Source of the DNA: Mailhella sp.
Lineage (GTDB): Bacteria; Desulfobacterota; Desulfovibrionia; Desulfovibrionales; Desulfovibrionaceae
Length of the DNA stretch: 42,203 nt
Direction: 5' to 3'
Assembly: GCA_017408905.1 (NCBI GenBank)
Contig: JAFQTU010000064.1
Location: 1-42,203, forward strand
Position numbers and translations under genes: made by a program. Positions 1 through 42,203 of the stretch are shown in pieces (the stretch's first letter is position 1; every line of letters begins with the position of its first letter). The notes under the pieces were generated by a model. It was not told where the DNA came from. It saw nothing but the letters and a program-made list of their open reading frames with translations, and made no database searches.

Positions 1-61
1 AGGAAGGAAGGAAGCTATTCATAGCAATTCCTGTTTCGAAACACTTCACTTCTCTATCCAT
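1..61 (-). CDS. Possible start of a further minus-strand gene, cut by the window edge
   Basis: On the minus strand an ATG at 61-59 opens a frame that stays free of stops to the left edge (20 codons). An AGAGGA-like ribosome site lies about 7 bases before it (complement of 69-74). It follows the 86-residue gene by 26 bases on the same strand, so it could be the next gene of the arg transcript. The piece is far too short to recognise a family, and its AT-rich composition differs from the genes around it. A chance open frame is a fair alternative. Confidence 0.3.
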   Translation of the reverse strand, partial: MDREVKCFETGIAMNSFLPS

Positions 62-87
62 AAACTTTTCCTCTCAAATTCATTTCA

Positions 88-348
88 TCAATAGAAGAAG
101 CGTTCGCCTTCGGCCGTGATCTCGATATCCTGCGTGATATGGTCGAGGATGCGGCAGTAGCCGTAGTTCAGCCACTCGTCCAGCGTGTCGAGCATATCGG
201 AGCGGGAACAGCCCTCCTCTTCCGCACGGGCCATGAGCCCGGGGAAGAAGCCCGCTGGCAGGGGGCGCGGAGCACAGCTCACGGCCTTGCGCAGAAGGTG
301 GCGGGTCTCCTCGGGCGTTGCCGGGACGCGCTTCTTCTTTTCCGCCAT
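88..348 (-). CDS. Small hypothetical protein (86 aa) following argH
   Basis: I do not recognise this family. The protein starts with a basic stretch (MAEKKKR), has a mixed, largely helical-looking middle and ends in an acidic, aromatic tail (GERFFY). There is no signal peptide, membrane segment or cysteine motif; the two cysteines in the first half and one later do not form a recognisable metal site. Its ATG lies 3 bases beyond the argH stop, so it is almost certainly co-transcribed and possibly translationally coupled. Coding status is supported by the GC-rich third positions and the tight spacing. A role in arginine metabolism is only suggested by position. Confidence 0.7.
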   Translation of the reverse strand: MAEKKKRVPATPEETRHLLRKAVSCAPRPLPAGFFPGLMARAEEEGCSRSDMLDTLDEWLNYGYCRILDHITQDIEITAEGERFFY

Positions 349-351
349 GCC

Positions 352-1737
352 TTAGTCCTTGTCGCCGAGCCAGAGCTTGATGTTCTCGAGCTGGCGGGCC
401 ACGGAAAGCGGGCCGGTGCCGCCGGGAACATTGCGGCGGGCCACGGCGGTATCGTAGTCGAGGGCTACGAACACGTCTTCCTCGATGAGTTCGCTCAGGC
501 CGCGCAGTTCTTCAAGGCTCAGGTCTTCGAGGCCGCAGCCCTTTTCTTCGGCAAGGGCCACGGAGCGACCGGAAACGTGATGCGCTTCGCGGAAGGGCAT
601 ACCCTTGGTCACAAGGTAGTCGGCCAGTTCGGTAGCGTTGAGGAAGCCGGAAGCAAGGGCCTTGCGCATACGTTCGGGGCGGAAGGTGATGCCTTCGAGC
701 ATATCGGCCATCAGGGAAAGGGAGTGGCGCACCGTGGAATCCGTGTCGATGAAGGAGATCTTGTCTTCCTGCATATCGCGGTTGTAGGTGAGCGGGATGC
801 CCTTCAGGATGGTCATCAGGTTCATCAGGTTGCCGTAGGTGCGGCCGGTCTTGCCGCGCATGATCTCGGCCACGTCGGGGTTCTTCTTCTGGGGCATGAT
901 GGAAGAGCCGGTGGAATGCTTGTCGGAAAGCGTGACGAAGCCGAACATGGGGTTGGCCCACCAGATGATCTCTTCGCAGAAGCGGGAAAGGTGGTTCATG
1001 GTGGTCACGCCGCAGAACAGGGCCTCGAGGGCGAAGTCACGGTCGCCCACGGCGTCCATGCTGTTGTCGAAAATGCCGTACATGCCCAGCTCTTCGGCCA
1101 CCATCTCGGGCTTGAGGGGGTAGGTAGTACCGGCAAGAGCGGCGGCGCCGAGGGGGCTCACGCGCACGCGCTTCTCGCAGTCGGCCATGCGTTCGGCATC
1201 GCGCTTCAGCATCCATGCGTAGGAGAGCAGGTGATGGGCAAGGCTCACGGGCTGGGCGGGCTGCATATGGGTACAGCCGGGCAGGAGCACGTCCTTATGT
1301 TCTTCGGCGCGCTTCACGAACATGCGCACGAGGGCGCGGGTGAGGCGTATCCATTCGCGGAGCTGGTCGGAAGCGAAGAGGCGGAAATCGAGGCAGACCT
1401 GATCGTTGCGGCTGCGGCCGGTGTGCAGTTTCTTGCCCACGTCGCCCACGATCTGGGTGAGGCGGGTCTCGATGTTCATGTGCACGTCTTCAAGATCCTG
1501 ACGCCACGGGAACACGCCGTCTTCGATCTCCTTCTTCACCTGATCGAGGCCGGAGCGCAGGGTCTCGGCTTCTTCACGGCTTATGATGCCCTGTTCACCC
1601 AGCATGCGGGCATGGGCTTTGGAACCGGCGATGTCCTGTGCATAGAGGACACTGTCGAAGGAAATGGATTCCGTATAGGCTTCAACGGCAAGGCTGGTGC
1701 TTTCTTTGAAGCGGCCGCCCCAGGGCTTTTCGGACAT
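352..1737 (-). CDS. argH: Argininosuccinate lyase
   Basis: Splits argininosuccinate into arginine and fumarate, the last step of arginine synthesis in the cytoplasm. The 461-residue length is typical. The fumarase/aspartase superfamily signature [12 protein letters not shown] lies near residues 275-287 and carries the catalytic serine loop; the family start ([10 protein letters not shown]) and the TGRSRNDQ motif are also present. An in-frame ATG at 1848 would add 37 residues, but that extension reads through an intrinsic terminator and is unlike the family, so I chose the ATG at 1737, which has a GGGAG site upstream. The gene follows argG on the same strand, about 110 bases away, with the terminator between them. 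Confidence 0.96.
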
Positions 1738-1790
1738 GGGAGACTCCCGAAAATGGATGGATTGGGTGGAAAGGAGGCCGGATTTCCGGC

Positions 1791-1834
1791 GGAAAAGAAA
1801 AAGCGAGGGAACAGGCCTGGGCCCGCCCCCTCGC
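1791..1834 (-). terminator. Intrinsic terminator between argG and argH
   Basis: Read on the minus strand, a 7-bp stem (GCGAGGG with CCCTCGC, 1834-1828 and 1809-1803) encloses a GC-rich loop and is followed at once by TTTTTCTTTT (1802-1793). It sits 14 bases after the argG stop and about 55 bases before the argH start. This is either partial termination that lowers argH relative to argG, or an attenuator. Confidence 0.75.
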
Positions 1835-1847
1835 GGAAGTTCAGGCA

Positions 1848-3062
<1,215 letters not shown>

Positions 3063-3228
3063 GCTGAGACCTCACAGGCGCGGGGATGCGCCCTTTTAGA
3101 AAGTTGCCCGCACAAGGCGGAAATAGAAAGGCCGTGTTGCGGCCGGATTACTCGTTCGAAGCCCCGGGCCAGGGCCGGGCCTGCACCGATGCGGAAAAAG
3201 GCAAAAACCAGTCCGGCGGCGAACCTTT

Positions 3229-3257
3229 CTTTTAAAAAGATTCGCGGCCTTTGTAAA
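3229..3257 (-). promoter_or_regulatory. Candidate promoter for argG
   Basis: On the minus strand TTTACA (complement of 3252-3257) is followed by a 17-base spacer and TAAAAG (complement of 3229-3234). The -35 matches sigma-70 consensus at 5 of 6 positions, but the -10 is weak. It lies just after the tRNA-Lys terminator and about 170 bases before argG, where a promoter is needed. Confidence 0.35.
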
Positions 3258-3281
3258 GCCCTGCGAGAGCCCCTTGCCCGG

Positions 3282-3312
3282 AAAACAAAAAAGCCCCCTG
3301 CGTACAGGGGGC
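3282..3312 (-). terminator. Intrinsic terminator of tRNA-Lys
   Basis: On the minus strand an 8-bp stem (GCCCCCTG with CAGGGGGC, 3312-3305 and 3300-3293) with a four-base loop is followed by TTTTTTGTTTT. It starts 11 bases after the tRNA CCA end and separates the tRNA from argG. Confidence 0.9.
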
Positions 3313-3323
3313 ATGTCGGCGGC

Positions 3324-3399
<76 letters not shown>

Positions 3400-3420
3400 A
3401 GCGCATTCAACGCGGATTTG

Positions 3421-3449
3421 TTATTAGCGCTCAAATTCACACTCGTCAA
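3421..3449 (-). promoter_or_regulatory. Promoter of tRNA-Lys
   Basis: On the minus strand TTGACG (complement of 3444-3449), a 17-base spacer and TAATAA (complement of 3421-3426) make a near-consensus sigma-70 promoter. The -10 element ends about 22 bases before the mature tRNA 5' end, as expected for a tRNA gene. Confidence 0.75.
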
Positions 3450-3492
3450 GAAAAATTTTGCCTTTTTTTCAAAAAAAGTTTAGTTTCCCCCT

Positions 3493-5553
3493 ATGAAAAG
3501 AGTATTTCACGCCCTTGCCTGCCTCTGCCTTCTGGCGGCCTTTTTCTGCACCCTCCCCGGCGCAGGCCCGGCGTTTGCGGCCCAGGCCCTGCCCTACCGC
3601 TTCCACACCGAATGGTACAAGCTTTCCGCCGTGGACGGCAGGGAGCTCTCCCCGCCCGTGGGCGAAAACTGCGCCATGGCCGTGCTCTGGCTTCTGCCGG
3701 AAGAAGGCTACTACACCTATTCCCATGAACCCGGGGACGAGGGTATGCCCCTCAAGGTAACGGCCCTTGCCGAAGGAACGGCCCTGCACGCCGATATCCT
3801 TCAGATCCAGTACCCCGCAGGCTCGGAATCCCGTTCCGGGAACAGCGTTACGCATCACCTGCACGGCAAGGCCCCCGTCTTCCTCATTTTCAAGAAATGC
3901 CCGGATCGCGCCGTCACCCTCAAGGTCTCCCTGCTGGCCTGTTCGGCCAAGCACTGCTTCCCCGTGAGCGAGACCCTGCTCCTGCCCGCGCCCCCGGCCG
4001 AACTGCCCAACGCCGCCCAGATGCCGTGGTTCTCCCAGCTCAAGGACAGCCGGAACGCGCCCTGCACGCACGGCACTTCCGTTCTGGAGACCCTGAATCC
4101 TTCCAAGGCCGCCGCGCCTGCCCCCGCCCCGCTCATCGACCCGGCCGAACCTGCGCCCTCGCTCCGTTCCGACGGGCATACTCTGCTCCTGCCCGACGCG
4201 CATACCTCGGTCTTCCAGAAAAAGAGCTTGCGGCCCAGCTCCCCCGCCCTTGCGGCGGCCGCCCCTTCCTCCGCCTCCTATGCCTTCGCTCCCCTTGAAC
4301 TGGACGGGACCTTCAAGGTGGACGGATGGGCGCGCGCCGTGGGCATAGGCCTGCTGGCCGGCCTGCTGCTGAACTTCATGCCCTGCGTCCTGCCCGTGCT
4401 CACCATGAAGTTCTCCGTGCTCCTCGGCATGGACTGCTCCGAGAAGGAGCGCCGCCGCCACATCCGCGAGCACACCATATTCTTCGCGGCGGGCGTGGTG
4501 CTCTGGTTCACCCTGCTTGCCGTGCTCTCCGGCCTGACAGGCATGCTCTGGGGCCAGCTCTTCCAGAGCGCCGAAGTCATCTTCTTCATGCTGCTCATCG
4601 TCTTCTCGATGGCGCTTTCCATGTTCGATGTCTTCCACCTGCCCGTGCTCGACCTCCAGCCGGGCCACAGTTCCTCGCCGCGTATGCAGGCCTTCAGCAC
4701 CGGCATGTTCACCACCCTGCTTGCCACGCCATGCAGCGGCCCTCTGCTCGGCGGCGTGCTGGCATGGGGCATGACCAAGCCCCTGCCCGTGCTGATGACC
4801 GTGTTCGGCTCCACCGGCCTCGGCATGGCCCTGCCCTACGTGGCCATCGCCGTCTTCCCCGGTCTGGTGCGCTTCCTGCCGCGCCCGGGCGCGTGGCTGG
4901 CCACGCTGGAACGCGTGCTCGGCCTCCTGCTCATGGGCACGGCCATCTACCTCTTCTCCCTGCTTCCTACCGACCTGCACGTGAAGACGCTCATCACCCT
5001 GCTCGTGGCCGCCACGTCCGCATGGATATGGGGGCGCTGGGGAAGCCTTCGCGGCTCCATCACGCGGCGTATGTTCCTCGGCTCCTTTGCCGTGGGCGCC
5101 ATTGCCCTGAGCACCTTCTGGGCCTTCCTGCCGCCCCAGCAGGAAACCGTGCCGTGGGCGCCCTTCTCGGAAGCGCAGTTCCGGGCCGACCTTGGCAAGC
5201 AGGCCATGATCGTGGAATTCACGGCCGACTGGTGCCCCACCTGCAAGGTGCTGGAGCGCACCACGCTGGCCGCCCCCAACCTCCTGCCCATACTCGACCA
5301 GTATTCGGTGAAGGCCGTGAAGGTGGATATGACGCAGAAGAGCGACGACCACGACCGACTGCTCAAGTCCCTGAACAGCGCCAGCATCCCCATGCTGGCC
5401 ATCTTCCCGGAAGGCGAAGGGGCTTCACAACCTGTCATCCTGCGTGATATCTATACCGTCACCGATCTCCACCTCGCCCTGCGCCAGGCCAAGATACCGC
5501 ATAAGCGCATGGTCGAGATGCTCTACCCCGTAAAACTGCTCAGTCAGCCCTGA
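3493..5553 (+). CDS. DsbD/ScsB-family thiol:disulfide interchange protein
   Basis: An inner-membrane reductase that carries electrons from cytoplasmic thioredoxin to periplasmic disulfide partners. The 686-residue chain has a signal peptide (1-30), a periplasmic N-terminal domain with a cysteine pair in ACSAKHCFP near residues 149-155, an Ala/Pro-rich linker, a CcdA-like membrane domain of about eight helices, and a C-terminal thioredoxin fold with WCPTCK (Cys581, Cys584). The membrane domain keeps its reactive cysteines in MPCVLP (Cys298) and TPCSGP (Cys414), so all three redox pairs of DsbD are present. The N-terminal domain looks closer to ScsB than to E. coli DsbD. I see no clear ribosome site before the ATG; the upstream bases are a T-run and A-run palindrome. 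It is followed at 50 bases by a small acidic gene. Confidence 0.9.
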   Translation: MKRVFHALACLCLLAAFFCTLPGAGPAFAAQALPYRFHTEWYKLSAVDGRELSPPVGENCAMAVLWLLPEEGYYTYSHEPGDEGMPLKVTALAEGTALHADILQIQYPAGSESRSGNSVTHHLHGKAPVFLIFKKCPDRAVTLKVSLLACSAKHCFPVSETLLLPAPPAELPNAAQMPWFSQLKDSRNAPCTHGTSVLETLNPSKAAAPAPAPLIDPAEPAPSLRSDGHTLLLPDAHTSVFQKKSLRPSSPALAAAAPSSASYAFAPLELDGTFKVDGWARAVGIGLLAGLLLNFMPCVLPVLTMKFSVLLGMDCSEKERRRHIREHTIFFAAGVVLWFTLLAVLSGLTGMLWGQLFQSAEVIFFMLLIVFSMALSMFDVFHLPVLDLQPGHSSSPRMQAFSTGMFTTLLATPCSGPLLGGVLAWGMTKPLPVLMTVFGSTGLGMALPYVAIAVFPGLVRFLPRPGAWLATLERVLGLLLMGTAIYLFSLLPTDLHVKTLITLLVAATSAWIWGRWGSLRGSITRRMFLGSFAVGAIALSTFWAFLPPQQETVPWAPFSEAQFRADLGKQAMIVEFTADWCPTCKVLERTTLAAPNLLPILDQYSVKAVKVDMTQKSDDHDRLLKSLNSASIPMLAIFPEGEGASQPVILRDIYTVTDLHLALRQAKIPHKRMVEMLYPVKLLSQP

Positions 5554-5602
5554 ACGACAACGCCTGCACCTCAGGCTCAAACACCGCAAAAAAGGTAACG
5601 AC

Positions 5603-5953
5603 ATGAAATCCGTCAAGACCCTGCCCGAATTCGCCGCCATTTCCGAACTCGAGATCAACGCCGCCCTCGACGCCTACGACGACGCCATGGAAGAAGAGCA
5701 CAGCAGCTGCGGCGGCTGTGAAGCCAGTGAAGAGAATCCCACCAATCCCGTGGTGGCCGAGGTGTTCCGCCTCATCACCGCCTACACCGACCGCATGAAC
5801 GAACTCGTCGTGCTCGAAAAGGAACAGAACAAGGAGATATCCGAATCCTTCCTTGCCGACCTGCTCTCCTTCGAGGCCGAAGCCCCCATCGAACGCATCG
5901 CCTTCGACTTCGTGGCCGACGCCGTGTTCGACGAGGGCGAGGACGAGGAATAA
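5603..5953 (+). CDS. Small acidic hypothetical protein with a CGGC motif
   Basis: This is a 116-residue, strongly acidic protein of unknown family. A short SSCGGCEASEE stretch near residues 34-44 gives one CxxC pair, and there is an acidic tail (DEGEDEE). There is no signal peptide or membrane segment, so it is probably cytoplasmic. A GG-containing ribosome site lies before the ATG. It follows the DsbD-like gene by 50 bases on the same strand and ends at a strong terminator, so the two probably share a transcript. The CxxC next to a thiol-redox gene is suggestive, but a redox or metal-binding role is not shown. Confidence 0.75.
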   Translation: MKSVKTLPEFAAISELEINAALDAYDDAMEEEHSSCGGCEASEENPTNPVVAEVFRLITAYTDRMNELVVLEKEQNKEISESFLADLLSFEAEAPIERIAFDFVADAVFDEGEDEE

Positions 5954-5978
5954 TCCTCCTCCCCCAGTGACGCAGAAA

Positions 5979-6013
5979 GCCGCCCCGGTCTTCGGACTGC
6001 GGGCGGCTTTTTT
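5979..6013 (+). terminator. Intrinsic terminator after the DsbD-like operon
   Basis: GCCGCCC (5979-5985) pairs with GGGCGGC (6001-6007) around a UUCG-containing inner hairpin, followed by six T. It closes the plus-strand pair 3493-5953, facing the convergent dehydrogenase gene. Confidence 0.9.
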
Positions 6014-6020
6014 GCGCATG

Positions 6021-6047
6021 AAAAAGGGAGGAGCGCCTGCCCCTCCC
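6021..6047 (-). terminator. Intrinsic terminator of the 2-hydroxyacid dehydrogenase gene
   Basis: On the minus strand GGGAGG and CCTCCC (6047-6042 and 6031-6026) form a stem followed by TTTTT (6025-6021). It lies about 40 bases beyond the stop codon of the gene at 6086-7066. Confidence 0.65.
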
Positions 6048-6085
6048 TTCAAGTCGCACTTTAAAAACGCGAGAAAATCCTGCTG

Positions 6086-7066
6086 TTACGCCTGCTTCAG
6101 ATACGCCTTGTTCACCACGTTCTGCGGCTCTCCCCTGCGCCATGCGTCGATGTTCGCCAGCGTGATCTTCACGATATTGCCGCGCGCGCCGTCCGTGGCC
6201 CAGGCGATATGGGGCGTGATGATGGTATTGGGGGCGCTGAGGAGCGGGTCGTCCTCGCGCGGGGGTTCCTGCTCCAGCACGTCCACGCCGAAGCCGGCAA
6301 GGTGGCCGCTCTTCAGGGCTTCGGCGGCGTCATGGCTGTTCACCACAGGGCCACGCGCCGTATTGATGAGCAGGGATCCGGGCTTCATCATGGCAAGGGT
6401 CTCGGCGCAGACGAGGCCGCGGGTATCGTCCGTCAGGGGGCAGTGCAGGGAAATGACATCAGAACGGCGGAACAGCTCTTCTCTGCTCACGAACTCGAAA
6501 GGCTCGTAGCCGGGCTTGTCCATGGGGCGGCGGGCGCAGGCGATGACGTTCATCTTGAAGGCGTGGCCTATTTCCGCCACACGCTGGCCGAGGTTGCCGA
6601 AGCCGAAAATGCCGAGGGTCTTGCCGGTGAGCTCCATCTGCGGCTTGAGCCAGTAGCAGAAGTCGCCTCGGCGGTTCCATTCGCCGTCCACCACGCTGGC
6701 ATGGTGCAGGCTGGTGCGGCGGCAGAGCTCAAGGATGAGCGCGAACACGTGCTGGGCCACGGAATCCGTTCCGTAGGCAGGCGTGTTGCACACCGGGATG
6801 CCGCGCTTGCCTGCGGCCTCGTGATCCACGATATTCGTGCCTGCGGCCGTAACGGCGATGAGCTTGACATCCGGGAGCTGGGCCAGCTCCTTCTCGCCGA
6901 TGACCACCTTATTGGTGATGAGGATATCGGCCCCGGCGGAACGCTCCACGGTCTTGTCGGCAGGGGTGCGCTCCCAGCATTCCCATTCGGCGAATGCGCT
7001 CAGGGGCTCCCACGGGGAACCGTTGCCAAGTTCAAGGGAATATCCGTCCAGAACGACTATTTTCAT
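6086..7066 (-). CDS. D-2-hydroxyacid dehydrogenase (glycerate dehydrogenase-like)
   Basis: NAD(P)-dependent oxidoreductase of the D-isomer-specific 2-hydroxyacid family, interconverting a 2-oxo acid and a D-2-hydroxy acid in the cytoplasm. The 326 residues fit the family. The nucleotide-binding loop GFGNLGQ lies near residues 152-158; the catalytic Arg is in NTARGPVV, the Glu in EQEPP and the His in TPHIAWAT. The TPHIAWAT form and overall pattern point to hydroxypyruvate reductase/glycerate dehydrogenase, but substrate cannot be fixed by sequence alone. An upstream in-frame ATG at 7207 would add 47 unrelated residues and run into the divergent promoter; the ATG at 7066 has a GAGGAG ribosome site. 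The gene is monocistronic. Confidence 0.9.
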   Translation of the reverse strand: MKIVVLDGYSLELGNGSPWEPLSAFAEWECWERTPADKTVERSAGADILITNKVVIGEKELAQLPDVKLIAVTAAGTNIVDHEAAGKRGIPVCNTPAYGTDSVAQHVFALILELCRRTSLHHASVVDGEWNRRGDFCYWLKPQMELTGKTLGIFGFGNLGQRVAEIGHAFKMNVIACARRPMDKPGYEPFEFVSREELFRRSDVISLHCPLTDDTRGLVCAETLAMMKPGSLLINTARGPVVNSHDAAEALKSGHLAGFGVDVLEQEPPREDDPLLSAPNTIITPHIAWATDGARGNIVKITLANIDAWRRGEPQNVVNKAYLKQA

Positions 7067-7160
7067 GGTCACTCTCCTCGTTAGCAGTATTATCCTGCTT
7101 TTGCCACAGCATGGGCCGGGCCGCAAGCCCCCGCAGGAGAACAGGCAGGAACTGAGGGAC

Positions 7161-7189
7161 TTGCGCACGCCGCTCCCCTGTTCTATACT
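7161..7189 (+). promoter_or_regulatory. Promoter of the DUF815 ATPase gene
   Basis: TTGCGC (7161-7166), a 17-base spacer and TATACT (7184-7189) form a good sigma-70 promoter 28 bases before the chosen start codon, in the gap between divergent genes. Confidence 0.65.
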
Positions 7190-7217
7190 CCGCCAAAATC
7201 TTTCCAAGGGGATGCCT

Positions 7218-8396
7218 ATGCCCTCCGCCAGCCTTCAGCTCCGCAGTCTCGTGGTCTTCCGCAGTCTGCTCAACGACCCTGTCCTCTCCCGCCTCGGCAG
7301 GCTCCTCGACGCCGACTGCGCCGACACCCGCGCCTGCGTGGACGCGTGGTGCGACTTCGCGGCCGCACTCTTCGCCAAGTCCGACGACCTCAGCGCCTAC
7401 CTGCTCGACCTCCTGCTGGAAGACGAGAACATCTATATGCGCCAGAGCTGCGGCGCGTCGCCCGTTTCGCCCTTCCTTGCGGCCTGCCTTGAAAACGAGC
7501 TTGCCTTCCTGCAGGAACTCAGCCGCTTCGACGGTTCGGCCATCCGCTCCGCCCTCGATTACGACGGCTTCCTGCCCCAGTGGAAGACCAGCGAACTCGA
7601 CTTCGCCGCCGCCTACCGCGAACGCATCGCCACCATACACCAGCGCGGCTACGGCATCTTCGCCCAGTACCGTATGTTCACCGTGCAGGACGGCCGCATC
7701 GTGCCCGTGAAGCACCCCGACCTTCAGCGTCTTTCCCAGCTCCCCGGCTACGAACGCGAACGCGCCAAGGTCATCGCCAATACCGAGGCCCTGCTCAGCG
7801 GCCAGCCCGCCAACAACGTCCTGCTCTATGGCGACGCAGGCACGGGCAAGAGCAGTACGGTGAAGGCCGTGGTGAACGAATTCCACGAGCGCGGCCTGCG
7901 CCTTATCGAAGTCAAGAAGAACCAGCTCTACCAGATCCCGGACATCATAGAGGCTCTGGGCAACAACCCGCTGAAATTCATACTTTTCATTGACGATCTG
8001 AGCTTCACCAGCAACGACGGGGACTTTGCCGCCCTTAAAGCGATACTTGAAGGAAGCGTGAACGGCCAGCGCGGCAACCTTGTGGTCTATGCCACCAGCA
8101 ACCGCCGCCACCTCATCAAGGAGAACTGGGAAGACCGCTCGGGAAGCGACCTGCACGAAAACGACACACGGCAGGAACTCATGTCGCTCTCGGCGCGCTT
8201 CGGCCTCACCGTGACCTTCTCGCGCCCGGACAAGGACCTCTACCTCGACATCGTACACAGGCTGGCCGAACAGTACGGTATCGACATCCCTGCCGCCCAG
8301 CTCGACGTGCGCGCCGAAGCCCATGCCATACGCAACGGCGGCCGCAGTCCCCGCGTGGCCAAGCAGTTCATCGAACTCACCAAATCCGGCATCTGA
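7218..8396 (+). CDS. AAA+-type ATPase of the DUF815 family
   Basis: A 392-residue P-loop ATPase whose cellular role is unknown. The Walker A loop GDAGTGKSS is at residues 205-213 and Walker B (LFIDDL) has Asp259-Asp260; a sensor-like YATSNRRH motif follows, then a basic region with an ENWEDR segment typical of DUF815 proteins. The N-terminal 200 residues are helical and family-specific. There is no signal or membrane segment, so it is cytoplasmic. Two in-frame ATGs compete: the one at 7218 is 6 bases past an AAGGGG site, whereas that at 7212 touches it, so I chose 7218. A lipoprotein gene follows 17 bases downstream, probably in the same transcript. Confidence 0.88.
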   Translation: MPSASLQLRSLVVFRSLLNDPVLSRLGRLLDADCADTRACVDAWCDFAAALFAKSDDLSAYLLDLLLEDENIYMRQSCGASPVSPFLAACLENELAFLQELSRFDGSAIRSALDYDGFLPQWKTSELDFAAAYRERIATIHQRGYGIFAQYRMFTVQDGRIVPVKHPDLQRLSQLPGYERERAKVIANTEALLSGQPANNVLLYGDAGTGKSSTVKAVVNEFHERGLRLIEVKKNQLYQIPDIIEALGNNPLKFILFIDDLSFTSNDGDFAALKAILEGSVNGQRGNLVVYATSNRRHLIKENWEDRSGSDLHENDTRQELMSLSARFGLTVTFSRPDKDLYLDIVHRLAEQYGIDIPAAQLDVRAEAHAIRNGGRSPRVAKQFIELTKSGI

Positions 8397-8413
8397 CGCC
8401 ACGGGAACAGCCT

Positions 8414-8743
8414 ATGAAAACACTTCGCCTGCCCGCCGCCCTGGCCCTTTCCCTCCTGCTTGCGGCCTGCACGACCACCAGCAAGACCAGCGTGACCGCC
8501 TACGACGGCGAGGGAAACCCCGTCGCTTCCTCCACGTCCTCCAGCCATACCAACCATGCGGTCGATGCTATGGCCAAGGCCGGCAAAACCGTGAAGGACG
8601 GTGCTGTGGCCGGATACGAATGGACCAGGGACAAGACGGTCAAGGGCTATACATGGGTGAAGGACAATATGGCGAACGGCAAGGACGCCGAGCCCGTTCA
8701 GGATTCCTCCGCCGTGCCGGAAGCCCAGCCTTCGGCCCAGTAG
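8414..8743 (+). CDS. Small lipoprotein
   Basis: A 109-residue exported lipoprotein of unknown function. The signal peptide ends in a lipobox LLAAC with Cys19 as the lipidation site; the next residues are Thr, so outer-membrane sorting is more likely than inner-membrane retention. The mature part is Ser/Thr-rich, then has two similar segments (KTVKDGAVAGYEWTRD and KTVKGYTWVKDNM, about residues 58-88), and ends in a Pro/Ala/Gln tail. Such repeats resemble short amphipathic stalks, but this is an impression only. It follows the DUF815 gene by 17 bases and ends at a bidirectional terminator. Confidence 0.8.
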   Translation: MKTLRLPAALALSLLLAACTTTSKTSVTAYDGEGNPVASSTSSSHTNHAVDAMAKAGKTVKDGAVAGYEWTRDKTVKGYTWVKDNMANGKDAEPVQDSSAVPEAQPSAQ

Positions 8744-8766
8744 CCGCCCCCTCTCTTACCTAAAGG

Positions 8767-8801
8767 AAACGCCGCTCATCGTAAGGATGGACGGCGTTTT
8801 T
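8767..8801 (+). terminator. Bidirectional intrinsic terminator between convergent genes
   Basis: AACGCCG (8768-8774) pairs with CGGCGTT (8792-8798), with an inner CATC/GATG helix, followed by a T-run on the plus strand. On the minus strand the same hairpin is followed by TTTCCTTT, so it can also end the convergent GTPase gene. Confidence 0.85.
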
Positions 8802-8823
8802 CTTATCCTGCCGAAAACGGGGT

Positions 8824-11616
8824 TCAGCCCTGCCCGGCCTGCTTCAACTCGAGTTCCAGCCTGTCGGCCCCGCCGACAAGGGCGGCGGCCTGCTCTTCCG
8901 CGCCACGGCGCATCTTGTCGAGCACGTCAAGGTACACGCGCAGGGCCGAAGCCTCCTCGGCCAGCACGGACAGCGCAGGCAGGAAGCCTTCGTTCACCGC
9001 ACGCCCGTAGGCCTGCGAGACTTCTTCCAGATTCTGGTTCAGAAGCTCGTCGAGGCGCTTGCGCTGTTCCTGCGTCCAGCGGCGCACGGCCTCTTCCTTG
9101 CGTTCCATGAGCAGGCGGCGGCATCGAGACGGACTGCCCAGCTTCATGAGCGTCCATACTATACTGCCCACCACGGCCGCAGGCAGGAGCGCCCACCAGC
9201 CCATGTTACCCAGAACGATGCCAAGGCCCAGCCCGCCGCCGCGCCGTATGGCAAGGCCCATAGCCACGAGGCCCAGCTTTTTCATCAGGGAATTGGCGTT
9301 CACCAGCCAGCGTTCGCGGCTGAAAGGCACGTCGCTGATGGACTGGAGTTCAAGGTCGTCCACCACCACGGCTTCGAGGCAGAGCACGGATATCTCGTGC
9401 ATACGTTCCCCGAACTGCTTCAGCTTCTCGTTCCAGTCGCGCTGGATGTCGCGGCGTTCGGCCAGCAGTTCCTCAAGGCATTCGCGGGCGATGCGCGGCA
9501 CGTCCTGCTCGTCGAAATCCTTCCAGTTCTTCGGCTTGAACATACCGGTGAAGCCAAGGGAATCCGCGTGCTTATTAGCGGCGTCCATGATGCGCAGGAG
9601 GGTTCGTTCCTGCCAGCTTTCAAGGGCGCGGCCCTGTTCCTTGCGCCATGCCTTAAGGTCTATCTCGGCGGCGTTCACCACCGACCACGCCTGCGAGGAA
9701 CAGCTTTCCATCACGTTCTCAAGGCGCTCCACATGGCGGCGCAGGATGTCGGCATGGCGCACGTCCGGCAGTTCGGCAAGCTCGGCGGCAAGGAAGGACG
9801 CGGCATCGCGGCGCACTTCGGCGGCCAGCTCCGCCCCCTTCGCCTGCACCCTGAGCGCCCTGCCCTCGTCGCTTTCCTGCTTCTGGCGGGCGGCCTCTTC
9901 CATAAGGCGGCACAGTTCGCGGAAATTCGCGCCTCCGTCCCCGGAGGAGGAACAGCGCTGGCGCATGGCTTCCCGGGCGTTCATATCCAGCAGGCCGAGT
10001 ACCCGCATACCCGAGGCTTCGGCACTGTCCATGAGCAGGCGCGCACGGGCCAGCGCCTCTTCCCGGCTGTGCTCTTCGTTCAGCCTGTCCACGCCTGTGA
10101 CCACGCCTATCACCGAAGCCGCGCGGCCCGAGGCGGCAAGCTGGCGCAGGAGCTCCTGTTCCGAAGCGGATTCGGGCCTGCGGGCATCCATGACAAAGAG
10201 CAGGCAGTCGGCGGCAAGGCACTCTTCGAAGGCCAGATAGTTCTGCACCGGGTCCGTGGCGTTCAGCCCGGGGGTGTCCACCAGCACAAGGCCGTGGCGC
10301 AGGGCTTCGGAAGGAAGCTCCACCTCCACGCGGGCGGTGAAGAGGCTGTCCTCTTCCTTGGCGGAAAGGAATTCCTGCAAGCGCGCCTCGCTGTCCAGCA
10401 CCCTGTCTTCCTGCGGCGGCCTTGCTTCGAGCATGGCCTGCACGCGTTCGCTGAAGGCCTCGTCCTGCGAACGGAGCTTCTGGAACTGCGCAAGGGCGCG
10501 GCATTCCTCGTCCGAGAGGAAATGCACCGTGCCCCGGAAGTCCCGCCCCCAGCGGAAGCGCGCCACGGCGGCGGTCTCGGGCACGGATTCCCGCACCGGC
10601 GACACGGCCCTGCCCAGCAGGGCGTTGATGAGCGAGCTTTTGCCGCGCTTGCCCTCGCCTACGGCCACAAGGGTGAAGGGCTGTTCGGCCATGAGGCGGC
10701 GCAGATCTTCCAATGCCCGGGCCGAGCCAAGGCATCCGGCTTCGAGCGCGGCCTTTTCCAGCGCTTCCGCCGCCGAGGCCGAAGCCTGAAGCCCGGGGGC
10801 AAGCGCCATGCCGTCGCGCCGGGGGCGGAGAAGGGAAAGCCTGCGCTGGGCGGAAAGGTCGCGCAGATAGCGCGCCGCCCCCTGATACTGCTGTACGGCG
10901 GCCTGCGCCACGCCGCCCGCCGCGTCGCCGCAGGCGGAACCGGCCACGGCCACGGCCGAGGTCAGCGCGTCGAGCTGTTTCTTCAGCGGGGCGGGCATGA
11001 AGGCCCGGGGCTTCCGCCTCGGCACGGCCACACCGTTCTCCATGACCACGTTGCGCTCGTCGTCCCCGGGGCTCTCCCCGAACACGCTGTCCCATACGCC
11101 CGCCCCGGAAAGGAAGCGCGCACTGCGGCGCATGGCCTCGACGAAGCGGCGGCGCGAGGCGTCCGCCTGTTCGTCGGCAGGCAGGGAATGGAGAAGGAGC
11201 CCGGCCAGAGCCGGAGAAAGTTCCTGAAGGGCGGCAAGGTAGCGTTCCGCCCTGTCGTCGGGCAGGGAGGCGAGATCGTCCGCTATGCGGCGGTCGGAAG
11301 CGAGGCTGGCAGGCGCGGGATCCTGGAGGAGCGCGGCGTGGAAGCGGGTCTGGAGCACGAAGAAGGCGTGTTCGGCCTTCTGGCGCTCATGGGCCGTCAT
11401 GGCGTCGGTATCGCGGGGGGCGAAGACCTCGGCAAAGGCCTCGGAAGCCTTCTTCCATGCGGCAGGGGAAAGGCGTCCGCCCTCCTGCGCCGCCGAGGCC
11501 AGCAGGATGACCAGCCTGTCTTCGGCGTTCAGTTCCGGGGCCGAGGAATCCGGCAGTTCCGGCATGATGGCGGAAGGCTCGTCGCCGCCCTTTGAAGCTC
11601 CGGCAGTTCTCTTCAT
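8824..11616 (-). CDS. Dynamin-like large GTPase with a long N-terminal extension
   Basis: A 930-residue GTPase of the bacterial dynamin-like type, which bind and remodel membranes in known members. G1 (GEGKRGKSS) lies near residues 318-326, G3 (DTPG) near 446 and the G4-like TGVD near 506. Long helical, charged stretches follow, then a Gly-rich hydrophobic hairpin at about 775-830 that probably inserts into or spans the membrane, and a C-terminal coiled-coil region. About 310 residues before the GTPase domain match nothing I recognise. The N-terminus has no signal peptide. Its promoter candidate (11675-11702) overlaps the pyk terminator. Substrate membrane and partners are unknown; a YfjP-like GTPase is the main alternative label. 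Confidence 0.82.
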   Translation of the reverse strand: MKRTAGASKGGDEPSAIMPELPDSSAPELNAEDRLVILLASAAQEGGRLSPAAWKKASEAFAEVFAPRDTDAMTAHERQKAEHAFFVLQTRFHAALLQDPAPASLASDRRIADDLASLPDDRAERYLAALQELSPALAGLLLHSLPADEQADASRRRFVEAMRRSARFLSGAGVWDSVFGESPGDDERNVVMENGVAVPRRKPRAFMPAPLKKQLDALTSAVAVAGSACGDAAGGVAQAAVQQYQGAARYLRDLSAQRRLSLLRPRRDGMALAPGLQASASAAEALEKAALEAGCLGSARALEDLRRLMAEQPFTLVAVGEGKRGKSSLINALLGRAVSPVRESVPETAAVARFRWGRDFRGTVHFLSDEECRALAQFQKLRSQDEAFSERVQAMLEARPPQEDRVLDSEARLQEFLSAKEEDSLFTARVEVELPSEALRHGLVLVDTPGLNATDPVQNYLAFEECLAADCLLFVMDARRPESASEQELLRQLAASGRAASVIGVVTGVDRLNEEHSREEALARARLLMDSAEASGMRVLGLLDMNAREAMRQRCSSSGDGGANFRELCRLMEEAARQKQESDEGRALRVQAKGAELAAEVRRDAASFLAAELAELPDVRHADILRRHVERLENVMESCSSQAWSVVNAAEIDLKAWRKEQGRALESWQERTLLRIMDAANKHADSLGFTGMFKPKNWKDFDEQDVPRIARECLEELLAERRDIQRDWNEKLKQFGERMHEISVLCLEAVVVDDLELQSISDVPFSRERWLVNANSLMKKLGLVAMGLAIRRGGGLGLGIVLGNMGWWALLPAAVVGSIVWTLMKLGSPSRCRRLLMERKEEAVRRWTQEQRKRLDELLNQNLEEVSQAYGRAVNEGFLPALSVLAEEASALRVYLDVLDKMRRGAEEQAAALVGGADRLELELKQAGQG

Positions 11617-11640
11617 CTCTCCCCCTTCTGGAAGCGTACG

Positions 11641-11674
11641 AAAAATGGCTCCATATCCGCAGACATGGAGCCAT
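11641..11674 (-). terminator. Intrinsic terminator of pyk
   Basis: A perfect 10-bp inverted repeat (ATGGCTCCAT, 11645-11654, and ATGGAGCCAT, 11665-11674) is followed on the minus strand by a T-run (11645-11641). It begins 34 bases after the pyk stop and ends only 24 bases before the GTPase start codon. Confidence 0.85.
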
Positions 11675-11702
11675 AATATAAGTTCAGATGGCCAAATGGC
11701 AA
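11675..11702 (-). promoter_or_regulatory. Candidate promoter of the dynamin-like GTPase gene
   Basis: On the minus strand TTGCCA (complement of 11697-11702), a 16-base spacer and TATATT (complement of 11675-11680) form a good sigma-70 promoter. Predicted transcription would start near 11668, inside the 5' arm of the pyk terminator stem, so only transcripts from pyk would carry the full hairpin. Confidence 0.5.
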
Positions 11703-11708
11703 GAAGAC

Positions 11709-13133
11709 TTACTTGTGGTAGATCTTCACCACGTTGGTACGGCGGACGGCTTCCACGCCGGGGGCGTACTCGCCAGCGGTGATGACCACGTCTTCACCCA
11801 GGGGGAAGAGGTCGCTGGCGGCGATCCAGTTCTGGGTGCGGCGGGCATGGGAGAAGCTGCTGTCGCTGGGAACGAGGAAGAAGGGCTGGACGCCCCAGAC
11901 GAAGTTCAGCGCGTGTTCCACCACAGAGCTGTGGGTGAGGGCGTAGATGGTCTGGGCAGGGCGGCATTCGGCCAGCATGCGGGCGGCGCCGCCGGACACG
12001 GAATGGGCCACGATGGACTTGGCGGACACGGAATTGGCCAGCAGGCAGGCGGTGTAGGCGAGGAAGCGGGAGGTATCCTTCTCGTCCTTGGGGGCGCGCA
12101 GGCCGCCGTTGGCGAGCAGGTACTTTTCAGCTTCGTCGGTGATCTGGCGCATGTTCTGCACGGCTTCCACAGGGTAGTTGCCAGCGGCGGTCTCATCGGA
12201 GAGCATCACGCAGTCCGCGCCGTCGAGTACGGCGTTGGCCACGTCGGTGACTTCAGCGCGGGTGGGCACGGGGGAGTTCACCATGGACATGAGCATCTGC
12301 GTAGCCACGATGACAGGCTTGCCGTGGCGGTTGCAGGTCTGGATGATGCGCTTCTGCAGGGCAGGCAGGGAAGGCATGGGGCATTCCACGCCAAGGTCGC
12401 CGCGGGCCACCATGATGACGTCGGCGGCGGCCACGATCTCTTCGAGGTTGTCCACGGCGGCGTTCTGGCGTTCCAGCTTGGCCACCACGGGCAGGTCGTC
12501 GCGGCCGTAGGAGCGCAGGAGGGCCTTGATGTCGTGCACGTCCTTCACGGTCTGCACGAAGGAGATGGCCACGGCGTCCACACCGAGTTCCATGCCCACG
12601 GCAAGGCGTTCACGGTCGTTGGCGGTGATGGCGGGCAGGGCGATGGACTTGCCGGGCAGGGCAAGACCCTTGCGGGAGGAAATGGTACCGTTGTCGAGGG
12701 CCTTCATGGTGAAGCGCTCGTCGGCCACCTTTTCGGTGATCTCGAAGCGCAGGCCGCCGTCAGCCAGCACCAGCACGTCGCCCACCACGAGGGAGGCGAG
12801 GATGGTGGGATGGTCGAAGGGGATGAAGGGCAGGTCTTCCTTTTCCCTGCGCTCACGGGCGAGGGTGAGCAGATCGCCCTGCTTGAGCAGGAACTTGCCT
12901 TCGGGCAGAAGGCCGATACGGATCTTGGGGCCGGGCAGGTCCTGCATGATGGTCAGGGGGCGGCCGATATTCTTTTCCACTTCGCGGATGGCGGTGATGA
13001 CCTTGCGGAAAAATTCCGGGTCGCCGTGGGAGAAGTTCAGACGAAAGACGGAAACGCCGGCTTCGGCGAGCTGAGCGATCTTTTCGGGGGCGCAGGAGGC
13101 CGGACCGATAGTGGCAACGATCTTGGTACGCAT
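11709..13133 (-). CDS. pyk: Pyruvate kinase
   Basis: Converts phosphoenolpyruvate and ADP to pyruvate and ATP, the last step of glycolysis. The 474 residues fit the bacterial enzyme. The N-terminal KIVATIGPAS, FRLNFSHG with the phosphate-binding residues, the Mg-binding MVARGDLGVE and the ATQML motif are all present, and the C-terminal regulatory domain appears intact. The ATG at 13133 has an AAGGA site at good spacing; upstream ATGs at 13139 and 13172 do not, and would add residues not seen in the family. The gene is divergent from mraZ with about 430 bases between start codons. I could not identify a convincing promoter. Confidence 0.96.
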   Translation of the reverse strand: MRTKIVATIGPASCAPEKIAQLAEAGVSVFRLNFSHGDPEFFRKVITAIREVEKNIGRPLTIMQDLPGPKIRIGLLPEGKFLLKQGDLLTLARERREKEDLPFIPFDHPTILASLVVGDVLVLADGGLRFEITEKVADERFTMKALDNGTISSRKGLALPGKSIALPAITANDRERLAVGMELGVDAVAISFVQTVKDVHDIKALLRSYGRDDLPVVAKLERQNAAVDNLEEIVAAADVIMVARGDLGVECPMPSLPALQKRIIQTCNRHGKPVIVATQMLMSMVNSPVPTRAEVTDVANAVLDGADCVMLSDETAAGNYPVEAVQNMRQITDEAEKYLLANGGLRAPKDEKDTSRFLAYTACLLANSVSAKSIVAHSVSGGAARMLAECRPAQTIYALTHSSVVEHALNFVWGVQPFFLVPSDSSFSHARRTQNWIAASDLFPLGEDVVITAGEYAPGVEAVRRTNVVKIYHK

Positions 13134-13459
13134 AAACATTCCTTGAAATAAAATGGCCGGCAGGAGGAACATCTTACCCGCAGTCCCTTCTGCTTCGACG
13201 TTGGGGGCAGTCTGCCCCTTTTTAAAAGAAATGTCGAGTATTCATAGCCGCCCCTGCCGTGGCGCTCCCAAGGGCCTTTCCCGAACGCCCGCCCTGCCCC
13301 TTCCGCCCGCGTTCTTTCCCACTTCGTTCCCCTTTCCCCCGCTTTTGGGCACAGCTTTCCAGACCTAACTCCACAAAATCACAAGGATAGCACCCTTCCG
13401 CCCCCTTTCCTGCCCTGCCCCGCCCTTCTTGTTCCCACTTCGATACCCGCGACGTTTCT

Positions 13460-13524
13460 CGATTGATTCTTGCACGTTATGCCAGCTTTTCTGCCATTTG
13501 CCCTTGACTTCGATTTGATTCTTG
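13460..13524 (+). repeat. Imperfect direct repeat upstream of mraZ
   Basis: CGATTGATTCTTG (13460-13472) recurs as CGATTTGATTCTTG (13511-13524), differing by one inserted T. The copies are 51 bases apart, close to five helical turns, and the second lies just before the MraZ boxes. It may be a duplicated promoter element or an operator pair; chance is possible. Confidence 0.4.
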
Positions 13525-13527
13525 GGC

Positions 13528-13555
13528 AAAAGTGGGGAAAAGTGGCAAAAAGTGG
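13528..13555 (+). promoter_or_regulatory. MraZ operator: three direct repeats at 10-base spacing
   Basis: The pentamer AGTGG occurs at 13531-13535, 13541-13545 and 13551-13555, each preceded by an A-rich spacer, so the period is exactly one helical turn. MraZ is known to bind short GTGG/TGGG-type direct repeats in its own promoter region. The third copy overlaps the GGAGAG ribosome site (13554-13559) of mraZ, so bound MraZ would cover the start of the cluster. This points to autoregulation of the dcw operon. Confidence 0.8.
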
Positions 13556-13563
13556 AGAGAAGC

Positions 13564-14031
13564 ATGGTTTTCAGAGGAAGATTCGCGCGCAGCATCGACC
13601 CTAAGGGTCGCCTTCTGCTGCCCAACGAATTCCGCGAGGGCATGGCAAAAGCCCCTGCGGACGGCGCTTCCCCTGCGGCCTCCTTCGTTCTCACCACCTA
13701 TGACGGCTGCCTCGTGGCCTTCTCGCTGGAAGACTGGGAAGAGCTGGAACGGAAGTTCATGCGCATCCCCAACCCTTCCCCGCAGGTCCGCGCCTTCCGC
13801 CGCCTCGTCATCGGCGGTGCCGAGACCCACACGCCCGACTCCCACGGCCGCATCCTGCTCTCGCCCGACCATCGCGCCTACGCCGGCATCGAACGCGAGG
13901 CCACCGTCCTCGGCCTCGTAGATCGTTTCGAGATCTGGAACCCCGCCGCCCTCAAGGCCTCCATGGCTCCCGACAACCTTGCCGGAGTCACCGAGGAGCT
14001 GGCCGCCAGCGGCATCGACTTTTCTCTCTAG
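13564..14031 (+). CDS. mraZ: Transcriptional regulator MraZ
   Basis: DNA-binding regulator encoded at the head of division and cell-wall clusters; it forms a ring-shaped oligomer and controls its own operon. The 155-residue protein has the two tandem SpoVT/AbrB-like halves, each with its DxxGR signature: DPKGRLLLP near residue 12 and DSHGRILLS near residue 93. The ATG at 13564 gives the family start (MVFRGRF) with a GGAGAG site; an earlier in-frame TTG would translate through the operator. The three AGTGG repeats immediately upstream are its likely binding site. rsmH follows 24 bases downstream. Confidence 0.95.
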   Translation: MVFRGRFARSIDPKGRLLLPNEFREGMAKAPADGASPAASFVLTTYDGCLVAFSLEDWEELERKFMRIPNPSPQVRAFRRLVIGGAETHTPDSHGRILLSPDHRAYAGIEREATVLGLVDRFEIWNPAALKASMAPDNLAGVTEELAASGIDFSL

Positions 14032-14055
14032 CCCCGCATCGCCCCGAGCATCGCC

Positions 14056-15072
14056 ATGGAAAAGAACGCTTTCCCTGCTCCCGCCGTCACGGCCCAGAAC
14101 GCGAAGCACGTGTCCGTCCTTCTTGAGGAAGTGCTGGACGCCCTTGCCCCGCGCGAAGGCGGCCGCTACCTCGACGGTACCCTCGGCCTTGCCGGGCATT
14201 CCTCCGCCCTCATGGAGAGGGCAGGCGGGAAGGCCTTCCTCTGCGGGCTCGACCGCGACCCGCAGGCGCTGGAACGCGCCGCCGAACGCCTTGCCCCCTA
14301 CGGCGAGAACTGCCGCCTCTTTTCTTCGGAATACGCCTCTTTCGAGGGCGCGCTCGACGCCCTGAACTGGCCCACCATCGACGGCGCCCTGCTGGACATC
14401 GGCGTGTCCTCCCTCCAGCTCGACGTGACCGACCGCGGCTTCTCCCTGCATGGGGACGCACCGCTCGATATGCGCATGGACATGGGCTCCTTCCGCCACG
14501 AGAACCGTGAACCGTGGATGGAGAACGCCCGCACCGTGGTGAACATGGCCGACGTGAACACCCTGCGCCAGATCATCGAAGCCTACGGCGAAGACCCGCA
14601 GGCCGCGCGCATAGCCCGCGCCATCGTGGAGGCCCGCCAGGAAGCCCCCATCGAGACCACGGGCCGCCTTGCCGACATCGTGTGGCACGCCTACCCCGCC
14701 AAATGGCGCGCGCAGGCCCGCAACCACCCCGCCACCCGCACCTTTCAGGCTATCCGCATGGTGGTGAACGACGAGCTGGGCCAGCTCGAACGCTTCCTCG
14801 ACGCCATACTCCCCCGCCTTGCCGTAGGCGGCCGCCTTGCGATCATCACCTTCCATTCTCTGGAAGACCGCATCGTGAAGCAGCGCTTCCGCGAATGGAG
14901 CACCGACTGCCTCTGCCCGGCCCATCTGCCGCGCTGCGTGTGCAACCACCGCGCCGAAGTGAAACTCCTGACCAAGAAACCCATCGTTCCCAGCCGGGAC
15001 GAACTCGCCTTCAACCCCAGATCCGGCAGTGCGAAGCTTCGCGTCGTGGAAAAGCTGCCGCCCCATGTTTAA
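14056..15072 (+). CDS. rsmH: 16S rRNA (cytosine(1402)-N(4))-methyltransferase
   Basis: Methylates N4 of C1402 in the ribosomal P-site region of 16S rRNA using S-adenosylmethionine. The 338-residue protein has the start region HVSVLLEEVLDAL, the SAM-binding loop DGTLGLAGHS near residues 36-45, the DIGVSSLQLD motif and the C-terminal FHSLEDRIVKQRF typical of the family. It is slightly longer than the E. coli protein because of a longer N-terminus. It lies second in the dcw cluster, with ftsL 9 bases downstream. Confidence 0.96.
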   Translation: MEKNAFPAPAVTAQNAKHVSVLLEEVLDALAPREGGRYLDGTLGLAGHSSALMERAGGKAFLCGLDRDPQALERAAERLAPYGENCRLFSSEYASFEGALDALNWPTIDGALLDIGVSSLQLDVTDRGFSLHGDAPLDMRMDMGSFRHENREPWMENARTVVNMADVNTLRQIIEAYGEDPQAARIARAIVEARQEAPIETTGRLADIVWHAYPAKWRAQARNHPATRTFQAIRMVVNDELGQLERFLDAILPRLAVGGRLAIITFHSLEDRIVKQRFREWSTDCLCPAHLPRCVCNHRAEVKLLTKKPIVPSRDELAFNPRSGSAKLRVVEKLPPHV

Positions 15073-15081
15073 GGAGCTGTC

Positions 15082-15387
15082 ATGACCTCTCGTACTGCTG
15101 CCCTCGGTTCCGGCGGATGGTTTCTTTTTACCTTGATGGCTTTCATGTTCAGCATTATCATGGGGATGACCGTGACGTGGATCAACGTCGGTTCCAGAAG
15201 CATCGCCAACAGCATCCATGAAATGCAGTGCCAGACCGAGGCCGCCCGTGTGCACATCGCCAAGCTGGAAGTGGAGCGCGACAGCCTGCTTTCCCCCTAC
15301 ATCCTCGGCAAGACAGCCGAGCGCCTGGGCATGAGCATGGCCGACCCCGGCCAGATCCGCAGAATAGAAGTATCCCGCAGAAAATAG
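15082..15387 (+). CDS. ftsL: Cell division protein FtsL-like
   Basis: A 101-residue bitopic membrane protein in the position of ftsL between rsmH and ftsI. There is a short cytoplasmic N-terminus, one membrane helix at about residues 12-33, then a periplasmic coiled-coil with heptad-like hydrophobics (about 45-75) ending in a Leu-rich GKTAERLGM segment typical of FtsL/DivIC proteins. FtsL forms the FtsQ-FtsL-FtsB complex that activates FtsW-FtsI. Sequence conservation in this family is low, so the call rests on topology, size and position. An AAGGAG ribosome site precedes the ATG. Confidence 0.85.
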   Translation: MTSRTAALGSGGWFLFTLMAFMFSIIMGMTVTWINVGSRSIANSIHEMQCQTEAARVHIAKLEVERDSLLSPYILGKTAERLGMSMADPGQIRRIEVSRRK

Positions 15388-15390
15388 CCT

Positions 15391-17589
15391 ATGCTGCCAA
15401 ACAGTTCCTCCTCATCGTCCCGCCCAGCGGGGCGGCCGCGCGTCAACAGACGCATCAACGCAGTTCAGCCCTCTGCCCCTTCGGGTAAAGGGCTGTTCTC
15501 GCGCCTGCAATCCGTGAGGAATTTCTGGAACTGGCTCCTTGCCCAGCGCTTCCACTACGCCGCCGTCTTCTTCGTGCTGTTCTGGTGCGTGCTCGTGGCG
15601 CGCGCCTTTCAGGTGCAGGTGCTGGACGGGCCGCGCTACAAGGCCATGGCAAAATCCCAGCAGTCCATGCTGGAAGTGGTGTACGGCCAGCGCGGCAGCA
15701 TACTCGACCGGCACGGCCGTGTGCTCGCCCGCAGTGTGCCCTGCTTCTCCGTCTCCTGCGACCCGCGCAAAGTGGAGAACATCGACGACGCGGCCGCCCG
15801 CCTCGCCCCCATCCTGAAGAAATCCAAGTCCGACATGCTGGCCCTCCTGCGCAGGAACAGCCCCTTCGTATGGCTCTCCCGCAAGGTGGACGACGCCACG
15901 GCCGCCGCCATCGAGAAAGAAAACATCAAGGGCGTCTCCCTCAAGCAGGAATACCAGCGCGTCTATCCCTACCGCCACCTAGCCGGGCAGCTCCTCGGCT
16001 TCGTGGACCCGGACAGCAACGGCCTCGAGGGCGTGGAACGCGCCTTCAACGAGCGCCTGCAGGGCTCCGTGGCCAAGGGCCGCGTAGCGCGCGACGCCGC
16101 CCTGCGCGTGCTCAACGAGGAAGAGGACATGCACGAGGAATCGCAGGGCGAAGACCTCACCCTGACCATCGACGTGCAGGTGCAGTTCATCGCGGAAGAC
16201 GTCATCAGCGAGGCCGTGGAAAGCTCCGGGGCGCGCTGGGGCGGCGTGCTGGTCTCCGACGTGGAGAACGGCGAGATACTCGCGTGGGCGCAGTACCCCT
16301 TCTTCAACCCCAACAGCTACCGCTCTTCCCGCCCGTCCATCTACCGCAACCGCCTTTCCGGCGACAGCCTCGAGCCCGGCTCCACCTTCAAGCCGCTCAT
16401 CATGGCGGCCGCCCTCGAAGAAAAGCTGGTCACGCCGAACCGCAAGATCTACTGCGAAAAAGGCACGTGGCGCACCCGCTACGTCACCATCCGCGACGAT
16501 ACCCACTCCTTCGAGAACCTCACCTGCACCGAGATCATCGCCCATTCCAGCAATATCGGCACGGCTAAGATCGGCCTTGAAATGGGCGCGGAAAAGATGC
16601 ATTCCTACCTCACGCGCCTTGGCTTCGGCCAGCGCATAGGCATAGGCATACACGAGAGCCGGGGCATACTGCGCCGCCCGCGTTCGTGGAGCGAGGTGGA
16701 CCTCATGTCCACGTCCTTCGGGCAGAGCGTGTCCGTCACCGGCCTTCAGATGCTGCAGGCCTACACCATCCTTGCCGACGGCGGCGAATACCGCCCCCTG
16801 CGCCTCGTGCTCGACGGGGCGGGCCAGCATTCCGCCAGCAGCGCAGGCCAGCGCATTTTCAGCGAAGCGTCCTGCCGGGCCGTACTCCGCATGATGGAAG
16901 AGACCGTGGACGGCGGCGGCACGGGTTCCCGCGCCCGCATCCCGGGCCTCAGGGTAGCAGGCAAGACGGGCACGGCCCAGAAGGCCGACCCTTCGGGCAG
17001 GGGCTACAGCCGCAAGCGCCTCGCCTCCTTCGGCGGCATGGTTCCGGCGGACAAGCCCCGCTACGTGATCTACGTGATGCTGGACGAACCCACCACCACG
17101 GGCTACGGCGGCGCCATTGCCGCCCCGGTGTTCCAGAAGGTGGCCACGCGCACGCTGGCCTTCAGCGGCGACCTGCCCGCCAACACCGCCGACATCAAGG
17201 AAAAGCCGAAGAAGGAAAAGCCCCGCAGGCTCACTCCGGCCCAGCTCGCCCAGAAGAAAAAGGACGAGATATACCTTGCCAACCTTGCCAAATACCGCGC
17301 CGCCCAGCAGTCCAAGAAGGAAGCCGAGGAAAAGGCGCGGCAGAAGAAGGAAGGCAGGCCCGACTACAGCGCCCGGGACGTGATGCCCGACCTTGTGGGC
17401 CTTTCCCTGCGCCGCACCACGGAAATCTGCGTGAAGCGCGGCCTCATGCCCAATATCGAGGGCGCGGGGGCTTTCGTCCTGCGGCAGAGCCCCGCCCCCG
17501 GCACGAAACTTTCCGAACACAGCCAGTGCACTGTCTGGCTCACCGATATCCCTCCCCTCCCCGAAACCGAAGAACGCACCAAGGAGTAG
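15391..17589 (+). CDS. ftsI: Division-specific penicillin-binding protein FtsI with C-terminal PASTA domain
   Basis: Class B penicillin-binding protein, the transpeptidase that crosslinks septal peptidoglycan together with FtsW. The 732-residue chain has a Ser/Pro-rich cytoplasmic tail, one membrane helix near residues 52-70, the pedestal region with RGSILDRHG, and a transpeptidase domain with STFK (catalytic Ser331, Lys334), SSN (386-388) and KTG (525-527). After the catalytic domain comes a highly charged Lys/Glu-rich linker (about 605-660) and a PASTA domain (DVMPDLVGLSL to the end). Proteobacterial FtsI of the E. coli type lacks PASTA, which explains the greater length here. It begins 3 bases after ftsL and ends 3 bases before murE. 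Confidence 0.95.
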   Translation: MLPNSSSSSSRPAGRPRVNRRINAVQPSAPSGKGLFSRLQSVRNFWNWLLAQRFHYAAVFFVLFWCVLVARAFQVQVLDGPRYKAMAKSQQSMLEVVYGQRGSILDRHGRVLARSVPCFSVSCDPRKVENIDDAAARLAPILKKSKSDMLALLRRNSPFVWLSRKVDDATAAAIEKENIKGVSLKQEYQRVYPYRHLAGQLLGFVDPDSNGLEGVERAFNERLQGSVAKGRVARDAALRVLNEEEDMHEESQGEDLTLTIDVQVQFIAEDVISEAVESSGARWGGVLVSDVENGEILAWAQYPFFNPNSYRSSRPSIYRNRLSGDSLEPGSTFKPLIMAAALEEKLVTPNRKIYCEKGTWRTRYVTIRDDTHSFENLTCTEIIAHSSNIGTAKIGLEMGAEKMHSYLTRLGFGQRIGIGIHESRGILRRPRSWSEVDLMSTSFGQSVSVTGLQMLQAYTILADGGEYRPLRLVLDGAGQHSASSAGQRIFSEASCRAVLRMMEETVDGGGTGSRARIPGLRVAGKTGTAQKADPSGRGYSRKRLASFGGMVPADKPRYVIYVMLDEPTTTGYGGAIAAPVFQKVATRTLAFSGDLPANTADIKEKPKKEKPRRLTPAQLAQKKKDEIYLANLAKYRAAQQSKKEAEEKARQKKEGRPDYSARDVMPDLVGLSLRRTTEICVKRGLMPNIEGAGAFVLRQSPAPGTKLSEHSQCTVWLTDIPPLPETEERTKE

Positions 17590-17592
17590 TCC

Positions 17593-19104
17593 ATGCGCAT
17601 CAGCGTCTCCCAGCTCTGTGACGAGCTCCGCAAAAAGACCCGCGAACTCCAGACCGATTCCCGCAAGGTATCGGAAGGCGACGTTTTCGCCGCCATGCCC
17701 CCCGCCGTGGTGGGTGAACCCGACAGGAGCGCGGCCCACATCGCCATGGCGCTGGAAAAGGGTGCATGGTGCGTGGCCGCCCCGGCCTCCGTGGTGCTGG
17801 CGATGGGCATAGACGCCAAGAGGGACGAGCGCCTCTGGCTTCTGGAAGACGATATGCGCGCCCTGCTCGGCGTGCTGGCCGCCGCCCGCTTCGGCACGGA
17901 GGATATCGATATCCCCGTGGTGGCCGTTACCGGCACCAACGGCAAGACCACCTGCGCCTACCTGCTCGAACATCTCTACCGCTCCAAGGGACTGCCCGTG
18001 GGCGTTCTCGGCACTATCAGCTACCGCTGGCCGGGCCACGACGTTCCCGCCCCGCTCACCACGCCGGACTGCCTTACCCTGCACCGCTCCCTTGCCGCCA
18101 TGCACGAGGCCGGAGCGAAGGCCGCCATCATGGAAGCCTCGTCCCACGCTATCGACCAGCGCCGCGTGGCAGGGCTGAACTTCGCGGCCGTGGCCTTCAC
18201 CAACCTCACGCAGGATCACCTCGACTACCACAAGACCATGGAAGGCTATTACGCCGCCAAGCGCGGCCTGTTCGCCGACCTGCCGCTGAAGAAAAAGGCA
18301 ATGGTCATCAATGCGGACGACGAGTACGGCCGCCGCATGCTCAAGGAATTCCCGCAGGCTCTTGGCGTGGGTATGCGCTGGCCCGTCATCGGCCGCCCCT
18401 TCCTGCTGGGAGAAGTGCTCCGGGCCGATACTTCCGGCCTTGAACTGCATTTCTACTGGCAGAAGAACCGCGAAGAGCGCATCGACTGGCACTTGCACAG
18501 CCCCCTCGTCGGCCTGCACAACGCCAGCAACCTGCTCACCGTGAGCGGCCTTGCCCTGAGCCTTGGCTTCGAACCGGCCGACCTTCAATGCTTCTCTTCC
18601 TTCATGGGCGTTCCGGGCCGCCTTGAGCGCATCCCCACCCCGGGCATGGACAAGGCATGGCTCCCCGGCGCTGGGGCAGGCGTGTTCGTGGACTACGCCC
18701 ACACGCCCGACGCCCTCATCCGCGTGCTCGAAGCCCTGCGCGCCGCCAAGTTCAATCGCCTCATCACCGTGTTCGGCTGCGGCGGCGACCGCGACCGTAC
18801 CAAACGCCCCCTGATGGGCGAAGCCGTGGCCTCCCGCTCCGACATCGCCATCGTAACGTCCGACAATCCCCGCACCGAAGACCCTGAAGCCATCCTCGAC
18901 GACGTGATGCCCGGCCTCGCCAAGGCGAAGGAAGCGCATCGTGAGGCCGACCGCCGCAAGGCCCTTGAGCTGGCCGTGAGCCTGCTCCGCCCCGGCGACG
19001 CCCTGCTCGTGGCTGGCAAGGGCCATGAAGACTACCAGATCATTGGGACGACCAAACACCATTTCAGTGATCAGGAGATACTCAAGGAGCTTCTCTCGTG
19101 CTGA
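17593..19104 (+). CDS. murE: UDP-MurNAc-tripeptide synthetase (meso-DAP-adding)
   Basis: Adds the third residue to UDP-MurNAc-Ala-Glu with ATP. The 503-residue protein has the Mur ligase ATP loop GTNGKTT (114-120) and the DNPR motif (424-427), which in known MurE enzymes recognises meso-diaminopimelate rather than lysine. Other expected motifs (EASSHAIDQ, NLTQDHLDYH with the carbamylated-Lys region, YAHTPDAL) are present. The stop codon overlaps the murF start region. Confidence 0.96.
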   Translation: MRISVSQLCDELRKKTRELQTDSRKVSEGDVFAAMPPAVVGEPDRSAAHIAMALEKGAWCVAAPASVVLAMGIDAKRDERLWLLEDDMRALLGVLAAARFGTEDIDIPVVAVTGTNGKTTCAYLLEHLYRSKGLPVGVLGTISYRWPGHDVPAPLTTPDCLTLHRSLAAMHEAGAKAAIMEASSHAIDQRRVAGLNFAAVAFTNLTQDHLDYHKTMEGYYAAKRGLFADLPLKKKAMVINADDEYGRRMLKEFPQALGVGMRWPVIGRPFLLGEVLRADTSGLELHFYWQKNREERIDWHLHSPLVGLHNASNLLTVSGLALSLGFEPADLQCFSSFMGVPGRLERIPTPGMDKAWLPGAGAGVFVDYAHTPDALIRVLEALRAAKFNRLITVFGCGGDRDRTKRPLMGEAVASRSDIAIVTSDNPRTEDPEAILDDVMPGLAKAKEAHREADRRKALELAVSLLRPGDALLVAGKGHEDYQIIGTTKHHFSDQEILKELLSC

Positions 19105-20507
19105 TGACGCTGGAACAGGCCGCCAAGGCCGCTGACGCCAAGATACTCCATGCCGCTGACCCCGCCGGGGTCTCGCTCTGCGGCGCGGCTTCCGACAATC
19201 GCAAAGTCCGACCCGGCCAGCTCTTCGCGGCCATCCCCGGCGAAAAGGCCGACGGCCACGATTTCGCCCGGGCCGCCGTGGAAGCCGGGGCCGCCGCCGT
19301 GCTCGCCCAGCGCGACCCCTTCGGCGGCGAACCCGTCGCCCCTGTGCTCCTTGCGGAGAACAGCGTGGCCGCCCTCGGCCGCATCGGCAACGCATGGCGC
19401 AGGGCCTTCACGGGCCGCGTGGCAGGCATCACCGGCACGGCAGGCAAGACCACGACCAAGGAACTGCTGGCCCATATCCTTTCCCAGAAGGGCAAGACCG
19501 CCCGCAACCTGCTGAACCTGAACACGCAGGTCGGCATGCCCGTCTCCATGATGGCCGCCGACGGCGACGAGGCCTTCTGGGTGATGGAAGCGGGCATCAG
19601 CAACCCGGGCGACATGGACGAGCTCGGCCCCGTGATGGAGCCGGACCTCGCCATCGTGCTCAACGTGGGCGCAGGCCACACGCAGGGCCTCGGCCAGAAG
19701 GGCACGGCGCATTACAAGGCCCGCCTGCTCCGCTACGTGCGGAAAGACGGCATCGCCCTTGTGAGCGCCGACTACGACGACCTTGTGCGCGAAGTGCGTT
19801 CCGTCTGCCCCACGGCCACGTTCTTCTCGGTCACGGGCCGCCCCGTGCCCTACCGCGCCAGCTATCTCGGCATCGATGAAAACGGCCGCGGCAACTACCG
19901 CCTGTGGCTCGACGGGGCCAGCCTTGACGTGAACTGCGCCCTTTCTGGCTCCTACGCCGCCGAAAACATCATCGCCGCCGCGTCCGCCGCGCATCTCTTC
20001 GGCCTTTCCCGCGAGGAGATAGCCGAAGGCATACGCACGGCCCCGCTCCCGGCCCAGCGCTTCAACCGCCGCGACCTGCCCGGCTGGATACTCATCGACG
20101 ACACCTACAACGCCAACCCTCTCTCCTCCGGCCGCATGATCGAGGCCGCCGCCGAACTGGCGCACGACCGCGTTTTCGCCTGCGTCATGGGCGAGATGCT
20201 GGAGCTGGGCGACGTGGCGGAAGAGGAGCACCGCGAACTGGGCCGTATGCTGGCCTCTTCGGGCTGCCATGCCGTGTTCTGGGCAGGCGGCCACGCCGAG
20301 GACGTGGAAGCAGGCCTGAAGGCCGAACATTTCAGCGGCTTCTTCGCCGCCATGAAGACCCCCGACGACTTTGCCGAAGCCCTCGACCGCTGGGACGCTT
20401 CCCGCAAAACGGGCCGCCCGGGCCTTGTGCTCTTCAAGGGCTCGCGCGGCAACAGGCTGGAACGCTACGTCAATCTTTTCGCAGAACGGAGCACTCATGC
20501 TGTATAA
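19098..20507 (+). CDS. murF: UDP-MurNAc-tripeptide:D-Ala-D-Ala ligase
   Basis: Adds D-Ala-D-Ala to UDP-MurNAc-tripeptide, completing the cytoplasmic pentapeptide precursor. The 469-residue protein has the ATP loop GTAGKTTTK, the [13 protein letters not shown] segment and the IDDTYNANP motif of MurF. A GTG at 19098 is 8 bases past an AAGGAG site and overlaps the end of murE; the ATG at 19104 would leave a 14-base gap, so the GTG start is preferred. Its last 11 bases overlap mraY. The D-Ala-D-Ala it needs must come from a ddl gene elsewhere, as none is in this cluster. Confidence 0.96.
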
Positions 20508-21579
20508 TATCCTCGTGCCCTTCAGTCAGGACTTCACCCTGCTGAACGTGTTCCGCTACATCACGTTCCGCTCGGCGGGCGCGCTCATCTTCGCCCTGCT
20601 CTTCACCATCCTCACCGGCCCGTGGTTCCTGAAAAAGCTTGCCGAACTCAAACTCGGCCAGCCCATCCTCGAATACGTGCCCGAGCATATGTCCAAAGCC
20701 GGAACGCCCACCATGGGCGGTCTGCTCATCATGGCGGGAGCCCTGCTCTCCACCCTGCTCTGGGCCGACCTTGCCAACGTGTACGTGTGGCTCACCATGT
20801 TCGTGTTCGTGGGCTTCGGCGTGGTGGGCTTCGTGGACGACTACTCCAAGATCAGCCGCCACACCAATCAGGGGCTTACGCCGCGCGCCAAGATGCTGGG
20901 CCTGCTCATCGTCTCGGTCGTCGCCATCGGCCTGCTCCTGCTCCAGCCCGCCTATTCCAGCAAGCTCTCCGTCCCCTTCTTCAAGGGCTTCATGCCCGAC
21001 CTCGGCATCTTCTACCTCGTGTTCGCCGTGGTCGTGCTCCTTGCCACCTCCAACGCCGTGAACCTCACCGACGGGCTGGACGGCCTCGCCATCATGCCCG
21101 TGGTGCTCTGCGTCATGGTCTATGCCGTCTATATCTACGTGGCGGGCCATGCCTCCTTCGCCCAGTACCTTCAGGTGCAGGCCGTGCCCGGCGTGGGTGA
21201 AGTGACCGTGTTCTGCTGCGCCCTCATGGGGGCAGGCCTCGGCTTTTTGTGGTTCAACTGCTACCCCGCGCAGGTCTTCATGGGCGACGTAGGCGCGCTT
21301 TCCCTCGGCGGCGTGCTGGGCTTCCTTGCCGTGCTGTGCAAGCAGGAACTCATGCTCATCGTGGCAGGCGGCGTTTTCGTCATGGAAACGGTCTCCGTTA
21401 TCATGCAGGTGGGCTTCTTCAAGGCCACGCATGGCAAGCGCCTCTTCCGCATGACGCCGCTCCACCACCATTTCCAGAAGGGCGCGCATCCCCTGCCCGA
21501 GTCCAAGATCATCGTCCGCTTCTGGATAGTCTCCGTCCTGCTGGCCATCGCTTCCCTTTCCGTCCTCAAACTGCGCTGA
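20497..21579 (+). CDS. mraY: Phospho-MurNAc-pentapeptide translocase
   Basis: Transfers phospho-MurNAc-pentapeptide from UDP to undecaprenyl phosphate, making lipid I at the inner membrane. The 360-residue length equals that of the classical enzyme. About ten membrane helices are visible, together with the catalytic DDYSK loop, the [10 protein letters not shown] motif and the HHHF cluster near the C-terminus. The ATG at 20497 lies inside the end of murF, so translation is probably coupled. murD starts 10 bases after the stop. Confidence 0.97.
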
Positions 21580-21589
21580 GGCCAATGCC

Positions 21590-22915
21590 ATGTCCTTCGA
21601 GCTTTCCCGCCGCAAGATAGCCGTCATCGGCGCCGGCCGCAGCGGCCGTGCCGCCCTCCGTCTCCTGCACGCCCTCGGTGCTGACGTGCGCCTTCTGGAA
21701 AAATCCCCCGAAAACCTGCCGGAAGACTTCGCCGCATGGCTCAGGGCTTCGGGCATCGCGGTCTTCGGCGGCGAGCACCAGCCGGAACACTTCGACGGCG
21801 TGGAGCTCGTCATCCCCAGCCCGGGCGCGGCCAAGGCCCATATCGAGCCTGTCCTGCCCCTGCGCGCCGACGGTTCGAAGGCCGAGATCATGGCAGAAAC
21901 GGAAATGGCGTGGCGTCTGCTGGAAGGCGAACCCGTCATCGGCATCACCGGCACCAGCGGCAAGACCACGACCACCAGCCTCTGCTCCGCCATGCTGGAA
22001 GCCCACGGCCTGAACGTGTTCACCGGCGGCAACATCGGCGTGCCGCTTTCGGAATACGTGCTTGCCCGGCTCGAAGGTGCGGCCAGGGCCGACGTGGTGG
22101 TGCTCGAACTCTCCAGCTTCCAGCTCCAGACCTGCTCCACCCTGCACCCCCGCGTGGGCATGATGCTGAACGTCTCCGAGAACCATCTCGACTTCCATAA
22201 GGACATGGCCGAATACACCGCCGCCAAGATGCAGCTCTTCGCCTGCCAGACGGAAGGCGACCTTGCCATTCTCGCCCCGGCCCTCGCACCCCTTGCAGAC
22301 GAGTTCGGCCTGAAGGCCCGCGTGGCGTTCATCGACCTTGAAGCCCGCCCCTTCCCGGATACCCGCCTCATCGGCGCGCACAACCAGAACAATGCCGAAG
22401 CCGCCTTCATGGCCGCCTCGGTCTTCGGCGTGAGCCGCGAAGAGGCCGCCCGCGCCATGCGCGAGTTCAAGCCCATCGCACATCGCCTGGAACACGTGGC
22501 CGACGTGGACGGCGTGCAGTACGTGAACGATTCCAAATGCACCACTGTCGAGGCCCTGCGCGTGGCGCTCTCGGCCTTCGAACGCCCCGTCATCCTGCTG
22601 GCGGGCGGCAAGTTCAAGGGCGGCGATCTTGAGGGCATCAAGCCCCTGCTCGCCTCCCGCGTGAAGGCCGTGGCCCTTTACGGTGCGGCCCGTGAGCACT
22701 TCGAACCCGCGTGGAAGGACGCCGTTCCCGTAACGTGGGACGAAACGCTCGGCGACGCCCTTGCCCGCGCCCGCGCCCTTGCCGCTCCCGGGGACGCCGT
22801 GCTCCTCGCCCCGGCTACGGCCAGCTTCGACCAGTACAAGAACTACCTTGCGCGCGGCGAGCATTTCCGCTCCCTCGTGCTGGGCTTCGCCGCCCCTGAC
22901 AGGAAGGACGCATGA
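21590..22915 (+). CDS. murD: UDP-MurNAc-L-alanine:D-glutamate ligase
   Basis: Adds D-glutamate to UDP-MurNAc-L-Ala with ATP. The 441 residues fit MurD. An N-terminal Rossmann-like start (AVIGAGRSGRAAL) is followed by the ATP loop GTSGKTTTTS, the ELSSFQLQ and NVSENHLDFH motifs and the NDSKCTTVEA segment. It overlaps ftsW by 4 bases (ATGA). Confidence 0.96.
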   Translation: MSFELSRRKIAVIGAGRSGRAALRLLHALGADVRLLEKSPENLPEDFAAWLRASGIAVFGGEHQPEHFDGVELVIPSPGAAKAHIEPVLPLRADGSKAEIMAETEMAWRLLEGEPVIGITGTSGKTTTTSLCSAMLEAHGLNVFTGGNIGVPLSEYVLARLEGAARADVVVLELSSFQLQTCSTLHPRVGMMLNVSENHLDFHKDMAEYTAAKMQLFACQTEGDLAILAPALAPLADEFGLKARVAFIDLEARPFPDTRLIGAHNQNNAEAAFMAASVFGVSREEAARAMREFKPIAHRLEHVADVDGVQYVNDSKCTTVEALRVALSAFERPVILLAGGKFKGGDLEGIKPLLASRVKAVALYGAAREHFEPAWKDAVPVTWDETLGDALARARALAAPGDAVLLAPATASFDQYKNYLARGEHFRSLVLGFAAPDRKDA

Positions 22916-24051
22916 ACATACGCCGCCCCAAGCCTGCGCCGCCCCCCGCGCCGGAAGCCGTGACGCCCCCCGGCCCTGTGGACTGGCGTCTGCTCACCCT
23001 GTTCATGATACTGCTCAGTGTGGGCCTTGTGGCCGTGCTCAGTGCCAGCGACCACCAGAGCCAGAAGCTCTACGGCGACGCATACCACTTCTTCCACCGC
23101 CAGCTTCAGGCTATGGCGCTGGGCGGCGTACTGGTGCTCTTCCTGTGCTGGGTCCCGCGTTCGTTCATCAACCGCCTGCACTACTGGGGCATAGGCATCA
23201 CGCTCGTGCTCCTTACGCTCACGCTGTTCTTCGGGCCTACCATCAACGGCGCCAAACGCTGGATCAACCTGCACTTCATGATGCTCCAGCCCATGGAATT
23301 CGCCCGCGTGGCGCTGGTGCTCTATCTGGGCTATTTCTTCAGCTCCAAGCAGAGCATGGTGAAGACCTTCACCCGCGGCCTCCTGCCGCCTACCGTGGTC
23401 ACCTGCTCCATCTGCGCCCTGCTCATGCTCCAGCCCGACCTCGGCGGAACTATCATCATGCTGGCCCTGCTCCTTTGCATGTGCCTGGCAGGCGGCACAA
23501 AGGGCTGGTACTTCGCCATCATGCTGGCCCTTGCGGCCGCTGGTGTGATCGTGCTCATCGTCGTCGAGCCCTACCGCTGGGCACGCCTCATCGCCTACCT
23601 CGAACCATTTGCCAACGCGCGGGGTTCGGGGTATCAGATCGTGCAGAGCCTTCTGGCGCTGGGCAGTGGCGGCATCTTTGGCGTGGGCCTTGGCGCAAGC
23701 GTGCAGAAAACGCGCTATCTGCCAGAACCGCATAACGATTTCATCATGTCGGTGGTAGGCGAGGAAACGGGCTTCGTTGGCGTTACGCTGGTCATCCTGC
23801 TCTTTGCGCTTTTCTTCTGGCGCTGTTACAAGGTGGCCCTCGGGCAGAAGAACCTGCGCGACAAGCTCACCGCCTACGGACTCACCGTCGTCATCGCTCT
23901 GAGCTTCACCCTCAGCATGGCCGTGGTGCTCGGGCTCGTTCCGCCCAAGGGCATCGCCATGCCCTTCATAAGCTACGGCGGCAGCAGCCTGCTGGCCAAC
24001 ATGATCTGCGCGGGGCTCCTGCTCCACTATTCTCGAACCGCAAGGGAGTGA
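22912..24051 (+). CDS. ftsW: SEDS-family lipid II polymerase
   Basis: Septal peptidoglycan glycosyltransferase of the SEDS family, working with FtsI. The 379-residue protein has about ten membrane helices after a Pro-rich cytoplasmic tail. The extracellular loop motif PEPHNDFIMSVVGEE, with the essential Asp, and the C-terminal ISYGGSSL motif are present. Start and stop overlap murD (ATGA) and nearly touch murG, giving a murD-ftsW-murG run. Confidence 0.96.
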   Translation: MNIRRPKPAPPPAPEAVTPPGPVDWRLLTLFMILLSVGLVAVLSASDHQSQKLYGDAYHFFHRQLQAMALGGVLVLFLCWVPRSFINRLHYWGIGITLVLLTLTLFFGPTINGAKRWINLHFMMLQPMEFARVALVLYLGYFFSSKQSMVKTFTRGLLPPTVVTCSICALLMLQPDLGGTIIMLALLLCMCLAGGTKGWYFAIMLALAAAGVIVLIVVEPYRWARLIAYLEPFANARGSGYQIVQSLLALGSGGIFGVGLGASVQKTRYLPEPHNDFIMSVVGEETGFVGVTLVILLFALFFWRCYKVALGQKNLRDKLTAYGLTVVIALSFTLSMAVVLGLVPPKGIAMPFISYGGSSLLANMICAGLLLHYSRTARE

Positions 24052-24053
24052 AC

Positions 24054-25166
24054 ATGGCACTTCGCATCATCCTTACCACTGGCGGCACCGGCGGCCATAT
24101 CTTCCCCGCCCTTGCCGTGGCAGAAGCCCTTCGCCGCAAACGCCCTGATGCGGAGATACTGTTCATCGGCGGCCTTTACGGCCCGGAAAAGGAACTGGCG
24201 GAAAAGGCGGGCGTGGCCTTCGTGGGCCTGCCGGTGCGCGGCTTCATCGGGCGCGGGCTCAAGGCGCTCTCGGCCCTTGCGGCCATGAGCACCGCCATAG
24301 GGCAGGCCATGAACGTGGTGCGCGAATTCCGCCCCCATGCCGTCATGGGCTTCGGCGGCTACGCGGCCTTTGCCTCGGTCTTCGCGGCATGGCTCCTGCG
24401 CTGCCCCTGCGCCCTGCACGAACAGAACGCCATTGCCGGGCAGGCCAACCGCATACTCGGCAAACTGGTGCGCCGCATCTGCCTTTCGTGGCCCCAGCCC
24501 CCGCAGAACGCCAGCTTCCCCGAAGAGCGCTGTGTGTTCACGGGCAATCCCATTCGCGGCGGCATTGCCGCCCTCGGGCAGAGCAAGCCCCTGCGGGAGG
24601 GTGCGCCTTCCCTGCTCGTCATGGGCGGTTCTCTCGGGGCGCGGGCCATCAACGAGCTCGTGGTGGGGATGCTCCCCGAACTGAAGGCCGCAGGCATCTC
24701 CCTCGTGCATCAGACGGGCAAGGGCGAATTTGAAAGCGTGCGCGCCGCCTACCTTGCCGCCGGATGCTCCGAAGCGGAAGCCGACGCTATGGTGCGCCCC
24801 TTCATCCACGATATGGCCGCCGCCTACCAGGACTGCGACCTTGCGCTGTGCCGCGCCGGGGCTACTTCCATGGCCGAACTTGCGGCCACAGGCACTCCTG
24901 CCGTGTTCCTGCCCTTCCCGCAGGCCGCGCATGACCATCAGACCGAGAACGCCCGCGCCATGCAGGAGGCCGGGGGCGGCATACTCCTTCCGCAGAAGGA
25001 AGCGCAGGCTATGGCCCGTGAAGGCCGCCTCGCCCCCATGCTCATCGGGCTTCTGAACGACAGGGAACGCCTTGCCGCCATGCGGAAGGGGGCGCTTTCC
25101 CTTGCCCGGCCCGAAGCCGCGGACACCGTGGCCGAAGAACTGATACGGCTCGCCAACAGCAACTGA
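24054..25166 (+). CDS. murG: UDP-GlcNAc:lipid I GlcNAc transferase
   Basis: GT28-type glycosyltransferase that adds GlcNAc to lipid I to make lipid II on the inner face of the membrane. The 370-residue protein has the N-terminal [18 protein letters not shown] loop, [12 protein letters not shown], the [10 protein letters not shown] donor-site loop and [11 protein letters not shown]. An AAGGGAG site lies 5 bases before the ATG at 24054. A GTG at 24048 is in frame but sits on that ribosome site, so I rejected it. Confidence 0.96.
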
Positions 25167-25180
25167 CAACGGGAAATACC

Positions 25181-26566
25181 ATGAACAACAAGATCCGCGT
25201 CATCCATATGATAGGCATAGGCGGCTCCGGCATGAGCGGCATTGCCGAAGTGCTCCTCAACCTCGGCTACGCCGTGCACGGTTCCGACCTCTCATCCGGT
25301 GCCACCGTCCAGCGCCTGCGCAGTCTGGGCGCCGTCATCCACAACGGCCACGCAGCCGACAACCTTGGCGACGCCCAGGTCGTGGTGCGTTCTTCCGCCG
25401 TGCCGGATTCCAACCCCGAAGTCATGGCCGCCCACGAGCGCGGCATCCCCGTCATCCCCCGCGCCGAGATGCTGGCCGAACTCATGCGCCTGCGCACGGG
25501 CATAGCCGTGGCCGGTACGCATGGCAAGACCACCACCACGTCGCTTACCGCCGCCATTTTCGGCGCGGCCGAGCTCGACCCCACGGTCATCATCGGCGGC
25601 CTGCTCAACGCCTACGGATCCAACGCCCACCTCGGGCAGGGCGAATACCTCATCGCCGAGGCCGACGAGTCCGACGGTTCCTTCCTCTGCCTCTTCCCGA
25701 TCATCAACGTCGTGACCAACGTGGACTACGACCACGTGGACCACTACGGCACGCAGGAAGCCATCGACGAGGCCTTCGTTTCCTTCATGAACAAGGTGCC
25801 GTTCTACGGCATGAACATCATCTGCGCGGACGACCCCGGCGTGCGCCGCCTCATCCCGCACATCAAGCGCCCCTTCACCACCTACGGCTTCGGGCAGGAC
25901 TGCCAGATTCGCGGCGAAGTGCTGGAATGTGCGGAACACAGCCTTTTCCATGTGTGGGAACGCCAGCGCGACGGCTCTGAAAAACTGCTCATGAAGGAAG
26001 TGCGCCTCAACCACCCGGGCCGCCACAATATCCTGAACGCCCTTGCCGCCATCGCCGTGGCCATGCAGGCCGGCATCTCCCTCGAGAAATGCGCCGAAGG
26101 CCTTGCCGCCTTCTCCGGCGTGGGCCGCCGCTTCGAATTCAAGGGCGAGAAGAACGGCATCACCGTGATCGACGACTACGGCCACCACCCCACCGAGATC
26201 ATGGCTACCATCCGCACGGCTCGCCAGGTCTTCCCGGGCCGCCGCCTCGTGATGACCTTCCAGCCCCACCGCTTCAGCCGCACGCAGGCCCTGTTCGGCG
26301 AGTTCTGCCAGACCTTCGAACAGGTGGACAAGCTCTTCCTTTCGGAGATCTACCCTGCCAGCGAAAAGCCCATCCCCGGCGTGAACGGCGCGAACCTTGC
26401 CGTGGGCATCCGTCAGGTCTGCCCCGGCACCGACGTGGTCTTCCATCCTGATTTCGACGCCATCGTGGCCGACCTCCTCACCGAACTGCGTCCCGGCGAC
26501 GTGCTCATCACGCAGGGCGCAGGCAGTGTGACCAAGGTAGGCCCGCGCGTTCTGGAGAACATGTGA
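25181..26566 (+). CDS. murC: UDP-MurNAc:L-alanine ligase
   Basis: Adds L-alanine to UDP-MurNAc, the first peptide step of the precursor pathway. The 461 residues are typical. The N-terminal [11 protein letters not shown] loop binds the UDP moiety, GTHGKTTT binds ATP, and the [20 protein letters not shown] and [10 protein letters not shown] motifs are present. Its stop codon overlaps the GTG start of murB, indicating coupled translation. Confidence 0.97.
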
Positions 26567-27498
26567 ACATCATCGACAGGCCGGAACTTGCCGGGCTTAC
26601 CACGCTCCGCCTTGGCGGAAGGGCCATAGCCGCCATACGTCTGGACAGCCTTGACGACTGCGAGAAACTGCCCGAGGCACTGCGCCTCACGGGCGGCTCT
26701 GCGCACGTACTCGGCGGCGGGAGCAATCTGCTCGTCCACGACGGCGACCTGCCCATCACGGTCATCCGCCCTCTCATGGGGAGCCGGAACGCCGAAGGCC
26801 GCCCCGCCGAGCCCGAGATACTCGGCACGGAAGACGGCCCGGACGGCCGATATACCCTGCTCCGCGTGGGCGCGGGCATGCGTATGCCTTTCCTCCTGAG
26901 CTGGACCGTGAAGCGCGGCCTTGCCGGGCTCGAAGGCCTTGTGGGCGTGCCGGGCCGCGTTGGCGGGGCCGTGGCCATGAACGCGGGTTCCTACGGATGC
27001 AGTACGGCCCCGCTCATGCGCTCGCTCACCGTGTTCACGCCAGAGCGCGGCCTGCATGAACTCGGCCCGGAAGGCTGGGTGGCCTCCTACCGCCACTTCT
27101 CCCTTGCCGAGCCCTGCTCGTGGTACATGAGCGCCTCGGTCGTGCTTGCCATGAAGCAGGCCGATCCGGCGGAACTGCGCCGCATCATGCAGGAGAATTT
27201 CCAGAAGAAGAAAAGCGGCCAGCCCGTGCACGAGCATACCGCAGGCTGTGTGTTCAAGAACCCCGAAGGCCAGAGCGCGGGGCGCCTCCTCGACGCCGCA
27301 GGCATGAAGGGCCGCCGCCGTGGCGCGCTGTATTTCTCCGAAATGCACGCCAACTTCCTTGCGCACGACACGAAATGCGGCATCGAAGGCCGCAGTGAAG
27401 ACGCCCTCGCCCTCATTGCCGAGGCCCGCGCCGCCGTGCGGGAACGCTTCGGCATCGAACTCGAGATGGAAGTCAGGGAGTGGCCTGCATGGCGATGA
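26563..27498 (+). CDS. murB: UDP-N-acetylenolpyruvoylglucosamine reductase
   Basis: FAD enzyme that reduces enolpyruvyl-UDP-GlcNAc to UDP-MurNAc with NADPH. The 311 residues, GGGSNLLV flavin-binding motif, [14 protein letters not shown] and SEMHANF segments fit a compact type II MurB. It uses a GTG start inside the murC stop, with a GGAG site 5 bases before. The residue in the position of the catalytic serine of E. coli MurB (GSFFKNP) is Cys229 here (GCVFKNP). Cysteine occurs at this position in some relatives, so activity is expected. Its end overlaps ftsQ. Confidence 0.95.
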
Positions 27499-28448
27499 AC
27501 AGCGAAAGAAAGAACCGCCGCGTTCCCTACGAGCCGAAGCGCCGTTCTTCGGCCGCCTCCTCTGCCGCCCAAGGCGCAAAGGGGAGCGGAAGGAAGAACG
27601 TGAGGAAGGCAGGCGAGGCGAAAAAGCCTTCGCGCAGGAAAAAGCGCAAGGGCTTCTCGCTTCCCTCCCTGCCCTTCAGCTCGCAGGCCTTCTGGCGCGT
27701 CCTTCGCTGGGCCATCGCGCTCTCGCTCATCGCCTTCCTGATGTTCGGCGCGGCCGTGGGCCTGCTCAAGGCCTACCGCTTCTGCGTGACCAGCCCCTTC
27801 TTCGCCATCACCGAAATCCACGTTTCGGGCAATGTGCAGGTAAGCACCGCGGAAGTGCTTGCCACCTGCGGCATCAGGAAGGGCGCGAACAGCGTTGCCG
27901 TGAAGATACACGAGGCCGAACAGCGCCTTGTGAAGAACCCGTGGGTGGAGAGCGTTTCCATACGCCGCGAACTGCCCGGCCGCTTCACCATCAATATTAA
28001 GGAACGCAAGCCGGTCTTCTTCGGGAAGAAGGACCAGTCCCTGTTCTTCCTCAATATCAAGGGCCAGCTCATCGCCCCTGTCACCAGCCGCAACTTCCGC
28101 TCCCTGCCCATGCTCGAACTCGGCCCGGGCGGCGACGATATCCTGCCCCACCTTGGCGACTTCGTGGCGAAGTTCGGCAGTTCCGGCTTCCCCTTCAGGC
28201 TGGAGCAGATATCGTGGGTGCGCCTTTCGGCCGCCAGCGGCTTCGAGATCTACTGGGAGGCCCGGCGCATGCACCTCGCCATCGGCTTCGAGCAGTGGCA
28301 GGAGAACCTGAAGCGCATCGCTTCCGTGGTGTCCGACATCGAGAAGCGCAAGGAAACGGCGCGGGTCTCCAGCATACGCGCTTCCGACGGGCAGGTGTGG
28401 ATGACAAGGGCCCCGGAAGAGGAGAAGAAGCCCGGTTCCAAGCCTTAG
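27489..28448 (+). CDS. ftsQ: Cell division protein FtsQ
   Basis: Bitopic divisome protein linking early and late components. The 319-residue chain has a strongly basic cytoplasmic tail (about 1-60), one membrane helix near 70-95, a POTRA domain starting at ITEIHVSGN, and the beta domain with the NPWVESVSIRRELPGRFTI motif. The ATG at 27489 is 8 bases past an AGGGAG site; GTG 27480 and ATG 27495 are alternatives. It overlaps the murB end. The short Pro/Lys C-terminus is not conserved. About 156 non-coding bases separate it from ftsA. Confidence 0.93.
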   Translation: MAMNSERKNRRVPYEPKRRSSAASSAAQGAKGSGRKNVRKAGEAKKPSRRKKRKGFSLPSLPFSSQAFWRVLRWAIALSLIAFLMFGAAVGLLKAYRFCVTSPFFAITEIHVSGNVQVSTAEVLATCGIRKGANSVAVKIHEAEQRLVKNPWVESVSIRRELPGRFTINIKERKPVFFGKKDQSLFFLNIKGQLIAPVTSRNFRSLPMLELGPGGDDILPHLGDFVAKFGSSGFPFRLEQISWVRLSAASGFEIYWEARRMHLAIGFEQWQENLKRIASVVSDIEKRKETARVSSIRASDGQVWMTRAPEEEKKPGSKP

Positions 28449-28528
28449 CGCACAAGGATCTGCGCCCTTTCCGCACCCTGTTCGGGCAGTGCCGCCGGAA
28501 CAAAAAAATGCTGGACAATTCTGTATTC

Positions 28529-28557
28529 TTGTGCTGTTTTTTTGAAGTCAGTATTAA
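28529..28557 (+). promoter_or_regulatory. Candidate promoter for ftsA-ftsZ
   Basis: TTGTGC (28529-28534), a 17-base spacer and TATTAA (28552-28557) lie in the AT-rich gap between ftsQ and ftsA, 47 bases before the ftsA start. This is the only sizeable gap in the cluster, so extra transcription of ftsA and ftsZ from here is plausible. Confidence 0.55.
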
Positions 28558-28604
28558 CTCGGCATCTCCTGTTGCGAGCATGCTTCAAGGGCAGGGAGCT
28601 CACT

Positions 28605-29849
28605 ATGCCAAACTCCGAACTCATTGTCGGCCTTGACATCGGTACGACCAAGATATGCGCTGTTGTCGGCGAACCTTCCGACACCGGGATCGATATCATC
28701 GGCATAGGAACGAGTCCCTCCAAAGGCCTGCGCAAGGGCGTTGTGGTGAACATCGACGAGACCGTGCAGTCCATCCGCAAGGCCGTTGAAGAAGCCGAGC
28801 TCATGGCCGGGTGCGAGATATCCAATGTGTACGCCGGTATCGCAGGCGGCCACATCAAGGGCGTGAACAGCCACGGCGTCATCGCCATCAAGGGCGGCGG
28901 CGAAGTCACCCCGCAGGACGTGGAACGCGTGCTCGACGCGGCCAAGGCCGTGGCCATCCCCATGGACCGCGAAGTCATCCATACTCTGCCGCAGGGCTAT
29001 ATCGTGGACGACCAGCGCGGCATAGCCAACCCCGTGGGCATGAGCGGCGTCCGCCTCGAGGCCAACGTGCACATCGTCACCGGCGCTGTCACCTCGGCCC
29101 AGAACATCGTGCGCTCGTGCAGCAAGAGCGGGCTGGACGTTTCCGAGATCGTGCTCGAATCCCTTGCCTCTTCCAAGTCCATCCTCACCGAGGAGGAACG
29201 GGAGATAGGCGTGGCCATCGTGGACATCGGCGGCGGCACGTCCGACATCGCCATCTTCGCCAGCAACGCCATCAAGTACACCGGCGCTGTGGCCCTTGGC
29301 GGCAACAACCTCACCAGCGACATAGCCTTCGGCCTGCGCACCTCCCCTGCCGCGGCGGACAAGATCAAGATCAAGCACGGCTGCGCCCTTGTGGACATGG
29401 TGCACCCCAGCGAGACCATCGAAGTGCCCGGCGTGGGCGGCCGCCCCCCGCGCACCATCGAGCGCCGCGTGCTGGCCGAGATATGCGAACCCCGCATGGA
29501 AGAGATGCTGGCCCTCATCTATCAGGAGATGGAACGCTCCGGCCTTCTGCACTACCTCGGCGCGGGTGTGGTGCTCACCGGCGGCGGCGCGCTCATCCCC
29601 GGCTGTGTGGAGCTGGCGGAAGAAATTTTCCAGATGCCTGTCCGTCTGGGCTACCCCCGCAACGTGGGCGGCCTGAAGGACGTCATCAACAATCCCAAGT
29701 ACGCCACGGCTGTCGGCCTGCTCTTCTATGCGGCCGAACAGGAAGCCACGCCCGCCCGCTACAGTGCCGACTCGGAAGAAGGCAAGGAAGACGGCCTGTT
29801 CCACCGCATCTGGAACAGCATGAAGCGCTGGTTCGGCGACGTTCGCTAA
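28605..29849 (+). CDS. ftsA: Cell division protein FtsA
   Basis: Actin-like ATPase that anchors FtsZ to the membrane. The 414 residues include the phosphate-1 loop [15 protein letters not shown], the [10 protein letters not shown] phosphate-2 loop, the LTGGGAL adenosine motif, and a C-terminal amphipathic helix ([15 protein letters not shown]) for membrane targeting. The ATG at 28605 has a GGGAG site 6 bases before; an upstream in-frame ATG at 28542 would overlap the candidate -10 region. ftsZ follows 31 bases downstream. Confidence 0.97.
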
Positions 29850-29880
29850 ACATCACGAGTATCCTCGGAGCTATATACCC

Positions 29881-31113
29881 ATGGAAATGTTTATTGATAA
29901 TGAGCAGGCCGCCAAGATAAAGGTCATCGGCGTAGGCGGCGGTGGCGGCAATGCCGTGCAGAACATGATCGAATCCGGCCTCGAAGGCGTTTCCTTCATC
30001 TGCGCCAATACCGATATGCAGGCCCTCAACCGCAGCCATGCCGAAACGCGTGTGCAGATCGGCAAGCAGCTCACCCGCGGCCTGGGCGCTGGCGCCAAGC
30101 CCGAAATAGGCCGCCAGGCCGCCGAGGAAGACATCGAGGAAGTGCGCAACGCCATCGGCGATGCCGACATGGTGTTCATCACCGCCGGTATGGGCGGCGG
30201 CACCGGCACGGGCGCGGCCCCTGTCATCGCCAAGGCCGCCCGTGAAAAGGGCGTGCTCACCGTGGGCGTCGTCACCAAGCCCTTCCACCACGAAGGCGCC
30301 AAGCGCCGCAACGTGGCCCTTGCCGGTATCGAAGCCCTGCGCGAACAGGTGGACAGCCTCGTCATCGTTCCCAACGACCGACTGCTGGCCATCGCTCCCA
30401 AGAACGCCAAGATGAGCGAAATGCTCAAGAAGGCCGACGACGTGCTGTACGACGCCGTGCGCGGCGTGACCGACCTCATCACCAAGCCCGGCCTGATGAA
30501 CGCCGACTTCGCGGACGTGCGCACCGTTATGAGCTGCCGCGGCATGGCCCTCATGGGCGAAGGCCGCGCCTCCGGCGACGACCGCGCCCTCGAAGCCGCC
30601 AAGCGCGCCATCACCAGCCCCCTGCTCGAAGACCTTTCCATCACGGGCTGCCAGGCCATGCTGGTGAACATCTCCGCCAACGAAGACCTCACCCTCACCG
30701 AATACCACGAGGCCGCCTCCTACATCGAGGAAGCCGCCCGCGGCCCGAACGGTGAAGAGCCCGATATCATCGTGGCCATGTCCCTTGACGAGAGCTGCGG
30801 CGACGAGATCCGCATCACGGTCATCGCCACGGGCATCGAATGCGAGTCCAAGAAGCCCGTAAAGGAAGAGGGCACGCTCATCAGCAAGCCCGCCAGCGGC
30901 AACGCCGAGCCCGCCGATACCGGCGCCCAGCCTGCCCGCCGCCCGCGCGACCCCAACGCCATCCTCAGCCGCCAGCGCCAGAACGCCGAAGGCGACGACC
31001 ATGAAAGCCCCGCCTACCTCCGCTATTCGGACAAGGCGCGGCAGTACCAGACCCCCGAAAGCTTCACCATAGAGGAAGACGACGACCCCGCCTTCCTCCG
31101 CAAGCAGGACTGA
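29881..31113 (+). CDS. ftsZ: Cell division protein FtsZ
   Basis: Tubulin-like GTPase that forms the division ring. The 410 residues carry the N-terminal VGGGGGNAV loop, the GTP signature [10 protein letters not shown] near residues 105-114 and the T7 loop region [12 protein letters not shown] disordered linker precedes a C-terminal peptide ending DPAFLRKQD, which binds FtsA; the usual Ile/Val before PAF is Asp here. The gene ends at a strong terminator, closing the dcw cluster. Confidence 0.98.
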
Positions 31114-31117
31114 CATG

Positions 31118-31142
31118 CGGGCCGCCTTCGGGCGGCCTTTTT
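31118..31142 (+). terminator. Intrinsic terminator of the dcw cluster
   Basis: GGCCGCC (31120-31126), a TTCG loop and GGCGGCC (31131-31137) followed by TTTTT. A stable UUCG hairpin 6 bases beyond the ftsZ stop. Confidence 0.93.
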
Positions 31143-31173
31143 CGTTCCCCCACCGCCCTTTCAGGAGAAAGCC

Positions 31174-31578
31174 ATGCTCCGCTCCCTTCCCCGCCTCCTT
31201 CTCTGTCTGGCCCTCTGCCTCAGCCTGCTCGCCCCCTGCATTGCGCAGGACTTCCCGGCAGGCGGCTCCCTCACGCCCGAGCAGGGCAACGCCCTCGTCG
31301 GCGAGCGCGCCGGAAAAGGCCTCACCATACTCGACGTGCGCACCCCGCGCGAATTCGCCGCAGGCCATGCCCCCGGGGCCCTGCACATCCCCGTGGACGA
31401 ACTGCTCGACCGCGCTTCCGAAGTGCCGGACGGGCCTGTGCTCATCGTCTGCCGTTCGGGCCGCCGCGCCAAGAACGCCGCCGAAATGCTCCTCCGTCAG
31501 GGCCGTTCCCCCGAAGGCCTGTGGTATCTTTCCGGCTATGCCGACTACAGCAAGGGCGGCGTCCGCTTCCATGACTGA
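31174..31578 (+). CDS. Exported rhodanese-domain protein
   Basis: A 134-residue single-domain rhodanese with a signal peptide (about 1-25, cleavage after CIAQ or nearby), so it acts in the periplasm. The loop CRSGRRA places the active-site cysteine at 93; TILDVRTPREFAAGHAPGALHIP is the domain's conserved core. Rhodanese-fold proteins bind persulfide sulfur, which would suit a sulfur-metabolising host, but the substrate here is unknown. It stands alone between two terminators. A frame starting at 31115 overlaps it but is a shadow. Confidence 0.88.
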   Translation: MLRSLPRLLLCLALCLSLLAPCIAQDFPAGGSLTPEQGNALVGERAGKGLTILDVRTPREFAAGHAPGALHIPVDELLDRASEVPDGPVLIVCRSGRRAKNAAEMLLRQGRSPEGLWYLSGYADYSKGGVRFHD

Positions 31579-31661
31579 CGGCCTTTCCGCCCCTTCTGAA
31601 GGCGTCCTTTGACGCCGCTGGGCCGGAAGCCCTTCCACGCCCCACTTTGTACCCCTGTATG

Positions 31662-31687
31662 AGCTCGTGCACTTGCACGGGCTTTTT
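31662..31687 (+). terminator. Intrinsic terminator after the rhodanese gene
   Basis: AGCTCGTGC (31662-31670) and GCACGGGCT (31675-31683) pair with one G-T wobble around a four-base loop, followed by T residues. The 108 bases that follow, up to the next gene, are AT-rich; I found no convincing promoter there. Confidence 0.8.
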
Positions 31688-31795
31688 CACATTATTTTTC
31701 TTTTCAGCCCTTTCTTGCCTTTTAGTTGCAAGAGGAATAGGCTTTTTCAGATTTTCGACGGATCGCCGTTGTCGTCACTCTATCATGGGGAACTT

Positions 31796-33814
31796 ATGAA
31801 CATCTTTCTTCTCGCGCTTCTGCTGATGGCGGCGGGTGCTGTGGCCACAGGCGTCATCGCTCTGCGGCCCGTTACGGCCGCGCGCAACAGAACGGCCAAC
31901 ACTCTGGGCCCGGGCGTGGCGGCCATTGCCTGCCTGCTGGGCCTCATCGGCGTCTTTTCCGGCGGCTGGACGAGCATCGAAAGCTTCCAGATGTCCTGGG
32001 GCCTGCCCTTCGGCGCTCTGGCTTTCGGCCTCGACCCTCTTTCCCGCCTCTTCCTCCTGCCCGTCTTCGTGCTGGGCCTGTCCTGCGCTCTGGCAGGCAG
32101 CATATCCCTGCGCCACACGGACCCCGACGAGCATAACCTCGGCGCGCACTGGGCCTTCTACCTGATCCTGCTCCTCGGCATGACCTGCGTGATGACCGCC
32201 CGCGACGGCCTCTTCTTCATGCTCTCGTGGGAACTGATGTCGCTCTCGCCCTTCTTCCTCATCGACTTCAACGACCGCGACCGCACCGTGCAGGACGCCT
32301 CGTGGGTCTATCTGGTGGCGGCGCATCTGGGTGCGGTGTTCCTCATCGCCTTCTTCGCTATGCTCTGGCAGCAGAACGGCACCACGCTCTTCGCCGCCAT
32401 GACGGTGGAAGCCCCGGCCCATGCCACCCTGCTCTTCCTCTTCGCCTTTATCGGCTTCGGAGCCAAGGCCGGTCTCGCGCCTCTGCACGTCTGGCTTCCC
32501 GAAGCCCATCCGGCGGCCCCCAGCCATGTTTCCGCCCTGCTTTCCGGCGCCATGCTGAACGCAGGCCTCTACGGCATCATCCGCTCCTTCGACTTCCTCG
32601 GCCCCATGCAGGATCACCCCGCATGGTGGGGCTGGCTCCTCGTGGGCGTGGGCATCGTGACCGCCCTCATGGGTATCCTGAAGGCTCTCGGCCAGAGCCA
32701 CCTGAAGCGCCTGCTGGCCTACTCCAGCGTGGAGAACATGGGCCTCATGGTCATGGCGGCCGGTATCGGCCTCGTGGGCGTGAAGAACGGCATCGCCTGG
32801 ATCTCCGCCCTCGGCTTCTCCGGCTGCCTCTTCCATATGCTCAACCACTCCGCCTTCAAGGGCCTGCTCTTCCTCTGCGCCGGTGAAGTCCTGCACAGCG
32901 TAGGCACGGTGGACATGACCCGCCTCGGCGGCCTTCAGAAGCGTATGCCCATGCTCGGCATACTCTTCGCCCTCGGTGCGGCCTCCATCGCCTGCCTGCC
33001 CCCGTTCAACGGCTTTGCCGGTGAATTCGTGATCTCCATCTCGCTGGTCAAGGGCCTCTATCTGCCCGGCCTCGAACAGAAGATCGCCATGCTCGTCACC
33101 CTTACCGGCCTCATGCTGGTGAGCGGCGTTTCGGCCTTCGTCTATCTCAAGGCCTACGGCATGACCTTCCTCGGCCAGCCGCGTTCGCAGTTCGCGGAAG
33201 CCCCCCACGTTCCTGCGAACAAGCTCCTTCTGCCGCTCTGCCTGCCTGCCGCTCTCTGCGTCATCGGCGGCCTCGGTGCGAAGTTCGTGTTCCAGATGAT
33301 ACAGCCGACCATCGCCTTCATCCCCGTCATGCCCAAGAACCTGATCGACATCGCTCAGAACGTGGTCATCGACGGCACTTCCGGCCTGCTCGGCAACATC
33401 GCCCTGTTCGGTTTCTTCGGCCTCGTGCTCGTGGCCGGTGCGGTGTACCTGCGTCGCCGCCTGCTCGGCACCAAGGAAGTGAAGCGCGGCCCGACCTGGG
33501 GCTGCGGCTACCAGTACGGCACGCCCCGCATCCAGTACACCCCGGCTTCCTTCGTGGAGCCCGCCGCCCGTATCTTCGGCCCTGTCATCGGCACCGAGAC
33601 CAAGGAACAGCTCGACCAGAGCTACTTCCCGCAGAAGTCCACCTTCGGCGTCAGCGCGCCCGACGTGGTGCGCGGCAAGTTCTACACCCCGCTCTTCGAA
33701 GCTGTGCTCAACGGCTTCAACCACCTCAAGGTCTTCCAGAGCGGCGTGGTGAACACCTACATCCTCTATATCCTCGTCACGCTTGTGGCGCTTCTCGTCT
33801 GGGGGGTGGCATAA
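31796..33814 (+). CDS. HyfB/NuoL-like proton-pump subunit of an Ehr-type complex
   Basis: Antiporter-like membrane subunit expected to move protons (or Na+). The 672 residues match the length of E. coli HyfB. There are about 15 membrane helices; the proton-channel lysine lies in AKAGLAPLHVWLPEAHP (Lys224) with the following PSHVSALLSGAMLNAG motif. The C-terminal part has the WGCGYQY and SFVEPAARIFGP segments of HyfB/HycC. A GGGGAA site precedes the ATG at 31796; the open frame extends further upstream but into the terminator. First gene of a six-gene operon; its stop overlaps the next start (TAATG). Confidence 0.92.
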   Translation: MNIFLLALLLMAAGAVATGVIALRPVTAARNRTANTLGPGVAAIACLLGLIGVFSGGWTSIESFQMSWGLPFGALAFGLDPLSRLFLLPVFVLGLSCALAGSISLRHTDPDEHNLGAHWAFYLILLLGMTCVMTARDGLFFMLSWELMSLSPFFLIDFNDRDRTVQDASWVYLVAAHLGAVFLIAFFAMLWQQNGTTLFAAMTVEAPAHATLLFLFAFIGFGAKAGLAPLHVWLPEAHPAAPSHVSALLSGAMLNAGLYGIIRSFDFLGPMQDHPAWWGWLLVGVGIVTALMGILKALGQSHLKRLLAYSSVENMGLMVMAAGIGLVGVKNGIAWISALGFSGCLFHMLNHSAFKGLLFLCAGEVLHSVGTVDMTRLGGLQKRMPMLGILFALGAASIACLPPFNGFAGEFVISISLVKGLYLPGLEQKIAMLVTLTGLMLVSGVSAFVYLKAYGMTFLGQPRSQFAEAPHVPANKLLLPLCLPAALCVIGGLGAKFVFQMIQPTIAFIPVMPKNLIDIAQNVVIDGTSGLLGNIALFGFFGLVLVAGAVYLRRRLLGTKEVKRGPTWGCGYQYGTPRIQYTPASFVEPAARIFGPVIGTETKEQLDQSYFPQKSTFGVSAPDVVRGKFYTPLFEAVLNGFNHLKVFQSGVVNTYILYILVTLVALLVWGVA

Positions 33815-34746
33815 TGGATTTCCTCGTCTATCTGCTCCAGCTCGTGCTCGCTCTGGCTCTGGCTCCGCTGGTCCCCGGCATTATCAACCGGGTGAAGGCC
33901 AAGTTCGCCGGTCGCCACGGCAAACCCGTTCTTCAGCTCTACTACGATATCGCCAAGCTCATCCGCAAAGGTGAAGTCATCAGCGATACCGCCACGTGGG
34001 TCTTCACCGCAGGCCCCGTCGTCTCCATGGTGACGGCCGTTCTGGCTCTGGCCCTCCTGCCCCTCGGCGGCGTGGCCTCGCCCTTCGGCTTCAACGGCGA
34101 CTTCATCCTCTGCGCCTACCTTCTCGGCATGGGCCGCTTCGCCACCGTGCTGGCCGCCCTCGACACCGGCTCTCCCTTCGAAGGCATGGGCGCCAGCCGC
34201 GAAGCCCTGTTCGGCGCCATCGGCGAACCCGTGCTCTTCCTGAGCTTCCTCGCCCTGGTGAGCACCGCCATGTCCATGGGCATCCCCTCCACGGAAGTGT
34301 CGCTCTCCGCGCTGTTCTGCGGCTTCTCGCCTCTGGCCTGGGTCGCCGGCCGCCCCGAGCTCATGCTCCTCGTGGCTTCCATGGGCGTGCTCCTTCTGGT
34401 GGAAAACTGCCGCATCCCCGTGGACGACCCCAACACTCACCTTGAGCTCACCATGATCCATGAAGTCATGGTGCTCGACCACTCCGGCCCCAATCTCGCC
34501 TTCATCCTGTACGGCGCTTCCGTGAAGCTGTGGATCTTCGCCGTGCTTCTGGCCGGTCTGGTCATTCCCGCCATGCCCGTGTGGGCCTACACGCTGGCCA
34601 TGCTGGCCGCCGTGTTCGCCGTGGCCGTGCTGGTGGGCGTCATCGAATCCATCATGGCCCGTCTGCGTATGCACATCGTGCCTGCGCTCATCGGCCTTGC
34701 CGGTGCGGTCTCCGCTTTCGTTCTCATTCTGACTCTGGTTCGGTAA
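33814..34746 (+). CDS. HyfC/NuoH-like membrane subunit of an Ehr-type complex
   Basis: Connects the soluble arm to the pump subunits in complex I and group 4 hydrogenases. The 310 residues and about eight helices match HyfC/HycD. The conserved acidic loop between helices contains VENCRIPVDDPNTHLELTM with Glu197 and Glu211, the segment that lines the quinone-like chamber or ion path in relatives. It follows the HyfB-like gene with overlapping stop and start codons, and the next gene begins 5 bases after its stop. Confidence 0.92.
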   Translation: MDFLVYLLQLVLALALAPLVPGIINRVKAKFAGRHGKPVLQLYYDIAKLIRKGEVISDTATWVFTAGPVVSMVTAVLALALLPLGGVASPFGFNGDFILCAYLLGMGRFATVLAALDTGSPFEGMGASREALFGAIGEPVLFLSFLALVSTAMSMGIPSTEVSLSALFCGFSPLAWVAGRPELMLLVASMGVLLLVENCRIPVDDPNTHLELTMIHEVMVLDHSGPNLAFILYGASVKLWIFAVLLAGLVIPAMPVWAYTLAMLAAVFAVAVLVGVIESIMARLRMHIVPALIGLAGAVSAFVLILTLVR

Positions 34747-34751
34747 CTGTC

Positions 34752-35396
34752 ATGTACTCGCTCTTCCAGTTCGTCATACTCCTGCTCCTCATCACCGACC
34801 TCATCGTGCTGTGGTCGGGCCGCGTCCTTATGCTCATCCGGCTTTCCGCCATTCAGGGCATACTGCTTGCCGCCCTTCTGCTCCTGCCCATCAACGGGGT
34901 CCTCGATGGCGAGCATATCTTCCTGGCCTGCGCCGTCTTCGCCCTCAAGGGCATCGGCTTCCCTGTCTTCCTCCGCCGCACCAGTCACAAGCTGGGCATC
35001 GAGCCCATGGTGCGCCTGCGCCTCGGCCGCTTCTTCCCCCTGCTGGCCGGTCTGGCCTGCCTTGCCTTCTCGCTTCTGCTTGAGAACAGCATCCCCGAAG
35101 CTCAGGGCCTGTTCCCGCCCCTGCTCCTGCCCGTGGCTCTGACCACCCTGTTCACCGGCCTCATCGTCGTGGTGAGCTGTGCCAAGGCGCTCACGCAGGT
35201 CATCGGCTATCTCGTGGCGGAAAACGGCATTTTCATCCTCGGCATCCCGCTCATGACCGAAGGCTCCATGTGGTTCGAACTGAGCATCCTGCTCGATGTG
35301 TTCGCCGCCATTTTCGTCATGGCCATTGCCATCAACCATATCAACAGTGCCTTCGCCTCCATCGACCTTGCGCACTTCCGCAATCTGAGGGACTAA
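34752..35396 (+). CDS. HyfE-like membrane subunit of an Ehr-type complex
   Basis: Small membrane subunit of 214 residues with about six or seven helices, matching HyfE in size and in resemblance to NuoK at the C-terminal half (GLIVVVSCAKALTQVIGYLVAENGIF contains the Glu typical of NuoK-like helices). It is not found in the formate hydrogenlyase-1 (hyc) operon, which favours a hyf/Ehr origin. The ATG at 34752 gives the natural membrane-helix start; upstream codons overlap the previous gene. Confidence 0.88.
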   Translation: MYSLFQFVILLLLITDLIVLWSGRVLMLIRLSAIQGILLAALLLLPINGVLDGEHIFLACAVFALKGIGFPVFLRRTSHKLGIEPMVRLRLGRFFPLLAGLACLAFSLLLENSIPEAQGLFPPLLLPVALTTLFTGLIVVVSCAKALTQVIGYLVAENGIFILGIPLMTEGSMWFELSILLDVFAAIFVMAIAINHINSAFASIDLAHFRNLRD

Positions 35397-35399
35397 GCC

Positions 35400-36899
35400 A
35401 TGATGCTCACTCTGCTTCTCTTCGTCCCCCTGGTCGCCGGTGTCGCCATGTTCATCCCCGGCGCATGGCCCCGCCGCCCGCTCCTTCCCGTGGTGGCGCT
35501 CATCCACACCATCCTCTCCGGCATGACGCTCAGCGCCGTGCGCTCCGGCGAGAAGATCTCCGCCCTCGGCGGTATGCTCCAGCCCGACGCGCTGGGCGTG
35601 ATCTTCCTCATGCTGGCCAGCATCCTCTTCCTCGCAGCCTCGGTCTACGCCGTGGGCTACCTGCGTGAGGAAGAAAAGCATCACGTCAAGCGCGACATCC
35701 AGAAGGGCCAGCTCTTCACCAACGCGCCCGAAGCGCGCTTCCTCTCCTGCCTCTGCTTCTTCGTGGCGGCCATGACCCTCGTGACCACCACCCCGAACCT
35801 CGGCGCCCTGTGGGTGGGCATCGAACTGACCACGCTGGCCAGCGCTCCGCTCATCTACTTCCACCGCCACCAGAGCTCCATGGAAGCAACGTGGAAATAC
35901 CTCATGATCTGTTCCGTGGGCATCGCTCTCGCCCTGCTCGGCAACATCCTCATGAGCGTGGCCTTCTTCCAGAGCGACGTCGACCTGCACGGCATGGATC
36001 AGCTCTCCGCCTTCATGGCCGCCGCCCAGTCCGTCAAGGGCACGGACAGCACCATCTGGCTCAAGGCCGCCTTCATCTTCCTGCTGGTGGGCTACGGCAC
36101 CAAGATGGGCCTCGCCCCCCTGCACACCTGGCTCCCCGACGCGCACAGTCAGGCTCCGTCCATGGTGTCGGGTATGCTTTCCGGCGCTCTGCTGAACTGC
36201 GCTCTGCTCGGCATCCTGCGCGGCCATCAGATCATGATCGCTGGCGGCCTCTCCCAGTTCTCCGGCGACCTGCTCGTCTTCTTCGGTCTGCTCTCCATGG
36301 CCACGGCCGCGGTGTTCATCGTGGGTCAGGGCCACTACAAGCGCCTGCTGGCCTATTCCAGCGTGGAACACATGGGCATCCTCGCCCTTGCCATCGGCGT
36401 GGGCGGCACGGCCCTCTTCGGCGGTATGCTCCATGCCGTGTGTCATTCGCTCACCAAGTGTATGCTCTTCCTCGTGGCGGGCAACATCCTCACCCGCTAC
36501 CACTCCCTGTCGAGCTACGACGTGCGCGGCCTGCGCGAAGATATGCCCCTTTCCGGCGCGCTCTGGACGGCGGGCTTCCTCGCCATCGTGGGTTCCCCGC
36601 CCTTCGGCCTTTTCGTCAGTGAATTCACCATCCTGAAGGGCATTTTCGCCAGCGGCCGCATCTTCGTGGCGCTGGGCTACCTTGCCGCTCTGGCCATTAT
36701 CTTCGTGGGTATGTCCGTGCCTGTCCTGCGCATGGTGCAGGGCCGTCCGCCCCGCGACGTGCCCAAGGAATACAGCGAATCCCTCTATACCGTGCTTCCT
36801 CCCGCCGTCCTGTGCCTCATGGTGCTGGGCCTCGGCTTCTGCGTGCCTGACTGGCTCGCCGATACGCTCAACCGCGCCGCCGCGCTTCTGGGGGCCTGA
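35400..36899 (+). CDS. HyfF/NuoN-like proton-pump subunit of an Ehr-type complex
   Basis: Second antiporter-like subunit, 499 residues with about 14 helices. The channel lysine lies in TKMGLAPLHTWLPDAHSQAPS (Lys235), and the helix-7-like Lys and Glu positions of NuoL/M/N relatives are present (LVTTTPNLGALWVGIELTTLA). Two such subunits in one operon (with the HyfB-like one) imply at least two ion channels per complex. Its stop TGA overlaps the ATG of the large subunit. Confidence 0.92.
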   Translation: MMLTLLLFVPLVAGVAMFIPGAWPRRPLLPVVALIHTILSGMTLSAVRSGEKISALGGMLQPDALGVIFLMLASILFLAASVYAVGYLREEEKHHVKRDIQKGQLFTNAPEARFLSCLCFFVAAMTLVTTTPNLGALWVGIELTTLASAPLIYFHRHQSSMEATWKYLMICSVGIALALLGNILMSVAFFQSDVDLHGMDQLSAFMAAAQSVKGTDSTIWLKAAFIFLLVGYGTKMGLAPLHTWLPDAHSQAPSMVSGMLSGALLNCALLGILRGHQIMIAGGLSQFSGDLLVFFGLLSMATAAVFIVGQGHYKRLLAYSSVEHMGILALAIGVGGTALFGGMLHAVCHSLTKCMLFLVAGNILTRYHSLSSYDVRGLREDMPLSGALWTAGFLAIVGSPPFGLFVSEFTILKGIFASGRIFVALGYLAALAIIFVGMSVPVLRMVQGRPPRDVPKEYSESLYTVLPPAVLCLMVLGLGFCVPDWLADTLNRAAALLGA

Positions 36900-38392
36900 T
36901 GTTCAACTACAAGGAAACCATAGAATACTCGGCCCTTCCTCTGCTCCCCATGGAAGAGCTCACCGTCACCGTGACGGATCACTGCCGCCGCGGCTGGCGT
37001 ATGCTGGCCTTCTTCGGCCTTGAAGGCGAAAGCGGCCGTGAAGTGATCTGCATCCTCGGCCATGCCGCCGACCAGATGCTGGAAGCCTTCCGCGCTCCTA
37101 TGCCCGCCCGCTACCAGTCCATCACGCCCAACTGCCCGCAGGCCCATCTCTTCGAGCGCGAACTCGCCGAAATGTGGGGCGTGAAGCCCGAAGGGCATCC
37201 GTGGCTCAAGCCCGTGCGCTTCTGCCCCGCCTTCGAAGGCGAACGCGATTCCCGCCCCGGCCCTGCCGAAGCCGACTACTACCGCATCGAGGGCGAGGAA
37301 GTGCATGAAGTGGCCGTGGGCCCGGTGCACGCCGGCGTCATCGAGCCCGGGCACTTCCGCTTCCAGTGCTACGGCGAAAACGTGATGCACCTCGAGATAC
37401 AGCTCGGCTTCCAGCACCGCGACGTGGAGCACCTCATCCTGAAGTCCCCGGCGAAGCTCGTCCTGCCCATCATGGAGAATATCGCGGGCGACACGGCCAT
37501 CGGCCATTCCACGGCCTACTGCACCGTGATGGAACGCCTTGCCGGGGTCGAACCCACGAACCGCGCCCACATCCTGCGCCGCGTGGCCCTCGAACTGGAA
37601 CGCCTTGCCAACCATACCCGCGACCTCGGCGCCATCGGCGGCGATACCGGCTTCCTGCCCACGTCCTCGTGGAACGGCCGCATCACCGGCGACTGGCTGA
37701 ACATCACCTCCGAACTCTGCGGAAGCCGCATGGGCCGCAACCTGCTCTGCCCCGGCGGCGTGAAGTGGGACGTGGACGCCGACCTCGCCAAGGCGCTGGT
37801 CAAGCGCGTGCAGGCCACCTACCGCGATACGCGCGGCTCTGTGGATGTCATGCTGGAAACGACCAGCGTGCTGGCAAGGCTCGAAGGCACGGGCACGGTG
37901 TCGCGTCAGGCCGCGGCCGACCTCGGCCTCGTGGGCATGGCCGCCCGCGCTTCCGGCGTGGACATGGACTGCCGCTTCGACTGGCCCCTCTGCGACATCG
38001 AGAACCCGGCCCTCAGCAAGCGCGTTCCCGGCTCCGGCGACGTGCTGGCCCGCACCCTCGTGCGCAGTCAGGAAGTGGACGATTCCGCCGCCTCCGCCAC
38101 GGCCGACCTCACCTTCCTCGGTGAGACTTCCGGCTCCGAACCCGTGCGCTCGGCCATGCCCGAAGCGCTTCCGGCAGGCCGCCTTGCCGTGGCCCTTGTG
38201 GAAGGCTGGCGCGGCGAGATATGCCATGTGGGCATCACCGACGCCGAGGGCGGCTGGAAGGCCTACAAGGTGGTCGATCCCTCCTTCCACAACTGGACCG
38301 GCCTCGCTATGGCCCTGCGCGGGGAGCAGATCTCCGACTTCCCGCTGTGCAACAAGAGCTTCAACCTGTCCTACTGCGGGCATGACCTGTAG
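36899..38392 (+). CDS. NuoC+NuoD-like large subunit of an Ehr-type complex, NiFe ligands absent
   Basis: A 497-residue fusion: an N-terminal NuoC-like (30 kDa) domain (about 1-130, with FERELAEMWGVKPEGHP) and a NuoD/hydrogenase large-subunit domain (about 140-497, starting GPVHAGVIEPGHFRF). In [NiFe] hydrogenases two CxxC pairs bind the metal centre. Here the first site reads ENIAGDTAIGHS (193-204) where hydrogenases have ERxCGxCxxxHS, and the C-terminal site reads DPSFHNW (460-466) where they have DPCxxC. All four ligand cysteines are missing, so a NiFe site cannot form in the known way. This is the mark of Ehr complexes, not of a degraded gene: the rest is well conserved and ends in SFNLSYCGHDL. 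The C-terminus is also not followed by a protease-cleaved extension. Confidence 0.9.
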   Translation: MFNYKETIEYSALPLLPMEELTVTVTDHCRRGWRMLAFFGLEGESGREVICILGHAADQMLEAFRAPMPARYQSITPNCPQAHLFERELAEMWGVKPEGHPWLKPVRFCPAFEGERDSRPGPAEADYYRIEGEEVHEVAVGPVHAGVIEPGHFRFQCYGENVMHLEIQLGFQHRDVEHLILKSPAKLVLPIMENIAGDTAIGHSTAYCTVMERLAGVEPTNRAHILRRVALELERLANHTRDLGAIGGDTGFLPTSSWNGRITGDWLNITSELCGSRMGRNLLCPGGVKWDVDADLAKALVKRVQATYRDTRGSVDVMLETTSVLARLEGTGTVSRQAAADLGLVGMAARASGVDMDCRFDWPLCDIENPALSKRVPGSGDVLARTLVRSQEVDDSAASATADLTFLGETSGSEPVRSAMPEALPAGRLAVALVEGWRGEICHVGITDAEGGWKAYKVVDPSFHNWTGLAMALRGEQISDFPLCNKSFNLSYCGHDL

Positions 38393-38401
38393 GAGAGCGC
38401 C

Positions 38402-39205
38402 ATGTTCAATATCCTCAAGGAACGCCTCCATCAGGGCTACCGCACGCTGAACTACCCCCACAAGATGCCGGTCATCACGCCGCGCTTCGCGGGCCTGCCC
38501 TCCATCACGCCCACGAGCTGCGCCTCCTGCGAGAGCAGGGCCTGCCTCAAGGCCTGCCCGATGGGCGCGCTGAACATTGCCGAGACCGGCCCGGAACTGG
38601 ACATGGGCCGCTGCCTCTTCTGCCGCGCCTGCGAAAGCGCCTGCCCCGAGAAGAAGATCACCTTCACCCACGAACACCGCATCGCCGCCTACAGCCGCGA
38701 AGCCCTCATCGTGCGCGGCCCGGCCCCGGCGGACATCTGCCAGCCCGGCGTGCGCCCCGCCCTCGGCACGCAGAAGCGCGACCTCTCGCTCTTCGCGCGC
38801 TCGCTCAAACTCCGCGAAGTGAGCGCGGGCGGGTGCATGGCCTGTGAAGCCGACGTGAACGTGCTCGGCACGCTGATCTACGACCTCGGCCGCTTCGGCA
38901 TCGAATACGCCGCTTCCCCGCGCCATGCGGACGGCATCCTCGTCACCGGCCCGGTGGACGAGAATATGCGCAAGGCCCTGCTCGATACGTGGGAAGCCAC
39001 GCCCGAACCCAAGATCGTCATCGCCGTGGGGACCTGCGCCATCTCCGGCGGCACGTTCTCCTGCGGGCGCGAGAACTGCCTCGGCGTGGAAGACGTGCTC
39101 CCCAAGGGCTCCGTGGACGTCTATGTCCCGGGCTGCCCGCCGAACCCGTGGAGCATACTCGACGGCATACTCTCCGCCGCGTGGAAGAAGAACAACATGA
39201 AATAA
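38402..39205 (+). CDS. Ferredoxin + NuoB-like small subunit fusion of an Ehr-type complex
   Basis: A 267-residue fusion. The N-terminal ferredoxin-like part has two 4Fe-4S motifs: Cys40, 43, 48, 52 (CxxCxxxxCxxxCP spacing) and Cys71, 74, 77, 81 (CxxCxxCxxxCP). The C-terminal part resembles NuoB/HyfI, with Cys145 and Cys148 (GGCMACEA), Cys212 (VGTCAISGG) and Cys245 (PGCPPNP) as ligands of the proximal cluster. In E. coli hyf these are two genes (hyfH, hyfI). All cluster ligands are kept, so electrons can travel toward the large subunit even though it has no NiFe site. An AGGAG ribosome site precedes the ATG. Last gene of the operon. Confidence 0.9.
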   Translation: MFNILKERLHQGYRTLNYPHKMPVITPRFAGLPSITPTSCASCESRACLKACPMGALNIAETGPELDMGRCLFCRACESACPEKKITFTHEHRIAAYSREALIVRGPAPADICQPGVRPALGTQKRDLSLFARSLKLREVSAGGCMACEADVNVLGTLIYDLGRFGIEYAASPRHADGILVTGPVDENMRKALLDTWEATPEPKIVIAVGTCAISGGTFSCGRENCLGVEDVLPKGSVDVYVPGCPPNPWSILDGILSAAWKKNNMK

Positions 39206-39226
39206 CGGCTGCCCGTCAGCCATGAG

Positions 39227-39261
39227 AAAGGCCGGTCCCCCGCAAGGTCCCGGCCTTTTTT
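39227..39261 (+). terminator. Bidirectional intrinsic terminator after the Ehr-type operon
   Basis: GGCCGG (39230-39235) pairs with CCGGCC (39250-39255), flanked by AAA upstream and TTTTTT downstream. The plus reading ends the six-gene operon; the minus reading (T-run TTTCTC) may also end the convergent exporter gene. Confidence 0.88.
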
Positions 39262-39298
39262 CGTGCGCCTTTCCGAAGCGTCGGAAGGGGCGGACGTC

Positions 39299-40171
39299 TC
39301 AGCGTTCGCGCCGTTTCATGGTCACGAGCAGGGACGCGGCTATCACCATGCCTATGGCCGCCCACTGGCTGAAGCTCAGGGCCTCGCCCAGCAGGAGGAA
39401 GCCGAAGAGCGCGGCCACGGCGGGTTCGATGCTCATCAGCACCCCGAAGACCTGCGGCGGCACGAGGCGCAGGGATACTATCTCCAGCCCGTAGGGCAGG
39501 GCCGACGCCGTGAAGCCCACGAGGAAGGCCAGCGGGAGCGCGTCGGCAAGGGCGGCTTCCGGGATGAGCACGCCGCCGGTCACGGCAAGCGCCCACGGCA
39601 GGGCGGCCAGCGTGCCGATGAGCCCGCCCCACGCCGAGGCCGAAGCCCCGGCCTGCGTACCGGCCCGGCGGCCCACGACGATATACGTGCCCCAGAACAC
39701 GGCGGCCAGTGCGGCGAACAGCACGCCCGTCATGTCGAGCCCGGCGTTCACCTCGGCCCACGGCATGAGGGTGAGCAGGCCTGCCGCGGCAAGGCCCACG
39801 GCGGCATAGTCGGCAAGGCGGCGCGAGGAGCTGGCCGCCACGAGGAGCGGCCCGGAAAATTCGATGGCCACGGCAATGCCCAGCGGGATGCGGCTGATGG
39901 CCTGATAGAAGCAGGCGTTCATCACGGCGATGGAAAGGCCGTACAGCGCCACGCTCTTCCATTCGCTCCCCTTGGGCACGTGCCGCCACGGGCGGAGCAC
40001 CGCGAAGAGGATGAGCGTGGAGGTGAGGAGGCGCAGGGCTACGGCGGCTTCCGGCCCTACCAGTTCGAAAAGGAACTTGGCAAAGGAAGAGCCCACCTGC
40101 GTAGAGGTTATGGAAACGAGGAGCAGGGCCGAACCGAAGCCCGCGCCTGCCGTATCTATGCGGAATGACAT
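39299..40171 (-). CDS. RhtA-like EamA-family exporter
   Basis: Inner-membrane drug/metabolite transporter-superfamily protein of 290 residues with ten helices in two EamA repeats. The segment SRIPLGIAVAIEFSGPLLVA and the second-half SIEPAVAALFGFLLLGEAL resemble E. coli RhtA, which exports threonine and homoserine; the substrate here is an inference. An AAGGGG ribosome site lies about 7 bases before the ATG. It is convergent with the Ehr-type operon and divergent from the SDR gene, so it forms its own unit. Confidence 0.88.
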   Translation of the reverse strand: MSFRIDTAGAGFGSALLLVSITSTQVGSSFAKFLFELVGPEAAVALRLLTSTLILFAVLRPWRHVPKGSEWKSVALYGLSIAVMNACFYQAISRIPLGIAVAIEFSGPLLVAASSSRRLADYAAVGLAAAGLLTLMPWAEVNAGLDMTGVLFAALAAVFWGTYIVVGRRAGTQAGASASAWGGLIGTLAALPWALAVTGGVLIPEAALADALPLAFLVGFTASALPYGLEIVSLRLVPPQVFGVLMSIEPAVAALFGFLLLGEALSFSQWAAIGMVIAASLLVTMKRRER

Positions 40172-40317
40172 AGCAGCCCCTTTTTCTTTTCTGCCTTCCT
40201 TCTAAAGGGGGCGGAGTGCCGCGTCAAGCCGCCCCGACGCCTTCCTCCCTCCCCTTGCATAAGGCTGGAAAAACAGCTAGTTCTTGTGCATTCCTACCTC
40301 AACAAGGAGCAAGCCCT

Positions 40318-41070
40318 ATGGCCAAGAATATCGTTGTCACCGGCGCTACCGCAGGCTTCGGCCTTGCCACGGCCCGCCTCTTCGCCTCCCACGGCTGGAA
40401 CGTGGTGGGGACAGGCCGCCGTGCCGACCGGCTCGACGCCTTGCAGAAGGAACTCGGGGACGCCTTCCTCCCCCTCCAGCTCGACATACGCGACCGCGAG
40501 GCCGTTGCCGAAAAGCTTGGCGACCTGCCCGGCAAATGGCACGACGTGGACGTGCTGGTGAACAACGCCGGTGCGGCCTACGGCCTTGAACCCGCGTGGG
40601 AATGCCGCCTCGACGACTGGGACGCTATGGTCGATACCAATATCAAGGGCCTGCTCTACGCCACGCGCGCCGTGCTCCCCGGCATGGTGGAGCGCAACAG
40701 CGGCCACATTGTCATGCTCGGTTCCGTGGCGGGCAACTATTCCTACGCGGGCGGCAACGTCTATTGCGGGACCAAGGCCTTCGTGAAGCAGTTCGCCCTT
40801 GCCCTGCGCGCCGACCTGCTTGGGAAGAACATCCGTGTGAACAACCTCGAGCCCGGCCTCTGCATCAGCGAATTTTCCGAAGTGCGCTTCAGGGGCGACG
40901 CCGAACGCGCCGCCAAGGTCTATGAAGGCACTCAGCCCGTCACCCCCGACGACATAGCCGAGACCATCTGGTGGATGGTGAACTGCCCCGCCCATGTGAA
41001 CATCAACCGCCTGGAGATCATGCCGCTGTGCCAGTGCCCCAGCGGCCCCAGCGTGAAGAAGGGTATGTAG
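40318..41070 (+). CDS. Short-chain dehydrogenase (YdfG-like)
   Basis: NAD(P)-dependent classical SDR of 250 residues, acting in the cytoplasm. The nucleotide loop TGATAGFG is near residues 8-15, NNAG near 84, the catalytic Ser in MLGSVAG and Tyr149-Cys-Gly-Thr-Lys153 give the active site. Length and the ENxx-free C-terminal IMPLCQCPSGPSV pattern resemble YdfG, a 3-hydroxy acid dehydrogenase (serine, allo-threonine). The ATG at 40318 is 8 bases past an AAGGAG site; the longer frame has no such site. The thioesterase gene starts 2 bases after the stop. Confidence 0.9.
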   Translation: MAKNIVVTGATAGFGLATARLFASHGWNVVGTGRRADRLDALQKELGDAFLPLQLDIRDREAVAEKLGDLPGKWHDVDVLVNNAGAAYGLEPAWECRLDDWDAMVDTNIKGLLYATRAVLPGMVERNSGHIVMLGSVAGNYSYAGGNVYCGTKAFVKQFALALRADLLGKNIRVNNLEPGLCISEFSEVRFRGDAERAAKVYEGTQPVTPDDIAETIWWMVNCPAHVNINRLEIMPLCQCPSGPSVKKGM

Positions 41071-41072
41071 CC

Positions 41073-41522
41073 ATGGAAGAGCTCAGGGAAGAAGCGCCCG
41101 TGGAAGTGTGGCTGGCGCATCGCGTCTCCTACGGCGAGACCGACGCCATGGGCGTGGTGTACCATGCCGAATACATACACTTCTTCGAGCGTTCGCGGGG
41201 CGAGCTGTGCCGCGTGAACGGCCTTGGCTACAACGATGTGGAGGCCGCAGGCTTCATGCTCCCCGTGAAGGAAGTGGAGTGCCGCTACCGCATCCCGGCC
41301 CGCTACGACGACCTTATCTGGATACATGCCCGCGTCACCGAATGGCGGCGCGCCTCCATGCGCTTCGAATACCAGATCTTCGACGAGAGCCGCACCCGCG
41401 TGATGTGCGAAGGCATGACCCTGCACGCCTGCGTGAACCGCAAAGGCCGCCCCGTTGCCATTCCCGCATGGATGAAGGAACGGCTCTGCGGCGGGAGCGG
41501 AGAAGGCAAAGAGCAAGTTTGA
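41073..41522 (+). CDS. 4HBT-family acyl-CoA thioesterase (YbgC-like)
   Basis: Hot-dog-fold thioesterase, 149 residues. The YGETDAMGVVYHAEYIHFFE motif has the catalytic Asp24 with Tyr30-His31 as in YbgC and 4-hydroxybenzoyl-CoA thioesterases. In many Gram-negatives YbgC-like genes sit with tol-pal, but no tol gene is in this window. It is coupled to the SDR gene (2-base gap), so a shared acyl or hydroxy-acid substrate is possible but unproven. Ribosome site AAGGG overlaps the previous gene's end. Confidence 0.9.
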   Translation: MEELREEAPVEVWLAHRVSYGETDAMGVVYHAEYIHFFERSRGELCRVNGLGYNDVEAAGFMLPVKEVECRYRIPARYDDLIWIHARVTEWRRASMRFEYQIFDESRTRVMCEGMTLHACVNRKGRPVAIPAWMKERLCGGSGEGKEQV

Positions 41523-41564
41523 CGGCATGATACGGCAAAGCAGGGACAATTTGCGCCTCATTGG

Positions 41565-41593
41565 TTGCATATGCACTTGTTTTTCGCTACATT
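41565..41593 (+). promoter_or_regulatory. Candidate promoter for the amino-acid transporter gene
   Basis: TTGCAT (41565-41570), a 17-base spacer and TACATT (41588-41593), 46 bases before the ATG. It lies in an AT-rich gap without a visible terminator for the previous gene. Confidence 0.5.
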
Positions 41594-41639
41594 GCGCCTT
41601 AGGCAACTATAACCTCTCAACCCTTACCGTGAGGCATCC

Positions 41640-42203
41640 ATGAAACGTCTTTCGCTTATGCTCGCCGCTTTTGCCGTGCTCTGCATGGCTGTGAGCGCCC
41701 AGGCCAAGACCTACATCAACGGCATCGACGCCAACTACCCCCCCTTCGCCTACGTGGGTGAAGACGGCAAGCCCGCCGGCTTCGACGTGGAATCCATGGA
41801 CTGGATCGCCAAGACCATGGGCTTCGAAGTGAAGCATCAGCCCATGGACTGGGACGGTATCATCCCCGCCCTCATGAACAAGAAGATCGACATGGTGTGC
41901 TCCGGCATGTCCATCACGCCTGAACGCGCCGCCGTGGTGAACTTCTCCGATCCTTACTTCACCATCCAGAAGGTCATCCTCGTTCCTGCCGACTCCAAGC
42001 TCACCGCCGAAGCCGCCATGAAGGGCGCTACCAAGCTCGGCGTGCAGCGCGGCACCAACGATCACGAACTGCTCGAGACCCGCAAGGTGGAACAGAAGCT
42101 GAAGTACGAACTGCGCTACTACGATTCCGCCCCCCTCGCCGTGGAAGACATGCTCAACGGCCGCATCGAAGCCATCGCCATGGACAGCGCCCCCGCCAAG
42201 GAC
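41640..42203 (+). CDS. Amino-acid ABC transporter substrate-binding protein (partial, 3' end outside)
   Basis: Periplasmic binding protein of the family 3 (polar amino acid) type, truncated by the window after 188 codons. A signal peptide of about 22 residues ends AQA before KTYINGIDANYPPFAY, the usual mature start. The GKPAGFDVE, MVCSGMSITPERAAVVNFSDPYF and GVQRGTNDHE motifs form the ligand cleft of lobe 1 and hinge. A GAGG site lies 5 bases before the ATG. Permease and ATPase genes would be expected further right. Confidence 0.93.
   Translation, partial: MKRLSLMLAAFAVLCMAVSAQAKTYINGIDANYPPFAYVGEDGKPAGFDVESMDWIAKTMGFEVKHQPMDWDGIIPALMNKKIDMVCSGMSITPERAAVVNFSDPYFTIQKVILVPADSKLTAEAAMKGATKLGVQRGTNDHELLETRKVEQKLKYELRYYDSAPLAVEDMLNGRIEAIAMDSAPAKD

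Follow-up and report, generated by a model that had tools for sequence, protein, structure and literature searches.

Ehr (energy-converting hydrogenase-related, also Ech hydrogenase-related) complexes have been on record since 2005 and are found in many phyla of anaerobes. Among the described members, the Ehr of Geobacter is encoded by GSU0739-0745. Proteomics has shown that G. sulfurreducens makes Ehr subunits, and does so in larger amounts on formate than when hydrogen is present (PMC7894505). The Geobacter Ehr has nevertheless been held to be nonfunctional, as argued from the loss of the NiFe site and of hydrogenase activity (PMC13194489). Our literature search found no published biochemistry for the family. 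Another Ni-free relative of the hydrogenases is MBS/Mbx of Pyrococcus, which couples ferredoxin oxidation to ion pumping. In MBS the proximal cluster is held by three cysteines owing to a motif shortened by three residues, so that one iron without a cysteine is left for catalysis, while two of the four Ni cysteines are retained and the equivalent of MbhL E21 is missing (PMC7684303).

The six-gene operon and its relatives

The window analysed here is a stretch of 42,203 nucleotides from Mailhella sp. (contig JAFQTU010000064.1). It carries an ehr-type operon of six contiguous ORFs at 31796-39205, all on the + strand and free of frameshifts, in which neighbouring ORFs overlap or are separated by at most 9 bases (Table 1). 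The compact and intact operon described in the first-pass annotation was thus borne out, and Pfam and NCBIfam profiles assigned its proteins to the families given in Table 1. The EhrC-like protein matched NCBIfam NF008556 (hydrogenase 4 membrane subunit E) at 1e-12, under the cut-off of the model, and had no match in Pfam.

Table 1. Genes and pocket sites of the ehr-type operon, in positions of the window.
Feature	Position	Strand	Detail
HyfB/NuoL-like antiporter-type membrane subunit (EhrA-like)	31796..33814	+	672 aa
HyfC/HycD/NuoH-like membrane subunit (EhrB-like)	33814..34746	+	310 aa
HyfE-like small membrane subunit (EhrC-like)	34752..35396	+	214 aa
HyfF-like antiporter-type membrane subunit (EhrD-like)	35400..36899	+	499 aa; alternative start 35403
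EhrL large subunit, NuoC-like + NuoD/HycE-like	36899..38392	+	497 aa; C-terminus CNKSFNLSYCGHDL-stop
EhrL L1 site ENIAGDTAIGHS, residues 193-204	37475..37510	+	A196/T199 in place of CxxC cysteines
EhrL true L2 site NLSYCG, residues 489-494	38363..38380	+	S491/G494 in place of cysteines
EhrS, ferredoxin part fused to NuoB/HycG-like small subunit	38402..39205	+	267 aa

The operon is a further member of the already known Ehr family. It shares with the Geobacter Ehr the core order HyfB-HyfC-HyfE-HyfF-EhrL-EhrS, the loss of the Ni/Fe cysteines and the C-terminal signature of EhrL, and its EhrL is about 50% identical to those of Geomonas/Geobacter. It differs from the Geobacter entry in having one HyfB-like gene, where many other Ehr operons have two, in lacking an HTH-EIIA gene, and in the extra cysteines of its EhrS (FSCGRENC), which are not kept in relatives. 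The HTH-EIIA gene and a second HyfB-like gene are frequent in Ehr operons, but they do not define the family. In a quick tree, built from a set without G. sulfurreducens itself, a starred branch parted all Ehr rows, Geobacter and Geomonas included, from HycE/HyfG, the Ech-type rows and NuoCD; this grouping and the common C-terminal signature upheld the Ehr assignment made earlier. The deep branching order was unsure because of long branches and was not relied on.

The closest named relative among the matches listed was Mailhella sp. True orthologues, 48-93% identical over nearly the full length, were present in 18 of 59 related genomes besides the window's own, and a wider scan with one genome per species gave at least 80 loci in many phyla, with Ehr relatives in at least 13. 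The Ehr locus of one such genome, G024, has a GC content of 52.7%, a value that speaks against its being Lawsonia. Comparison with the sister genome G002 (EhrL identity 93%) gave dN/dS values of 0.12-0.21 in all six genes, which are under purifying selection. Together with the detection of Ehr subunits by proteomics (PMC7894505), these values argue against the view that Ehr is nonfunctional (PMC13194489).

Upstream of the operon lie a division and cell-wall gene cluster, with ftsA-ftsZ at its end, and then a rhodanese gene. No NuoEFG genes of an NADH module were found in the window or among the recurrent neighbour families of the at least 80 loci. The statement that no maturation or dehydrogenase partner lies nearby proved true of the window and also of up to about 8 kb around the relatives.

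The EhrL pocket and the electron and ion paths

Alignment of EhrL with HycE and HyfG (HMMER and MAFFT) placed ENIAGDTAIGHS against HycE DRVCGICGFAHS at L1, with A196 and T199 replacing both cysteines of the HycE CGIC motif. The first cysteine pair is therefore lost where the first-pass annotation had placed it. The second pair had been assigned to DPSFHNW (460-466), but this segment was rejected, since it aligned with HycE AATYANW, about 30 residues ahead of the L2 pair. The column of HycE DPCYSC was instead that of EhrL NLSYCG, in which the cysteines have given way to S491 and G494. With these four residues at all four cysteine columns, the broader claim that both [NiFe] pairs are gone was correct. 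A new cysteine, C493, stands between the two replaced L2 positions, and another is found at C484.

These features were shared by the 81 EhrL sequences among the matches listed. None of them kept a cysteine at more than a single Ni/Fe ligand column out of the four, a lone C196 being found in three sequences, while D198, C157, C274, C493, E149, R438 and H203 were invariant and C484 was present in 77, missing in four. The C-terminus CNKSFNLSYCG(H/F)DL-stop was almost unchanged across the same set. Because the pattern of cysteine loss is near-invariant over these 81 listed loci, it goes beyond chance. The last residue of EhrL, L497, aligns with the arginine that closes HycE DPCYSCTDR, after which the maturation protease cuts the HycE precursor; the stop at this column means that the removable tail of the precursor is not encoded in EhrL.

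Among solved structures, the best sequence match of EhrL was HycE of formate hydrogenlyase. The predicted fold, from an AlphaFold model with a mean pLDDT of 86.7 but values below 50 in the pocket loops and the final ten residues, superimposed on HycE with a Z of 38.6 and 2.6 Å over 473 residues, and on NuoD-type chains with a Z of 33-35. The likeness to the hydrogenase-3/4 formate hydrogenlyases (HycE, HyfG) includes the CxxC-type proximal cluster and two residues of the proton route that EhrL retains, namely R438 and the glutamate E149, which aligns at the position of MbhL E21, the proton-transfer glutamate of MBH. Unlike these enzymes, Ehr lacks the Ni/Fe cysteines, a cleavable C-terminal tail and an adjoining formate dehydrogenase, and its host has no detected HypD. 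The residues that bind the quinone headgroup in complex I, Nqo4 H38 and Y87, align with EhrL I148 and G197, and their equivalents are thus absent in the sequence alignment.

The N-terminal part of EhrS contained two [4Fe-4S] ferredoxin motifs, and the ligands of its proximal cluster were C145, C148, C212 and C245, with the CxxC spacing of HycG as opposed to the tandem CC of NuoB. Residues of the pumping arm were conserved in the HyfB-like subunit (E146, K224, H351/K355, E410) and in the HyfF-like subunit (E142, K235, K314, E408), as were the HyfC-like subunit's acidic residues. In its fold, its pump residues and its fused C-D subunit, as in E. coli, the complex resembles complex I (NuoB/C/D/H/L/M), from which it differs by the missing NADH module, the missing H38/Y87 pair and the CxxC in its NuoB-like part. 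No flavin- or nucleotide-binding subunit was present in the complex.

The host genome, of 1.96 Mb and with a completeness of 97.8%, had no match to the [NiFe] large subunit PF00374 and none to HypD, which was also not found in the Ehr-bearing genomes G024, G026, G070 and G076. The host encodes an rnf cluster with an RnfD-family protein, PFOR and four [FeFe] hydrogenases, of which three most resemble the NADH-dependent A6 type. PFOR-family matches above cut-off were obtained in 22 of 24 Ehr-bearing genomes. Co-occurrence of Rnf with Ehr did not hold, and Rnf was rejected as a correlate.

Proposed reaction and alternative readings

Ehr is most likely an energy-conserving, non-hydrogenase relative of the group 4 hydrogenases and complex I. 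We consider it probable that the complex is a Ni-free oxidoreductase which oxidises ferredoxin, pumps ions and reduces an acceptor in the remodelled EhrL pocket. Electrons from reduced ferredoxin would enter EhrS at the two [4Fe-4S] clusters of its N-terminal part, from which they would pass to the hydrogenase-type proximal [4Fe-4S] cluster with its four cysteines and on to an acceptor bound at the place of the [NiFe] site. Protons would enter the pocket by the route retained from the hydrogenases (E149), and the redox drop would power pumping of H+ or Na+ by the HyfB/C/E/F-like arm. In the reverse mode, the ion gradient would be spent to reduce ferredoxin. The donor, the pumping, the direction and the acceptor are all inferred here. 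An ion pump fed perhaps by ferredoxin and serving some acceptor had been proposed earlier; the intact pump residues and the host without PF00374 or HypD now favour it, while ferredoxin as donor is suggested by analogy only, since the operon has no linked gene for a ferredoxin or for an acceptor.

At the sequence level EhrL and EhrS fit none of the solutions known in the superfamily, be it Ni-Fe, a bare cluster or a quinone clamp, given the differences in cysteines, cluster motif and quinone residues; this is not proof of a new solution. For the acceptor, a quinone such as menaquinone is a reasonable candidate, and a disulfide or sulfur compound reduced through the new cysteines is a more tentative one; that the acceptor is something else is slightly more likely than either.

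A narrower form of the favoured reading names the acceptor, with Ehr as a ferredoxin:menaquinone oxidoreductase that pumps like complex I without an NADH module and admits quinone to the EhrL/EhrS/EhrB chamber. The architecture common to complex I, including the NuoD-type fold of EhrL, and the MenA prenyltransferase of the host (above cut-off, TIGR00751) are consistent with it, but the replacement of both Nqo4 headgroup residues makes it doubtful, though still a serious possibility. The gene content of the genomes also speaks against it. No match to MqnA/MqnD and no MenD above cut-off was found in the host or in the single-contig relative G018, which has a UbiA-family gene, nor in ten more Ehr-bearing genomes, all of them represented by MAG contigs. 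A quinone, if used by the host or G018, would therefore come from an imported precursor. The UbiA family PF01040 was useless as a quinone marker, as it matched 24 of 24 genomes and 14 of 14 controls.

Reduction of polysulfide, or of another sulfane or disulfide, at the new EhrL cysteines or at the proximal cluster appears unlikely. That a Ni-free hydrogenase relative can become a ferredoxin-dependent sulfur reductase is known from MBS (PMC7684303), and the invariance of C157, C274 and C493 and the near-constancy of C484, among the matches listed, would suit such chemistry. However, EhrS has the full CxxC spacing of the hydrogenases and not the shorter MBS motif, and EhrL differs further from MBS in keeping none of the four Ni cysteines and in having E149 at the E21 position. 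The rhodanese gene, which lies upstream of the operon in this genus, was set aside as a sign of sulfur chemistry, since it is genus-local: beyond the genus it is not retained at that place, and one relative has it inverted.

It is still more improbable that Ehr draws its electrons from formate by way of a formate dehydrogenase bound to EhrS. Such an FDH-Ehr complex was proposed for Riflemargulisbacteria and Saganbacteria (PMC6349859), in line with the greater abundance of Ehr in G. sulfurreducens on formate (PMC7894505). As a general rule the proposal is weakened, for no molybdopterin enzyme (PF00384) was detected in three Ehr-bearing genomes, those of a Pontiella sulfatireligans isolate and two MAGs, so that Ehr in general can do without a Mo/W formate dehydrogenase, and no dehydrogenase family recurs beside Ehr among the at least 80 loci.

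A functionless, decaying hydrogenase relic, for which the lost active site speaks as it did for Geobacter (PMC13194489), is largely refuted by the purifying selection on all six genes and by motifs near-invariant over at least 13 phyla, to which the proteomic detection may be added (PMC7894505), and has a negligible chance of being true. Equally hard to credit is a genuine hydrogenase whose metal ligands have shifted to other positions, since the four conserved EhrL cysteines that might supply them form no CxxC pairs, C484 is missing in four of the 81 sequences among the matches listed, and HypD was not found in the host and the four further genomes named above.

The HTH-EIIA neighbour and the meaning of Ehr

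The recurrent neighbour of Ehr was a protein combining HTH_17 and PTS_EIIA_2 domains (PF12728, PF00359). Among the matches listed, its gene headed the Ehr operon in 46 of the 74 loci whose upstream stretch was included, usually directly 5' of a HyfB-like gene and often with a 4-base overlap, and 45 of 48 EIIA copies kept an xPH motif that lies at the phospho-histidine site or resembles it. The gene was found in none of the 13 listed loci from the Desulfovibrionaceae, the window's own family, and the host genome had no match to the EIIA_2 domain. No link between Ehr and EIIA was found in a literature search of incomplete coverage. It is a tentative suggestion that a dedicated DNA-binding PTS phospho-relay protein controls the synthesis or activity of Ehr in most phyla.

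The association of the EIIA-HTH protein with Ehr gives a first handle on Ehr regulation, and it is on this association and on the Ehr reaction, less on the window copy itself, that the interest of the locus rests. The present tests speak against a relic, against the mechanism of MBS and against a formate dehydrogenase as a necessary partner, and they yield a short list of residues for mutation. Since neither a [NiFe] large subunit nor HypD was detected in this host, Ehr is open to study there without a [NiFe] background. Ehr is a complex built like a hydrogen-making enzyme without the nickel-iron site, widespread in bacteria and maintained in them by selection.

Genes adjoining the Ehr operons

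A gene encoding HTH_17 and PTS_EIIA_2 domains (PF12728, PF00359) was located upstream of the Ehr operon at L063, L047 and at least 45 other loci, and the operons headed by it were spread over about 13 phyla among the loci listed. The xPH motif, at or resembling the phospho-histidine site, was retained in most of these proteins, which are possibly dedicated regulators of Ehr. In the upstream stretches of the listed loci of the window's family, this gene was absent. It was present in the Ehr operons of L046-L048 (family f4, same order), flanked in L047 and L048 by two HyfB-like genes. groES-groEL adjoined these three operons.

The rhodanese gene upstream of the window operon was retained across the genus, inverted in one relative, and was seen upstream of Ehr at none of the compared loci outside the genus.

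Coordinates of the features
Feature	Location	Context
HTH_17 + PTS_EIIA_2 gene	L047:3467-4168	upstream of Ehr operon
Rhodanese, apparently secreted	window 31174-31578	between ftsZ and Ehr operon
Large subunit without Ni cysteines, distant from Ehr	L021:920-2206	G041, window's order
MenA	L133:3986-4963	window host, contig C3; TIGR00751 over cut-off

Other hydrogenase-type proteins

The L021 large subunit, with RISGKSAFSH and TFGLSVAENDR and the Ni cysteines missing, was far removed from Ehr and had none of the Ehr cysteines. The window host genome carried four [FeFe] hydrogenases (L137, L138, L139, L140), three with NADH-dependent group A6 as the best NCBIfam match, and no [NiFe] hydrogenase was detected in it.

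Menaquinone genes of the host

Because MenA was present while the host genome gave no matches to MqnA or MqnD and nothing over the cut-off for MenD, its gene content suggests that imported DHNA is used for menaquinone.
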